From contig NZ_QEXL01000009.1 of NCBI RefSeq assembly GCF_003311635.1, positions 49,546 through 113,545 of the forward strand: a stretch of DNA of 64,000 nt. Direction: 5' to 3'. The translations under genes were made by a program, and so were the position numbers. Below are positions 1 through 64,000 of this stretch, piece after piece. The notes under the pieces were generated by a model. It did not search any database. It was not told the DNA's origin and saw only the letters and a list, made by a program, of their open reading frames with translations. Within the stretch, counting starts at the first letter, position 1, and each line of letters starts with the position of its first letter. This DNA comes from Novacetimonas cocois (lineage in GTDB: Bacteria > Pseudomonadota > Alphaproteobacteria > Acetobacterales > Acetobacteraceae).

Positions 1-1017
1 CTGCGCCACGGCGTTCGTGCCTGCGTCGAATGGCGCGATTTCGAACGCACCCAGCGGGCCGTTCCACACCAGCGTCTTCAGCGTCGCGATGCGCGTGCAC
101 AGGTCACGCACGGTCTGCGGGCCGATATCAAGGATCATCGCGTCATCCGGGATGGCGTCGATGGCGACAACACGCGTGGGTACGTTGGCCTTGAATTCGG
201 TCGCGGTCACCGCATCGACCGGCAGCACGACCTCGCACCCCTTTTCCCTGGCCTTCGCCAGGATGGCGCGCGCGGTGTCATGCATCTCCCCTTCCTGCAG
301 GGAACGCCCGACTTTCACGCCCTGCGCCGCAAGGAACGTGTTGGCCATCGCGCCGCCGATGATCAGCACCTGCACCTTTTCCAGCAGGTTGCCGATCAGG
401 TCCAGCTTGGTGGAGATCTTGGCCCCGCCAATGATCGCGCCCACCGGGCGTTCGGGATTTTCCAGCGCGATGTTCAGCGCGTTCAGCTCCGTCTCCATCA
501 GGCGTCCGGCAAAGGACGGCAGGTGGCGTGCCACGCCCTCGGTGGAGGCATGGGCGCGGTGGGCCGCGGAAAAGGCATCATTGACGTAAAAATCCGCCAG
601 TGACGCCAGCGCCTTTGCCAGTTCGGGATCGTTGGCTTCCTCGCCGGGGTGGAAACGGGTGTTTTCCAGAACCACGACGTCCCCGTCCTGCATGGCGTCC
701 ACCGCCTGCTGTGCGACGGGACCGACGCAGTCCGCGGCAAAGGTCACGGGACGGCCCAGCGCGTCGCCAAGCGCATCGGCAATCGGGGCAAGCGACATTT
801 CCGGCACGCGCTGGCCCTTGGGGCGGTCGAAATGGCTGACGACGATGACGCGCGCGCCCTTCTGCGCCAGTTCCTGTATGGTCGGCAAAAGGCGGAGCAG
901 GCGGGTGGCATCGGTAATCTGCCCCCCCTGTACCGGAACGTTCAGGTCCGCACGCAGAAGAACCTTCTTGCCTGCGGGCTGAAGCTGATCCAGCGTCTTG
1001 AAAGCAACGGTAGCCAT
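1..1017 (-). CDS. pgk: Phosphoglycerate kinase (3' end outside window)
   Basis: Phosphoglycerate kinase interconverts 1,3-bisphosphoglycerate plus ADP and 3-phosphoglycerate plus ATP in the cytosol. The frame is open from ATG at 1017 down to base 1, giving 339 residues of a family usually near 395-400, so about 55 C-terminal residues lie outside. Visible family motifs include RADLNVP near the N-terminus, the HFDRP substrate-binding segment, [10 protein letters not shown], and GGAKISTK with LIGNLL following. The ATG overlaps the gap stop codon by one base (TAATG), so the two are translationally coupled in one operon. Identity is confident; only the C-terminus is unseen. Confidence 0.95.
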
Positions 1018-2039
1018 TACAGGGACCCGAACAGCGCGGCAGTGTCGGACATACGGTTGGAGAAGCCCCATTCGTTGTCATACCAGCTGCAGATGCGCAC
1101 CAGCTTTCCGCCGTCGATCACCGCCGTCTGTGTCGCGTCGAAGGTGGAGGAAGCAACCGAATGGTTGAAGTCCGAGCTCACCAGCGGGGCGGTGTTGTAA
1201 TCAAGGATCCCCTTGAGCGGCCCTTCGGCGGCGGCCTTGCGCATGGCCTCGTTCACGTCCTCGACGGAGAAGGGCGCGCGCGTCGGCACGAAGTCGAGCG
1301 AGACGAGCGAGACGTTGGGCGTCGGCACGCGGATGGCGGTCCCGTCGAGGCGTCCCTTCAGGTGCGGCAGGACCAGCCCGACGGCGCGCGCCGCCCCGGT
1401 GGAGGTCGGGATCATGTTCAGCGCCGCGCCACGCGCCCGGCGCGGGTCCTTGTGCAGCGTATCGACCGTGCGCTGGTCGCCGGTATAGGAATGGATCGTG
1501 ACCATGTAGCCGCATTCGATGCCAAAGGCGTCGTCCAGCACCTTTGCCACCGGGGCAAGGCAGTTGGTCGTGCATGATGCGTTGGAAATGACCGTCATGT
1601 CGGACGTCAGCACGTCCTGGTTGACGCCATAGACGATCGTCGCATCCACACCCGACGCGGGGGCGGAGACGATGACCTTGCGCGCGCCCGCCCGGATCAG
1701 CTGCGAGGCGCTTTCCTTGTCGGTGAAGCGGCCGGTGCATTCCATGGCCACGTCCACGCCTTTGAACGGTACTTTCGTCGGATCAGCCTCGGCCGAGACA
1801 TGGATCGGGTCATAGGTGCGGCCATTGGCCTTGATGATGATGCTGCTGCCTTCGACGCGGACTTCGGCCGGGAACCGGCCATGCACGCTGTCATAGGACA
1901 GGAGGTGGGCGTTCGCCTCGACACTGCCGAGGTCGTTGATGGCGACAGGGACGACATCCGTGCGTCCGCTTTCGATAATTCCGCGCAGGACGAGGCGACC
2001 TATGCGACCGAAACCGTTGATCGCGACTTTGACAGCCAT
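1017..2039 (-). CDS. gap: Glyceraldehyde-3-phosphate dehydrogenase
   Basis: Type I phosphorylating GAPDH, oxidising glyceraldehyde 3-phosphate to 1,3-bisphosphoglycerate with NAD(P)+. At 340 residues it is full length. The N-terminal Rossmann motif NGFGRIGR is at residues 8-15, the catalytic SNASCTTNC motif puts the nucleophile at Cys156, and the C-terminal [12 protein letters not shown] motif is intact. An Asp follows the second Rossmann strand (AINDLGS), a context usual for NAD-using enzymes. It lies 19 bases downstream of a transketolase-like gene and overlaps pgk by one base, so the three are probably one minus-strand transcript. The family arrangement tkt-gap-pgk is common in Alphaproteobacteria. 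Confidence 0.97.
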
Positions 2040-2058
2040 TTCTTATTCTCCGTTAAGG

Positions 2059-4068
2059 TCAGTTCTGTAATGCAGCGTTTCGTATGGACGCGCCCGAAAA
2101 AGGAAGATCCCCGTCATGCGGCCGATGGCGTTGGCCATGGGCCTGGGTGCTGTTGTCGGCGGCATGGATCAGCTCCATTGCCCTGGCGACGATATGTTCG
2201 GGCTGGATGGCGCCGCTGCGGCCCTGCTGTCCATCGGCAGGCGCGTCCTTGCCAAAACCATCGATCCCGATGAATGCCCCTTCCTGTCCCAGCCAGCGTT
2301 CCCATCCAAAACCGGACGCGGCTTCCACGCCGATCCGGGGTGCCGTTCCCAGCACCCTTTCACGATAGGATATTTTTTGCGCCGCGAACAGTTCCCAGCA
2401 TGGCAGGGACACCAGCGCGGCGCCAATTCCGCGTTCGCGCAGCATCAGCTGCGCCGTGCGCGCGGTTGCCAGTTCCTGCCCCGTGGCGATCAGCGTCACC
2501 TGCCGCGCCGATGGGGACTCGGCCACTACATAGCCGCCGCGCGCGCACTGGTTCGTCAGCGCGGGGGCCTCGGGCAGGGTTGCATCACTTGCGACGTCAA
2601 CGGCGGGAATGAACGGATACAGCGTCAGCAGGCTGGGCCCGTCCGTCCGGTCAAGGGCCAGTTCCATGCATTCCATGGTTTCGCGCCGCGTGGCCGGGCG
2701 GAAAACCGCGACATTGGGCATGGCGCGCAGGCTGGCAAGCTGCTCCACCGGCAGCCATGCCGGACCGTCCTCTTCGGGCGACAGGCCCCCGTCGGTCAGG
2801 CAATAGATCACCTGGCGTTTCATCATGGCGGCAAAGCGCAGGGCGGGACGCATGCGGTCCACCGCCACGAAGGTCGCCGTCCCGCACGGCAGGAAGCCGC
2901 CATGCATCGCAATCCCGTTCAGCAGCGCCGCCATGCCATGCACCTGGGTGTCGCATCGCGTCGGCAGGGCGGTCGGCCCATGCGCCACGTTGCCGCCCGA
3001 CGCAAGCCCGAGGCGCGAGCGCAGGCACAGCACTTCGGGCAGGAGTTCGCGCAGGATATCCAGCCCCCGCCGGGCATAGCTGGTGGTCGGCAGCGCGGGA
3101 TGGGACGCATGGTGCCGTCCGGCCCCCTGCCATGACCTGCGCCAGTCCGTATGCCACAGGGCGGGACGCTGTCCGGAAATGATGCGCTCGAAATCGATGC
3201 GCTGGCGGTCCTTGCCCAGCCGCCGCAGCCACGACCGCCGGGCCGTTGCCCCGCGTCGCGATGCGGAAGCCCACAGCCCCGGATCATCCACGAACGGTTC
3301 GTCCGTTTCGGCCACGGGCGGCGGCGACAGGCAGGCGATCAGGCAGGGGCGGTGCGTGCGGATGGACGCCGCGAGTGCCGTTGCGATCTGGTCGGGCTGG
3401 TCCGCCGCCACCTTGCGCACCGACCATCCCGACGCGGCATAGCGGGGGAGGGCGGCCTCCGCCTGCACGCGTTCATGTTCCGACAGGCCCACCAGGACGG
3501 TGATGCGTTCCAGTCCCATCTGTCCCGCAAGGGCCGCCGCCTCCAGCGCCACGCCGGTGGACAGTTCGGACCAGCAGCTGATGGCCCATATGCGGTGGTT
3601 GACCAGCGTGCGCCCGAAACGCGCGGCCATGTGCTGTTCCGCCATGGCCATGCCGATGGCCGCGCCCAGGCCCTGACCACTGGGGCCGAAGCCCATGGTC
3701 GTTGCCGGATGGGGGGCATCCCCGGTCCTGAGCGCCGCCTGTCCCGACAGGGAGACGAGCGCGTTGACGAGGGTGCGGTACCGCACCGAGGACACCACGA
3801 AACGGTCGCGGTCGAACCATGAGGGGGCGACGGGATCGAACCTCAGATACCGGCTCCACAGCACGGCGCAGGCCGTCGCCATCGCGCAGGCATGGATGAC
3901 GTGGTGGCTGTCGGGTTCGTGCGTGCGGACGAACTGCCGGATGGCGGCGGCAAGGCGCCCTGTCTGGTCCAGTGGCGCGCGGGCCATGGGGGCGCCGGAA
4001 TCTGGGGAAACGGGACCGGGGGCGGTGGGGCCGGTATGCGCAGGTCGGGTATTGCTGGGCTGTTCCAT
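2059..4068 (-). CDS. Transketolase-like protein, probably a pseudoenzyme
   Basis: A 669-residue protein with recognisable transketolase architecture (PSWFDRDRFV, GPSGQGLGAAIGMAMAE, HGMAALLNGIAMHGGFLP, PVEQLASLR) after a Pro/Ala-rich leader of about 35 residues. Active transketolases bind thiamine diphosphate through GDG...N; the aligned positions here read SCW (164-166) and GLSEHE (194-199). The GHGS histidine is replaced in SVRYR (about residue 96), the catalytic Glu of VREFGM is absent from TQVHGM (374-379), and the HDS histidine of the second half is Thr in LTDGG. The frame is intact, so this is a divergent full-length protein rather than a decayed gene. It is first in the gap-pgk operon, where a true transketolase would be expected. 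Catalysis seems unlikely; a structural or regulatory role is inference. Confidence 0.75.
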   Translation of the reverse strand: MEQPSNTRPAHTGPTAPGPVSPDSGAPMARAPLDQTGRLAAAIRQFVRTHEPDSHHVIHACAMATACAVLWSRYLRFDPVAPSWFDRDRFVVSSVRYRTLVNALVSLSGQAALRTGDAPHPATTMGFGPSGQGLGAAIGMAMAEQHMAARFGRTLVNHRIWAISCWSELSTGVALEAAALAGQMGLERITVLVGLSEHERVQAEAALPRYAASGWSVRKVAADQPDQIATALAASIRTHRPCLIACLSPPPVAETDEPFVDDPGLWASASRRGATARRSWLRRLGKDRQRIDFERIISGQRPALWHTDWRRSWQGAGRHHASHPALPTTSYARRGLDILRELLPEVLCLRSRLGLASGGNVAHGPTALPTRCDTQVHGMAALLNGIAMHGGFLPCGTATFVAVDRMRPALRFAAMMKRQVIYCLTDGGLSPEEDGPAWLPVEQLASLRAMPNVAVFRPATRRETMECMELALDRTDGPSLLTLYPFIPAVDVASDATLPEAPALTNQCARGGYVVAESPSARQVTLIATGQELATARTAQLMLRERGIGAALVSLPCWELFAAQKISYRERVLGTAPRIGVEAASGFGWERWLGQEGAFIGIDGFGKDAPADGQQGRSGAIQPEHIVARAMELIHAADNSTQAHGQRHRPHDGDLPFSGASIRNAALQN

Positions 4069-4391
4069 GCCGTATGGCCTGATCCACCTGTGGGGTTCAT
4101 GAAGGAAAGCGGACGTGCCGGTGGCGGACAGGGTGTCGTGCCGCGCCAGTCATGTCGGGCATCGCGTGATCCCTCAACGACTACAGGATGATGCTTCCTG
4201 ATCGCAAGTCCCCTTGCATGGGGCGCGACCCGTCGCCGGTCACAGGCGTTTGATCGTTTCGCACCCCGCAGATGGCGCGTCAGCCCCGATCGCGTCGCGA
4301 TGCCCGCGCGAAGGCGACGGCGGGCTGGAGGAATGGAAATATCGTGCCCGCCCCTTGCCCCGTATCGTGGATGCTGTATCGCTTTGCGATC
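4069..4391. other. Divergent intergenic region, no gene seen
   Basis: This stretch separates the minus-strand transketolase-like operon from the plus-strand lipoprotein. It should carry the operon promoter. Short frames here have no recognisable product. I see no convincing dyad or repeat. The lipoprotein could start earlier in it (ATG at 4371 or 4272). Confidence 0.4.
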
Positions 4392-4862
4392 ATGCCTGCA
4401 TCACGCCGCTTCGCGCCGCCTGCCGTCCGTGTCGCCCTTGCCGCCAGCCTGTCATGGCTGCCGGCATGCACGCTGGTGGGGCAAAAGACGTTCAATCCCC
4501 ATGCGGGGGACCCGCCGCGCGTGGTGATCCCGCCGCCACCGCCCACGCAGGTGCGCCATGTCCCGCCCCTGATTGAAATCATGGCCGGAACGCCCGTGGC
4601 GCAGTGGCAGGCCGACCTGAAAAAGGGCGTGGCGGACGCACTGGCGCGCAAGCCCAATGTGCTGTTCACCGTCGTCAGCGTCATTCCCGACACCGGCACC
4701 GCCGATGAACAGGCCGCCCTGCTGTCGCATGTCGTCACCACGGACGCGCAATCCGTCGCGGCGGAAATCGTCCAGGACGGGGCGGACCCGGCCCAGATGG
4801 AGATGACGGCCACGACGGACCGCGCCGCCAGCGCGCCGGTAATTCGCATCTATGTGCGCTAG
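4392..4862 (+). CDS. Putative lipoprotein, unknown function
   Basis: About 156 residues from the chosen ATG. The start was picked because MPASRR followed by a hydrophobic segment ending in LPAC looks like a lipoprotein signal, with the Cys about 26 residues in; in-frame ATGs at 4371 and 4272 are alternatives. After the lipobox comes a proline run (IPPPPPT) and then a compact domain with a repeated alternation of hydrophobic and polar residues (LFTVVSVIPDTG, VVTTDAQSVAAEIVQ). I do not recognise the domain. It ends 246 bases before hemA and is probably its own unit. Confidence 0.6.
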   Translation: MPASRRFAPPAVRVALAASLSWLPACTLVGQKTFNPHAGDPPRVVIPPPPPTQVRHVPPLIEIMAGTPVAQWQADLKKGVADALARKPNVLFTVVSVIPDTGTADEQAALLSHVVTTDAQSVAAEIVQDGADPAQMEMTATTDRAASAPVIRIYVR

Positions 4863-5108
4863 CCGCGTGTCAAAAGTGGAGATTTTTTAAATTTCACGAC
4901 AGCCCAGCCATGGTGACCCGGCGGCCGAAGGCATATAATACTGGGTGGATATGAAGTAATCCGGCCCGTGGGGCGTGACATTGCCGTTCCATGCCGTGGA
5001 AGATCGCACGGTGAAACCCGTCGCCGATGACACGTGGGGGCCCGTGCCCCCGGGTGGAATGACGGTTGGTCGTGGGCATGGAACGAGTTCGCATGGAAAG
5101 GAAGATCA

Positions 5109-6404
5109 GTGTCCAGTAATCATTCGGACGGCCATCCATTCTACAGGTTCTGCCGCACGGCACTGGCGGATATCCGGACGCAGGGTCGCTATCGCCAGTT
5201 CACGCCGCTGGCGCGCGAGGCGGATCGCTATCCCGTCTATGAACAGGAAGAAGCCCCCGCGACGCCGGCCACCCCCGCATGCGACCATGACCGCGAGGTC
5301 GTGGTCTGGTCGGCGAATGATTACCTGGGCATGGGCGTCGAACCCGTGGTGATGAACGCCGCGATCGCCGCGATCCGCGAACATGGCGCGGGCGCGGGGG
5401 GCACGCGCAACATCGCGGGGACCAGCCCGCTCCATACCGCGCTGGAACGCGAACTGGCGGACCTGCATGGCAAGGAAGGGGGGCTGCTGTTCGTTTCGGG
5501 CTATGTCTCCAACCAGGCCAGCCTGCAGACGATCCTGACGAGCATGCCGGGCTGGATCTGCTTTTCGGACCGGCTGAACCATGCGTCCATGATCGCGGGG
5601 ATCAAGGGCGCGCGCGGTTCCACCACGGTGATTTTCGAACATAACGACCTTGCCGACCTCGAGGCCAAGCTGGCGGCGGCCCCCGCCGACGCGCCCAAGC
5701 TGATCGCGTTCGAAAGCGTGTATTCCATGGACGGCGACATTTCCGATATCGCCGCGACCTGCGCGCTGGCCCGCAAGTACAACGCCATGACCTATCTGGA
5801 CGAGGTGCATGCCGTCGGCCTGTACGGCGCGCAGGGTGGCGGGATTTCCGAACGCGACGGCGTGGCCGATCAGGTGGACATCATCGAGGGCACGCTGGCC
5901 AAGGGGTTTGGCGTCCATGGCGGCTATGTCACCGCGTCAAGCGAGATTATCGAATATCTGCGCCTGGCCGCGTCGGGCTTCATCTTCACCACCGCGCTGC
6001 CGCCTGCCGTTGTCGCCGCCGCGCTGACCAGCGTGCGTCAGGTGCGCAAGGACGGATGGCGGCGCGACAGGATGTTCGAGCGCGTGAATGCCTTTCGCGC
6101 GCGCCTGCGCAAGGCCGGGGTGCCCTTTACCATGACGCCCAGCCATATCGTCCCGATCCCGGTGGGCGATGCGCAGCGCTGCCGTGAACTCAGCGACCGT
6201 CTGCTCAACGAATACGGACTGTATGCGACCCCGATCAATTATCCCACCGTTCCCCGCGGGACGGAGCGCCTGCGCCTGACGCCGGGGCCGTTCCATACCG
6301 ATGCGATGATGGACCAGATGGTTGCCGCCCTGTCCACCCTGATGGGAATCCGCACGACCGCCCCTGCGGCGGTGGGCGAAAAGGTGGCTGAACCCGCCCG
6401 GTGA
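5109..6404 (+). CDS. hemA: 5-aminolevulinate synthase
   Basis: PLP-dependent condensation of glycine and succinyl-CoA to 5-aminolevulinate, the Shemin-route first step of heme synthesis typical of Alphaproteobacteria. The 431-residue product carries [22 protein letters not shown], the [10 protein letters not shown] segment, the [10 protein letters not shown] motif with its PLP-contacting Asp and His, and the Schiff-base lysine in TLAKGFG. The start is GTG at 5109, because AAAGGAAG at 5097-5104 is a good Shine-Dalgarno four bases upstream and the translation then begins with [15 protein letters not shown]. An upstream ATG at 5034 would add 25 residues with no family similarity. A strong hairpin follows the stop. 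Confidence 0.95.
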
Positions 6405-6425
6405 TCAGATGATCCACTGATCCGA

Positions 6426-6476
6426 TGACTGACAGGCTGTTTCAAGGATGGAGGTCCTGAAACGGCCTGTCAGTCA
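6426..6476 (+). terminator. Long hairpin after hemA
   Basis: A near-perfect inverted repeat with arms of about 22 bases (TGACTGACAGGC at the left, GCCTGTCAGTCA at the right) and a short GGAGGT-like loop, with one G-T pair and one bulged A. It starts 21 bases after the hemA stop. There is no clean T-run directly after it; the neighbouring repeat supplies one. Probable terminator or RNA 3'-end stabiliser. Confidence 0.6.
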
Positions 6477-6481
6477 TGAAG

Positions 6482-6558
6482 AAGTTTTTGGTGAAGCTTT
6501 TTTCAAAAAGCTTCGAGAGAACGTCGCCTTTTTGAAAAAAGGCGACACCCAAAAACTT
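6482..6558 (+). repeat. Cloverleaf-like intergenic repeat, copy 1
   Basis: First of three related copies in the window (others at 33288-33366, inverted, and 50819-50897). An outer stem joins AAGTTTTTGG at the left with CCCAAAAACTT at the right. Inside are two hairpins: AAGCTTTTTTC/AAAAAGCTT and GTCGCC/GGCGAC with T- and A-rich inner halves. The copy sits between convergent hemA and the GNAT gene, so it may end transcription from both sides. Confidence 0.8.
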
Positions 6559-6575
6559 TTATTATTTTCTGCCGA

Positions 6576-7130
6576 TTAACTGTTCCGAACAGTCTTTTCA
6601 TCCCCCGCGCGCCACTGCATTGCGCAGCGTGACCCCGGCGGGAAGCCGTGGGCCTCTTCCTCTTCCAGCATCCGCGCCAGTTCCGGCGATGGCCGGTCCA
6701 TGACCTCGAATCCCATCTTGCGATAGAATGGCGCGTTCCACGGAACGTCGCGAAACGTGGTCAGCGTCAGGCGTCCTGCCGCCTGTGGCGCATGGCGCGC
6801 CCATTGCATGGCCGCATGCAGCAGCCTGCGCCCCAGCCCATGTCCCTGTGCATCCTGACGGACGGAAAGCTCGATGATGTGCAGGCTGTCACCCGTTGGG
6901 CGGGCGCTCAGGAAGCCTGCGATTCCACCCTTTGCGTCAACCCCGACCCAGCACGTGCCCTGCGCGATGCAGGCGGCGTGGGTTTCGATGTTGCACACAT
7001 CGCCCGACGCCAGCCACGCCAGCGCGGGGATCGCGCCAAACAGGCTGGCGGCCGAGCGTTCCACGTCCGGCAGGGCGATGGCGTCGCCGGGGGCGGCCGG
7101 GCGGATGGCAAAGGCCGCCGTTCTGGTCAT
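6576..7130 (-). CDS. GNAT-family N-acetyltransferase
   Basis: A 184-residue acetyl-CoA-dependent acyltransferase of the GNAT fold. The acetyl-CoA-binding motif A is visible as VRQDAQGHGLGRRLL (about residues 90-104), preceded by the HIIELSV strand and followed by the late WNAPFYRKMGFEV segment typical of motif B. The substrate cannot be read from sequence. It begins seven bases after the DsbA-like gene on the same strand, so the two are probably co-transcribed. Its 3' end faces hemA across the repeat element. Confidence 0.85.
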   Translation of the reverse strand: MTRTAAFAIRPAAPGDAIALPDVERSAASLFGAIPALAWLASGDVCNIETHAACIAQGTCWVGVDAKGGIAGFLSARPTGDSLHIIELSVRQDAQGHGLGRRLLHAAMQWARHAPQAAGRLTLTTFRDVPWNAPFYRKMGFEVMDRPSPELARMLEEEEAHGFPPGSRCAMQWRAGDEKTVRNS

Positions 7131-7137
7131 GTCAGGA

Positions 7138-7935
7138 TCAGCGGGTATGGGCGATGGCCTGCTTGAGTTCGTCGTAATCCACGGCGCCGGGGATGATCTG
7201 GCGGGCGTTCATGACAAAGGTGGGCGTGCCATCCAGTCCGATTCCATGGCCCAGCTCCATGTTGGCCTGAAGGATGGCGGTGACCTTGGGGCTGTTCATG
7301 TCCTTGGCCAGCTGGTCGGCGTTAAGCCCGCACTGCTTGGCCAGGGTGCGCATCCGTTCGACCGTGGGGGCGGCGGAATCGGTCATGATGGCGTGCTGCA
7401 GCTTGAAATACGCGCCCTGTCCCCCTTCCTCGAAGGCGGCGACCAGCGCCTGCGACGTGATCAGGCTGCCCTGTCCCAGGACGGGCACCACCTTTTCAAG
7501 GATGCGGACATCCTTGTCCTCCGCGACGATGCGATCCAGATCCGGCAGCACCTTGCGGCAGTAGGGGCAGCGGGGGTCATAGAATTCGACGACGGTTACC
7601 TTGGCCTGCGCGTTGCCCAGGATCGCATCCGACGCCGCCGGGTTGAGCAGGGCGGAACGATGGGCCGCCAGTGCCTGCTGTGCCGAGAGCTGCTGCTGGT
7701 TGGCCGCATTCTGGCGCAGCGAGGTGATGGCGTCGGACAGGATGGTGGGATCGGTCTTGAGCGCGTTGCGCACGATTTCCACGATTGCCTTGCGCTGCGC
7801 GGGGGAAAAGACGTCGGTGGCGGCACCCTGCGCAAATCCCGGGGTGGGGATGCAGGACGTCCCCGCAAGGAGTGCGGCTGCCGTTGCGGCGGGAAACAGG
7901 CGGCGCAGCCGGCGGATGCTGTTGGATATGGGCAC
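7138..7935 (-). CDS. DsbA-family periplasmic thiol:disulfide protein
   Basis: A thioredoxin-fold protein with a CPYC active site (residues 123-126 from the chosen start) in the context EFYDPRCPYCRK, and a GTPTFVMN cis-proline segment near the C-terminus. It resembles the Com1/DsbA-like DSBA oxidoreductases with an N-terminal helical extension. The start is GTG at 7935: GGAGG lies six bases upstream, and translation then gives an Arg-rich n-region, a hydrophobic core and a cleavage-like GFAQ near residue 36, i.e. a secretory signal. A longer frame to ATG 8034 would bury the signal. It likely acts in the periplasm on disulfides; oxidase or isomerase role is unresolved. Confidence 0.85.
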   Translation of the reverse strand: MPISNSIRRLRRLFPAATAAALLAGTSCIPTPGFAQGAATDVFSPAQRKAIVEIVRNALKTDPTILSDAITSLRQNAANQQQLSAQQALAAHRSALLNPAASDAILGNAQAKVTVVEFYDPRCPYCRKVLPDLDRIVAEDKDVRILEKVVPVLGQGSLITSQALVAAFEEGGQGAYFKLQHAIMTDSAAPTVERMRTLAKQCGLNADQLAKDMNSPKVTAILQANMELGHGIGLDGTPTFVMNARQIIPGAVDYDELKQAIAHTR

Positions 7936-8175
7936 GGGCGGCCTCCGTTGATCGGTCAGGATGGGGGTTGTGTAGAGGAAGCAGCGAGGTAAAGAAAGAA
8001 GACGGGATGGGAAAGATGCGGCCTGCCTCCTCATGTGGCCTGTTGCCGGGGGCGCGCAAGACCGCTAATGGCGGAATGTCCCGGTGTGCCGGTGTCATGG
8101 CTTGTGGCAGAGCCCGTGACGTGGCGCATGCTGTCGTGGTCGATATGGAGAAAAACACGCGTGCCAGAGCATTCC

Positions 8176-9633
8176 ATGAAATCCCCTGCACGCAGGGCCG
8201 TACGACTTGCGTTTTCGGCAATGCTCGCGGTGTCCGTGACCGGATGCAGCCATCCCGCCTCTCCCTTGCGTCTTGTAACCCACATGTTCGGTCCTTCGCC
8301 CGGGGCGCTGGTGGGGACCGTCGCCGCCGATGAACCGCAGGCCGTCATGGTCGGGCGCGATATCCTGTCGCGCGGCGGCAACGCGGCGGACGCTGCCGCA
8401 GCCATGGGCATGGCGCTGGCGGTCACGCTGCCGTCGCGCGCGTCGATGGGATCGGGGGGCGCGTGCCTGGCCTATCGTCCTGGCGACACCGATGGCGGCC
8501 GGGCCTTTGTCTTTACCCCGCGCGCGGGCACGACCGAGGGGATCGTCGGCGCGCCCCATGCCGACCGTCCCGCCGCCGTGCCGATGCTGGCGCGTGGCAT
8601 GTACCTGATGCATCTGCAGTATGGCACCACGTCGTTCGGTGAAATCCTGCCGGACGCGATATCGCTGGCCGCCAACGGGATCAATGTCAGCCACCAGCTT
8701 GCCAGCGACCTTGCCACGGTGCAGGGCGCGCTGCTGGCGGATGCGGGCATGCGCGCGATCTTCAGCCGCACCGACGGCACGGCGCTGGTGGAAGGCGACG
8801 CCCTGGTGCAGACGCGCCTGTCCGGTGTGCTGGAACAGATCCGCAGCATGGGCGTGGGCGACATGTATAACGGCGCGCTGGCGCAGTCCTTTAGCGCCGG
8901 CAGCCAGGCGGCGGGCGGCGGGCTGCAGACCAGTGACCTGCGCGCCGCCATCCCGTCCGAACGCCTGCCGCTGCATGTCAATGCGGGCGGTGGCCTGACG
9001 GTTGCCTTCCTGCCGCCGCCCGCCGATGGCGGCCTGGGCAGCGCGGTCGCCTTCCGCGCGCTGCTTGCCGGACAGGGCAGCCCCGAGGCCCTGTCGCAGG
9101 GAAGTGTTGCGGCCTGGCGCGCGCGCGGTGGCGATACGCAGGGCAAGCAGACCGTCGATGACCAGACCGCCCGCGCGCAGGCGTTCCTTGATTCGGGCGC
9201 GTCAGGCAGCGGCAGCCTGCCGCCCCTTCCGGCCTCGACCTCCTTTGCCGTGGTGGATCATGCCGGCATGGCCGTGGCATGCAGCCTGACGATGGACAAC
9301 CTGTTCGGTACGGGGCGTATCGCGGGAAACACCGGCATCGTGCTGGCGGCATCGCCCGCGCGGATGCCCGCCCCGCTGCTGTCCGCCGCCATCGCCAGCG
9401 ACGGGCACGCCTTCCGCGCCGCCGTGGCCGGGTCGGGACAGAACGACGCCGCCGCCGCCGTGGCTGAGGAAATGAAGCTGGTCCTGTCAGGGCAGGCGCC
9501 CGCGTCGCGCGCGGTTACGGCCGAGGGTCGCGTCAATGCGATTGCCTGCCCCCGTGGCCTGCCGGGTGACGGGGCAAGCTGTGTCGCAGGATCTGACCCA
9601 CGTGAAACCGGCCTTGCGGTCGGACCGCGATAG
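8176..9633 (+). CDS. Gamma-glutamyltransferase-like lipoprotein
   Basis: A 485-residue protein of the Ntn-hydrolase gamma-glutamyltransferase family, shorter than the usual 550-580. The start ATG at 8176 gives MKSPARR, a hydrophobic segment and the lipobox VTGC (Cys24), so it is probably membrane-anchored in the periplasm. Family features are GGNAADAAAAM, GSGGACLAY, and FAVVDHAGMAVACSLT followed by LFGTG and IAGNTGI. At the autoprocessing site the usual TTHFS-like sequence reads STSFA (354-358), so Ser occupies the position of the nucleophilic Thr and the following His is Ser. Activity is therefore uncertain. The gene is divergent from the DsbA-like gene. Confidence 0.75.
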   Translation: MKSPARRAVRLAFSAMLAVSVTGCSHPASPLRLVTHMFGPSPGALVGTVAADEPQAVMVGRDILSRGGNAADAAAAMGMALAVTLPSRASMGSGGACLAYRPGDTDGGRAFVFTPRAGTTEGIVGAPHADRPAAVPMLARGMYLMHLQYGTTSFGEILPDAISLAANGINVSHQLASDLATVQGALLADAGMRAIFSRTDGTALVEGDALVQTRLSGVLEQIRSMGVGDMYNGALAQSFSAGSQAAGGGLQTSDLRAAIPSERLPLHVNAGGGLTVAFLPPPADGGLGSAVAFRALLAGQGSPEALSQGSVAAWRARGGDTQGKQTVDDQTARAQAFLDSGASGSGSLPPLPASTSFAVVDHAGMAVACSLTMDNLFGTGRIAGNTGIVLAASPARMPAPLLSAAIASDGHAFRAAVAGSGQNDAAAAVAEEMKLVLSGQAPASRAVTAEGRVNAIACPRGLPGDGASCVAGSDPRETGLAVGPR

Positions 9634-9718
9634 GGACCGTCCGCTCCGCATGGCGGGGACAGGGCAACGCGATAATGGATGACAGGGGCGGGTTGCAGGC
9701 AGGGGCACGGTTGTAAAT

Positions 9719-9733
9719 GGTCCCGTTTTGTTC
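9719..9733 (+). promoter_or_regulatory. Candidate LexA (SOS) box upstream of recA
   Basis: The sequence GGTC-N7-GTTC differs by one base from the alphaproteobacterial SOS box GTTC-N7-GTTC. It lies about 140 bases before the recA start, within a plausible promoter region (TTGTAA just upstream, CATATAGG just downstream). Assignment rests on motif and position only. Confidence 0.45.
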
Positions 9734-9872
9734 CATATAGGATGGAGCAACGCAGCCTCCATGCACAGCAGGGTCGCGGGCATGACGGTCATGCCCGGCG
9801 GGTTCTTGTGCCGCCCCGATACGGGAACATGGAATGCGCGAAACACAGCTTCGTCGAAAAGGTAGGCAGGCC

Positions 9873-10913
<1,041 letters not shown>

Positions 10914-11014
10914 GAACAGCTTCTTTCCCGCATCGGCGAGCGTCACCGTGGCGTGACGGCTGGATATGCAATAATCATGCTTTGTGTGCTGATGCGGGAT
11001 GATACTGTGCGGAT

Positions 11015-11410
11015 ATGAAATCGCGTCTTGTCATGATCGGGGTATTGCTGTGCCTGTCATCGTGCGCTGATACGATGCACGGGGACCCCACCGATCCGGT
11101 CGATGTGGATGAGGCGATGCCCCCGATCGGCGGGCATCGCGCCAACGGCACGACAGTGCGGGCGCCACCGGCCCAGGCCTCCGCCGCCGGGCATGTGCGC
11201 CGGCTCCCGCGGGTTGACCCCGACCCGGATGCCGCGACCGAAGCCTATCATCCCATGCCCGATGCCGCGGCGATGCAGATGATCTCGTCAGGTTATGACC
11301 CTGCGCAGGCAGGCGACGATGATGACCAGGATCAGGAGGACGGGAAGCATTTCGTCGTCCCCGATACCCAGGTCAGCTATGGCAAGCCGAAGGGCAATGG
11401 CGCGAACTGA
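11015..11410 (+). CDS. Small putative lipoprotein
   Basis: A 131-residue protein starting MKSRLVMIGVLLCLSSCA, a compact lipoprotein signal with lipobox LSSC (Cys17). The rest is Asp/Pro-rich and low in hydrophobics, with a stretch of acidic residues (GDDDDQDQEDG) near the C-terminus, suggesting a disordered envelope protein. I recognise no domain. It converges with the glycerate kinase gene, leaving only 21 bases between the two stops. Confidence 0.65.
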   Translation: MKSRLVMIGVLLCLSSCADTMHGDPTDPVDVDEAMPPIGGHRANGTTVRAPPAQASAAGHVRRLPRVDPDPDAATEAYHPMPDAAAMQMISSGYDPAQAGDDDDQDQEDGKHFVVPDTQVSYGKPKGNGAN

Positions 11411-11431
11411 GGCGTTCTGCCCTGTGTGTGC

Positions 11432-12760
11432 CTACAGCACCATGATCGCGCGGATATCGTTGACATTGGTCATCGTGGGGCCGGTCCGCACCAGATCGCC
11501 CGTGGCGTCGAACAGGGTATAGCTGTCATGGCGGTGCAGCACTTCGCGCGGGTCCAGCCCCAGCATGCGGGCACGTGACAGCGTGTCGGGGGTGATGATG
11601 GCGCCCGCCGCGTCCTCCGTCCCGTCAATGCCGTCGCTGTCGCCAGCAATGGCCCAGATCCCGGCCTCCCCCTTCAGGCCAAGGGCGAGGGAGAGGAGGA
11701 ATTCCGTATTGCGTCCCCCGCGCCCCGGCGCCCCATCGCGCGCGCGGATTGTCACGGTCGTCTCCCCACCCGACAGCAGCACGGCAGGCCCGGCCACAGG
11801 GACGTCGTGGTGGCGTGCGGACTGTGCGATGCCGGCCATGATGATCGCGGCTTCCCGGCTTTCCCCTTCCAGCGCGTCGCCAAGGATCAGCGGCGTCAGG
11901 CCAAGGCCGCGCGCGGCATCCGCCGCGGCTTTCAGCGCCATCATGGGGGTGGAAATCAGGACATACCTGCTGGCGGGCGACATCAGGGCGCGGGGTGGGG
12001 CGGGACGCGCCAGCGCATGGAGGATGCGGGGCGTTACCGTGATGTCGCGGCGTTGCAGCACCGCCAGTGCCTCGGCAGGGGTTGTCGGGTCGGGCACCGT
12101 CGGCCCGCTGGCGATGGTCAGGGGGCTGTCCCCCGGCACGTCGCTGATGGCCAGCGTCAGTACCGGGGCAGGTGCCGCCGCCATGGCAAGGCGCCCGCCC
12201 TTGATGTCCGAGAGGTGACGGCGCACGAGGTTCATGTCCGCGATATCCGCCCCGGAATGCAGCAGCGCCTGATTGAGCTCGCGTAAATCCGCCAGCGTCA
12301 GGCCGGGCGCGGGAAGTTCCATCAATGCCGATCCCCCGCCGGAAATCAGGGCGATGACCAGATCGTCCGGCCCTAGCCCCCGCACGGCCTCCAGCATGGC
12401 GCGGGCGGCGTCCTCGCTCCGGCTGTCGGGGACGGGATGGGCGGCTTCCATCACGCGTATGCGCGACGTGGGGACAACGTGCCCGTCCCGCGTCACCACG
12501 ACGCCGCGCATCGGGACATCGTGCCATGCCTGTTCCAGCGCGGCCGCCATGGAGGCCGCGGCCTTGCCCGCGCCCACCACGACGCACTGGCCGCGTGGCG
12601 GCGGCGGAAGGTGGCGGGCCAGCACCCGTTCGGGCAGGGCGCTGCGTACGGCGGCGTCGAATATCCGCCGCAGCGCCAGACGCGCGCTGTCATCGTGCCA
12701 TTCATGTCCTCCGGATACAGCGCGGTCGGCGGGGGAGGATGGGGCGGATGGCATGGTCAT
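11432..12760 (-). CDS. Glycerate 2-kinase (MOFRL family)
   Basis: A 442-residue member of the glycerate kinase/hydroxypyruvate reductase-like family (GckA/TtuD), which phosphorylates D-glycerate to 2-phosphoglycerate. Features are VVVGAGKAAASMA near residue 60, ALISGGGSALMELP in the middle, LAISDVPGDSPLTIASGPTVPD, and the C-terminal MOFRL domain with LLSGGETTVTIR, GRGGRNTEFLLSLA and AGDSDGIDGT. Old annotations call such proteins hydroxypyruvate reductase, but the fold is that of the kinase. It would feed photorespiratory-type or tartronate-derived glycerate into glycolysis. No partner genes are adjacent. Confidence 0.88.
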   Translation of the reverse strand: MTMPSAPSSPADRAVSGGHEWHDDSARLALRRIFDAAVRSALPERVLARHLPPPPRGQCVVVGAGKAAASMAAALEQAWHDVPMRGVVVTRDGHVVPTSRIRVMEAAHPVPDSRSEDAARAMLEAVRGLGPDDLVIALISGGGSALMELPAPGLTLADLRELNQALLHSGADIADMNLVRRHLSDIKGGRLAMAAAPAPVLTLAISDVPGDSPLTIASGPTVPDPTTPAEALAVLQRRDITVTPRILHALARPAPPRALMSPASRYVLISTPMMALKAAADAARGLGLTPLILGDALEGESREAAIIMAGIAQSARHHDVPVAGPAVLLSGGETTVTIRARDGAPGRGGRNTEFLLSLALGLKGEAGIWAIAGDSDGIDGTEDAAGAIITPDTLSRARMLGLDPREVLHRHDSYTLFDATGDLVRTGPTMTNVNDIRAIMVL

Positions 12761-13060
12761 GAAAGGTTCCGTCGTGCGGGAAAGGCGGGATGGGTGGCTG
12801 TCGGGCGACGTGGCATGAGGGCGTGGCGGGGCGGGATGGCATCTTTCCTTTCATGAAAGCCACGCATGGGGCCGGGGCAAGGGGGAGGGCGTGTCACAAT
12901 TTTCACGACTGTATCAGGTGGGGCCATCGGATGCGCCCTGCGGGCATGCACACGCGAAATTGGGGCCGGTGGCTCTGGATCGGGGAAAGGTATGATGTTA
13001 CGCCGCCGGTCGTGATCCGGACATCCGTGCCCGGTTCCGCCATCAGGAGGAGAGCGGCCC
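12761..13060. other. Divergent intergenic region, no gene seen
   Basis: It separates minus-strand glycerate kinase from plus-strand coaA. The end holds the coaA Shine-Dalgarno (AGGAGG at 13045-13050). Short frames in both strands have no recognisable product and I see no strong palindrome. Confidence 0.4.
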
Positions 13061-14035
13061 TTGGAGAGCGTAAAGGGTAACAGTCCCGCCACGCCGCAGG
13101 TCCCGTCATATGCCGCGACCCGGCCATACATGATTTTCCCCCGCCCGGAATGGGCGGCCCTGCGTGCCAACGTGCCCCAGTTCCTGAGCGAGGCGGACGT
13201 TGCGTCCCTGCGCGGCCACAACGAACCCGTCTCCCTCGAGGACATCGCGGAGGTGTACCTGCCGCTGTCGCGCCTTTTGAACCTGCATGTCCTTGCCAGC
13301 CGCAGCCTGAACAACATGGTCAAGAGCGCCTTTCTCGGCGCGCCGCGCCGGACGGTGCCCTTCATCATCGGCATCGCCGGCAGCGTGGGCGTGGGCAAAA
13401 GCACGTTCGCGCGCCTGCTGCAGGCGGTGCTGTCGCGCTGGCCCGATCATCCCAACGTGTCGCTGGTGACGACGGACGGTTTCCTGCTGCCGACACGGGT
13501 GCTGCAGGAACGGGGCCTGATGGGACGCAAGGGCTTTCCCGAAAGTTACGACCTGCGGCAGATGATCGCCTTCCTGGCGGCGCTGAAGGGCGGGGAGCGC
13601 GAACTGCAGGTGCCGATCTATTCGCATGAGGCCTATGACGTCATTCCCGACCGTTATCAGGTGGTGGACCAGCCCGACATCCTGATTTTTGAAGGGCTGA
13701 ACGTGCTCCAGACCGCCTCCGAACAGCCCTTCATGGCTTCGGATTTCTTTGATTTCTCGATCTATCTCGATGCCGATACGGCGGATATCGAAAGATGGTA
13801 CGTGCAGCGTTTCCAGTTCCTGCAGCAGACCGCCTTTCGCAAGCCGACCTCCTATTTCCATCATTATCGCGACCTGACCCCGCCGGAGGCGGAAAAGGTG
13901 GCACGCGACATCTGGCGGCGCATCAACCTGCCCAATCTGGAGGAAAACATCCTGCCGACGCGCGAACGCGCCCGGCTGATCCTGCGCAAGGGACCCAGCC
14001 ACAGCGTCAGCACGGTCTGGATGCGCCAGATCTGA
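13061..14035 (+). CDS. coaA: Pantothenate kinase type I
   Basis: ATP-dependent phosphorylation of pantothenate, the committed step of coenzyme A synthesis. The 324-residue product carries the P-loop GIAGSVGVGKST (about residues 104-115), TTDGFLLP, the KGFPESYD substrate segment, and the RKPTSYFHHYRDLT region. The start is TTG at 13061: AGGAGG lies about ten bases upstream and no ATG fits better (the next in-frame Met is well inside the conserved domain). Bacterial CoaA is normally feedback-inhibited by CoA. The gene stands alone and converges with the aldehyde dehydrogenase. Confidence 0.94.
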   Translation: MESVKGNSPATPQVPSYAATRPYMIFPRPEWAALRANVPQFLSEADVASLRGHNEPVSLEDIAEVYLPLSRLLNLHVLASRSLNNMVKSAFLGAPRRTVPFIIGIAGSVGVGKSTFARLLQAVLSRWPDHPNVSLVTTDGFLLPTRVLQERGLMGRKGFPESYDLRQMIAFLAALKGGERELQVPIYSHEAYDVIPDRYQVVDQPDILIFEGLNVLQTASEQPFMASDFFDFSIYLDADTADIERWYVQRFQFLQQTAFRKPTSYFHHYRDLTPPEAEKVARDIWRRINLPNLEENILPTRERARLILRKGPSHSVSTVWMRQI

Positions 14036-14103
14036 GGATGTCCTGACGAGGGTCGTGCGGCGCATGTGACGGTCCGGGGGAAAGGCTTGGGGGAAATACC
14101 CCC

Positions 14104-14134
14104 CAAAAAAACAGGGAACCCGAAGGTCCCCTGT
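14104..14134 (-). terminator. Rho-independent terminator of the aldehyde dehydrogenase gene
   Basis: Read on the minus strand: ACAGGGGACC, tetraloop TTCG, GGTTCCCTGT, then seven T. It begins 27 bases after the minus-strand stop. A second short G/C dyad (GGGGG-AAATA-CCCCC) lies beside it towards coaA. Confidence 0.85.
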
Positions 14135-14160
14135 CGTCATTGCAGGCAGATGATGCCGGT

Positions 14161-15609
14161 TCAGTAATTGAGGTAGATGGTCTTGGTATCCACATAGGCC
14201 TCCAGCCCGTACTGGCCGTCTTCGCCGCCGATACCGCTGTCGCCATAGCCATGGTGGAAACCCTGCGCCGCTTCGCCGCCTTCGCGGTTGACATAGATTT
14301 CGCCGAAGTTCAGCTCGTTGCTCATGCGCATGACCTTTTTCAGGTCCTGCGTGAACATGTAGGCCGACAGGCCATAGCGCGACTTGTTGGCCATCATCAG
14401 GGCCTCGTCGAAATCCTGCACCTTGATGAGCGAGAGGACCGGGCCGAAAACCTCGGCCTGACTGATGTCCATCTCGTTCGTCACGTTGGTCAGCAGGGTG
14501 GGGGCATAGAAATTGCCGGCGTCGTATATGCCGCCCGTCAGTTCCTTGCCGCCCAGTTCCACCTTCGCACCCTGCGCCACGGCGCGCTTGACCATCCCGT
14601 CGACCTTTTCCATTTCGGCCTTGCTGATTTTCGGGCCCATGGTGGTTTCGGGGTCCAGCGGGTTGCCGACCTTGATGTCCGCGATCTTCTTGCGCAGCAG
14701 GTCGAGGAAACGGTCATATACCGCTTCATGGACATAGGTCCGTTCATTGGCGGTGCAGACCTGCCCGCAGTTCATGAAGCGCGCGGAAACGGCGGCCGTG
14801 GCGGCGGCCTCGATATCCGCGTCGTCCATGACGATGAACGGCGCCTTGCCGCCCAGTTCCAGCCGCACTTCCTTCAGCCCCTCGGACGCGGCCGCCATGA
14901 TCTTGCGGCCCGCGGGGGTGCTGCCGGTCATGGTGATCAGCTTGGTGATCGGGTTGGTGACCAGCTGGTTGCCCACCGTCGCGCCGCCGCCGGTGACGAC
15001 ATTGAACACGCCCTTGGGAAAGCCCGCCTCAACCGACAGTTCCGCCAGCGCCAGCGTTGCCAGCGGCGTCAGCTCATGCGGTTTGATGACGAAGGTATTG
15101 CCCGCCGCCAGCGCGGGGCCAAGCTTGCGCGCCGTCAGAGCAAGGGGGAAGTTCCATGCCGAAATCCCGGCGACGACGCCATGGGGAATTTTTTCGATCA
15201 GGATCTTCTCGCCCGGGCGGCTGCCGGGGATGATGTTGCCTTCAAGCCGCCGCGCGTTTTCGGCCGCAAAACGGATCAACTGGATGGCGAAATTGACCTC
15301 GACCTTCGCTTCCTTCAGCGGCTTGCCGTTTTCGGTGGTGATGATGCGTGCCAGCTTCTCCTCATCACGGTGGATCAGGTCGATCAGCTTATAGAGGTAA
15401 TCCGCGCGGTCGGTGGCGATCAGGCGGCTCCACGTGCCAAAGGCTTCCTGCGCCACGTTCAGGGCGCGGTCCACGTCGTCCTTGCTGGCGACCGCGACGG
15501 TGGCAAGGGTTTCGCCCGTGGCGGGATTGCGGATGGTGTCGCGTTCCTCCGCCGTGGCGGGCACCCATTCGCCGCCGACAAAAAGGTCATAGTTCCTGAC
15601 GTCTGTCAT
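14161..15609 (-). CDS. aldA: AldA-type NAD-dependent aldehyde dehydrogenase
   Basis: A 482-residue ALDH-superfamily enzyme oxidising an aldehyde to the acid. It has SAWNFPLALTARKLGPAL, the NAD-binding GSTPAGRKI, the general-base Glu in LELGGKAP and the catalytic Cys in CGQVCTANER. The C-terminal segment YVNREGGEAAQGFHHG with SGIGGEDGQYGL is characteristic of the lactaldehyde/glycolaldehyde dehydrogenase AldA group rather than of betaine or succinate-semialdehyde enzymes. In an acetic acid bacterium a soluble enzyme of this kind would deal with cytosolic glycolaldehyde, lactaldehyde or acetaldehyde; the physiological substrate cannot be fixed. It has its own terminator. Confidence 0.88.
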   Translation of the reverse strand: MTDVRNYDLFVGGEWVPATAEERDTIRNPATGETLATVAVASKDDVDRALNVAQEAFGTWSRLIATDRADYLYKLIDLIHRDEEKLARIITTENGKPLKEAKVEVNFAIQLIRFAAENARRLEGNIIPGSRPGEKILIEKIPHGVVAGISAWNFPLALTARKLGPALAAGNTFVIKPHELTPLATLALAELSVEAGFPKGVFNVVTGGGATVGNQLVTNPITKLITMTGSTPAGRKIMAAASEGLKEVRLELGGKAPFIVMDDADIEAAATAAVSARFMNCGQVCTANERTYVHEAVYDRFLDLLRKKIADIKVGNPLDPETTMGPKISKAEMEKVDGMVKRAVAQGAKVELGGKELTGGIYDAGNFYAPTLLTNVTNEMDISQAEVFGPVLSLIKVQDFDEALMMANKSRYGLSAYMFTQDLKKVMRMSNELNFGEIYVNREGGEAAQGFHHGYGDSGIGGEDGQYGLEAYVDTKTIYLNY

Positions 15610-15852
15610 GTCAGTTTCTCCGTAGTGAATGTTCGATCGTGTGACTCAACATCAACCGTTCTGGCCGCCATTCTTTCTGGCCGTCATCCTCAGGATGACA
15701 CCAACTGGTTGAGATGTCGTTGTCGTATCGGGGATTTGCCCGTCGCGATCACGCCAGGTGGCATGACGCGCGCCTGCCACCCGCCAGGACGGGACCGTGG
15801 CAGGTGGGGCGCGGACCGCCGTGCGGGATACCGGGACGGGGCAGGCAGGGGA

Positions 15853-16416
15853 TCAGGACAGGAAGGGCTTGCCTTCGTGCGCCACCAGAAGGTCGTGCAT
15901 GTCGGTGGCATGCTCCTCTTCCTCGGCGAGGATCTTTTCAAGCATGATGCGCGTGGTGGGATCGTGGTCCGCGAAATAGCGGATCAGTTCGCGGTAATGC
16001 TCGATCACCAGGCGTTCGGCCACAAGGTTCTGGCGTACCATTTCCACAAGGTTGCCGCCCTGTCCGTATTCACTGGCCGAACGTGTCGCCAGCCCTTCGG
16101 GGGACAGGTTGGGAATGCCGCCAAGCTGGTCGATGCGCTCGGCCGCCCACATCATGTGGGCGCGTTCTTCCTTCGCATGGGTCGCGAATTCGGCCGCGAC
16201 GCTTTCGCTGGTGATGCCTTCGACCGAGATCGAATGCATGGTATAGCGCAGCACGCAGACGAGTTCCGTTGCGACAACGGTCTGCAGAAGGTCGATGGCA
16301 GTCTTGACATTCCCCTGATAGGCAGGGGTCAGGGCGCCCTGTTCAATGGATTTTCTTGCGCGTTCACGCAGGGTTTGTACGTCGGTAAGGAATGTATTTT
16401 CCGGGGCTTTCGCCAT
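15853..16416 (-). CDS. Bacterioferritin-like diiron protein
   Basis: A 187-residue ferritin-like four-helix protein. Diiron ligands fit Glu51 (ATELVC), Glu84 and His87 (ExxH in EERAH), a mid-sequence Glu in VAERLVIEHY, and a second ExxH in EEEEHATDMH. The N-terminal 35 residues are an extension compared with standard Bfr (about 158 residues). Such proteins store iron or detoxify peroxide. It lies 243 bases upstream (in transcription sense) of the aldehyde dehydrogenase gene on the same strand; I see no other gene between them. An alternative label is Dps-like/ferritin-like domain protein. Confidence 0.8.
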   Translation of the reverse strand: MAKAPENTFLTDVQTLRERARKSIEQGALTPAYQGNVKTAIDLLQTVVATELVCVLRYTMHSISVEGITSESVAAEFATHAKEERAHMMWAAERIDQLGGIPNLSPEGLATRSASEYGQGGNLVEMVRQNLVAERLVIEHYRELIRYFADHDPTTRIMLEKILAEEEEHATDMHDLLVAHEGKPFLS

Positions 16417-16577
16417 TCCTGTTTCTCCTTTTCGGGTGATGAACGGGAACTGCGTCCTGCGCGTTCGTGTCGGGCTGTGTCCGTCATAACGGGGTGGGGC
16501 CTGAACGGTTGCATATTAAACAGTGGCATATGAAACACACGGGCACGTCCCGGCGGGCGGAACAGGGGGACGATGCG

Positions 16578-17513
16578 GTGAACGTGCAGGGGGAAAGTGC
16601 GCAGGGCAGGATGTCACGCGTTGTCACCGAACTCATCGCCGTGCTGACGGCGGTGCGCGACGGGGTGCCGCAGGTGATGACGATCGATGACGGGCGCCTT
16701 TTGCCGTCCGGCCCGCTGGAAAGCGGCCACCGTTCGCTCCAGGCGGGGGTGCGTTCGTGGGTGGAGCAGCAGACGGGCCATCCCATCGGCCATGTGGAGC
16801 AGCTTTATACCTTTGCCGACCATGACCGCACCCTGCATCCCGAACAGGGGCGCAGCATCTCGATCTCCTACCTCGCCCTGACGCGGAGCGAGGCGCGCGA
16901 GACAGGGTGGCGGGACTGGTACGACTATTTCCCGTGGGAGGACCGCACCAGCGAAAGCCGGAAGGAGATCACGAACCTGATCGAACGCCGCCTGTGCGCA
17001 TGGGTGGCGGGGATGACCGACCTTGAAACCCGCATGCGCCAGTGGCAGCGCTGCATGGCGCTGTTCGCCATCGGCGACGGGGGGGCATGGGACGATGAAC
17101 TCGTGCTGCAGCGCTATGAACTGCTGTACGAGGCAAAGCTGGTGATGGAGGCGGCCTGCCCCCCCGATCAGGCGATTCCCGGACGGTACATGCATCGCGA
17201 TCATCGCCGCATCCTTGCCACCGCGATGGCCCGGCTGCGTGCAAGGATACGTTACCGCCCCGTCGTGTTCGAGCTGATGCCCGAGGAGTTCACGCTGTTC
17301 CAGCTGCAGCGCGCGGTCGAAAGCCTGGCGGGCTGCCATGTCCACAAACAGAACTTCCGCCGGCTCATCACGCAGCAGCAACTTGTTGAGGAAACAGGCA
17401 GGATCGAGGAAAAAACGGGTGGCCGGCCCGCGCGCCTGTTCCGTTTCTGCGGGGAGGTGCGGCGCGCGCGGCAGTTCGCGGGCACCAAGCTTCCGATCGT
17501 CCATTCGGGTTAG
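16578..17513 (+). CDS. nrtR: NrtR-type NAD biosynthesis regulator
   Basis: A Nudix-related transcriptional regulator: an N-terminal Nudix-like domain ([47 protein letters not shown]) without an obvious catalytic Nudix box, followed by a C-terminal winged-helix region ([31 protein letters not shown]). NrtR proteins repress NAD biosynthesis genes and release DNA on binding ADP-ribose-type metabolites. It stands directly before nadABC with a palindrome between them, which supports the call. The start GTG 16578 was chosen for AGGGGGA at 16564-16570; ATG 16530 and ATG 16611 are possible. Confidence 0.85.
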
Positions 17514-17619
17514 GCATGGCCCCGGCCATGCAAGGTTGCGGGGCGGCGTTCACGAAAATCCTGATTGACACAGGCGGGGTTTCACGTTGGAAGTGTCCGG
17601 CCGGGTTATGGCGTCGCAC

Positions 17620-17640
17620 TTATACTCAAATTGAGTATAA
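17620..17640 (+). promoter_or_regulatory. Probable NrtR operator of nadABC
   Basis: A perfect palindrome with half-sites TTATACTCAA and TTGAGTATAA about a central A, ending 34 bases before nadA. It includes TATACT, a good -10-like hexamer, and a perfect -35-like TTGACA lies upstream at 17565-17570, though at a long distance. Its place between nrtR and nadA makes NrtR the natural ligand. Confidence 0.8.
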
Positions 17641-17674
17641 AAATGGACGAAGGTCTCCGGCAGGGAGGGCAATC

Positions 17675-18655
17675 ATGAATCAACTGGGTCCCCGGCAAAC
17701 GGCTGACCGGCTTTATGACCGCGTGCGACATCTCGTGCCGGAAATGGAATGGGCGACGTTCCTGGACGATATCCGCGCCATCGAAGACCTCAAGCAGCAG
17801 CGCAACGCGATCATCCTGGCGCATAATTACCAGACGCCGGAAATCTTCCACTGCGTCGCCGACATCCGTGGCGACAGCCTTGCCCTTGCGCGTGAGGCAC
17901 AGGAGGCCAGCGCCGATGTCATCGTCATGGCGGGCGTGCATTTCATGGCCGAGACGGCCAAGATGCTCAATCCCGACAGCACGGTGCTGATCCCGGACAT
18001 GAAGGCGGGATGTTCGCTGGCGGATTCCATCACCGCGCGCGACGTCCGTGCCCTGCGTGAACGCCATCCCGGCGTCCCGGTGGTGACCTATGTCAACACC
18101 TCGGCCGAGGTGAAGGCCGAAAGCGATATCTGCTGTACCTCCGGCAACGCGAAACGTGTTGTCGAAAGCCTCGGCACCGATCGGGTCATCATGATCCCCG
18201 ATGAATTCCTTGCCCGTAATATCGAGGCGGAAACCGGCATAAAGATGATTACCTGGCCGGGGCACTGCGAGGTGCATGAACGTTTCACGCCCGGGGAAAT
18301 CACCCGCATGCGCGAGGATAATCCCGGCGTGACGGTGCTTGCGCATCCCGAATGCCCGCCAGAGGTGGTGGCGGTGTCCGACTTCTCCGGCTCCACCGCG
18401 ATGATGAGCGATTACGTGCAGGCGCATGACAGCGGCAAGGTGCTGCTGGTGACCGAATGTTCCATGAGCGACAACCTCGCCCTGCTGCATCCGCACATCG
18501 ATTTCGTCCGCCCGTGCAACATGTGCCCGCACATGAAGCGCATCACCCTGTCGGGCCTGCGGCATGCGCTGGAAACCATGACGCATGAGGTCACGATCGA
18601 TCCGGCGCTGGCGGCGCGCGGGCGGCGCGCGGTCGAACGCATGCTGGCGATATGA
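17675..18655 (+). CDS. nadA: Quinolinate synthase A
   Basis: A [4Fe-4S] enzyme condensing iminoaspartate with dihydroxyacetone phosphate to quinolinate in de novo NAD synthesis. The 326-residue product has AHNYQTPEI, the cysteine-bearing [16 protein letters not shown] and CNMCPHMK segments that supply cluster ligands, and [13 protein letters not shown] 17675 follows GGGAGGG with suitable spacing; an upstream in-frame ATG at 17516 would run through the operator and is rejected. It overlaps nadB by four bases (ATGA), so nadABC is a coupled operon controlled through the upstream palindrome. Confidence 0.96.
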
Positions 18656-20220
18656 CCATCCCCGACCTGCGTGGCCTGGCCGGACAGCCCGTCATTGTCG
18701 GCGGTGGGCTGGCGGGGGTCATGACCGCCCTGATGTATGACCGGCCGTGCGTGCTGCTGTCATCCGGGCCGCTGGGGGCCAGTCATCCGGCGGTGGCGTC
18801 CAGCATGCTGGCGCAGGGCGGCATTGCCGCCGCCGTGGGCGCGGACGACACGCCCGCGCTGCATGCCGCCGACACGCTGGCGGCGGGGGCGGGCCTGTGC
18901 GACCCGGACGTGGTCGAACGCGTAACCGCCGATGGACCCGACGCCATCGCCCGGCTGGCGGCGTTCGGGGTGCGTTTCGACCGGGCCGCCGATGGCACGC
19001 TGGTCCTCGGGCTGGAAGCCGCGCATTCCCGCCACCGTATCGTGCATGCCCGTGGCGATGCCTCCGGCGCCGCGATCATGGAGGCACTGGTCGCGCGCGT
19101 CCGTTGCACGCCGCGCATTACGGTCCTTGAAAATGCCCGGGTGCATGCGCTGGAAAGCCATGACGGGGTGGTGGTGGGCGCGCGCGTCATGATGGACGGA
19201 CGCGACATTGCATGGCCCACGTCCGCCGTGGTGCTGGCGACAGGCGGCATCGGCGGCCTGTTCGGCGATACGACCAATCCCCTTGGCGCGGTGGGGCAGG
19301 GGCTTGCGCTGGCCGCGCGGGCCGGGGCCGTCCTGGGCAACATGGAGTTCGTGCAGTTCCATCCGACCGCCCTTGCCGCGCGGCATGTCGCAGGCCCGCT
19401 GCCGCTGATAAGCGAGGCGGTGCGCGGCGAAGGCGCGGTACTGATTGACGAGGGCGGCGAACGCTTCACCACCGAGCTTGCCGCGCGCGATATCGTCTCG
19501 CGCGCCGTGTGGCGTCACATGCGCGCGGGCCATCATGTCTTTCTCGATGCGCGGCAGGTGCTGGGCACGCGGTTTGCCACGCGCTTTCCCGCCATCGACG
19601 CATTATGCCGCGCGCAGGGCATTGACCCGGCGCATCAGCCGATCCCGGTGCGGCCTGCGGCCCATTACCATATGGGTGGCATCGTCGTGGATGGGCGCGG
19701 CCGCAGCACCGTGCCCGGCCTGTGGGCCTGTGGCGAGGTCGCCTGCACCGGCCTGCACGGGGCCAACCGCCTTGCCAGCAATTCCCTGCTGGAGGCCGTT
19801 TCGTTCGGCACGTGGGTCGCGCGCGACCTTTCCACGCTTCCACCCGTCACCTCGCCCGCGCCCCCGCGCGACATGGGGGCGGTCGCGGCCGTCCGTCCCG
19901 CGTCGCATGAGGCATGGCGCAGGAGGATGGCGCGGGATGCGGGCGTCATCCGCACGCGCGATGACATGCGCGAGGCCCTGCGTGTCTTTGCCCCCCTTGC
20001 CGAAGGGGATGACGGGGCGCTTGTCCGCGCGATGGTGCTGTGCGCGGCCCTGCGGCGCGAGGAAAGCCGTGGCGGCCATTTCCGGGCTGATTTCCCGCAG
20101 ACCGCCGCCGTCGCCACCGCGTCGCGCCTGACGCTGGAGGACCTGCGGGAACATGCCGCCTCCTTTGCCGCGAAGGCAGACAAGATGACACAAACCCCTG
20201 ACAATGGAGTGGTCGCATGA
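18652..20220 (+). CDS. nadB: L-aspartate oxidase
   Basis: FAD enzyme oxidising L-aspartate to iminoaspartate, feeding NadA. The 522-residue protein has the N-terminal dinucleotide motif [12 protein letters not shown], the [12 protein letters not shown] segment, the [15 protein letters not shown] stretch, [10 protein letters not shown], and [15 protein letters not shown], followed by [15 protein letters not shown] near the FAD site, and a C-terminal helical domain with [12 protein letters not shown]. It overlaps nadA and nadC by four bases each. Confidence 0.96.
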
Positions 20221-21071
20221 TCCGCCCCCTGCCTGACATCATGCTTGAACCCCTGGTCCGCGCGGGTCTGATGGAGGATCTGGGCCGGGGCGGGGACCTG
20301 ACCACCGATGCGACGCTGGGCGATGAAACCCTGTCCGCGCATGCGGTGCTGTCGGCGCGGCAGGCCGGGGTGGTCGCCGGGCTGGATCTGGCGCGTCTGG
20401 CCTTTACCCTGATGGACCCGGCAATCGTGTTCGAGGTCGCGGCCCCCGACGGCACGCACGTCACCCCCGGACAGGTGATCGCCAGCGTGCGGGGGCCTGC
20501 GCGCGGCATCCTGTCGGGGGAGCGCGTGGCGCTGAATTTCCTCTCCCATCTCTGCGGGATCGCGACGGCGACGGCGCAGGTTGTCGCGGCCGTGCAACCT
20601 TATGGCACCAAGGTCAGTTGTACGCGCAAGACCCTGCCCGGCATGCGCGCGATCCAGAAATATGCCGTGCGTGCGGGGGGCGGCAGCAACCACCGCTTCG
20701 GGCTCGATGATGCGATCCTTATCAAGGACAACCATCTTGCCATTGCTGGTGGGATACGGCCGGCCCTGACACGTGCGCGCGCTGTAGCGGGTCATCTGGT
20801 CAGCATAGAGCTGGAGGTCGATACCCTTGAGCAGCTGGCCGAGGGGCTGGAGGTCGGCGGGGTGGATGTGTTCCTGCTGGACAACATGCCCCCCGAACAG
20901 CTGCGCCGGGCTGTCGCCATGATCGACCATCGCGCCATTGCGGAGGCATCGGGCGGCGTCACGCCTGACAACGCCGCCGCCATTGCCGCCACCGGGGTGG
21001 ATCTGGTGTCCATGGGGTGGCTGACCCACAGTGTCAGGGCGATGGATATCGGGCTTGATTATCAACCATAG
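20217..21071 (+). CDS. nadC: Quinolinate phosphoribosyltransferase (decarboxylating)
   Basis: Converts quinolinate and PRPP to nicotinate mononucleotide with loss of CO2, the last step of this operon. The 284-residue protein shows ERVALNFLSHLCGIAT, the substrate-binding CTRKTLPGMRAIQKYAVRAGGG and HRFGLDDAILIKDNH segments, VDVFLLDNM, and EASGGVTPDNAAAIAATGVD. The family order nadA-nadB-nadC is complete, and the ATGA overlap with nadB implies coupled translation. Confidence 0.96.
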   Translation: MIRPLPDIMLEPLVRAGLMEDLGRGGDLTTDATLGDETLSAHAVLSARQAGVVAGLDLARLAFTLMDPAIVFEVAAPDGTHVTPGQVIASVRGPARGILSGERVALNFLSHLCGIATATAQVVAAVQPYGTKVSCTRKTLPGMRAIQKYAVRAGGGSNHRFGLDDAILIKDNHLAIAGGIRPALTRARAVAGHLVSIELEVDTLEQLAEGLEVGGVDVFLLDNMPPEQLRRAVAMIDHRAIAEASGGVTPDNAAAIAATGVDLVSMGWLTHSVRAMDIGLDYQP

Positions 21072-21206
21072 GGTGTGGATGCATGTCGTCAGGTCTGGAT
21101 AAGCAGAAAAAACGCGATCGACATGCAGTACAAGTTGCCATCTGTGCTGAGATCATTATTTATGCGGATTAATAAGATATATTTGCATGAAGGATAAGAA
21201 ACCAGC

Positions 21207-21881
21207 ATGGCGGCGGATCGTACTGACCCGAACATCAAGACCCCCCGACGTGTACTCAGCGTTGACGCATATGAACATGTCCGGCGCGGCCTGATCCGCA
21301 GTCGTTATCGCGCTGGCGAACGTCTTGTCCTGCGGCCGCTTGCTGCTGAACTCGGTCTCAGCCCCACCCCGGTGCGTGAAGCGCTGCTGAGGCTGGTTTC
21401 CGAACATGCGCTGGAACTCAATGACCGCAACACGGCGGTCGTCCCGGCGATGACACGGCGCAATTTCGCCGAAATCCACGCCCTGCGTTCCGATCTGGAA
21501 GTGCGCCTGGCAGAGGCCGCCGCCCTGAAGGCCAGCCAGCACGGGATCGAGACGCTTGCCATGCTGCATCATCAGTTCGCCGAGGCACTGGCCATTCGCG
21601 ATGACGGGGCCGTGGCCGCGCTGAACGCCGATTTCCATACAACGATCGCGACACTGGCCGATCTGCCCCTGACCGCCAATATCCTGCGTAACCTGTGGGT
21701 GCGGATCGGGCCGCTCTATGCCCTTTCACGCCCCATGCCGCCCATGCGCAGCCTGGGGGAGGTCCATCCCCATGCAGCCCTGATCGACGCCCTGCGCGCG
21801 CGTGATCCGCAGGCCGCGCGCGAGGCGATTACCCGGGATTTCAATACGGCGCGTATCTGGATCGAACCGATGCTGGCCTGA
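21207..21881 (+). CDS. GntR/FCD-family transcriptional regulator
   Basis: A 224-residue regulator with an N-terminal winged helix (LIRSRYRAGERLVLRPLAAELGLSPTPVREALLRL, about residues 28-62) and a C-terminal FCD ligand domain rich in helices (FAEIHALRSDLEVRLAEAAA; ALNADFHTTIA; HPHAALIDALRARD). His residues in the FCD core could bind a metal and carboxylate ligand. The effector is unknown. It lies 135 bases after nadC on the same strand, in an A+T-richer gap that probably holds its own promoter, and converges with minE. Confidence 0.88.
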   Translation: MAADRTDPNIKTPRRVLSVDAYEHVRRGLIRSRYRAGERLVLRPLAAELGLSPTPVREALLRLVSEHALELNDRNTAVVPAMTRRNFAEIHALRSDLEVRLAEAAALKASQHGIETLAMLHHQFAEALAIRDDGAVAALNADFHTTIATLADLPLTANILRNLWVRIGPLYALSRPMPPMRSLGEVHPHAALIDALRARDPQAAREAITRDFNTARIWIEPMLA

Positions 21882-21931
21882 CGGCGCGAAACAGGGTGTC
21901 CCACAGGGGCGCCCCCAAGGGTGGAGACGCT

Positions 21932-21970
21932 GCAGGACGGGGCATCGTTACCACTGATGCCCCGTCCTGC
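21932..21970. terminator. Perfect 15-bp hairpin between convergent gntR and minE
   Basis: Arms GCAGGACGGGGCATC and GATGCCCCGTCCTGC enclose a nine-base loop. There is no T-run on either side, so it may act as a bidirectional 3'-end structure rather than a classic intrinsic terminator. Confidence 0.6.
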
Positions 21971-21983
21971 TGTCGGTTCAGCG

Positions 21984-22274
21984 TTACCTGCCTTTTTGTT
22001 CCCTGCCTTTTTCAAGGGCCGGCACCTCGATATCGATTTCCAGCATGGAAACCGACGTGCCGCGATCGACCTTGATCTGGACCTTGTCCTGATCGACGGG
22101 GATATGCTTCTTTATGACCTCCAGAATTTCGCTGTGCAGCGTGTTCAGGAGTTCGGATTCCGGGCCATCGGTGCCCGCGCGTTCATGCGCCAGCAGGATT
22201 TGCAACCGGTCCCGCGCCACGGGCGCGGAACTGCGGGAACGGCCGAAAAGGGTGTCAAGCAGGCCCATGATCAT
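21984..22274 (-). CDS. minE: Cell division topological specificity factor MinE
   Basis: A 96-residue MinE: it displaces MinC from MinD at midcell and stimulates the MinD ATPase, producing pole-to-pole oscillation. The N-terminal amphipathic membrane-targeting segment [12 protein letters not shown] leads to the anti-MinCD helix [15 protein letters not shown]-like region ([18 protein letters not shown]), then the topological-specificity beta/alpha domain ([34 protein letters not shown]). It overlaps minD by four bases and is last in the minCDE operon. Confidence 0.95.
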
Positions 22275-23083
22275 GATCTTCCCTTGAACAGCCAGCCAAA
22301 CAGGCCGGTACGCTCAGTGGGTACGGTGACTTCAAGCTTTTCGCCCTCCAGGCGCCGCGCCGCTTCGGAATAGGCGCGGGCAGGGGCGCTCTGGGGGCTG
22401 GAAATCGTGACGGGGGAGCCAAGGTTGGAGGCCCGCAGCACTTCCTCGCTTTCGGGAATGATGCCCAGAAGCGGGATCGACAGGATTTCCAGCACGTCCT
22501 CGGTGCGGAGCATTTCCCCACGTGCCGCGCGACCGGGGTCATAGCGTGTCACCAGCAGGTATTTGTCGATCTTGCCGCCGCCCTTGGCCTTTTCGGTCGT
22601 GCTGTCGAGCATCCCGATGATGCGGTCGCTGTCACGGACGGAGGAGACTTCGGGGTTGGCGACCACGACGGCGCAGTCGGCATGATACATCGCCAGCTGC
22701 GCGCCGCGTTCGATGCCCGCCGGGCTGTCGCAGATGATCCAGTCGAATTTCTCGCGCAGTTCGCCGATCACCTTGGCGACGCCTTCGGCTGTCAGGGCGT
22801 CCTTGTCGCGCGTCTGGGAGGCGGGCAGGATGGACAGCGTCTCGATCCGCTTGTCGCGGATCAGGGCCTGCGACAGTTTCGCGTCGCCCTGTATGACGTT
22901 GATGAGGTCATACACGACCCGGCGTTCCGCCCCCATGACGAGGTCGAGGTTACGCAGCCCGACGTCGAAATCGACCACAACCACATTCTGCCCTGTCTGT
23001 GCCAGCGCCGCGCCCAGTGCCGCGGTGGACGTTGTCTTGCCGACCCCGCCCTTTCCGGAGGTGACGACCAGCACTTTCGCCAT
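22271..23083 (-). CDS. minD: Septum site-determining ATPase MinD
   Basis: A 270-residue deviant-Walker ATPase ([11 protein letters not shown] at residues 10-20) that binds membranes when ATP-bound and recruits MinC. Switch segments [13 protein letters not shown] and [13 protein letters not shown] are intact, and the C-terminus [12 protein letters not shown] is the amphipathic membrane-targeting helix. It lies between minC and minE, overlapping minE through ATGA. Confidence 0.97.
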
Positions 23084-23222
23084 TCTAGATTTTCCTTGTC
23101 CTGTGGTTTGTGTCCGCGACCGGGGGAACGGTAGGCCGGAACAGTTGAAATATCGTTGTCAATTAGTAAGGGGGCTGCGGGGGGGGATGCAACTGCCATA
23201 CGGTAAAAACAGTATCTCAAAT

Positions 23223-23954
23223 TCATCTTCTTTGTATGACAGCCATCCGCAGCGTGAGCGGTTGCACCACGATTGTGTCATTATTAAGCATCGCCTGCGA
23301 CGGACTGCCCGACAGGCGGGGGTCGATATCCTCGGCCGTCATATAATATCCGTCGATCGCCAGAAGTTCCGCGCGCATGTCATGGGCAAAGATCCGTGCC
23401 TCGGGCTGTCCGTTCATGCCGGCGATCGCGCGCCCGCGCAGCGTGCCATAGACATGGATGGACCCGGCGGCGGTGACTTCCGCCCCGGACCCCACCGACC
23501 CGATGATGATGATGTCGCCATCGGGGTTCATGATCGTCTGGCCCGAACGGATCGGCTGCTCGAAAATCAGCGATGACCCCTGGATCCGTTCAGGCACGGG
23601 GACATGGTCCTCGGGGATTGTCACGGCGCCGGAGGCCCGTCCGCCATCCAGCCCCGCAGGCCACTGCCAGTGGGAGATCGCGGGGGTCGCGGGGTCTGCC
23701 CCCTCGATCGCGATGATGCGGATGCCGCGTTCGAGCAGGGCGGGATACAGCTTGCCTAGGCCCGGCTCATCCGGCCCGAGGAGCGAGAGGTCGAGGATGA
23801 CGGGCTTGCTGGCGAAAAAGGCGGCGGAACGCGCGATCTGCGCATCAAGTCCGGCCATCCAGTCGGACAGGCCGGGTTCGGGGGACAGGACCAGCGCCAG
23901 AAAGGAACGGCCACGGGCGCGTATTTTCGGAAGGGAACGCAATTCGTCGGACAA
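23223..23954 (-). CDS. minC: Septum site-determining protein MinC
   Basis: FtsZ-assembly inhibitor. The N-domain (GRSFLALVLSPEP ... KPVILDLSLL) and the C-terminal right-handed beta-helix (GSSLIFEQPIRSGQTI, DGDIIIIGSVGSGAEVTAAGSIHVYGTLRGRA) are both present. The open frame continues to ATG 24200, but that leader has no family similarity and would overlap the divergent glutathione S-transferase start. I place the start at TTG 23954 (about 243 residues), the closest permissible codon to the N-domain; GTG 24056 is an alternative. First gene of minCDE, 139 bases before minD. Confidence 0.85.
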   Translation of the reverse strand: MSDELRSLPKIRARGRSFLALVLSPEPGLSDWMAGLDAQIARSAAFFASKPVILDLSLLGPDEPGLGKLYPALLERGIRIIAIEGADPATPAISHWQWPAGLDGGRASGAVTIPEDHVPVPERIQGSSLIFEQPIRSGQTIMNPDGDIIIIGSVGSGAEVTAAGSIHVYGTLRGRAIAGMNGQPEARIFAHDMRAELLAIDGYYMTAEDIDPRLSGSPSQAMLNNDTIVVQPLTLRMAVIQRR

Positions 23955-24198
23955 AGTGGTTACAGCCTTCGTCTGCCTTGGGGATTCGTATGTCTGGGAC
24001 CGGTGGGTTATCGTTTCTGCGTGCGCAATGTGCCAGAAAAAACCGGCCGAGGCCACGGCCCGTGATGATCCTTTGCCCAAGATGGGCTCGTGCGGCGCAT
24101 GACACGATGTCGCGCCGCCATGCTCCCTGGGCGATGCAATGCGGTTTTGTTGACATGAAGGCTTGGCTAAGGGTGGGGCGATGCAATAAAGCGGATGC

Positions 24199-24867
24199 AT
24201 GCGTATCCTCTATCATCTTCCCCTTTCACCCTATTCCCGCAAGGTCCGCCTTGCTCTGGGGGAAAAGCGACTGCCGTTCGAACTGAAGATGGAGCGGGTA
24301 TGGGAACGTCGTCCCGACTACCTCGCGGTCAATCCGGCGGGCACCGTTCCCATGCTGGTGGAGGAGAACGGCCTGTCCATCCCCGATTCGTGGGTCATCT
24401 GCGAATATCTGGAGGAAGCCTATCCCGACACGCCGCTGCTGGGGCGCACGCTGGCGGAACGGGTGGAGGTGCGGCGCCTTGTCGTCTGGTTCGACGAGAA
24501 ATTCGGCAACGAGGTTTCGCGCAACCTGCTCAATGAAAAGGTGATGAAGCGCATTTCCGGGCGTGGCAATCCCGATGGCGGGGCGCTGCGGGCGGGATAC
24601 GCCAATATCCGTTTCCACCTGTCCTATATCGACTGGCTGGCGGAAACGCGGCAGTGGATGGCGGGTAACATGCTGTCGCTGGCGGATTTCGCGGCGGCGG
24701 CGCACCTGTCATGCCTCGATTTCATCGATGACGTGGCATGGGACAAGGCCCCGGCGGCCAAGGACTGGTACGCCCGGATCAAGAGCAGGCCGTGTTTCCG
24801 CACGCTGTTGCAGGATCGTGTCAGTGGCATGACGCCCCCCGCCCATTACGCCGACCTCGATTTCTGA
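24199..24867 (+). CDS. Glutathione S-transferase family protein
   Basis: A 222-residue GST: N-terminal thioredoxin-like domain beginning MRILYHLPLSPYSRKVRLAL, the cis-Pro and glutathione-contacting segments AGTVPMLVEENGLSIPDSWVICEYLEE, then the helical C-domain with MLSLADFAAAAHL near residue 155. The Ser-Pro-Tyr-Ser segment offers a Ser- or Tyr-type catalytic residue. Substrate unknown. It is divergent from minC and lies nine bases before the BaiN-like gene, with which it may be co-transcribed. Confidence 0.88.
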   Translation: MRILYHLPLSPYSRKVRLALGEKRLPFELKMERVWERRPDYLAVNPAGTVPMLVEENGLSIPDSWVICEYLEEAYPDTPLLGRTLAERVEVRRLVVWFDEKFGNEVSRNLLNEKVMKRISGRGNPDGGALRAGYANIRFHLSYIDWLAETRQWMAGNMLSLADFAAAAHLSCLDFIDDVAWDKAPAAKDWYARIKSRPCFRTLLQDRVSGMTPPAHYADLDF

Positions 24868-24875
24868 GCGTCCCT

Positions 24876-26135
24876 GTGAACCGGGCTGACGCGCTGGACG
24901 CCGTGATCCTTGGGGCCGGGGCCGCCGGGATGATGGCGGCAGCGACCGCGGGGCAGGGGGGCTGTCGCGTCGCGGTGCTGGACCATGCGGCGCAGCCGGG
25001 GCGCAAGATCCTGATTTCGGGGGGCGGACGCTGCAATTTCACGCATCTGGATTCGGGGCCGGGCATGTTCCTGTCGGCCAATCCGCATTTCGCGAAATCC
25101 GCGCTGGCGCGTTATACGCCCGCCGATTTCCTTGAACTGGTAAAGCGCCATCGCATCGCGTGGCATGCCAAGACGCCGGGCCAGCTGTTCTGCGACCGTT
25201 CCGCCAGTGAAATCGTCGGGATGCTGGTGCGTGAATGCCAGCAGGGCAATGTGGCGATGCACCTGTCGAACCGCATCATTGCCGTGCGCCGCGATGCTGA
25301 TGGCATTTTCGTGGTGGAGACGGACCGCATGGTCCTGCAGGCCCGCGCCATCGTGCTGGCGACGGGGGGACTGTCGATTCCCAAGCTGGGGGCGACGGGG
25401 CTGTCGCATGACGTGGCGCGTCGTTTCGGGCTGAAGATCGTGGAGCCCGCGCCCGCGCTGGTGCCCCTGACGTTCGGGCCGCGCGATCGCGAATGGATGA
25501 CCGGGCTGGCGGGCGTTTCCATGGAAATCGGTGCGAAATGCCATGTGTCCCAGGGACGGCGCGGCCGCGACATCGTGTTTCGCGACGGGATGCTGTTTAC
25601 CCATCGCGGCCTGTCCGGTCCCGCCATCCTGCAGGCATCTTCCTACTGGTCTCCGGGTGCGTCGCTGGATATCGACTGCCTGCCGGGACGCGACGCGGCG
25701 CGATGTCTGCGGGAACTGAAAAAGGCCCGACCCCGCATGGGAGGAGCGGCCATGCTGGCAAGCCTGCTGCCGCAGCGCCTGGCCCACCTGCTGGCCGCAC
25801 ACCACCTGCCCGATGGGCCGGTCGGGGAAATGCCCGACAGCGTGCTTGACGCGCTTGCGGGCCTGCTGTCGTCATGGCGTCTCATGCCGACCGGCAGCGA
25901 AGGATACGCCAAGGCGGAGGTCACGCGCGGCGGCATCGACACGGCCGGCCTGTCCTCCCAGACGATGGAGGCGCGTGATGTCCCCGGCCTGTTCGCGGTG
26001 GGCGAGGCGGTGGACGTGACTGGCTGGCTGGGCGGTCATAACTTCCAGTGGGCGTGGTCCAGCGGCCATGCGGCGGGACGGGCCCTAGCTGAACGGGCTC
26101 TGGCTGAACGGACCCTGGCTGAACGGCGCGACTGA
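24876..26135 (+). CDS. BaiN/YhiN-like FAD-dependent oxidoreductase
   Basis: A 419-residue HI0933-family flavoprotein. Features are the dinucleotide motif ILGAGAAGMMAA, the family signature GRKILISGGGRCNFTH, IVLATGGLSIPKLGATG, FTHRGLSGPAILQ, and C-terminal GLFAVGEAVDVTGWLGGHNFQWAWSSG. The cellular substrate of this family is largely unknown. GTG 24876 is chosen because the product then starts just before the Rossmann strand. The C-terminus is a short repeat (LAERALAERTLAERRD) made by a 15-base tandem duplication. The stop overlaps the next start (TGATG). Confidence 0.88.
   Translation: MNRADALDAVILGAGAAGMMAAATAGQGGCRVAVLDHAAQPGRKILISGGGRCNFTHLDSGPGMFLSANPHFAKSALARYTPADFLELVKRHRIAWHAKTPGQLFCDRSASEIVGMLVRECQQGNVAMHLSNRIIAVRRDADGIFVVETDRMVLQARAIVLATGGLSIPKLGATGLSHDVARRFGLKIVEPAPALVPLTFGPRDREWMTGLAGVSMEIGAKCHVSQGRRGRDIVFRDGMLFTHRGLSGPAILQASSYWSPGASLDIDCLPGRDAARCLRELKKARPRMGGAAMLASLLPQRLAHLLAAHHLPDGPVGEMPDSVLDALAGLLSSWRLMPTGSEGYAKAEVTRGGIDTAGLSSQTMEARDVPGLFAVGEAVDVTGWLGGHNFQWAWSSGHAAGRALAERALAERTLAERRD
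26085..26126 (+). repeat. Three 15-base tandem units at the end of the flavoprotein gene
   Basis: The unit (approximately CTGGCTGAACGGACC with variants) occurs almost three times and encodes ALAER, ALAER and TLAER. It is in frame, so the protein is extended rather than broken. Confidence 0.75.
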
Positions 26136-27514
26136 TGCTGTTCAGCACGCAGGGCTTCTTGCTGCTGTTCCTGCCGGTAGTGCTGTCGCTGTATTACCTG
26201 TGCGCGCCGTCGCGGCCGGCTCGGCAGTGGCTGGTGATTACGGCGTCGCTGGTGTTCTATGGCCTGTGGGACTGGCGTTTCGTGCCCTTTCTGGTGGGCA
26301 TGACGGTGCTGAACTGGGTGCTGGCCTGCCTGTGGGGATGGACGCGACGCCGGGCGTGGCCGATCGCGGGGATTGTCCTCAATCTGGGCGTGCTGGTGTT
26401 TTTCAAGGACGCCAACTGGATTGCGAGCGTGCTTGCGGCTCTGCGCGGGCAGATGCACCAGCCGTGGGATATCGTCCTGCCGCTGGGATTGTCCTTTTTC
26501 GTGTTCCAGAAAATCTCCTACCTCGTGGATCTGCTGCGTGGGCAGGCACCGGTGTACGGGCTGGTGGACTTTCTTGAATTCGTGACATTCTTTCCGCAGC
26601 TGATCGCAGGGCCGATCGTGCGGCACAACGAAATCGTGCCCCAGTTCGCCAGCAGCCCGCGAAACGACGCGATGTGGGAAAACCTGTCGCGCGGGGCGAT
26701 CCTGCTGCTGGTGGGGCTGGCGAAAAAGGCCGGGCTTGCCGATACGCTGGGCAGCATGTGCGACCCGGTCTTCGCCCTTGGCGCGCAGGGACATCTTCCG
26801 CCGACGGGACAGGCATGGCTGGCGGCGGTGGCCTATACGCTTCAGATCTATTTCGATTTTTCGGGGTATTCCGACATGGCGATCGGCATGGCGCTGATGT
26901 TCGGCCTGCGCCTGCCGTTCAATTTCGATGCGTCGTACCGGGCGGTTTCCATCCGTGATTTCTGGCGGCGGTGGCATATGACGCTGTCGCGGTTCCTGCG
27001 GGATTACATCTACATCCCGCTGGGGGGAAACCGGTGTGGCGCGGCGCGTCAGGCCACGAACGTGGTGGCGACGATGCTGCTGGCGGGGGCATGGCACGGG
27101 GCGGGCTGGACCTATCTGGCATGGGGCGGCGCGCATGGTGTGGCGCTGGCGATGGCGCATGCGTGGCGGCGACGCCAGCGCGCGATGCCCGCGCTGGCGG
27201 GATGGGTGCTGACCCTGTCGTTCGTCATGCTGTCATGGGTGATCTTCCGCGCCGCGGACATGCCAACGGCAGGGCGGATGTTCATGGCGCTGGCCGGGCT
27301 GGGCGGGCATGAACCCGTTGCGGCCGGGCATCATGGCATGGTGCTGCTGATCGCGGTGGCGGTCGCGCTGGCCGGTCCGTCCTCGCAACGCGCGATCCTG
27401 CGCGACATGCCGCCCGAACCGTGGGTCGCGGCTGGCGCGGGAATTGCCTTTGTCCTGCTGGTGCTGCTGATCGGGGGGCGCATTCCTGACCCGTTCATCT
27501 ATTTCCAGTTCTGA
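26135..27514 (+). CDS. MBOAT-family membrane O-acyltransferase
   Basis: A 459-residue polytopic membrane protein of the AlgI/PatA/DltB superfamily. Multiple hydrophobic segments are visible (MLFSTQGFLLLFLPVVLSLYYL; LVITASLVFYGLWDW; YSDMAIGMALMFGL), with SFFVFQKISYLVDLLRG, QLIAGPIVRHNEIVPQF, FWRRWHMTLSRFLRDYIYIPLGGNRCG, and the proposed active-site histidine segment GAWHGAGWTYLAWGGAHG. Family members acetylate exopolysaccharides or cell-wall polymers. No AlgJ-like partner is adjacent, so the acceptor is unknown. Its start overlaps the flavoprotein stop. Confidence 0.88.
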   Translation: MLFSTQGFLLLFLPVVLSLYYLCAPSRPARQWLVITASLVFYGLWDWRFVPFLVGMTVLNWVLACLWGWTRRRAWPIAGIVLNLGVLVFFKDANWIASVLAALRGQMHQPWDIVLPLGLSFFVFQKISYLVDLLRGQAPVYGLVDFLEFVTFFPQLIAGPIVRHNEIVPQFASSPRNDAMWENLSRGAILLLVGLAKKAGLADTLGSMCDPVFALGAQGHLPPTGQAWLAAVAYTLQIYFDFSGYSDMAIGMALMFGLRLPFNFDASYRAVSIRDFWRRWHMTLSRFLRDYIYIPLGGNRCGAARQATNVVATMLLAGAWHGAGWTYLAWGGAHGVALAMAHAWRRRQRAMPALAGWVLTLSFVMLSWVIFRAADMPTAGRMFMALAGLGGHEPVAAGHHGMVLLIAVAVALAGPSSQRAILRDMPPEPWVAAGAGIAFVLLVLLIGGRIPDPFIYFQF

Positions 27515-27635
27515 TGGCGCGATAATCGTCGCGCAAAAGGATGTATCAGCCGTAAAGCGTCCCTATATGTTACAGTTCACGGGACGTATCGCGGTGCGGC
27601 CCTTTCACGGAACATGACAGGCAGGCCCCGACCCC

Positions 27636-28997
27636 ATGCACGACCCTACCCAAGACCTGTTCGGGGATATGCCTGACATGTCGCGTCCACAGGCCGCCCC
27701 TGCCTCTGGACAGGGGGAGGGGGGCGCGTCGCGGCATCGTCCGCTGGCCGATCGTCTCCGTCCCGAAACCCTGGGCGAGGTCGTGGGACAGGACCACCTG
27801 CTGGGACCGCAGGGCACGCTGAGCCTGATGCTGCGCAACCACAGCCTTGCCAGCCTTATCCTGTGGGGCGGTCCGGGCGTGGGCAAGACGACGATCGCGC
27901 GTCTGCTGGCCCATGCGGCGGGATTGCGTTTCGTGCAGATTTCGGCGGTTTTTTCTGGCGTAGCCGACCTCAAGCGCGTGTTCGAGGACGCAAGGCGCCG
28001 CGCCGCGCGGGGCGAGGGGACGCTTCTGTTCGTTGATGAAATCCACCGTTTCAACCGCGCGCAGCAGGATGGCTTCCTGCCGGTGGTGGAGGACGGGACC
28101 GTGGTCCTTGTGGGGGCGACGACGGAAAATCCGTCATTCGCGCTGAACGGGGCGCTGCTGTCGCGCTGTCAGGTGCTGGTGCTGCGCCGTCTGGACGACG
28201 CGGCGCTCGAACTGCTGTTGTGCCGTGCGGAGGCGGAGATCGGCCGCGCCCTGCCGCTGACGCCGCCCGCGCGCGCGACGCTGCGTGCAATGGCCGATGG
28301 CGACGGGCGCTACCTGCTGAACATGGTCGAGCAGATCCTGGCGCAGCCGGGGGATGACGTGTTCGACCCGCAGTCGCTTTCGCGGCTGCTGGCGAAACGC
28401 GCAGCGCTGTATGACAGGGACCGGGAGGAGCATTACAACCTGATTTCCGCGCTGCATAAATCCCTGCGCGGTTCGGACCCGGATGCCGGACTGTACTGGT
28501 TCGCCCGGATGCTCGAAGGGGGGGAGGACCCGCGCTACATCGCGCGTCGCCTGACGCGTTTCGCGGCGGAGGACGTGGGCATGGCCGACCCGCAGGCCCT
28601 GCCGCTGGCGGTCGCGGCGTGGGAGACATATGAACGCATGGGTTCGCCCGAAGGGGAGCTGGCGCTGGCGCAGCTGGTGGTCCATCTGGCGACCGCGCCG
28701 AAATCGAACGCGGTCTATGTCGCCTATGGCAAGGCGCGTCGCGCCGCCCGCGCCACCGGCAGCCTGATGCCGCCCGCCCATATCCTCAACGCACCGACGA
28801 AGCTGATGAAGGATATCGGCTATGGCCGGGGATATGAATACGACCACGATCAGGCCGAGGGTTTTTCGGGCCAGAACTATTTTCCCGACGGCATGCAGAG
28901 GCCGCAGTTCTACCGTCCGACGGGGCGCGGTCATGAACGTGAGGTCGCGCGACGTCTGGACAGTTGGAGCAGAGTGCGCGAAAGCCGTGGGTCATGA
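27636..28997 (+). CDS. rarA: Replication-associated recombination protein A
   Basis: A 453-residue AAA+ ATPase (RarA/MgsA, Mgs1/WRNIP1 family) acting at stalled replication forks with SSB. It shows RPETLGEVVGQDHLLGPQG, Walker A WGGPGVGKTTIAR (about residue 75), Walker B FVDEIHRFNRAQQD, the sensor segment GATTENPSFALN, and the tetramerisation domain with HYNLISALHKSLRGSDPDAGLYW and RRLTRFAAEDVGMADP. ATG 27636 is the natural start. The ATGA overlap couples it to rluC. Confidence 0.95.
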   Translation: MHDPTQDLFGDMPDMSRPQAAPASGQGEGGASRHRPLADRLRPETLGEVVGQDHLLGPQGTLSLMLRNHSLASLILWGGPGVGKTTIARLLAHAAGLRFVQISAVFSGVADLKRVFEDARRRAARGEGTLLFVDEIHRFNRAQQDGFLPVVEDGTVVLVGATTENPSFALNGALLSRCQVLVLRRLDDAALELLLCRAEAEIGRALPLTPPARATLRAMADGDGRYLLNMVEQILAQPGDDVFDPQSLSRLLAKRAALYDRDREEHYNLISALHKSLRGSDPDAGLYWFARMLEGGEDPRYIARRLTRFAAEDVGMADPQALPLAVAAWETYERMGSPEGELALAQLVVHLATAPKSNAVYVAYGKARRAARATGSLMPPAHILNAPTKLMKDIGYGRGYEYDHDQAEGFSGQNYFPDGMQRPQFYRPTGRGHEREVARRLDSWSRVRESRGS

Positions 28998-29971
28998 GTG
29001 TCGTGACCCTGAACGTCAGTGATGACGAAGCCGATATCCGCCTTGACCGCTGGTTCCGCCGGCATTACCCGCACCTGACGCAGGGGGCGTTGCAGAAGCT
29101 GTGCCGCACGGGACAGATCCGCGTGGATGGTCGTCGTGCGACCACCGCCACCCGGCTTGTCCCCGGACAGGCGGTGCGCGTGCCCCCCATCCCGCAGGCC
29201 AGCCGTCCCGCGCCCGTGACGCATAAGGCGCTGGATGAACGGCAGGTGCGCGAAATCCGCGCGATGGTCATCTACAGCGACGATCAGGTGATCGTCCTGA
29301 ACAAGCCGGCGGGCATCGCGGTGCAGGGCGGGCCGGGGATTACGCACCATATCGACGGGCTGCTTGACGGATTGCGCGAACAGCCCGACGACCCGCGTCC
29401 GCGCCTTGTCCACCGTATCGACCGCGACACGTCGGGGCTGCTGCTGCTGGCGCGCACGCCCGGGGTTGCGGCAAAGCTTGCGGCGTCTTTTCGCACCCGC
29501 GACGTGCGCAAGGAATACTGGGCCGTGGCGGTGGGGCGTCCCACGCCCGCGTCGGGGGTGATCGACCAGCCCCTGTCCCGCCTTGGCGCAGGGGCCGGGG
29601 CGATCATGGTGGTGGCCGGACGACGCGACAAGGATGCGGTGCATGCCCTGTCGGAATACGAGGTTCTGGACGCGGCGGGACGGAAGCTGTCATGGTTGGC
29701 GCTGTCGCCGCTGACGGGGCGCACGCACCAGCTTCGCGTCCATTGCGAGGCCCTGGGGACCCCCATCCTCGGCGACCCGAAATATGGCGATGAGCGTGCC
29801 CATGTGGAGGGTTTCCCTGACCAGCTCCATCTTCACGCGCGCATGCTCGACATCCCGCATCCGGCTGGCGGCCGGCTGGTGGTTTCGGCGGACCTGCCGT
29901 CGCATATGAAGGATACCTTCCGCCAGCTTGGCTTTGTCGCACCTGCCGCGCCCGCGCCCCGGCGCACATGA
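28994..29971 (+). CDS. rluC: RluC-type pseudouridine synthase
   Basis: A 325-residue RluA-family enzyme with an N-terminal S4 RNA-binding domain (DIRLDRWFRRHYPHLTQGALQKLCRTGQIRVDGRR) and a catalytic domain whose Asp is in HRIDRDTSGLLLLA. PLTGRTHQLRVHCEALGTPILGDPKYG is the conserved late motif. RluC modifies three uridines of 23S rRNA; position specificity is inferred from S4-bearing homologues. ATG 28994 overlaps the rarA stop. Confidence 0.88.
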   Translation: MSVVTLNVSDDEADIRLDRWFRRHYPHLTQGALQKLCRTGQIRVDGRRATTATRLVPGQAVRVPPIPQASRPAPVTHKALDERQVREIRAMVIYSDDQVIVLNKPAGIAVQGGPGITHHIDGLLDGLREQPDDPRPRLVHRIDRDTSGLLLLARTPGVAAKLAASFRTRDVRKEYWAVAVGRPTPASGVIDQPLSRLGAGAGAIMVVAGRRDKDAVHALSEYEVLDAAGRKLSWLALSPLTGRTHQLRVHCEALGTPILGDPKYGDERAHVEGFPDQLHLHARMLDIPHPAGGRLVVSADLPSHMKDTFRQLGFVAPAAPAPRRT

Positions 29972-30022
29972 AGGGCGGGTGGGGCAGGGCCCGCAACAGA
30001 CAGGAAACGGGACTGAGGAATC

Positions 30023-32491
30023 ATGGCATATAGCGCGAATTTACGCCGTGGCCTGCTGGTGTCCGCCGCCGCGATCGTGGTGGTGGCGGCGGGCGGCGCA
30101 CTGGCCGTCCGAAGCCTTCTGGATCCGCAGGCGCTGCGCCTGCGCGCCATTGCCGCGATCGAACGCCAGACCGGGCGCGACGTCACGCTGGGCGCGGTGG
30201 AGGTGCATCTTTTCCCCGCTTCGGTCTCCGTGCGCGATATCGGCCTTGCGAACATGAAGGGGGGCGACACGGCGCAGATGTTCACCGCGCGGGCCATGGA
30301 TGCCAGCGTGGACCTGATGGCGCTGCTGCATCATCGCATCCAGCTCGAGAACGTCACACTCGACCATCCGGTCGTGGCGCTGCAGCGCAATGCCGACGGG
30401 CAGGCGAACTGGCGCCTGACCCCCAACGGGCCACAGGCCAGCCATCCGGCCGCGACGCAGGCGGCGTCGGGCACGCCATGGACGGTGCAGCTTGGCAGCC
30501 TGCAGGTGCGTGACGCGACGGTGGGCTGGGACGACCGCCTGACGAATGTAAAGACGCAGCTTGCCCTCGCGCATGTCAATGTCAGCGGGCTTGGCGGAAG
30601 CCAGCCGGAATTCGACATCGCGGGCGGGCAGGGGGACGCGACCTTCACCCTGACGGGACATACGGGCGCGATTGCCCTGACGCAGGGGGCGCAGGACGGG
30701 CAGAAATGGCCGCTTCGCCTTAAGGCGGCCTTTCGCGATCATGGCAGTGACGCCGGACAGGTCACGGTGGACGGGACGCTGGCCAATCCCGACCGCATCA
30801 AAGGATACGACCTGAAGATCGACGGACAGATCGCGCGCCTGGGCGATCTGGCGCCGCTTCTGGCGGGATACGAACTGCCGGACGTCGCCAATGTGCGGCT
30901 GTCGACGCGCGTGGTCGATGGCAGTGCGCCGCAGGATACGAAGATCGTGCCGCAGGTCAGGTCGCTGCACCTTCAGACGGGCGCATTCGACGCGCGGCGG
31001 TATCTGGCGGGGCTGCAGGTCGGCAGTCTGGCGGTCGATGCCGCCGCCCCGAACGAGATGCTGACGATGAAGGGGGCCGGCAACTGGAACGGGCAGGACC
31101 TGAAGCTTGCGGCGTCGTTCGGTTCGCTGGAACAGGCGGAACATGCGCTGCTGACGCATCTTTCGGATTCGCTGCCGCTGTCGGTGGACCTGTCGGGCGC
31201 GCCGGGTTCGCTGCGTATCGCGGGCATGCTGGGCGGGACGCGCGCGGTGGTGAACGTCACGGGAAGTGCCGGTCATCTTGTGCTGCCCGATGGCGCGGCG
31301 CTCGATCATCTGGAGGCAACGACCCATCTGGTCAGCGAAGGCAACGGCGCGCGCTTTGCCCTGTCCGACCTCAATATCCGCAGCACGCAGCTTGCGCTGA
31401 CCGGCACGCTGGACCTGACGATGCATGGCGGCCATGGCGGCGTGCCGCTGCTGGCGGGCGCGATCGATGCAAGCTGGCTTGACCTCGATGCCCTGCGCGG
31501 CCCCGTCACCCCGGCCAAGGCCGCGGAAAAAACCGCGCCGCCCCCATCGGACAACCGTATCGCGTTCGAACGCCTGCGTGACATCGACATGGACCTCAAG
31601 GTCAGCGTGGCGCAGATGGAGCTGGAGGGCGAGGCCTATCGACAGGCGCTGATGCAGATTGCCCTGCGTGACGGGCGGCTGAGCGTCGATCCGTTACAGG
31701 CATCTGGCACCGGGCGACGCATATCCGGTCATTTCGCCGTGGATGCGTCTGGTGACGTGCCGGTCGTTTCGGGCACCATCGGCACGCTGGTGCTGCCCGC
31801 GACATGGATCGAACAGCGCACCGGCATGCCCGTGGCGGTGCGTGGCGCGTTCCAGCTGGTGGGTGAAGGCAGCGCGCGTGGCCATACGACCGCCGAACTG
31901 CGCAGCACGCTGAGCGGACACATGGGGGCGTCCATCGTCAATGGCACGATTGACGGGGCGGCGCTGGGATCGCTGCTGGGCAATGTGGCACATGGCCTGA
32001 CGGGTTCGGGGGCGCTTCCGCTGCGCTGTTTCGGGCTTCACATGGACATGGCGAACGGACAGGCGAAGGTCGATACCATCGGGCTTCAGACCTCCGTCCT
32101 CAGCATGACCGGAAGCGGCACCGTGGGGCTGGCGTCCTATGCGCTGGATCTGCATCTGCTGCCGCAGGTGCTGGTTGGCGGGACCGGGGCGTCGATCCCG
32201 GTGCAGGTGGGCGGCAGCCTGTCGGCGCCGCGTCCGCGCATGGATGCGAAAGCGGACGGACGGTACGCCATCGGCCTGCTGCTGGGTGGTTCCTCCGGGA
32301 ACGGCACGGTTGTCGATCCCTGTCCCGCGACGCTGAAGGCCGCGCGTGAAGGACAGGCCGGCCCCGAACCCACGGGGTCCATGCCGAAGGTTTCCACTGA
32401 CGCCAGCACCCTTGCGCGCGACAATCCCAAGGCTGCGGCCAAGATCGGCAAGGCGAAGGACGTGCTCAAGGGACTGGGGCTGATACATTGA
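30023..32491 (+). CDS. AsmA-family inner membrane protein
   Basis: An 822-residue protein with an N-terminal membrane anchor (LLVSAAAIVVVAAGGALAV) followed by the AsmA N-domain signature (RLRAIAAIERQTGRDVTLGAVEVHLFPASVSVRDIGLANMKGG), then long beta-rich repeats and a C-terminal AsmA-like region (LLGNVAHGLTGSGALPLRCFGLHMDMANGQ; MTGSGTVGLASYALDLHLLP). Most of the chain would be periplasmic. The superfamily is linked to lipid transport and outer-membrane homeostasis. It is coupled through a TTGA overlap to the ATP12 gene. Confidence 0.87.
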   Translation: MAYSANLRRGLLVSAAAIVVVAAGGALAVRSLLDPQALRLRAIAAIERQTGRDVTLGAVEVHLFPASVSVRDIGLANMKGGDTAQMFTARAMDASVDLMALLHHRIQLENVTLDHPVVALQRNADGQANWRLTPNGPQASHPAATQAASGTPWTVQLGSLQVRDATVGWDDRLTNVKTQLALAHVNVSGLGGSQPEFDIAGGQGDATFTLTGHTGAIALTQGAQDGQKWPLRLKAAFRDHGSDAGQVTVDGTLANPDRIKGYDLKIDGQIARLGDLAPLLAGYELPDVANVRLSTRVVDGSAPQDTKIVPQVRSLHLQTGAFDARRYLAGLQVGSLAVDAAAPNEMLTMKGAGNWNGQDLKLAASFGSLEQAEHALLTHLSDSLPLSVDLSGAPGSLRIAGMLGGTRAVVNVTGSAGHLVLPDGAALDHLEATTHLVSEGNGARFALSDLNIRSTQLALTGTLDLTMHGGHGGVPLLAGAIDASWLDLDALRGPVTPAKAAEKTAPPPSDNRIAFERLRDIDMDLKVSVAQMELEGEAYRQALMQIALRDGRLSVDPLQASGTGRRISGHFAVDASGDVPVVSGTIGTLVLPATWIEQRTGMPVAVRGAFQLVGEGSARGHTTAELRSTLSGHMGASIVNGTIDGAALGSLLGNVAHGLTGSGALPLRCFGLHMDMANGQAKVDTIGLQTSVLSMTGSGTVGLASYALDLHLLPQVLVGGTGASIPVQVGGSLSAPRPRMDAKADGRYAIGLLLGGSSGNGTVVDPCPATLKAAREGQAGPEPTGSMPKVSTDASTLARDNPKAAAKIGKAKDVLKGLGLIH

Positions 32492-33252
32492 CGCACGATA
32501 CGGATGCGGGGCCTGCCACGCCCCCGGCAAAGGATGCGCGGCGGCGGTTCTGGGATACGGTTGATGTCGTGGAACAGGATGGCGGTTACGTGGTGCATCT
32601 GGACGGTCGTCCGGTGCGCCTGCCCGGCAAGGCGCTGCTGTGGGTGAAAAGCCATGCGCTGGCGCAGGCGCTGGCGCGGGAATGGGCGGCGGCGGGGCAG
32701 GGCGCGAAAGGCGGCCTGTTCACGCCGGCGGACCTGCCGCTGACCCGGATCGCGGGGACGATGATCGAACGCATCGCCCCGGATCGCGAGGCCACGGTCG
32801 ATGCCCTGTTGCGATATGCCGATGGGGAACTGCTGTGTTACCGCGCGACCCATCCCGCGACCCTGTGCGAACGCCAGGCGGCGCAGTGGACGCCATGGGT
32901 GGACTGGCTGCGTGAACGTCATGGCATCACGTTGCGCACGACGCAGGGGGTCATGCCCATCAGCCAGAGCCCGCAGGCGATGGAAGGGCTGGCGGCACTG
33001 CTGCGGGGATATGACGATGCGACACTCGCCGCGCTGGGCGTCATCGTGCCTGCGATGAAAAGCATCGTGCTGGGGATCGCGGTTGTCACGGGGGCGATCG
33101 ACGCCCGCAGGGCAGCGCAGGTCGCGACGCTGGATGAACGCACGCAGATGGAAATATGGGGACGCGACGCACAGCAGGAGGCCATGCTGGCGCTGCTGGA
33201 GCGTGAGGTGGTCGAGGGCTGGACCTTCCTCGACCTTGCCCGCAAGGGATAG
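32488..33252 (+). CDS. ATP12-family F1-ATPase assembly chaperone
   Basis: A 254-residue protein of the ATP12 family, which in mitochondria chaperones the F1 alpha subunit and in Alphaproteobacteria is thought to do the same. Recognisable parts are RRFWDTVDVVEQDGGYVVHLDGRPVRLPGK, the LARIAGTMIER-like segment LTRIAGTMIER, DGELLCYRA, and C-terminal QMEIWGRDAQQEAMLALLEREV. The start is TTG 32488, overlapping the AsmA stop. No ATP synthase genes are in view. The cloverleaf-like repeat lies after the stop. Confidence 0.88.
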   Translation: MTHDTDAGPATPPAKDARRRFWDTVDVVEQDGGYVVHLDGRPVRLPGKALLWVKSHALAQALAREWAAAGQGAKGGLFTPADLPLTRIAGTMIERIAPDREATVDALLRYADGELLCYRATHPATLCERQAAQWTPWVDWLRERHGITLRTTQGVMPISQSPQAMEGLAALLRGYDDATLAALGVIVPAMKSIVLGIAVVTGAIDARRAAQVATLDERTQMEIWGRDAQQEAMLALLEREVVEGWTFLDLARKG

Positions 33253-33287
33253 GCGCGCTGCCTGGAAACAGCCTGTTGATGAAAAGT

Positions 33288-33366
33288 AAAAGTTTTTGGG
33301 TGCCGTCTTTTTTTAAAAGGCGGCGTCTTTCGAAGCTTTTTGAAAAAAGCTTCACCAAAAACTTTT
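33288..33366 (-). repeat. Cloverleaf-like intergenic repeat, copy 2 (inverted)
   Basis: The reverse complement matches the copies at 6482-6558 and 50819-50897. Outer stem AAAAGTTTTTGG/CCAAAAACTTTT, inner hairpins AAGCTTTTT/AAAAAGCTT and GCCGCC/GGCGGC-like arms (here GACGGC versus GACGCCGCC with substitutions, several kept as pairs). The similarity to copy 3 continues outside the core as a CAGTCTGAAAT-like flank. It lies between convergent ATP12 and ispDF. Confidence 0.8.
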
Positions 33367-33438
33367 ATAATTTCAGACTGTTGTTGGGGTGCTGCGGGAT
33401 GCCTCTGTCCGTAAACGGTTACGGACAGAGACCGGTTT

Positions 33439-34629
33439 TCAGGGGACGAGGACGCTGACGGCCGCCGTGCAGGCGATGCCTTCCTCGCGACCGGTAAAGC
33501 CGAGCCGTTCGGAGGTCGTCGCCTTGACCGAAATACGATCCACCCCGACCTGCAGCAGTTCGGCAAGGCGTTCGCGCATTGCCTGCGCGTGGGGGCCGAT
33601 CTTGGGCCGTTCGCAGATAAGGGTCAGGTCGGCGTTGATGAGCATCCCGCCGCGCGCGCGGATGCGTTCGCCCGCATGGACCAGGAACCGCGCGCTGTCG
33701 GCGTCCTTCCATTCGTTCTGGCTGGGGGGGAAATGGCGGCCGATGTCCCCTTCGGCCAGCGCGCCGTAAATCGCGTCGCACAGGGCATGGATGCCGACAT
33801 CGGCGTCCGAATGTCCCGCAAGCCCGCGCGTATGCGGCACGGTGATGCCGCACAGGATCAGCGGGCGGTTTTCGGCAAAGGCATGCACGTCATACCCCAG
33901 CCCCATGCGCGGCAGCAGGGTCGGGCCGATCAGGCGTTCCAGTCGCACCAGATCCTCCTTGTAGGTCAGTTTGATGTTGTCTTCGGATCCCGCGACGATC
34001 GCCACGTGATGGCCCGCGGTTTCCAGAAGCGCCGCGTCGTCGGTCGCATCGGACGCCGCCGCCCCGCGATGCAGGTCGCGCAGCAGATCGAAACGGAAGC
34101 CCTGCGGCGTCTGGGCGCGGTAAAGGTCGGTCCGGGGCACCGTATCGGTGATGATGCCGTCATGGGCGCGCTTGATGGTGTCGGCCACGGGCACACCCGG
34201 AATGACGCCCGCATGCGTGCCCAGCGCGTCGATCACCGCGCGCGTCACGTCGGCAGGGACATAGGGGCGCGCGCCGTCATGGATCAGCACCAGATCCGGC
34301 CGCTGGTCCGCCGGCAGCCGGTCGAGTGCCTCCAGCCCGGCGCTGACGCTGGCCTGTCGCGTCTCCCCGCCCGGCACGGCGGCCAGCACGGCGCAGCCGT
34401 CCGGCGCAAGGCCCGACAGCGCATCGTCCAGCGCGGCGCGATCGCCCACCGGCTGGAGGATCTGGACATGCGGAACGAGGGCATCCGCGGCATGGCGGAT
34501 GACGGGCCTGCCGCCGAGCGTCAGATACTGCTTGGCGACAGGGGACGCGGACTGGGCGCTGAAACGGCGGCCCTGGCCTGCGGCAAGGAGGATGGCTGCA
34601 ACACGCATGGTCGGCAGGAATGCGGCCAT
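33439..34629 (-). CDS. ispDF: Bifunctional IspD/IspF (MEP pathway)
   Basis: A 396-residue fusion of two non-mevalonate isoprenoid enzymes. Residues about 1-230 are the CDP-ME synthase IspD ([35 protein letters not shown]). Residues about 236-396 are MECDP synthase IspF ([57 protein letters not shown]) with the Asp/His zinc ligands visible. IspE is missing from the window. The fusion is usual in many Alphaproteobacteria. ATG 34629 or the in-frame ATG at 34608 could be the start; neither has a clear ribosome-binding site. Confidence 0.95.
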
Positions 34630-34855
34630 GTCGGCCCCACGTCAAGCATCCACGCGTCATGGCCGCCAATTTCGTTCCCGATGCGCATTATCATCAATTG
34701 CGTGATGGAAACGGAAAAGGTATTCTGCCTAAATCATAAGCATTGTGATACAGGAACGGCGGGACCACCCCGACCGGTGACGGCTGGCGTGGCCCCTGCC
34801 GAAATGGTAGGGCACGGCCCGGGAAAGCGGATTTTCGGGAAAGCGGGTTTTTTTG

Positions 34856-35920
34856 ATGTCATCTGAACTGTTGCCTCCAATCGATCTGGGACGCGGGATC
34901 AGGCTGGACGTGCCGGTCATCCTGGCGCCCATGTCCGGCGTGACCGACCTGCCGTTCCGTCGTCTGGCGCGGCGTCTGGGCGCGGGACTGGTGGTATCGG
35001 AAATGATCGCGTCATGGGCGATGGTGCGTGAAAACAGCAATACCCTGCGCATGGCGGAGGTCGCGGGCGACGGCCTGAACGCGGTGCAGCTTGCAGGATG
35101 CGATCCCGATGCCATGGCGCAGGCCGCGCGGATCGCCGTCGATCGCGGGGCCAACCTGATCGACATCAATTTCGGCTGCCCGGTCAAGAAGGTGGCGGTG
35201 GGACAGCAGGCGGGATCCGCCCTGATGCGTGACGAGGCCCTTGCCGCGCGGCTGCTGGCCACCGTGGTCCGCGCGGTGGACGTTCCGGTGACGCTCAAGA
35301 TGCGCATGGGCTGGGACCACAACAGCCTCAACGCCCCGACGCTGGCGCGCATCGCGCAGGAGGCGGGCATCCGCATGGTGACTGTCCACGGCCGCACCCG
35401 GCAGCAGTTCTATAACGGCACGGCGGACTGGCGTTTCGTACGCACGGTGAAGGAGGCGATAGACCTGCCGGTGATCGTCAATGGCGACATCCTGACGGTG
35501 GGCGACGCGCGTGAGGCGCTGGCACAGTCGGGCGCGGACGGCGTGATGATCGGGCGCGGCTGCTATGGCCGGCCGTGGTTCCCCGCGCAGGTGGGCGCGG
35601 CGCTGACGCAGGGCGTGATGGTGGCGGAACCCGACCTGCCGACCGAAAAATCGATCGTCCTTGAACACTATAACATGATGATCGAACATTTCGGCGCCCA
35701 TCCGGGCCTGCGCCTCGCGCGCAAGCACGTGTCATGGTATTCCGCCGGCCTGCCGGATTCGGCGGGTTTCCGCGCGGCGATCAACCGCGTCGATACGGTG
35801 GAAACCGCGCTGGGCATGATCGGGGAATTCTATGACCGCCAGATCGCGGCAGGCCATGTGCGCGGGCCGCGGCCATCGACCACGGGTGCCGACGCCGGGC
35901 CGAGCGCGCGCGCGGCATGA
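34856..35920 (+). CDS. dusB: tRNA-dihydrouridine synthase
   Basis: A 354-residue FMN enzyme reducing uridines in tRNA. It has the N-terminal [17 protein letters not shown], the catalytic Cys in [45 protein letters not shown] and [13 protein letters not shown]. This is the gene formerly called nifR3, regularly first in the ntrBC operon of Alphaproteobacteria, as here. ATG 34856 is taken; the codon before it is TTG in the same frame. It overlaps ntrB by four bases. Confidence 0.93.
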
Positions 35921-37059
35921 GGGAACTGCCGTCAGGGACAGGCGGCCATGCTGCGTGCTCGCCCGAGACCGTGACGGGCAACGGGCGTCTCCTCCTTGAT
36001 GCGCTGCCGCTGCCTGTCGTGCTGGTGGGCGAAGGAATGGCGATCCGGTACGTCAATGCGGCGGCCGAACCGTTCTTCGGCATGTCGCGCGTCCACCTTG
36101 TACAGATGCGCCTGACCGACATCATGCCGGCGGACCATCCCGTCTTCCTGCTTGTGGCGCAGGTGCGCGACCACGGGCAGACCGTGGTGGAACATGAAGT
36201 CACGCTGGAGGGCCCCCGCCTGCATCGCGAGGGTGTCACCGTGCAGGGCGCGCCCCTGATGGAGGAGCCGGGTTCCGTCGTGCTGACGTTCCATGATTCC
36301 TCCGCCGCGCGGGTGCTGGACCGGCAGCTGACGTTCCGTTCCGCCGCGCGCAGCGTCGCGGGGATGGCCGCCATCCTGGCGCATGAGGTCAAGAACCCGC
36401 TTTCGGGCATCCGTGGCGCGGCACAGCTGCTGGAAAGTTCCGTGGGGGAGGCCGACCGCGAGCTTGCCGTCCTGATCCAGGACGAGGTGAACCGCATCCG
36501 CGACCTTGTGGACCGGATGGACATGTTCAGCGACAAGCCGATCGAGCGGCGTCCCGTCAATATCCATCGTGTCCTTGAGCATGTCCGCCGCCTGGCGCAG
36601 CAGGGTTTCGCCGCCGATATCCGTTTCGAGGAGGTCTATGACCCCTCGCTCCCGCCTGTCTGGGGCAATCGCGACCAGCTGGTGCAGGTGCTGCTCAACC
36701 TCGTCAAGAACGCGGCGGAGGCCCTGCATGGTCCGGACGCGACCCCCGACGCGCAGATCACCCTGACGACGAGCTACCGTCCCGGCATCTGGGTTTCCAC
36801 CGTGGGGGGCAGGCGGCGCGTGCAGCTGCCGCTGCTTGTCTCGGTGCGGGACAACGGGCCGGGCATTCCCGAAAACATCCGTCCGCACCTGTTTGAACCC
36901 TTCCTGACGACAAAGGCCAGTGGCAGCGGGCTCGGGCTGGCGCTAGCCGGAAAGATCGTGGGCGACCACGGGGGCGTCATAGAGATCGAAAGCCGCCCCC
37001 GGCATACCGAGGTGCTGCTGCACCTGCCGGTGGTGTCCGAAGACCGCGACATGCCATAG
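35917..37059 (+). CDS. ntrB: Nitrogen sensor histidine kinase NtrB
   Basis: A 380-residue cytosolic two-component kinase/phosphatase that sets NtrC phosphorylation in response to PII. It has an N-terminal PAS domain ([31 protein letters not shown]), the H-box [21 protein letters not shown] with the phospho-accepting His, and the ATPase N-, G1- and G2-boxes ([37 protein letters not shown]). It is coupled to dusB and precedes ntrC by 85 bases. Confidence 0.95.
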
Positions 37060-37144
37060 GGCGCCGTCGCATCCCGATACAGGCCGTTTCCATCCATCCC
37101 CGGGAACATGGGCCTTCAGCAAGCAGAAAGATTGTAAAGCCGTC

Positions 37145-38596
37145 ATGTCGCTGCCGACTATCCTTGTTGCCGATGACGACCGTTCCATCCGCACCGTACT
37201 CAGCCAGGCGCTGGGGCGTGCCGGATATCAGGTCCGCGCCACCGCGCATGCCTCCACCCTGTGGCAGTGGGTGGAGGAAGGGGAGGGCGACCTGGTCATT
37301 ACCGACGTCGTGATGCCCGATCAGAACGGGCTGGACCTGATCCCGCGCATCCGCCGGGTGCGGCCCGACCTGCGCGTCGTGGTGATGAGCGCGCAGTCCA
37401 CGCTGACGACGGCGGTGCAGGCGACGCAGCGCGGGGCGTTCGAATACCTGCCCAAGCCCTTTGACCTCAAGGAGGTGCTGGCGGTGGTGGCGCGCGCGCT
37501 GGCGACGCCTGCGACCGTCCTGCCCGCCCCGGCCCCGGCGCAGCCGGAAGAGCAGATGCCGCTGATCGGCCGTTCGGTGGTGATGCAGGACATCTATCGC
37601 ATCATCGCGCGGCTGACGACGTCGGACCTGACGGTGATGATCACGGGCGAAAGTGGTACGGGAAAGGAACTGGTGGCCCGGGCGCTGCATGAATACGGCC
37701 GCCGCAGGTCGGGCCCGTTCGTCGCGATCAACATGGCCGCCGTGCCGCGCGACCTGATCGAAAGCGAACTGTTCGGGCATGAGCGCGGCGCGTTCGCCGG
37801 CGCGACCAGCCGCGTCGCCGGGCGTTTTGAACAGGCGGCGGGCGGCACGCTGTTCCTTGATGAAATCGGCGACATGCCGCCAGAGGCGCAGACGCGCCTT
37901 CTGCGCGTGCTGCAGGACGGGGAGTTCACCACGGTGGGCGGCGTGCACCCGGTGCGCGCGGACGTGCGCATCATCGCCGCCACCCACCGCGACCTGCGTC
38001 AGGCGATCAAGGCGGGCACCTTCCGCGAGGACCTGTATTACCGCCTCAACGTCGTGCCGATGCGCCTGCCGCCGCTGCGCGAACGGACGGAGGACATTCC
38101 CCTGCTGGCGCGGCATTTCCTCAATGCCTGTCAGGAGAACGGCGCGCCAGCCAAGATGCTGGACGAGGCGGCGATCGCGCCGCTGCAGGCCTATCGCTGG
38201 CCCGGTAACGTGCGTGAACTTGAAAACCTGATGCGCAGGCTCAGCGCCCTTTACCCGCAGGAGACGCTGGGCGCGGACCTGGTCGAGCATGAACTGGCGG
38301 AGGCGCAGGCCATGTCCACCCCGGTGGCGGAGGTCGCGGCCCGCGAGACCGAGACGCTGTCGGACGCGGTGGCACGCCATCTCCGGCATTTCCTTGAAAC
38401 GGGACAGGACGGCATGCCGCTCAATGACATCTATGACAGGGTGATCGCGGAGGTCGAACGCCCCCTCATCAGCATGACCCTGTCGGCCACGCGGGGAAAC
38501 CAGATCCGGGCGGCGGCGATGCTGGGCCTGAACCGCAACACGCTGCGCAAGAAGATACGCGATCTGGATATCCCCGTCGTGCGCGGTGGTGGCTGA
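37145..38596 (+). CDS. ntrC: Nitrogen response regulator NtrC with altered GAFTGA loop
   Basis: A 483-residue regulator: receiver domain with DD near residue 11 and the phospho-Asp in [15 protein letters not shown]+ domain with Walker [11 protein letters not shown] and Walker [12 protein letters not shown]; and a C-terminal Fis-type helix-turn-helix ([20 protein letters not shown]). The sigma-54-contacting loop, normally GAFTGA, reads GAFAGA at residues 215-220. The central Thr is important for sigma-54 engagement in studied bEBPs, so the mode of activation may differ. It lies immediately before ntrY. Confidence 0.95.
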
Positions 38597-38599
38597 GCC

Positions 38600-40870
38600 A
38601 TGACGGAACGTCGCGGCGATCTGGATGGCGCGCACGGGCTGGTGCGACGGGGGCTGGACCTGCTGGTGCAGCGCAATGTCTCGCTCCTGCTGGTGCTGCT
38701 GGCGCTCTGCCTCGGGGTGGCGACGTTCGTCGTGCTGTCGGGGGGCATGTCGCTGGCGCGCCACCCGCAGATCGAGGCCCTGATCTTCATCCTCAATTTC
38801 CTCGTCCTGCTGCTGCTGGCCACCGCGCTGACGGAACAGGTGGGGCGGATGCTGGCCGAACGGCGCAGCGGGCTGGCCGGGGCGCGGCTGCATGTGCGGC
38901 TGATGACGCTGTTCGGGATCGTGGCGGTCGCGCCCACCATCGTCGTGGGCGTGTTCGCCGCCGTCTTTTTCCATTACGGCATCCAGATCTGGTTCAGCGA
39001 CCGCGTCAACACCGCCCTTAACGAGGCGCTGGAGGCGTCGCGCGGCTATCTTCAGGAACATAACGCCAATATCCGCACCGAGGCGTTTTCGCTGGCGAAC
39101 TACCTCGTCAGCGCGCAGAGCGGCCTGATGGGCAACGGCACCGACCTGATGCACGACCCGGACGCGTTGGGGCAGATACTCGATTCACAGGCGACGCTGC
39201 GCGGGCTGAACATGGCGGTCATTTATGATCCGTTCACCAACACGGTTGTCGCCTCCGGCGGGCTGATGGGACATTCGGCGTACGGGCAGGACCTGCCGCC
39301 GCCAGCCGCCACCCTGATGGCGCGGACCAACGATATCGCCATCCTCGATTCCCCCGATGAAAAGACGGTGCGCGCCGTGATTTCCCTGGGGGATACGCCG
39401 CCGCTGATGCTGATGATCTCCCGCCCGGTCGATCCCGATATCCTTGGCCACATGCGCAAGACCGAAAGCGTGGTCAGCGATTACCAGCGCCTGAACCGCA
39501 ACAGGGCAAAAATACAGTTCACCTTCGTTCTGATCTTCGCGCTGGTGGCGGTGCTGGTGCTGGGGGCGGCCATCCTGATCGGGCTGGTGCTGGCGACCCA
39601 GATCGTGCGCCCGCTCAGCCTGCTGATCCTTGCCTCCGAACGGATCAGCCGGGGCGACCTCGACGCGCATGTGCCCGAAGGCGAGGGTGATGACGAGGTC
39701 TCCAGCCTGTCGCGTGCCTTCAACCGCATGACGGACCAGCTTTCGACGCAACGCACTGAACTGATGAATGCCTCCACCCAGATCAACGAACGCCGGCGTT
39801 TTACCGAGGCCGTGCTGTCAGGGGTGTCGGCGGGGGTGATCGGGCTGGATTCCCATCAGGTCATCGAACTGCCCAACCGCGCGGCCAGCGTCCTTCTGCA
39901 TCGCGACCTCAACGACGCGGTGGGGGAACGGCTGGTGGACGTGGTGCCGGAATTCGCGCCCATGCTGGAACAGGTGGCGCGCGGGGTGAACCGCGAGCTT
40001 ACGCATGAGGTGCATGTCGTGGCGGGGACGCGCTCATGCACGCTGCTGGTGCGCATCGGCGCGGAAATGCAGAGCAGCGTCACCGGCGACGTGGCCGATG
40101 GCTATGTCGTGACCTTTGACGACATAACCGCCCTGCAGGTGGCGCAGCGCAAGGCGGCCTGGGCCGATGTCGCCCGCCGCATCGCCCATGAAATCAAGAA
40201 TCCGCTGACACCCATCCAGCTTGCGGCGGAGCGTCTGAAGCGCCGGTTCCTGCGTGAAATCTCTTCCGATCCTGACACATTTTCGCAATGCGTGGATACG
40301 ATCGTGCGGCATGTGGGGGATATCGGGCGTATGGTGGACGAATTTTCCGCCTTTGCCCGCATGCCCCAGCCCATGATGCGTGACGAGGATTTTTCGCGTA
40401 TCGTGCGCGAGGCCCTGATCCTGCAGCGCAGCGCGCATCCGGAAATCCGCTATGTCGTGAACCTGCCGGACCGGGGGCCGATGGTGGAATGCGACCGCCG
40501 GCTGATCGGGCAGGCGCTGACAAACCTGTTGCAGAATGCGGCGGATGCCATTGCCATGCGCCCCAAAGAAGCGGATGCTGGGGGGAATGGCGATGGCGTG
40601 GCCGGGACGATCCGCATCGGCCTGTCATGCGGGGATGGCGATCTGCGTCTGTCGGTGGCCGATGACGGGATCGGCCTGCCGGTCGAGGACCGCACCCGCC
40701 TGACGGAGCCCTATGTGACGCACAAGCCGAAAGGCACCGGACTGGGTCTTGCAATCGTCAAGAAGATTCTGGAAGACCATGGGGGCAGTGTCGGTCTAGA
40801 AGATTGTCCCGAAGGTAGGGGAGCTGTTTCGACGTTGATTTTGCCGATAAAGGACGACCATGGGACATGA
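38600..40870 (+). CDS. ntrY: Membrane sensor histidine kinase NtrY
   Basis: A 756-residue kinase with N-terminal membrane segments (VSLLLVLLALCLGVATFVVL; ALIFILNFLVLLLLATAL; LFGIVAVAPTIVVGVFAAVFF) and a fourth after the periplasmic part (FTFVLIFALVAVLVLGAAILIGLVL), then HAMP (RPLSLLILASERISRGDLDAHVPEG), PAS (VLSGVSAGVIGLDSHQVIELPN), the H-box RRIAHEIKNPLTPIQLAAERL and an ATPase domain (NLLQNAADAI, DDGIGLP, GTGLGLAIVKKIL). Partner of NtrX, possibly linked to redox or nitrogen state. Confidence 0.94.
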   Translation: MTERRGDLDGAHGLVRRGLDLLVQRNVSLLLVLLALCLGVATFVVLSGGMSLARHPQIEALIFILNFLVLLLLATALTEQVGRMLAERRSGLAGARLHVRLMTLFGIVAVAPTIVVGVFAAVFFHYGIQIWFSDRVNTALNEALEASRGYLQEHNANIRTEAFSLANYLVSAQSGLMGNGTDLMHDPDALGQILDSQATLRGLNMAVIYDPFTNTVVASGGLMGHSAYGQDLPPPAATLMARTNDIAILDSPDEKTVRAVISLGDTPPLMLMISRPVDPDILGHMRKTESVVSDYQRLNRNRAKIQFTFVLIFALVAVLVLGAAILIGLVLATQIVRPLSLLILASERISRGDLDAHVPEGEGDDEVSSLSRAFNRMTDQLSTQRTELMNASTQINERRRFTEAVLSGVSAGVIGLDSHQVIELPNRAASVLLHRDLNDAVGERLVDVVPEFAPMLEQVARGVNRELTHEVHVVAGTRSCTLLVRIGAEMQSSVTGDVADGYVVTFDDITALQVAQRKAAWADVARRIAHEIKNPLTPIQLAAERLKRRFLREISSDPDTFSQCVDTIVRHVGDIGRMVDEFSAFARMPQPMMRDEDFSRIVREALILQRSAHPEIRYVVNLPDRGPMVECDRRLIGQALTNLLQNAADAIAMRPKEADAGGNGDGVAGTIRIGLSCGDGDLRLSVADDGIGLPVEDRTRLTEPYVTHKPKGTGLGLAIVKKILEDHGGSVGLEDCPEGRGAVSTLILPIKDDHGT

Positions 40871-42251
40871 AATCCTGATCGTCGATGACGAGCCTGACAT
40901 CCGGCTGCTTATCGAGGGAATCCTGAGCGACGAGGGATACGAGACACGGCTGGCAGGCGATGCCGATTCCGCCATCAGCGCCTTTCGCGAACGTCGTCCG
41001 TCGCTTGTCATTCTGGATGTGTGGCTGCAGGGATCGCGCCTTGACGGGCTTGGCATCCTCAATGTCTTCCACAAGGAAGAACCCTCGGTGCCTGTCGTCA
41101 TGATTTCCGGTCATGGCACGATTGAAACCGCCGTGGCGGCGCTCCAGCACGGGGCGTATGACTTTATCGAAAAACCGTTCCAGGCAGACCGCCTGCTGGT
41201 CGTGGTGCGCCGCGCGCTGGAGGCGTCGCGCCTTGCGCGCGAAAATGCGGAGCTGCGCCTGCGCGCCGGGTCGGAGGCGATGCTGGACGGCCGCAGCGCC
41301 GCCATCACCGCCGTGCGCAACCAGATCGACCGCGTGGCGCCAACGGGGTCGCGCGTGCTGATTTCCGGCGCGGCGGGTTCGGGCAAGGAAGTGGCCGCGC
41401 GCATGATCCATGCCAGTTCGCGTCGGTCCGACGGTCCGTTCATCGTCCTGAACTGCGCGACGCTTGCCCCCTCCCGCTTCGAGGAGGAACTGTTCGGGAT
41501 CGAGGGAACCGAAGACGGGGCGGGACGTCGTACCGGCGTGCTGGAGCGTGCCCATGGCGGGACGCTCGTGCTGGACGAGGTGTCGGACATGCCGCTGGAA
41601 ACGCAGGGCAAGATCGTGCGCGCCCTGCAGGACCAGACGTTCGAGCGGCTGGGCGGGTCGCGCCGGGTCAAGGTGGATGTCCGCGTCCTTGCGACGACGA
41701 ATCGCGACCTGCAGGCGGAAATCGCCGCCGGACGCTTCCGCGAGGACCTGTACTACCGCCTTGCGGTCGTGCCGCTGCGCGTGCCGGGGCTGCATGAACG
41801 GCGCGAGGACATTCCCGACCTTGCCCGCCTGTTCCTGCGCCGTGCCGCGGAAAATGCGGGGCTGCCGCTGCGTGAACTGTCGGGCGATGCCATTGCCGCG
41901 CTGCAGAATTACGACTGGCCCGGCAACGTGCGTGAACTGCGCAACCTGATGGAACGCCTGCTGATCATGATGCCGGGCAACGGCACGGACCCGATCCGCG
42001 CCGACATGCTGCCGTCGAGTGTCGGGGAGGGGGCGCCCACGTTACTGAAATTTGATTCCGATGAGGATGTGATGGGCCTGCCCCTGCGTGAGGCGCGCGA
42101 CCTGTTCGAAACCCAGTACCTGCAGGCTCAGCTGCTGCGTTTCGGGGGGAATATCAGCCGGACGGCAGGTTTCGTGGGGATGGAGCGCAGCGCCCTGCAT
42201 CGCAAGCTCAAGCAGCTTGGCGTGACATCGGAAGATCGGAACCCTGCCTGA
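40860..42251 (+). CDS. ntrX: Response regulator NtrX
   Basis: A 463-residue NtrC-family regulator, overlapping the end of ntrY by 11 bases. It has a receiver domain (LIVDDEPDIRLLIEG; phospho-Asp in VILDVWLQG), an AAA+ domain with Walker A SGAAGSGKEVAARM and Walker B GTLVLDEVSDM, and a Fis-type C-terminus (ISRTAGFVGMERSALHRKLKQL). The GAFTGA loop is replaced by GTEDGAGRR, which is usual for alphaproteobacterial NtrX and argues against classic sigma-54 activation. Confidence 0.94.
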   Translation: MGHEILIVDDEPDIRLLIEGILSDEGYETRLAGDADSAISAFRERRPSLVILDVWLQGSRLDGLGILNVFHKEEPSVPVVMISGHGTIETAVAALQHGAYDFIEKPFQADRLLVVVRRALEASRLARENAELRLRAGSEAMLDGRSAAITAVRNQIDRVAPTGSRVLISGAAGSGKEVAARMIHASSRRSDGPFIVLNCATLAPSRFEEELFGIEGTEDGAGRRTGVLERAHGGTLVLDEVSDMPLETQGKIVRALQDQTFERLGGSRRVKVDVRVLATTNRDLQAEIAAGRFREDLYYRLAVVPLRVPGLHERREDIPDLARLFLRRAAENAGLPLRELSGDAIAALQNYDWPGNVRELRNLMERLLIMMPGNGTDPIRADMLPSSVGEGAPTLLKFDSDEDVMGLPLREARDLFETQYLQAQLLRFGGNISRTAGFVGMERSALHRKLKQLGVTSEDRNPA

Positions 42252-42382
42252 GATTTTGCCCGATGCCCGCAGGGCTGCTAGACAATCAACCGTGATACGG
42301 ACGGTGGCAACGCCGTAGCATGGGCACGGGGACGATTCCGTGCTGTGTGACCTGCCCAACAGCAACAAAGTAAGGCCTTGCC

Positions 42383-42667
42383 GTGGCAAAAGATCCTTCG
42401 CAGAACGTTCAGGACGTCTTCCTGAACCATGTCCGTCGATCCAAGACCCCCGTTACGATTTTCCTTGTCAATGGCGTCAAGCTTCAGGGAATCATTACGT
42501 GGTTCGACAATTTTTCCGTCCTGCTGCGCCGTGATGGCCATACGCAGCTGGTGTACAAGCACGCGATCAGCACCGTGATGCCCGCGAATCCCGTCACCCT
42601 GTTCGAACCGCCCGTCGCCGAAGGTGAGGAGGCTTCCCCCGTGGCTGGTACCGGCGAGTTCCTGTGA
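42383..42667 (+). CDS. hfq: RNA chaperone Hfq
   Basis: A 94-residue Sm-like hexameric protein that pairs small RNAs with mRNAs. It begins [25 protein letters not shown], with Sm1 [22 protein letters not shown] and Sm2 YKHAIST(V); the last 25 residues are an acidic, disordered tail. The start is GTG 42383 with TAAGG upstream. It sits between ntrX and hflX, and overlaps hflX through GTGA. Confidence 0.97.
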
Positions 42668-43974
42668 CATCGGCCCCCGGACCGGTCATGACGCGCGCCG
42701 CCGTCATCCTGCCGTGGGAACGTCCCGACCGGCAGGATGAAAGCCGCGCCGCCGAAGCCCGCCTGGAAGAGGCCGTGGGGCTGGCCGCCTCCATCGGGCT
42801 GGTCATCATCTGCAAGGCGGTGCTGCTGCTGCGCGCGCGCCGTCCCGCCACCCTGCTGGGCAGCGGACAGGTCGAGTCGCTGCATGCGACCGTCCGGGCA
42901 GACAATATTGCCGTCGTCATCATCGATTCCCGCCTGACCCCGGTGCAGCAGCGTAACCTTGAACGCGCGCTGGGCTGCAAGGTCATCGACCGGACGGCGC
43001 TGATCCTCGATATCTTCGGCGAACGCGCGGCGACGAAGGAAGGCTCTCTCCAGGTGGAGCTGGCGCATCTGGAATACCAGCGCAGCCGCCTTGTGCGCAC
43101 ATGGACCCATCTGGAACGCCAACGCGGCGGTTTCGGGTTCCTTGGCGGTCCGGGCGAAACGCAGATCGAGGCCGACCGTCGCATGATCGGCGACCGGATC
43201 GTCCGCCTCAAGCGCGAACTCGAACAGGTGCGCCGCACGCGCGGCCTGCACCGTCAGGCGCGCAAGCGGGTGCCGTTCCCCGTCGTGGCCCTGGTGGGTT
43301 ATACCAATGCCGGGAAATCGACGCTGTTCAATGCCCTGACCGGGGCCAGCGTCTATGCCCAGGACCAGCTGTTCGCGACGCTTGATCCCACGATGCGCGG
43401 GATCCGCCTGCCGTCGGGACGACGGATCATCCTGTCCGATACGGTGGGGTTCATCAGCGACCTGCCCACCGAACTGATCGCCGCCTTCCGCGCGACGCTT
43501 GAAGAAGTGGCCGAGGCCGACATCATCCTGCATGTCCGCGACGTCTCCCACCCCGAAACCGCGACCCAGCGCACCGATGTGATCGAGGTGCTTGAGGGCA
43601 TGGCGCGCAGCGGCACGATCGAATCCGACTGGCAATCGCGGGTGATCGAGGTGCTGAACAAGGCCGACCTGCTGGGCGGGCGCGAGGCCGTGGGCGCGCG
43701 TCCGGGCGCGATCGTCATTTCGGCCATGACCGGCGACGGGCTGCCCGATTTGCTGGGCTGCATCGACGAACGCCTGACCCATGCCATGGAACTGGCGCAT
43801 TACCGCATTCCGGTCGCCAATGGCGCGGCGATGGCGTGGCTGTATGAACATGGCGAGGTGGTCGAACGCACGGATGAGGAGGACGGGGTGGACATGTATG
43901 TGCGCCTTTCGCCCGCAAATCGCGCGCGTTTTGAAATGCAGCATGCCGCCGGGATCACCTGCTTCGAAAGCTGA
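42664..43974 (+). CDS. hflX: Ribosome-associated GTPase HflX
   Basis: A 436-residue GTPase that can split stalled or heat-damaged ribosomes. N-terminal HflX domain ([49 protein letters not shown]), the glycine-rich linker [16 protein letters not shown], and G-domain motifs G1 GYTNAGKS, G3 DTVGFI, G4 NKAD are all present. The start is GTG 42664, overlapping the hfq stop; ATG 42688 is possible. The hfq-hflX pair is widely conserved. Confidence 0.95.
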
Positions 43975-44086
43975 GCCGATGACCGTTGTGTGACCGGGTC
44001 GCATGCCGGACGGGGCTGGTATCCCGACCGCGACAGGATCAGAATTGTCATGGAACGTGGTTGTCCATGGCATGGGGGAACGGACA

Positions 44087-44923
44087 ATGACCGATCGGAT
44101 TGGCCTTGCGGAAATGGAGGGGGTCCTTGGCCTGATGCGCGATGCCGCGCGGGGCGAGGTCATGTCGCGGTTCCGCCGTCTGGGTTATGCGGACATCCGC
44201 ACCAAGAGTTCGGCGCTCGATGTCGTCACGGCGGCGGATGAGGCGGCCGAGCGTGTCATTACCCATGCCCTGCGCGACCTGTATCCCGACGCCCTGATCG
44301 TGGGGGAGGAAGCGGTCGCCGCCGATCCGTCGCTTCTGTCGGGGCTGGGAAAGGCTAGGCTTGCATTCGTGATCGACCCGATTGACGGGACCGCCAATTA
44401 TGCCGCCGGGGTTCCGCTGTTTGGCGTCATGGTTTCCGCCGTGGCGGGGGGAGAGGTCGTGGGCGGCGTCATCCTTGATCCGGTCTGCGACGTGGCGGCG
44501 GTCGCGGCGCGCGGGCAGGGGGCATGGCTGTATGACCGCGATGGCAGCCGACGTGCGATGCGGGTGGCGGCGCCGGTCGCGCCCGAAGCGATGTCGGGCA
44601 ACGCATCATGGCGTTATCTGGCGCCGGACCTGCGCGATGCCGTGACGCGCAACCTGCCGCGCGTGATGGGATCGTGGGATTTCCGCTGCGCCGCGCAGGA
44701 ATACCTGATGCTGGTCGATGGCAAATGCCATTTCCTGCTGTTCAACCGCACGCTGCCATGGGACCATCTGGCGGGATGGCTGATCCATCAGGAGGCGGGC
44801 GGCCATGCCGCGCATTTCGACGGATCCCCCTATCGCGTGACCGACCGGGAAGGCGGGCTGCTTTATGCCCCCGACCATGCCAGCTGGACTGCCCTGCGCG
44901 ACCTGCTGCTTGGCGCGTCCTGA
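44087..44923 (+). CDS. Inositol monophosphatase-family phosphatase
   Basis: A 278-residue Mg2+-dependent phosphatase of the IMPase/FIG superfamily, with the metal ligands visible in VGEEAV, DPIDGTANY (about residue 100) and PWDHLAGWLIHQEAGG near residue 225. Substrates in this superfamily include inositol phosphates, histidinol phosphate and PAP; sequence alone does not choose. ATG 44087 follows GGGGGAA with good spacing. It stands 112 bases after hflX and converges with mazG. Confidence 0.88.
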   Translation: MTDRIGLAEMEGVLGLMRDAARGEVMSRFRRLGYADIRTKSSALDVVTAADEAAERVITHALRDLYPDALIVGEEAVAADPSLLSGLGKARLAFVIDPIDGTANYAAGVPLFGVMVSAVAGGEVVGGVILDPVCDVAAVAARGQGAWLYDRDGSRRAMRVAAPVAPEAMSGNASWRYLAPDLRDAVTRNLPRVMGSWDFRCAAQEYLMLVDGKCHFLLFNRTLPWDHLAGWLIHQEAGGHAAHFDGSPYRVTDREGGLLYAPDHASWTALRDLLLGAS

Positions 44924-44939
44924 CGGGACGGGGACGTCG

Positions 44940-45743
44940 TCATTCCTCCCCCCGTTCGCGCCGTTTGACGGCCTGCCATCCTTCCTCCATCACGCTGACA
45001 TCCACGTCGCGCAGCGCCAGGCCGCGGCGGGCCAGATCCTGTTCCATTTCGGTAAAGCGGCGCGTGAACTTGGCGTTGGCATGTCGCAGGCAGTCCTCCG
45101 GGTCGAGGTCGAGCTTGCGCGCAAGGGTCGCCAGGGTGAACAGCACATCGCCCAGTTCGTCGCGCATCCGCGCCCTGTCGCCGCTGTCGAGTTCTGCCTT
45201 CAGCTCCGCGATTTCCTCGTCCACCTTGCCCATCACGTCGGTGGCGTGCGTCCAGTCAAATCCCACCCGTGCGGCACGGCCTGACAGCTTGCGCGCGCGC
45301 AGCAGGGCAGGCAGGCCGACCGGCACGTCATCAAGCGTGCCCGCCCGGTCGCGCGCAAGGCGTTCGCGGGCCTTGCCCTCCTCCCACTGACCCTCCGTCA
45401 GCGTGGCGTCGCCAAAGACATGCGGATGGCGCCGGACCATCTTGTCGCCAATCATGCTGGCGACCGTGGCGAAGTCGAACATGCCGGCCTCCGCCCCCAT
45501 CTGCGCGTGATAGACCACCTGCAGCAGCAGGTCGCCCAGTTCATCGGGCAGCCCGTCCCAGTCCTGCCGCGCGATGGTGTCCGCGACCTCATAGGCTTCC
45601 TCGATCGCATAGGGGGCGATGGTCGCGAAATCCTGCTCCCGGTCCCACGGGCATCCGGTCTGCGGGTCGCGCAGGCGCGCCATGATGTCGAGCAGCCGGC
45701 TGATGGCCTGCGGCGCGTCGGGCGGCGTGGGGGCGTCGGGCAT
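44940..45743 (-). CDS. mazG: Nucleoside triphosphate pyrophosphohydrolase MazG
   Basis: A 267-residue all-helical NTP pyrophosphohydrolase that hydrolyses non-canonical and excess NTPs to NMP and pyrophosphate. Two MazG repeats are visible, each with its metal-binding acidic motif: CPWDREQDFATIAPYAIEEAYEV plus DELGDLLLQVVYH, and KVDEEIAELKAEL plus DELGDVLFTLATLARKL. Family members help control (p)ppGpp and damaged nucleotides. It is divergent from argC with 94 bases between the starts. Confidence 0.95.
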   Translation of the reverse strand: MPDAPTPPDAPQAISRLLDIMARLRDPQTGCPWDREQDFATIAPYAIEEAYEVADTIARQDWDGLPDELGDLLLQVVYHAQMGAEAGMFDFATVASMIGDKMVRRHPHVFGDATLTEGQWEEGKARERLARDRAGTLDDVPVGLPALLRARKLSGRAARVGFDWTHATDVMGKVDEEIAELKAELDSGDRARMRDELGDVLFTLATLARKLDLDPEDCLRHANAKFTRRFTEMEQDLARRGLALRDVDVSVMEEGWQAVKRRERGEE

Positions 45744-45837
45744 GTGGGGCTCCTGTCATGGTTGCGGCACCCGGCGATGATTGTATAGTCCGCCAGTCCG
45801 CGCAATGTGCGACGGATTTTTCCGGGAAACAGGGATC

Positions 45838-46782
45838 ATGAATACTCACGCACTGCCATCGGCATTCATTGACGGAGAAGCGGGCACGACGGGCCTGGGA
45901 ATCCGCGCGCGTCTGGAACGCCTGCCGGTGCATGTGCGCTCCATCGCGCCGGAACTGCGCAAGGACCCCGAGGCACGGCGGGAGATGATGGCGTCCGTGG
46001 ATCTTGTGGTGCTGTGCCTGCCCGATGCCGCCGCGCGCGACGCTGTGGCGATGATCGACGGATTGCGGGCGCAGGGGGGGCATGCGCCACGCGTGCTCGA
46101 CGCCAGCACCGCGTTCCGGACCGCCCCCGGCTGGGTGTACGGGTTTCCCGAAATGCGTCCCGAACAGGCGCAGGCCATCCGCACGGCCACCCATGTCACA
46201 AATCCCGGCTGCTATCCCACCGGGATCATCGGGCTGCTGCATCCGCTGGTTGCGGCGGGACTTGTCCCGGCGGACTATCCCGTCACGGTCAACGCCGTCA
46301 GTGGTTACAGCGGTGGCGGCCGCGCGATGATCGAGGCGCACGAGCGCGATGGCGGGCCCGCGTTCGAACTGTATGGCCTGTCGCTGCAGCACAAGCACCT
46401 GCCGGAGGCGACCGTGTATTCCGGCCTGTCGCGCGCGCCGGTTTTCGTGCCGTCGGTGGGGCATTTCCCGCAGGGGATGATCGTCTCCATCCCCCTGCAC
46501 CTCGACCTTCTGCCAAAGGGGACGCGTGGCGCGGACCTGCACGCGGCGCTGGTGGCGCATTATCGTGGCTCGGACCGCATCAGCGTGCCTGATGCCTGCG
46601 CCAGCCTTTGCGCCGATACGCTGGCGGGAACCGATCGCATGGAACTGCGGGTGCATGTGAACGAGGAGCACCGGCAGGCGGTCCTGACCGCGCGTCTGGA
46701 CAATCTGGGCAAGGGGGCTTCGGGTGCCGCGATCCAGAACATCGCCCTGATGCTGGGGCTGGAGACGCCATCCCCCGTATGA
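45838..46782 (+). CDS. argC: N-acetyl-gamma-glutamyl-phosphate reductase, type 2
   Basis: NADPH-dependent third step of arginine synthesis. The 314-residue product is the shorter type 2 form, with FIDGEAGTTGLGI replacing the longer Rossmann start, LDASTAFRT, the catalytic Cys in TNPGCYPTG, SGYSGGGRAMI, and HKHLPEA. ATG 45838 is preferred, since the family N-terminus begins about ten residues before FIDGEAG. It is followed by a tRNA gene. Confidence 0.94.
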   Translation: MNTHALPSAFIDGEAGTTGLGIRARLERLPVHVRSIAPELRKDPEARREMMASVDLVVLCLPDAAARDAVAMIDGLRAQGGHAPRVLDASTAFRTAPGWVYGFPEMRPEQAQAIRTATHVTNPGCYPTGIIGLLHPLVAAGLVPADYPVTVNAVSGYSGGGRAMIEAHERDGGPAFELYGLSLQHKHLPEATVYSGLSRAPVFVPSVGHFPQGMIVSIPLHLDLLPKGTRGADLHAALVAHYRGSDRISVPDACASLCADTLAGTDRMELRVHVNEEHRQAVLTARLDNLGKGASGAAIQNIALMLGLETPSPV

Positions 46783-46855
46783 TATGTGCGGCCCGCAGGC
46801 GCGGGTGCGCGATCAATTGCCACCGGCCCTGTTTTGCTGTTAAGCAGGCCTGCAT

Positions 46856-46939
46856 GCGAGAGTGACGGAACGGTAGACGTAGTCGACTCAAAATCGACCG
46901 CCGCAAGGCATGGGGGTTCGAATCCCCCCTCTCGTACCA
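46856..46939 (+). tRNA. tRNA-Leu (CAA)
   Basis: Class II cloverleaf with acceptor arms GCGAGAG and CTCTCGT (a terminal G-T pair), anticodon stem GTCGA/TCGAC around loop CTCAAAA (anticodon CAA, decoding UUG), a long variable arm (CGCCGCAAGGCATG) and a GGGGG/CCCCC T stem. ACCA is encoded at the 3' end. Confidence 0.95.
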
Positions 46940-46995
46940 GTTGGCGTGTCATGACGTGACGCGCTGTCCCTTTTGCCCGTGTTGCGAACAGGACG

Positions 46996-48177
46996 ATGTT
47001 TTCCTTGCCCGAAATCCAGATCGAAAAGCCGTCGGCGCGGCCTCTCAATCCGTGCTTTTCCTCCGGCCCGTGCGCCAAGCGGCCGGGATGGTCGCTGGCG
47101 GCGCTGTCGTCTGCGCTGGTGGGACGTTCGCATCGCTCGGCCGAGGGACGGGCGCGCCTGAACGAGGTGATTACCCGTTCGCGCGATATCCTTGGCATGC
47201 CCGCTGACTGGCGTCTGGGGATCGTTCCCGCCTCCGACACGGGCGCGGTGGAAATGGTCCTGTGGTCGCTGCTGGGCACGCGCCCGGTCGATGTCCTGGC
47301 GTTCGAGAGTTTTTCGGCCACATGGGCCAACGACATCATCGCGCAGCTCCAGCTGCCGGATGCCCGCGTTCTGCGCGCCGGATACGGGGAGGTTCCCGAC
47401 CTGGCGGAGGTGGACTGGTCGCGCGACGTGGTCCTGACGTGGAACGGTACGACGTCCGGCGCGTGTTTCGCCGATGGCGATGCCATCCCCGCCGATCGCG
47501 AGGGACTGGTGATCTGTGACGCAACGTCCGCCGCGTTCGCGATGGACCTGCCGTGGGACAGGCTCGATGTCGTCACGTGGTCATGGCAGAAGGTCCTTGG
47601 CGGGGAAGCGGCGCATGGCATGCTGGCCCTGTCGCCGCGCGCGGTCGAACGCCTGGTGTCGCAGCCCGCGCCGCGTCCGCTGCCCAAGATTTTTCGCCTG
47701 ACCGACCGCAAGGGCCTGATCGAGGGCATTTTCCGGGGCGATACGATCAACACGCCCTCCATGCTATGCGTGGAGGATGCGCTCGACGGGTTGCGCTGGG
47801 CCGAACAGGTGGGCGGCCTGACGGGCCTGATCGCGCGCAGCCGCGCCAACCTTGCGGTGGTTGCGCAATGGGTGGCCGACAGCGACTGGGCCGCCTTCCT
47901 TGCCGCATCGCCGCGCCACCGCTCCAGCACCGCCATCTGCCTGCGCATTGTCGCGCCGTGGTTCACCGCGCTGGACCATGAGACGCAGACGAAGGCCGCG
48001 CGCGAGATCGTGGCCCTGCTTGCGGCCGAGGAGGTGGCGATGGATGTCGGCAGCTATCGCGATGCGCCGCCGGGCCTGCGCCTGTGGGGCGGGGCGACGG
48101 TGGAATCGTCCGATCTGGCGGCGGTGCTGCCTTGGCTCGACTGGGCGCATGCCCGGGTCCGTGCGACATATATCTGA
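46996..48177 (+). CDS. serC: Phosphoserine aminotransferase
   Basis: A 393-residue class V PLP aminotransferase making phosphoserine from 3-phosphohydroxypyruvate and glutamate. It resembles the longer, archaeal/alphaproteobacterial SerC type: [15 protein letters not shown] at the start, [48 protein letters not shown] with the Schiff-base Lys in SWQK, and [20 protein letters not shown] 46996 follows AGGACG. SerA is not adjacent. Confidence 0.93.
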
Positions 48178-48256
48178 TCCCACTGCGCAAACGCATGATG
48201 CGCGCCCTGCACGTCGTGTCGCCTGATGCGCGCACGTCAAGAAATAGGCATGAACG

Positions 48257-49420
48257 ATGACGGATGATCCGCCCCTCAATCCCGCACTGCTGCCTGCCGG
48301 ATTTGTCGATGTGCTGCCCCCTGCGGCAGAGGCGGAGGCCGAGGGACTCGAATCCCTGATGCGGGTGTTCGCCGCGCATGGCTATGACCGGGTTTCCCCG
48401 CCGCTGCTGGAATTCGAGGAAACGCTGCTGACGGGATCAGGCGCGGCGGTGGCGGAACAGACATTCCGCGTGATGGACCCCGACACGCGGCGCATGATGG
48501 CGCTGCGTCCCGACATGACCCCGCAGATCGCGCGCATCGCGGCCACGCGTCTGGCGCGCAGGCCCCGTCCCCTGCGCCTGTCCTATGCCGGGGCGTGTGT
48601 GATGATGGGCAGTCCGTCGCGTGAGACCGACCGGCAGATCCTGCAGGCCGGGATCGAACTGATCGGGCCGGACACGCCGGTTGCGGATGCCGAAATCGTG
48701 GCGCTGGGGGCCGAGGGCCTGAAGATGCTGGGCGTGCCGCATGTCTCCTTCGACCTGACGATGCCGCCGCTGACGACCGCGCTGCTGGCCGAAGGGACGT
48801 TCACGCCCGCCACCCGTTCCGCGCTGCTGCGCGCGCTGGATCGCAAGGACGCGGCGGCAGTCACGCGTTATGGCGGTGCGCTGGCGCCCATCCTGACGGA
48901 GCTTCTGTATGCGGCCGGTCCGGCGCGTCGCGCGCTGGAGGTCCTGTCGCGCGTCAGCCTACCGCCTGCCGCGCGTGCGCAGAGCGACCGGCTGGCGGCG
49001 ACCGTCGCCACCATCGAGGAGCGGGTGCCGGACATCCGCCTGACGGTCGATCCCGTCGAATTCCGGGGATGGCAGTACCATACCGGCGTCTGCGTCACGG
49101 TGTACGCGCTGGGCCGGCAGGAGGAGCTGGGCCGGGGTGGCCGTTACCGTTCCAACGATGACGAACCTGCCTGTGGCCTGACGCTGCGGCCTGATACGAT
49201 CCTGCGGGTCGCCCCGCCGCGCGAAAGCCGGACGCGCGTGTTCGTGCCATGGGGGACCGAGCCCGAGGTGGCGCAGGATCTGCGCGCGCAGGGATATGCG
49301 ACGGTCGCGGCCCTTGGCGAGATGGCCATTCCCGTGGCGGAGGCGCAGCGGCTTGGATGCGCCTTCATCGTGTCGCGCGGAAAGCTGAAGCCGGTCAGGA
49401 ATGTCGGAAAAGCCGACTGA
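48257..49420 (+). CDS. hisZ: ATP phosphoribosyltransferase regulatory subunit
   Basis: A 387-residue catalytically inactive relative of class II histidyl-tRNA synthetases that activates the short form of HisG in histidine synthesis. Typical parts are GFVDVLPPAAEAEAEGLESLMRVFAAHGYDRVSPPLLEFEE, RVMDPDTRRMMALRPDMTPQIARIAATRL, and a C-terminal GRGGRYRSNDDEPACGLTL. It implies a short-form hisG elsewhere. It precedes purA by 91 bases; that gap ends its coding with a T-rich run (about 49421-49450). Confidence 0.93.
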   Translation: MTDDPPLNPALLPAGFVDVLPPAAEAEAEGLESLMRVFAAHGYDRVSPPLLEFEETLLTGSGAAVAEQTFRVMDPDTRRMMALRPDMTPQIARIAATRLARRPRPLRLSYAGACVMMGSPSRETDRQILQAGIELIGPDTPVADAEIVALGAEGLKMLGVPHVSFDLTMPPLTTALLAEGTFTPATRSALLRALDRKDAAAVTRYGGALAPILTELLYAAGPARRALEVLSRVSLPPAARAQSDRLAATVATIEERVPDIRLTVDPVEFRGWQYHTGVCVTVYALGRQEELGRGGRYRSNDDEPACGLTLRPDTILRVAPPRESRTRVFVPWGTEPEVAQDLRAQGYATVAALGEMAIPVAEAQRLGCAFIVSRGKLKPVRNVGKAD

Positions 49421-49511
49421 GTTTTTTTCCTTTAATTTTTTGAATTTTTCTTCCGGTCGCGCCTGACGATGCGCATCCGGATCGTCAGACAAGCAGAGCG
49501 AGGAGCAGGAC

Positions 49512-50801
49512 ATGTCCAACGTCACCGTGATCGGCACCCAATGGGGTGACGAGGGCAAAGGCAAGATCGTCGACTGGCTGGCCAGCCGCGCGGATATCGT
49601 CGTGCGCTTCCAGGGCGGTCATAATGCCGGCCATACGCTGGTGGTGGGCGATCAGACCTACAAGCTGTCGCTGCTGCCGTCGGGGCTGGTGCGGGGCAAG
49701 ACCGGCGTCATCGGCAATGGCGTTGTCGTCGATCCCGAGGCGCTGCTCAAGGAAATCGACCGGGTGACGGCGCAGGGGCTGAAGGTTACGCCCGATACGC
49801 TGAAAATCGCGGAAAATGCGCCCCTGATCCTGCCGGTGCACGGGGCGCTGGACCGCGCGCGTGAGGCGGCGCGCGGCGATCGCAAGATCGGCACGACCGG
49901 GCGCGGCATCGGCCCGGCGTACGAGGACAAGGTGGCGCGTCGCGCGATCCGCCTGTGTGACCTTGCGGAACCTGAAACGCTGGACTGGAAGCTTGACGAG
50001 CTGCTGCTGCATCATAACACGCTGTTGCGCGGGCTGGGGGCGCCTGTCTTTACCAAGGAAGAGCTGATGGCCTTCCTGACGGGTATCGCGCCGCGCGTCC
50101 TGCCCTTCATGGCGCCGGTGTGGGACCTGCTGGATGACAGCCGTCGCGCCGGATCGCGCATCCTGTTCGAAGGCGCGCAGGCCGTCATGCTGGATGTCGA
50201 TCATGGCACCTATCCCTTCGTCACCAGCTCGAACACGGTTGCCGCCAATGCCGGGACCGGCAGCGGCGTTGGTCCGACCAGCGTCGGTTTCGTGCTGGGG
50301 ATTGCCAAGGCCTATACGACGCGCGTGGGCGAAGGTCCGTTCCCCAGCGAACTGCATGACGAAATGGGGCGCACGCTGGGTGAACGGGGCCATGAATTCG
50401 GTACCGTCACCGGTCGGCCCCGGCGTTGTGGCTGGTTTGATGCCGTTCTGGTGCGTCGCGCGGTGCGCGTCGGGGGCGTGAACGGGCTGGCGCTGACGAA
50501 GCTGGATGTGCTGGACGGCCTCAAGGAAATCAAAATCTGCGTCGGGTATGAGCTTGACGGCGTACAGACCACCCATTTCCCGTCCGCCCCGGCCGCGCAG
50601 GCCCGTATCCGTCCGGTGTTCGAGACGATGGAGGGATGGGACGGCACCACGCATGGCGCGCGTTCCTGGGCCGACCTGCCGGCGCAGGCGATCAAGTATG
50701 TCCGCCGGATCGAGGAACTGGTCGAAGCTCCGGTCACGCTGCTGTCCACCAGCCCGGAACGCGACGACACGATCCTGATGCGCGATCCGTTCGAGGACTG
50801 A
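49512..50801 (+). CDS. purA: Adenylosuccinate synthase
   Basis: GTP-dependent first committed step from IMP to AMP. The 429-residue protein has [17 protein letters not shown] at the N-terminus, [56 protein letters not shown], and [18 protein letters not shown] 49512 follows GAGGAGCAGGAC. HisZ-PurA adjacency is common in Alphaproteobacteria. The third repeat copy follows its stop. Confidence 0.97.
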
Positions 50802-50818
50802 TAATAGACTGAAATCAT

Positions 50819-50897
50819 AAAAGTTTTTGATAAAGCTTTTTACAAAAAGCTTTGAGAGACGTCGCCTTTTTGAAAAAAGGCGACACCCAAAACTTTT
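50819..50897 (+). repeat. Cloverleaf-like intergenic repeat, copy 3
   Basis: Outer stem AAAAGTTTTTG with CCAAAACTTTT; inner hairpins AAAGCTTTTT/AAAAAGCTTT and GTCGCCTTTTT/AAAAAAGGCGAC. Strongly matches copy 1 (6482-6558). It begins 18 bases after purA; rpoH and its terminator face it. Confidence 0.8.
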
Positions 50898-50955
50898 ATT
50901 TTCAAACAGTCTTCAGGGGTAAAAGCCTGTTACTTGCCCAGTTTGGGCAGATATG

Positions 50956-50994
50956 AAAAAACGGCCCGGAAGATCATTCTTCCGGGCCGTTTTC
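50956..50994 (-). terminator. Rho-independent terminator of rpoH
   Basis: Arms AACGGCCCGGAAGA and TCTTCCGGGCCGTT with a four-base loop. On the minus strand it is followed by a T-run, about 45 bases past the rpoH stop. Confidence 0.9.
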
Positions 50995-51039
50995 ATGTAA
51001 CGCGACAGGGGACAGGGAAGCTTTCCCTGCCGACCGGGT

Positions 51040-51939
51040 TCAGCCCTTCTGGGCCTTTTCATGTTCCTCGCGTCGTGCGGCGACTTCGGCCTTCATCGCG
51101 TTCTGCACCTTTTCAAAGGCGCGGACCTCAATCTGGCGCACCCGCTCGCGCGAGATGTTGTACACGTGGGAGAGGTCTTCCAGCGTGGCGGGATCGTCCT
51201 TGAGCCGCCGTTCCGTCAGGATATGACGTTCGCGCTCGTTCAGGGATTTCATCGCATTCGCCAGAAGCGCCTGCCGGCCGGAATATTCCTCATGCTCGGC
51301 CAGGGTCTGTTCCTGGTTGTCATGGTCATCCACCAGCCAGTCCTGCCATTCCCCTTCGCTGTCGCTGCGCAGGGGGGCGTTGAGGCTGTGGTCCGGGGCG
51401 GACAGCCGCCGGTTCATGTTGACGACATCCTGTTCGGGCACACCCAGCGATTTGGCGATCTTGTCCACCTGTTCGGGCTGAAGGTCGCCATCGTCGATGG
51501 CCTGCATCTGTCCCTTGAGGCGACGCAGGTTGAAAAACAGTTTCTTCTGCGCCGCCGTGGTGCCGATTTTCACCAGCGACCAGCTGTGCAGGATGTATTC
51601 TTGAATTGCGGCGCGGATCCACCACATGGCATACGTGGCCAGCCGGAACCCGCGTTCCGGGTCGAAACGGCGCACGGCCTGCATCATGCCGATGTTGCCC
51701 TCGCTGATCAGTTCGCCCACCGGCAGGCCATAGCCGCGATAGCCCATCGCGATCTTTGCCACCAGACGCAGGTGGGAGGTGACCAGTTTATGTGCTGCTT
51801 CCGTGTCGCCCTTTTCCTTCCAGCGGCGCGACAGTTTCAGCTCTTCCTCGGGGGAGAGCATCGGAAATTTGCGGATATCCCGAAGATATTTTGAAAGATT
51901 GTTTTCGGGACCGGATAGAATTGCGGAAGAAGAGGCCAT
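51040..51939 (-). CDS. rpoH: Heat-shock sigma factor RpoH (sigma-32)
   Basis: A 299-residue sigma factor directing RNA polymerase to heat-shock promoters. Region 2 (LVTSHLRLVAKIAMGYRGYGLPVGELISEGNIGMMQAVRRFDPERGFRLATYAMWWIRAAIQEYIL) is followed by the diagnostic RpoH box QKKLFFNLRRLK and region 4 (LNERERHILTERRL ... ISRERVRQIEVRAFEKVQ). ATG 51939 has AGGAGT upstream; the frame runs on to 52083 but without family similarity. A TTGACG-17-TATCGC promoter candidate lies about 200 bases upstream. Confidence 0.96.
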   Translation of the reverse strand: MASSSAILSGPENNLSKYLRDIRKFPMLSPEEELKLSRRWKEKGDTEAAHKLVTSHLRLVAKIAMGYRGYGLPVGELISEGNIGMMQAVRRFDPERGFRLATYAMWWIRAAIQEYILHSWSLVKIGTTAAQKKLFFNLRRLKGQMQAIDDGDLQPEQVDKIAKSLGVPEQDVVNMNRRLSAPDHSLNAPLRSDSEGEWQDWLVDDHDNQEQTLAEHEEYSGRQALLANAMKSLNERERHILTERRLKDDPATLEDLSHVYNISRERVRQIEVRAFEKVQNAMKAEVAARREEHEKAQKG

Positions 51940-52136
51940 CAGAATCGGACTCCTGTGTCCGGATGAACGGGCTGGCGGGTCAGTCTGTAACGAGCAGGCG
52001 ACCAACGGGTTGCAGCCGTTTTCCGAGAGACGCACGACTGGACTTGTTCCGTCCCCGCAGGACATCCCCGGAATGGGCGACATCGTGCAGGACGTCCAGT
52101 TTGCCTGGGGGCGTCGGCCCTGGCGAACAGATCCAA

Positions 52137-52165
52137 GCGATACTGTCCATTCCCGTTTACGTCAA
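52137..52165 (-). promoter_or_regulatory. Candidate promoter of rpoH
   Basis: On the minus strand TTGACG is followed 17 bases later by TATCGC. It would give a 5' leader of about 190 bases before ATG 51939. The -10 match is weak. Confidence 0.35.
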
Positions 52166-52192
52166 GGAAACGCGCATTAAACCGCCTTAATA

Positions 52193-53164
52193 TCAGCCAA
52201 TCGCAGCAAGCAGGTCTTGGAAATCAGGGGGCAGCGGGGTTTCGAACAGAAGGCGCGCGCCGGTTCGTGGATGCACGAAGCCAAGGCGCTGTGCATGCAG
52301 GGCCTGGCGCGCGAAATCCAGTGCCGCATGGCGCGCATCCGCCGGCAGTCCCCGCGCGGCGGCGGGAATGCGGCGCAGGTAGGTCGGGTCCCCCACCAGC
52401 GCGTGTCCCGCATGGGCGAAATGCACCCTGATCTGGTGGGTGCGCCCGGTGGCGAGCTTGCATTCGACATGGCTCAGCCCGCCGTGGAACGTCCTGAGCG
52501 TGCGGTAATGTGTCAGCGCGTGCTTGCCGCCGCCATTGCTGATGACGGCCATTCGCTTGCGGTCACGCCGGTCGCGCCCGATGGCGCCATCGAATGATCC
52601 CGTGGCGGGCGACAGGATTCCCCAGCAGATCGCCTGATAGGCACGTTCGATATCGCGGTTGGCAAATGCCTCCGACAGTGCCTTATGGGCGAGTTCCGTC
52701 TTGGCCGCGACCATGACGCCGGACGTGTCCTTGTCCAGGCGATGCACGATGCCCGGGCGACGTTCCCCCCCGATGCCGGTCAGGCTGTCGCCGCAATGCC
52801 CCAGAAGCGCGTTGACCAGCGTCCCGTCCTCGTTCCCGGGGGCCGGATGCACCACCAGTCCCGCCGGCTTGTCGATGACGATGAGGTCGCTGTCCTCGAA
52901 CAGGATATCCAGCGCGATGTCCTGCCCCTGCGGTGTTGCGGGCGCCGCGGCCGGCACGCGCAGTTCATAGCGCATGCCTGCGCGGACCGGTTCGGCAGGT
53001 TCGCGCAGCACGAGTCCATCGCACAGGAGATGTCCGCCCTCCATCAGGGATTTGATGCGCGAACGCGACAGGGTGCCGATCGCGTCGGCCATGAAGCGGT
53101 CGGTGCGTTGCCCTGCATCCCTGTCGGTGGCAATGACGGGTTCAGGCTGGATGTCTTGGGTCAT
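52193..53164 (-). CDS. rluD: RluD-type 23S rRNA pseudouridine synthase
   Basis: A 323-residue RluA-family enzyme with an S4 domain (RTDRFMADAIGTLSRSRIKSLMEGGHLLCDGL) and a catalytic Asp in HRLDKDTSGVMVAAKT. LVVHPAPGNEDGTLVNALLGHCGDSLTGIGG is the RluD-like segment, and ATGRTHQIRVHFAHAGHALVGDPTY follows. RluD modifies helix 69 uridines of 23S rRNA. ATG 53164 is chosen; the frame continues to 53431 but that part is antisense to the divergent small gene. Confidence 0.92.
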   Translation of the reverse strand: MTQDIQPEPVIATDRDAGQRTDRFMADAIGTLSRSRIKSLMEGGHLLCDGLVLREPAEPVRAGMRYELRVPAAAPATPQGQDIALDILFEDSDLIVIDKPAGLVVHPAPGNEDGTLVNALLGHCGDSLTGIGGERRPGIVHRLDKDTSGVMVAAKTELAHKALSEAFANRDIERAYQAICWGILSPATGSFDGAIGRDRRDRKRMAVISNGGGKHALTHYRTLRTFHGGLSHVECKLATGRTHQIRVHFAHAGHALVGDPTYLRRIPAAARGLPADARHAALDFARQALHAQRLGFVHPRTGARLLFETPLPPDFQDLLAAIG

Positions 53165-53213
53165 GAGGCGTCCAATAATGGAAAAAACCGCGTTCGGAAA
53201 CGGAAAGCACACT

Positions 53214-53564
53214 ATGGAAAAACAGGGATCGCGCGCGTTGCTGGCGGCGGTGATCGGCATGGGGGTTCTGCTGGCGGTGGGATCGCTGGTGCTGGTGGGG
53301 GTGTTGGTGCACCGGATTTCCCATCCCCGCGACTCCGCCACGGACGCGGCGGCAGGGGCGGCGCCCGCTGTCGCGCAGATGCTGCCCGCGGCGGATGTGG
53401 GGCGGCTGGTGCTTGATGAACCGGCAGGCACCCATATCGTTTCGCTGGCGCGTCAGGGCGATGCGCTGCTGGCGGTGGCGTTGACGGGCGGCGGCGCGGA
53501 CAGGGTCATCCTGTGGGATCTCGTCCATAACCGCATTGCCGGACGGATGCAGGTTTCCCCGTAA
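53214..53564 (+). CDS. Small single-pass membrane protein
   Basis: A 116-residue protein: short charged N-terminus (MEKQGSR), one hydrophobic segment (LLAAVIGMGVLLAVGSLVLVGVLV), then an Ala-rich linker and a periplasmic-looking domain (HIVSLARQGDALLAVALTGGGADRVILWDLVHNRIAGRMQV). It is divergent from rluD, a position where Alphaproteobacteria often carry a small DUF6476-like membrane protein; the family assignment is my inference. ATG 53214 has GGAAAG upstream; ATG 53178 is possible. Confidence 0.65.
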   Translation: MEKQGSRALLAAVIGMGVLLAVGSLVLVGVLVHRISHPRDSATDAAAGAAPAVAQMLPAADVGRLVLDEPAGTHIVSLARQGDALLAVALTGGGADRVILWDLVHNRIAGRMQVSP

Positions 53565-53662
53565 ATCCGTCAGGCACGAAAGAAAAATGAGGTCGGGCAG
53601 CTTTTTGAGGATTCGTCTGCTTGTGTCGGGCACCGCAATCCTCTAGAAGCGCTTTCGGCCAT

Positions 53663-53738
53663 GTCCCGTTCGTCTAGAGGCCTAGGACGCCGCCCTCTCA
53701 CGGCGGCAACACGGGTTCGAATCCCGTACGGGACGCCA
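53663..53738 (+). tRNA. tRNA-Glu (CTC)
   Basis: Cloverleaf with acceptor arms GTCCCGT and ACGGGAC, anticodon stem CCGCC/GGCGG around loop CTCTCAC (anticodon CTC, decoding GAG), T arm ACGGG-TTCGAAT-CCCGT and encoded CCA. Confidence 0.95.
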
Positions 53739-54037
53739 GCGACACTGTGTGAACATGGTGCGCTGCCGTCGATATTCCCTGACCCCATATCCGACATCTG
53801 GCATGTGTGCATGAATTGATGCGCATCATGGCGATGCTGGCCTGCGTATGGGGCCCCGGACCAGTCGCATACGAACATATATAGATATATAAAATATGTC
53901 TTATATTAAAATACGACAGGGGCTTTTGTTCAAGTATTGTGGAATATTATCGCTTTTTACGCCTCATGGGTAGGATAGGCTACATTTGCCGCAATGCTGA
54001 TATCCTGCGTTCATTTCGGAAGATGCGAACAGATTAG
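53739..54037. other. A+T-rich region upstream of the Rrf2 gene
   Basis: No coding frame is convincing. From 53865 the sequence is clearly A+T-richer than the rest of the window. It contains an inverted pair ACATAT (53875-53880) and ATATGT (53894-53899) separated by 13 A/T bases, which could be an operator or part of the promoter of the regulator gene. Confidence 0.5.
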
Positions 54038-54514
54038 ATGCGTTTGACCTTGCATACTGATTATGCCCTCAGGGTGCTGCTATATCTTGCGCTGCGTCCT
54101 GATACGCGCGTCTCCATACGGGAGGTGGCGCGGGCCAACAGGGTATCAGAAACCCATATGGTCAAGGTTGTCCACAAGCTGGGACGCGCCGGTCTGATAC
54201 GGACCGTGCGCGGTCGCGGGGGCGGGATCGAACTGGGACAGCCTGCCGACGGGATCCGGATTGGCGACGTGGTGCGCCTGACGGAAGAGGAGCGGCAGCT
54301 GGTCACGTGCATGCGCACGGGGCGTGAGAACGAGGACTGCGTGCTCAGCGGTTTCTGCCAGTTCTATTTCGTGCTGGGGACCGCCCTTGATGCGTTCATG
54401 GAAGTGCTGGACAACTGGACGCTATCGGATATTCTCAGGATGTCGGCGCGTGATGACATGATGCGGCGGCTGTTCATTCCTGATGACGTGGCGATCAGCG
54501 GGCGCGCGCCCTGA
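54038..54514 (+). CDS. Rrf2-family (NsrR-like) transcriptional regulator
   Basis: A 158-residue Rrf2 regulator: MRLTLHTDYALRVLLYLAL, winged-helix segment VSIREVARANRVSETHMVKVVHKLGRAGLIRTVRGRGGGIELGQP, and three cysteines at 91, 101 and 107, the spacing region where NsrR and related members bind an Fe-S cluster. It therefore probably senses nitric oxide, redox or iron state. It is the last gene before the cellulose operon, 626 bases upstream and in the same direction; regulation of that operon is inference. Confidence 0.85.
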   Translation: MRLTLHTDYALRVLLYLALRPDTRVSIREVARANRVSETHMVKVVHKLGRAGLIRTVRGRGGGIELGQPADGIRIGDVVRLTEEERQLVTCMRTGRENEDCVLSGFCQFYFVLGTALDAFMEVLDNWTLSDILRMSARDDMMRRLFIPDDVAISGRAP

Positions 54515-54659
54515 CGCCACGCTGGTCACGCGCTTTCATATCAGCGTTTTTCTTGTTTTTTTTTGCCATGGCCGTGGCTGTGACCGGCACTCATGACGGC
54601 TAAAGATGTAAATACAATACCGAATTTTAGACCGTCGTTCAGGGGGCGGGGAAGAGTCA

Positions 54660-54673
54660 TTGATCTGAATCAA
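54660..54673. promoter_or_regulatory. Perfect FNR/CRP-type box
   Basis: TTGAT-CTGA-ATCAA matches the FNR consensus TTGAT-N4-ATCAA in all ten fixed positions. It is 468 bases before the cmcAx start and about 145 bases after the Rrf2 stop. Confidence 0.6.
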
Positions 54674-54713
54674 TCCGGATTGAAATTTTAAATATCTTTC
54701 GGGTTTTCAATTT

Positions 54714-54759
54714 CATCCGAACGTAAGAATATTATTACGCCGACTTAAGCTTTCGGATG
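54714..54759. other. Nested hairpin in the cellulose upstream region
   Basis: Outer arms CATCCGAA (54714-54721) and TTCGGATG (54752-54759) are perfectly complementary. Inside, CGTAA and TTACG (54722-54739) form a second stem around GAATATTA. It could be a terminator, leader structure or protein-binding dyad. Confidence 0.5.
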
Positions 54760-55140
54760 GGCGCTGTCTGTTTTGTTCAGGCACGGCCTGCTCTGGCAAG
54801 GGGCGGTGCCCGGTGCGGGTTCTGGCGAACTGGTGGAATCCTGAAGTTGGAGCTTGTGATAAAATTACAACTTCATCGAGGTCGTATTGTGGCAGGGCCT
54901 TCGCCATTGTTTGCCAAGGGCAGGGCGATGATTATGATCGGGATACGACAGAGGCCATATTTCCAAGTAAATCCTGGTATGGGGGTGCGGTAAGGAAAAC
55001 AGTTCACGTCGTGTCGGTTTTTTTTGAGGGCCTAATGGACCAGAAACCGCGACCGTAAGCCGTCATCGCGTTGCGGGGGTGAAGGTCCGTTCCGGGGTTG
55101 TTTTGTTTGAATGTTTGTCTTTCGGGATATGTAAGATCTG

Positions 55141-56235
55141 ATGCAGTTGATTTCCATGATGACTAAAGAAAACAATTCTCCGGCCGGGTTCGGGGTGGGG
55201 CGGCGTTCCTTTATGTCGGTCATGGCGGCAATGGGGGGTGCGCAGATGCTTTCATCCACGGCTTTCGCGGGTACGTCCGATGCCGTAAAGCAGCAGTGGA
55301 GCATCTTCCGCAGCAAGTATTTTCGTCCGGATGGCCGTATCATTGACACCGGAAATGGCGGGGAATCCCATAGCGAGGGGCAGGGCTATGGCATGCTGTT
55401 CGCCGTATCGGCTGGTGACCTGCCGACGTTCGAGGCGATCTGGACATGGGCGCGCGCCCATCTGCAGCACAGCACGGACAAGCTGTTTTCCTGGCGTTAC
55501 CTCAGCAATCATCAGCCGCCGGTGCCGGACAAGAACAATGCGACGGATGGCGACCTGCTGATCGCCCTGGCCCTTGGGCGGGCGGGGCACCTGTTCAATC
55601 GTCCCGATTTTATTCAGGATGCGACGGACATCTATACCGATGTCCTCAAGCTGATGACGATGAAGGCGGGGCCTTACGTGGTTCTGCTGCCCGGCGCGAA
55701 CGGGTTCGTCAGGAAAGACACCGTTACCCTCAACCTTTCCTATTATGTGATGCCCTCGCTTCTGCAGGCGTTCGACCTGACGGGCGATACGAAGTGGCGC
55801 ACCGTGATTGAGGACGGACTTCGTCTGATTTCGGCTGGGCGTTTCGGGCAATGGCGCCTGCCGCCCGACTGGCTGTCGGTAAACCGGCAGAGCGGGGCAC
55901 TGTCGATCGCGTCGGGCTGGCCGCCGCGCTTCTCCTACGATGCGATTCGGGTGCCGCTGTATCTTTACTGGGGCCATATGCTGGCGCCGCAGGTGCAGGC
56001 GGATTTTGCCCTGTTCTGGAATCATTTCGGGGCGAATGCCCTGCCTGGATGGGTCGATCTGACCACAGGCGCGCGTTCGCCCTATAACGCGCCCCCCGGA
56101 TATCTTGCGGTTGCTGAATGCACGGGACTTGATTCCGCCGGTGAACTGCCGACACTGGATCATGCGCCCGATTATTATTCCGCAGCGTTGACGCTGCTCG
56201 TTTATATTGCGCGGGCAGAGGAGACTACAAAGTGA
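55141..56235 (+). CDS. cmcAx: GH8 endo-beta-1,4-glucanase CmcAx (BcsZ)
   Basis: A 364-residue secreted glycoside hydrolase family 8 cellulase needed for normal cellulose fibre formation. The catalytic acid is Glu79 in GGESHSEGQGYGM and the base Asp is in FSYDAIRVPLY; NNATDGDLLIALALGRAG is also typical. The N-terminus has GRRSFMS (Arg21-Arg22) before a hydrophobic segment ending STAFA, which looks like a Tat signal cleaved after Ala43. Older annotations of homologues begin at the Met inside that signal. Start ATG 55141; ATGs at 55156 and 55159 are alternatives. First gene of the operon, GTGA-coupled to ccpAx. Confidence 0.95.
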   Translation: MQLISMMTKENNSPAGFGVGRRSFMSVMAAMGGAQMLSSTAFAGTSDAVKQQWSIFRSKYFRPDGRIIDTGNGGESHSEGQGYGMLFAVSAGDLPTFEAIWTWARAHLQHSTDKLFSWRYLSNHQPPVPDKNNATDGDLLIALALGRAGHLFNRPDFIQDATDIYTDVLKLMTMKAGPYVVLLPGANGFVRKDTVTLNLSYYVMPSLLQAFDLTGDTKWRTVIEDGLRLISAGRFGQWRLPPDWLSVNRQSGALSIASGWPPRFSYDAIRVPLYLYWGHMLAPQVQADFALFWNHFGANALPGWVDLTTGARSPYNAPPGYLAVAECTGLDSAGELPTLDHAPDYYSAALTLLVYIARAEETTK

Positions 56236-57332
56236 GTGCATCTGAGTCTGATGGTCTGACCGGAGGGGGGAAAAGTGGAAGTCCGCAGGATTTCCAGCGG
56301 GTTCTGCGTTCTTTTGGCGTTCAGGGAAAAGGGTTCTCCTACCGCCCGTTTGTCGATCGTTCCCTGGAAATAACGGATACCCCCAAGACGGTTGAGCAGG
56401 CGCTTGACCGGATGGCGCATGAAGAGGCGGTCGAGGAGCATTATGTTCCCGCGCCCCCGCCCGAACCTGTGGTCGAATCCCGGCCTGTCGTGACGGCTCC
56501 GGTTGTGCATGTCCCGGTTGTGCAGGAAGCGCCGCCACCGCCACCGCCACCGCCACCGCCGGAACCGGAAGCTGTGTCTCCGCCGACTCCTGAGGCGGAG
56601 CTTGCTCCCGCTCCGGTGCCCGAGGAAGTGGCTGCCCCGGTGCCCGAATCCACTCCGGTTCAGGCAGAGGCGCCAGAGCCTGAGTCCGCGCCGGAAGAAC
56701 CGTCGCAGCCCGCTCCTTCGGAAGCGGCAGTTTCGCCCGAGGTGCCGCAGGCAGCGACGCCGTCCGCATCCGCGCCAGAACCCGTTTCGCCGCCATCTCC
56801 TGCGCCATCAGCCCCCGCGCCGACGCAGCCGGTGGCGCCGACCCGTATGGTTCAGCCTTTTTCCCGCCCCGCTGCTCCGGTTCAGAAACCGGATACGGGA
56901 TCTTCCGTGTCGCGACCGGCAGGCAGGCCTGCGGCCGCAGCGGCACCATCAGAAAATGGTCAGCCTGTGGAAAAGGCGATTGCAGAGGAATGGAGTCCTG
57001 TTCCAAAAGCACGTCTCAATCCACGGGAGCGTCCGCGTCCCGGCGATCTCAGCTTTTTCTTTCAGGGAATGCGGGAAAACCGTGATGAGAAAAAATTCTT
57101 CCCCGTGGCGTCCACGCGATCAGTTCGTTCCAATGTTTCCAGGGTGACCAGAATGACCAAGACAGATACGAATTCCCAGGCTTCCAACCCGCCGGCATCC
57201 ACGGACGGATCGCCCACGATGACGGAAGTGTTCCTGACGCTTGGTGGTCGCGCGACCGAATTTCTCAACCCACGGCCTTCCCTGCGCGATGCCCTGCTGC
57301 GTCGTCGCGAGAATAACGAAGAGAATTCCTGA
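56232..57332 (+). CDS. ccpAx: Cellulose-complementing protein CcpAx
   Basis: A 366-residue protein specific to this group of acetic acid bacteria, needed for wild-type cellulose yield and crystallinity and reported to interact with the terminal complex. The N-terminal about 65 residues (DFQRVLRSFGVQGKGFSYRPFVDR) and the C-terminal about 100 residues (GDLSFFFQGMRENRDEKKFFPVAS; MTEVFLTLGGRATEFLNPRPSLRDALLRRR) look conserved. Between them is a long Pro/Ala/Glu-rich linker including ten consecutive prolines near residue 100. No signal peptide is visible. The start is GTG 56232, overlapping the cmcAx stop. Confidence 0.92.
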   Translation: MSASESDGLTGGGKSGSPQDFQRVLRSFGVQGKGFSYRPFVDRSLEITDTPKTVEQALDRMAHEEAVEEHYVPAPPPEPVVESRPVVTAPVVHVPVVQEAPPPPPPPPPPEPEAVSPPTPEAELAPAPVPEEVAAPVPESTPVQAEAPEPESAPEEPSQPAPSEAAVSPEVPQAATPSASAPEPVSPPSPAPSAPAPTQPVAPTRMVQPFSRPAAPVQKPDTGSSVSRPAGRPAAAAAPSENGQPVEKAIAEEWSPVPKARLNPRERPRPGDLSFFFQGMRENRDEKKFFPVASTRSVRSNVSRVTRMTKTDTNSQASNPPASTDGSPTMTEVFLTLGGRATEFLNPRPSLRDALLRRRENNEENS

Positions 57333-57557
57333 GGTTATCTAACCCGGAGATCGCCGGGTTCCCGCGTGCTGCCGGTCAGGGGCAGGATGGGGGGATCCGG
57401 GGTTTTCCGGTAACGGCTCGACGATCCGTTCTGTCTTTGGCTCTGGCAATATCCGTATTGTCCGGGCGGGCCTGCTTTACCCCGGTCCGATTGATCCGGT
57501 CGGGGAGAAGTTTTTGACGTATCTTTCTGTTTTTACAGCATTTCGGACGAGTTGTTT
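57333..57557. other. Gap between ccpAx and bcsAB with inverted repeats
   Basis: Two dyads are visible: AACCCGG/CCGGGTT at 57341-57360, nine bases after ccpAx, and a longer imperfect one from CCCCGG (57479) to CGGGG (57504) followed closely by TTTTT. They might be attenuators, partial terminators or processing sites between the two operon parts, and a separate bcsAB promoter could lie here. Confidence 0.45.
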
Positions 57558-60500
57558 ATGCCAGAGGTTCGGTCGTCAACGCAGTCAGAGTCAGGCTTGT
57601 CCCGGTGGATGACAAAAATCCTTTCCATTCGGGGTATCGGACTGATTGTTGGTGTTTTTGGCCTGTGTGCGCTGATTGCGGCCACGTCCGTGACCCTGCC
57701 GCCAGAACAGCAGCTGATTGTGGCATTTGTATGTGTCGTGATCTTTTTCATTGTCGGTCATAAGCCCAGCCGTCGATCACAGATCTTCCTCGAAGTGCTG
57801 TCAGGACTGGTGTCGCTGCGTTACCTGACGTGGCGTCTGACGGAAACGCTTTCGTTCGATACTTGGTTGCAGGGATTTTTGGGGACGGCGCTGCTCCTGG
57901 CGGAACTGTATGCCCTGATGATGCTGTTCCTAAGTTATTTCCAGACGATTTCCCCCCTTCATCGCGCGCCGCTGCCACTGCCGGCGAATATCGATGAATG
58001 GCCGACCGTCGATATCTTCGTGCCGACCTACAACGAGGAACTGAGCATCGTCCGCCTGACCGTGCTGGCTTCGCTTGGTATCGACTGGCCGCCGGAAAAG
58101 GTGCGGGTCCATATCCTTGACGATGGCGAACGTCCTGAATTCGAGGCGTTTGCCGAAGCCTGTGGCGCGAATTACATCGCGCGCCCCACGCATGATCATG
58201 CCAAGGCCGGCAACCTGAATTACGCGATTGACCATACCGATGGCGATTTCATCCTGATTTTCGACTGCGATCACGTTCCGACCCGCGCCTTCCTCCAGCT
58301 TACGATGGGCTGGATGGTCGAGGATCCCAAGATCGCGCTGATGCAGACGCCGCATCATTTCTATTCCCCCGATCCGTTCCAGCGGAACCTGTCGGCTGGT
58401 TATCGCACCCCACCCGAAGGCAACCTGTTCTATGGCGTGGTGCAGGATGGTAACGATTTCTGGGATGCGACCTTTTTCTGCGGTTCGTGCGCGGTCCTGC
58501 GCCGGACCGCGATTGAACAGATTGGCGGCTTTGCCACCCAGACCGTGACCGAGGACGCGCATACCGCGCTCAAGCTGCAGCGTCATGGCTGGTCCACGGC
58601 CTATCTGCGCATACCGCTTGCCGGTGGTCTGGCGACGGAACGCCTGATCCTGCATATCGGCCAGCGTGTCCGGTGGGCACGTGGCATGCTGCAGATTTTC
58701 CGTATCGACAATCCGCTGTTCGGACGGGGACTCTCGTGGGGGCAGCGACTCTGTTACCTGTCTGCCATGACGTCGTTCCTGTTTGCCTTGCCGCGCGTCA
58801 TCTTCCTCAGTTCCCCGCTGGCGTTCCTGTTCCTTGGACAGAACATCATCGCGGCCTCGCCGCTTGCGCTGCTGGCCTATGCCATTCCGCACATGTTCCA
58901 CGCGGTCGGCACGGCATCGAAAATCAACAAGGGCTGGCGTTATTCGTTCTGGAGTGAGGTTTACGAAACCACGATGGCGCTGTTCCTGGTGCGCGTGACG
59001 ATCGTGACCCTGCTCAGCCCCAAGCGCGGCAAGTTCAACGTGACGGAAAAGGGCGGGTTGCTGGACAAAAGCTATTTCGACCTTGGCGCGGTCTATCCGA
59101 ACATCATCCTTGGCTTGATCATGTTCGCCGGTCTGGTGCGTGGCATTTATGAACTGTCCTTCGGCCATCTGGACCAGATCGCGGAGCATGCGTATCTGCT
59201 CAACTCCGCATGGGCGACGCTCAGCCTCATCATCATCCTGGCCGCCATCGCGGTTGGCCGTGAAACCCAGCAGACGCGTAACAGCCATCGCATCCCCGCC
59301 ACCATTCCCGTCGAGGTCGCGACCGCCGACGGTTCGATCCTTGCCAGCGGCGTGACGGAAGATCTGTCGATGGGTGGTGCCGCGATAAAGATGTCATGGC
59401 CCGCGAAGGTCACGCAGCCGATCCCGGTCTATATCCGCACGGTGCTGGACGGGGAGGAGCTGATCCTGCCGGCCAGGATCATCCGTGCAAGCCGCGATCG
59501 TGGCATCTTTATCTGGAACATCGATAACCTTCCGCAGGAATTCGCCGTCATCCGCCTGGTGTTCGGTCGTGCCGATGCCTGGGTCGACTGGGGTGATTAT
59601 AAGCCTGACCGTCCGCTGCTCAGCCTGCTGGACATGATTCTCAGCATCAGGGGGCTGTTCCGTTCGCAGGGCGGGAATTCCCGCCCTGCGAACAGGTCGT
59701 CGGGCGGAAATTCCCCTGCTGCCTTGCCGAACGGCGCAAAGGACGCAGGCGGCGACGATCGCAGGGAACGCGTTCTCAAGGGCGCGGTGAAGATGGTCTC
59801 CCTGGTGACGGTGCTGGCGTTCGCCACCTCGGCGCAGGCCGCTCCGGTCGCGCAGAAGGCTGTTGCGGCAAAGGCGCCCGCGCACCAGCCCGAGGCCTCC
59901 GACCTTCCGCCGCTGCCCGCCATTGTCCCGGCCACGCCAACCGCCCCCGGGGCGGCGGGCCAGCCGGTTCCTCCCGGTCAGCCCACCGGCCAGCCCCTGA
60001 GCCCCGACAGTGCCGACGCGCTGCTGGACAATGCGGAAAATGCGACGGCTGACGCGGCAACCGTCCATACCTTTACCCTCAAGGAACTTGGCGCGGCGGG
60101 TCCTGTCACGATGCGCGGGCTTGCCCCGCTGCAGGGGATCGAGTTCGGCATTCCGGCCGACCAGCTTGTGACCTCGGCCCGTCTGGTCCTGTCCGGCGCG
60201 ATGTCGCCGAGCCTGCGTCCGGAAACCAGTTCCGTCACCATGACCCTGAACGAACAGTATCTGGGTACCCTGCGCCCGGATCCGGCGCATCCGACGTTCG
60301 GTCCGGTTTCATTTGATATCAATCCGATATTCTTTGTGAGCGGGAATCGTCTGAACTTCAATTTCGCATCGGGGGTCAAGGGATGTTCCGACGCGACAAA
60401 TAACCTGCTGTGGGCGACGATTTCCGAAAATTCCCAGCTGCAGATCACGACGATCGCCCTTCCGCCCCGCCGCCAGCTGTCGCGCCTGCCGCAGCCGTTC

Positions 60501-62219
60501 TATGACAAGAACGTGCGCCAGCGCGTGACGATCCCGATGGTCCTGGCGCAGACATATGACCCGCAGATTCTCAAGGCCGCGGGGATCATCGCCTCCTGGT
60601 TTGGCAAGCAGACAGACTTTCTCGGGGTGACATTCCCTGTCGCATCCACCATCCCGCAGACCGGCAATGCCATTCTGATCGGTGTTGCGGACGAACTGCC
60701 CACCAGTCTGGGTCATCCGCAGGTCAATGGTCCGTCACTGCTGGAACTGCCCAATCCGTCGGATGCCAACGCCACCATCCTGGTGGTGACGGGCCGTGAC
60801 CGCGAAGAGGTCATCACGGCGAGCAAGGGGCTCAGCTTCAGCACCGGCAACCTGCCGACCGACAGCCATATGGATGTCGCGCCGGTCGATATCACCCCCA
60901 GCAAGCCCAACGACGCGCCCTCGTTCATTGCGATGAACCATCCGGTGCGGTTTAGTGATCTGGTGCAGGTCAGCAAACTGCAGGGCACGGGCTATACGCC
61001 GGGCGTGCTGTCGGTTCCGTTCCGCCTTCCGCCGGATCTCTATACGTGGCGTAACCGTCCGTACAAGATGAAGGTGCGGTTCCATTCGCCAGCGGGTCCG
61101 ATCGCCGAAGTGGAACGCTCGCACCTCGATGTGGGCATCAACGGCACCTACCTGCGTTCCTTCAGCCTGTATGAACCGCAGGGTCTGATCAACACCGTGC
61201 TGGAACATGTGGGCCTGAACAAGCCGGTTGCGGGCGGTCTACAGACGCATGAGGTGGACGTGCAGCCGTGGACCGTGTTCGGTCAGGATCAGCTGCAGTT
61301 CTATTTCGATGCACTGCCGATGACGCGCGGGGCCTGCCAGACGGGTGAGGCGAATACGATCCATCTGGGGATTGACCCGGATTCCACGATCGATTTCTCC
61401 AACGCCCATCACATCGCCCAGATGCCCAATCTGGCTTACATGGCCAGTGTCGGCTTCCCCTTCACGACCTATGCCGACCTGTCCCAGACGGCGGTCGTGC
61501 TGCCGGAACATCCCAATGCGGCAGTCGTGGGGTCCTATCTCGACCTGATGGGCTTCATGGGGGCGGCGACATGGTATCCCGTGTCCGGGGTGGACATCGT
61601 ATCGGCAGATCATGTCAGCGATGTTGCCGACCGCAACCTGATCGTCATTTCTACCCTGGCATCCAGCGGGGAGATTTCGCCCCTGCTGGCCCGCTCCGCC
61701 TATGACGTGTCGGACGGCAGGCTGCATACAGCGCAGCATGCCTCGTCGCTGGACAGGATGCTGAATGCGATTGACGATCCGCTGACCGCATTCCGCAACC
61801 GCGACAGCAAACCCACGGAAGTGGAAAGCCCGTTGACCGCCGGTGTTGGCGCGATGATCGAGGCGGAAAGCCCCCTGACCGCCGGTCGCACCGTCGTGGC
61901 GCTGCTGTCGGCTGACGGGGCAGGGCTGGACAACCTGATCCAGATGATGGGACAGCGCAAGAACGAGGCGAAGATACAGGGTGACCTGGTTCTGGCCCAC
62001 GGCGACGACCTGTCATTCTATCGTAATTCGCCGGTCTATACGATCGGTACCCTGCCGCTCTGGCTCTGGCCGGACTGGTATATGCACAACAGGCCGGTTC
62101 GCGTGCTGATTGTCGGCCTGTTGGGATGTATTCTGATTGTCAGTGTCCTGGCACGGGCCCTGGCGCGGCATGCTGCGCGGCGTTTCAAGCAGCTTGAGGA
62201 TGAGAGGCGCAAGTCGTGA
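57558..62219 (+). CDS. bcsAB: Fused cellulose synthase catalytic and c-di-GMP-binding/BcsB subunits
   Basis: A 1553-residue fusion. The BcsA half has N-terminal membrane segments, a GT2 domain with DDG (about 187), DCDH (about 235), TED (about 330) and QRVRW (about 368), further membrane segments, and a PilZ domain with RNSHR (about 573) and DLSMGG (about 601) for c-di-GMP. From about residue 735 a hydrophobic segment ([16 protein letters not shown]) starts the periplasmic BcsB half, which ends with a membrane anchor ([20 protein letters not shown]). It polymerises UDP-glucose and extrudes glucan. ATG 57558 is used; the upstream TTG adds only two residues. Such AcsAB fusions are known from several Komagataeibacter strains. 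Confidence 0.95.
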
Positions 62220-64000
62220 CCCATAAACGATATGCTTCATCCCTGTCCGCCGGTCTGCTTGCAACGACCTGTGCCACAGGCCTGTTGCTGCAGACGCATG
62301 GCGCACGGGCCCAGGAAGCGGCGGCGCAGACCGCGGCCGGCAGCAATACGGCAATGACGCAGGCGGCGACTGTTGGCGCCACTGGTCAGAGCAGTCAGGC
62401 CGCCGTGGTCGAACGGCTGATCCAGCAGGCCCGGTTCTGGATGCAGCAGCAGCAGTACGACAATGCGCGCCAGTCCCTGCAGAGTGCCGCGCGTCTGGCC
62501 CCGGATTCCATTGAACTGCTGGAAGCACAGGGCGAATATCAGTCGCGTATCGGCAACCGTGACGCGGCCCTTGATACGCAGCGCCGCCTGCATGAGGTCG
62601 CGCCGGGCAGCACCTATGAAGGTCAGCTGAATGACCTGCTGCATGAACAGTCGATCTCCCAGCCGGATCTGGCGCATGCCCGTTCACTGGCGGCCTCGGG
62701 TCATAGCGAGCAGGCGGTCGAAGCGTACCAGCATCTGTTCAATGGTCCCACGCCCACGCCTTCGCTGGCGGTTGAATATTACCAGACCCTGGCCGGTGTG
62801 ACGGGACAGGCGGGCACCGCCCGCGATGGTCTTGTTCGGCTGGTCAAGGCCAATCCGTCCGATTTCCGCGCGCAGCTTGCCCTTGCGCAGGTGCTGACCT
62901 ACCAGCCCGCGACCCGGATGGAGGGCCTGCAGCGTCTTCAGGCGCTGGAGAAATACAAGAGTTCGGCCCCGGTCGAGGCGGCGACGGCGGAAAAATCCTA
63001 TCGCCAGACGCTGTCATGGCTGCCGGTCACGCCGGAAACCCTGCCGCTGATGCAGCAGTGGCTGGATGCGCATCCGTCTGACACGGCGCTGCGGACCCAT
63101 ATGACGGAACCTGCTGGCGGCCCGCCCGACAAGGGTGCGCTGGCGCGTCAGGACGGGTTCAAGGCCCTGAATGCCGGTCGCCTGTCGGCGGCGCGCGCCT
63201 CCTTTGAAAGCGCGCTGAAGCTCAACGCCAAGGACGCCGACGCGCTGGGCGGCATGGGGCTGGTCGCGATGCGTGCGGGCCAGAACGAAGAAGCACATCG
63301 CTATCTTGAGGAGGCGGTGGCCGCCGATCCCAAAAGCGCGGCGCACTGGCGTCCCGCGCTGGCCGGTCTGGCCGTGGGCGAGGAATATGGAGTTGTCCGC
63401 CGCCTGATCGCCAATGGACAGAATCAGGAAGCGGAACAGCGGCTGATGTCGCTGGCCCGTCAGCCGGGACAGGGCGAGGGCGCGACCCTCATGCTGGCCG
63501 ACCTGCAGCGTAACATGGGCCAGACAAGTGAGGCCGAGCGGAATTACCGTGCCGTCCTTGCGCGCAATGGCGACAATCCCATCGCGCTGATGGGGCTGGC
63601 ACGCGTCCTGATGGGCGAAGGCCAGGAAAACGAGGCCAATGCCCTGCTGTCGCGTGTCGGCAGCCGCTATAGCGAACAGGTCGGGCAGATCGAGGTTTCG
63701 GGCATCATGGCCGAAGCCGCGCGTACGTCCGATTCCGCGCAGAAGGTAAGCCTGCTGAGGCAGGCCATGAGCCGTGCGCCCAATGATCCGTGGCTGCGCA
63801 TCAATCTGGCCAATGCCCTGCAGCAGCAGGGCGACAGTGCCGAGGCCGCCAGCGTGATGCAGCCGCTGCTGACCAATCCCCGCACGCCTGAGGATTATCA
63901 GGCGGCGATCCTGTATGCGTCGGGCAATGGCAACGATGTCCTGACGCGGCGCCTGCTGGCGGGGCTGTCCCCGGACGAATATTCCCCCGCCATTCGCACG
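62216..64000 (+). CDS. bcsC: Cellulose synthase subunit BcsC (3' end outside window)
   Basis: The start is GTG 62216, overlapping the bcsAB stop by four bases. The first 595 residues are visible: a signal peptide ([18 protein letters not shown] ... GARAQ) followed by TPR repeats such as [55 protein letters not shown] and [30 protein letters not shown]. In the family (about 1,200-1,300 residues) the periplasmic TPR scaffold leads to a C-terminal outer-membrane beta-barrel for glucan export, which lies beyond the edge, as would bcsD and bglAx. Confidence 0.95.

Follow-up and report, generated by a model that had tools for sequence, protein, structure and literature searches.

What maintains a transketolase-like gene whose product carries almost none of the residues of a transketolase active site? 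The window analyzed here, a 64,000-nucleotide stretch of the Novacetimonas cocois genome (contig NZ_QEXL01000009.1), raises this question with a reading frame, hereafter TKL, that is open throughout its 669 codons, as the initial annotation had stated. TKL is the first gene of an operon and lies directly upstream of gap, which begins 19 bp after the TKL stop and is followed by pgk, in agreement with the operon proposed earlier. Homology, dN/dS, and codon-position GC (0.71/0.56/0.80) rule out a chance reading frame. The features discussed below are listed here; those of TKL draw on Pfam, an alignment to Escherichia coli TktA, AlphaFold2, and Foldseek.

1..1017, minus strand: pgk, phosphoglycerate kinase, presumed to start at the stop codon of gap and truncated by the edge of the window
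1017..2039, minus strand: gap, glyceraldehyde-3-phosphate dehydrogenase, 19 bp beyond TKL; has a GGAG site of its own
2059..4068, minus strand: TKL, putative pseudo-transketolase, 669 aa
TKL aa 1-36: N-terminal extension
TKL about aa 37-250: PP-like domain
TKL aa 251-365: linker
TKL about aa 366-500: Pyr-like domain
TKL about aa 501-612: C-terminal domain
TKL aa 613-669: variable tail
3568..3576, minus strand (calculated from residue numbers): C165-W166-S167 of TKL, the former GDG motif, with Trp at the Mg-binding Asp (D155 of E. coli TktA)
5034..6404, plus strand: divergent upstream neighbor, start codon uncertain, by its sequence a putative 5-aminolevulinate-synthase-like (hemA-like) gene

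The pgk gene is not fully readable in the source assembly, owing to unread bases (X in the translation) just before window position 1 (G000:C75; L037 about 7490-7545).

Several lines of evidence identify TKL as a transketolase homolog over its whole length, as the initial annotation had claimed. The protein matches Pfam Transketolase_N, Transket_pyr, and both C-terminal models, all over cut-off and together covering its length, and the Pfam and structural matches place the PP, Pyr, and C-terminal domains in transketolase order. Its closest solved relatives by sequence are all transketolases. An AlphaFold2 model built with 40 homologs as input (pTM 0.81, mean pLDDT 79, cores near 90) is of low confidence in the tails and in the former active-site loops 359-366 and 428-437. 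When this model was searched against the PDB with Foldseek, the top 50 matches listed were all transketolases, aligned over the full length (TM about 0.75, 22-30% identity). TKL is thus predicted to keep the three-domain transketolase fold. Its score against the transketolase equivalog TIGR00232, however, is 279 bits, below the cut-off of 682, whereas two controls, an intact ortholog and the paralog from this genome, each reach 837 bits.

To describe the active site we scored 20 cofactor, substrate, and catalytic positions of E. coli TktA, a set that we selected from what we know of transketolase structures. TKL scores at best 3/20: it keeps G114 (GPSGQG), D469, and a His aligned at position 26, where the surrounding segment is otherwise dissimilar to the motif. 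Elsewhere H66 is replaced by R, D155-G156 by W-S, R358 by T, D381 by R, S385 by A, E411 by V, F434/F437/Y440 by T/A/R, H461 by D, H473 by W, and R520 by P; the N185 loop is shortened to GLSEHE, and H261 is deleted with its loop. The ThDP/Mg motif GDG...N is consequently absent, as are the catalytic Glu (E411) and the substrate-binding His/Arg/Ser set. The alignment confirms, with 17 of the 20 residues gone, the earlier reading of the GLSEHE segment and of the losses of the GHGS His, the Glu before FGM, and the HDS His. It corrects that reading at two points: GDG (154-156) is indeed lost, but the aligned residues are CWS and not SCW, which is one residue off, and nearly every ThDP and catalytic motif has gone rather than every one, since G114 and D469 remain. 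The losses are concentrated in the pocket. TKL keeps 3/20 active-site columns vs 63/127 other columns that are invariant in active enzymes (p=0.004), which argues that the constraint on the protein is not for catalysis, and most degenerate copies show this preference to a like or greater degree. These alignments strongly support a loss of ThDP chemistry, and transketolase activity has probably been lost with it.

We searched 150 Acetobacteraceae genomes, with further searches for gap and for the active enzyme described below, and read the DNA upstream of gap. TKL proves orthologous to the gap-linked transketolase that this family ordinarily has, and the gap-linked locus exists in three states: intact, degenerate, and absent. 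The intact enzymes have the same locus and gene order as TKL and about 40-50% identity to it but, unlike TKL, keep their active-site residues (19-20/20 in the 15 scored). Degenerate copies number 44, none scoring above 8/20 and a few truncated at contig ends; they include those of N. entanii, N. hansenii, and N. maltaceti (82-83% protein identity to TKL) and of Komagataeibacter species (59-61%), where the gene is likewise open. Frame decay was not seen among the homologs, and internal stops were not reported in the degenerate copies. The same open degenerate gene in all species checked rules out a sequencing or assembly error as well as frame decay. Contrasting states occur within each of two genera (8/20 in G214 vs 20/20 in G176; 3/20 in G205 vs 20/20 in G216), and three copies at the locus are intermediate, at 16, 14, and 13 of 20. 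The first two of these belong to two species of one genus, G196 (L192, 16/20) and G092 (L047, 14/20); they may represent early steps of the loss and may still be active.

Degenerate copies adjoin gap, with the sole exception of G117, so that linkage to gap-pgk is usual and not absolute. In that genome TKL (L051:6071-7951) is an open frame away from gap-pgk, between an aconitase-like gene and a hemA-like gene, the latter the same kind of gene as the divergent upstream neighbor in the window, and gap has no transketolase upstream. Many relatives without TKL have lost the gene outright yet carry gap-pgk and a second transketolase.

The claim that TKL is retained under selection is supported by the dN/dS values, calculated by NG86, a crude method at high GC. 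Whole-gene values are 0.09-0.21 among Novacetimonas species and mostly 0.08-0.25 within Komagataeibacter. By part, they are 0.10 (PP-like), 0.08 (linker), 0.09 (Pyr-like), and 0.13 (C-terminal) in Novacetimonas and 0.15, 0.16, 0.19, and 0.13 in Komagataeibacter; only the N-terminal extension and the tail are relaxed (0.42-0.62). The active paralog gives 0.05-0.18 and gap mostly <0.1. Because the core values (0.08-0.19) are close to those of the active paralog, the folded part of TKL is a constrained protein under purifying selection across species. Several other TKL pairs lie at 0.11-0.25, including G105/G010 at 0.146. Constraint appears weaker in G211/G223 (0.51), G039/G041 (0.48), G042/G123 (0.42), and G053/G130 (0.37), which are diverged pairs, some with ORFs that include unaligned upstream frame; in the same comparison, pairs of intact enzymes reach 0.25-0.39. 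Across 12 diverged degenerate copies, 90 positions that are invariant in the intact orthologs are fixed.

Could TKL nonetheless be a decaying relic without function? Its frame would then persist because translation of the first gene shields gap-pgk from polarity, and the cost of misfolding would keep dN/dS low. TKL does open the operon, with 19-32 bp between it and gap and with its stop near the gap ribosome site; the gene has been lost from related lineages; and copies at 16, 14, 13, and 8 of 20 resemble stages of erosion. Polarity, however, guards against stop codons and not against amino-acid change, to which the core dN/dS values refer, and neither the open gene of G117, with no gap alongside, nor the 90 fixed positions are expected of a relic. 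Low dN/dS can also reflect selection against misfolding of an expressed protein, so this explanation accounts for the gene-less lineages and the intermediates, and for the core values only if misfolding cost alone is responsible. We consider it rather unlikely.

The source genome has one other transketolase-N match, on contig C56, which keeps 20/20 active-site residues and adjoins a transaldolase/glucose-6-phosphate-isomerase-like fusion and a gnd-like gene (a tkt-tal/pgi-gnd cluster). This paralog rules out TKL as the sole transketolase of the genome. At L036:8595-11642 (G000:C56), one long ORF apparently comprises transaldolase and glucose-6-phosphate isomerase and is followed by the gnd-like gene. 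All thirteen non-gap-linked enzymes that were scored have 20/20 residues; the Komagataeibacter-like genome G060 carries two such copies (L159 and L160). Within the 150-genome sample, in a table read by eye, every degenerate copy examined is accompanied in its genome by a further full-length transketolase (the extra copies of G053 and G130 are unscored by residue), and many genomes with an intact gap-linked copy have no other transketolase match. The co-occurrence fits a release from catalytic selection after a second enzyme came.

An active transketolase in each sampled genome with TKL also suggests that the two proteins might pair, with TKL modulating the activity of its partner. Transketolases are dimeric, and TKL retains the segments HGMAALLNG and ExAAxLAG, which we take to be dimer-interface segments of known transketolases. 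Yet the active enzyme belongs to another subfamily, lies in a separate clade of the tree, and is about 28% identical to TKL. Many relatives, moreover, have this enzyme and no TKL. A heteromer is therefore improbable. More generally, an obligate partnership of TKL, whether with the active transketolase or with gap-pgk, is disfavored, because many relatives carry both without TKL and because identity to the active enzyme is so low.

How often the active site was lost can be approached from two trees. In the tree of the neighboring Gap protein, degenerate copies fall in several groups among intact ones, with about ten label changes; in the transketolase tree, most are grouped inside the gap-linked clade on long branches, which may attract each other. 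The residues at 434/437/440 are T-A-R in the group of the window, L-A-A in G105/G010, and S-G-C in G053. Such differences in replacement between groups tend to favor repeated erosion of the active site. Six substitutions (R381, V411, T434, A437, R440, and D461) are common to the TKLs of G000, G060, and G042, which represent Novacetimonas, Komagataeibacter, and a third genus; among these the former pocket is thus conserved again. Residues at these positions differ in other degenerate lineages, however, and the AlphaFold2 model shows little order in the former active-site loops, which makes new ThDP-independent catalysis in a remodeled pocket very doubtful.

The account that we consider probable is that TKL is a widespread pseudo-transketolase that a second transketolase released from catalysis and that persists through a predicted non-catalytic role. 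It shows two marks of a pseudoenzyme, namely homology to an enzyme with the catalytic residues lost and purifying selection across species; the third mark, a non-catalytic function, is predicted. The transketolase of an ancestral tkt-gap-pgk operon would have lost ThDP binding and ketol transfer once a second enzyme, here that of the tkt-tal/pgi-gnd cluster, made its reaction dispensable; their co-occurrence is observed, and the order of events is presumed. The cofactor pocket appears to have eroded while the predicted three-domain fold remained under purifying selection, and the combination implies that the selected property of folded TKL is non-catalytic. TKL is most likely a stand-alone, probably homodimeric, binding protein, which may act as a scaffold or regulator tied to the co-encoded lower-glycolysis enzymes or as a sugar-phosphate sensor. 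Its role is dispensable, given that many relatives have lost the family altogether. A bolder proposal, which we offer tentatively and do not expect to hold, is that the gap-linked transketolase of Acetobacteraceae has an old second, non-catalytic function that survived several independent losses of catalysis; TKL would be its pure form and a new class of bacterial central-carbon regulator or scaffold.

Within this one bacterial family, the copies at 20, 16, 14, 13, 8, 7, 3, and fewer of 20 residues form a natural series from a central metabolic enzyme to a conserved non-enzyme, in which intact, intermediate, dead, and absent states can all be compared. TKL genes are easily counted as transketolases in cellulose-producing acetic acid bacteria, so that pentose phosphate capacity may be overstated in databases and metabolic models.

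TKL and the bacterial transketolase (EC 2.2.1.1; TIGR00232, E. coli TktA) have the full-length three-domain fold in common, and with the intact gap-linked enzymes TKL also has operon position and ancestry in common; it is set apart by the missing 17 of 20 cofactor and catalytic residues and by its TIGR00232 score. A description of these bacterial proteins was not found in literature searches; for one cellulose-producing strain, the genome paper gives four tkt genes and does not comment on them (PMC5908849). The nearest case in kind is human TKTL1, which, like TKL, is a transketolase paralog that exists alongside an active enzyme and is missing invariant residues of the PP domain. What TKTL1 lacks is a PP-domain segment of 38 residues and 8 invariant residues, and its deletion model showed no activity (PMC3485151), although its inactivity is disputed by a modeling study that argues for activity (PMC6334435). 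By comparison the losses in TKL are far greater, extend to almost all of the site in both domains, and came about by separate events in bacteria.
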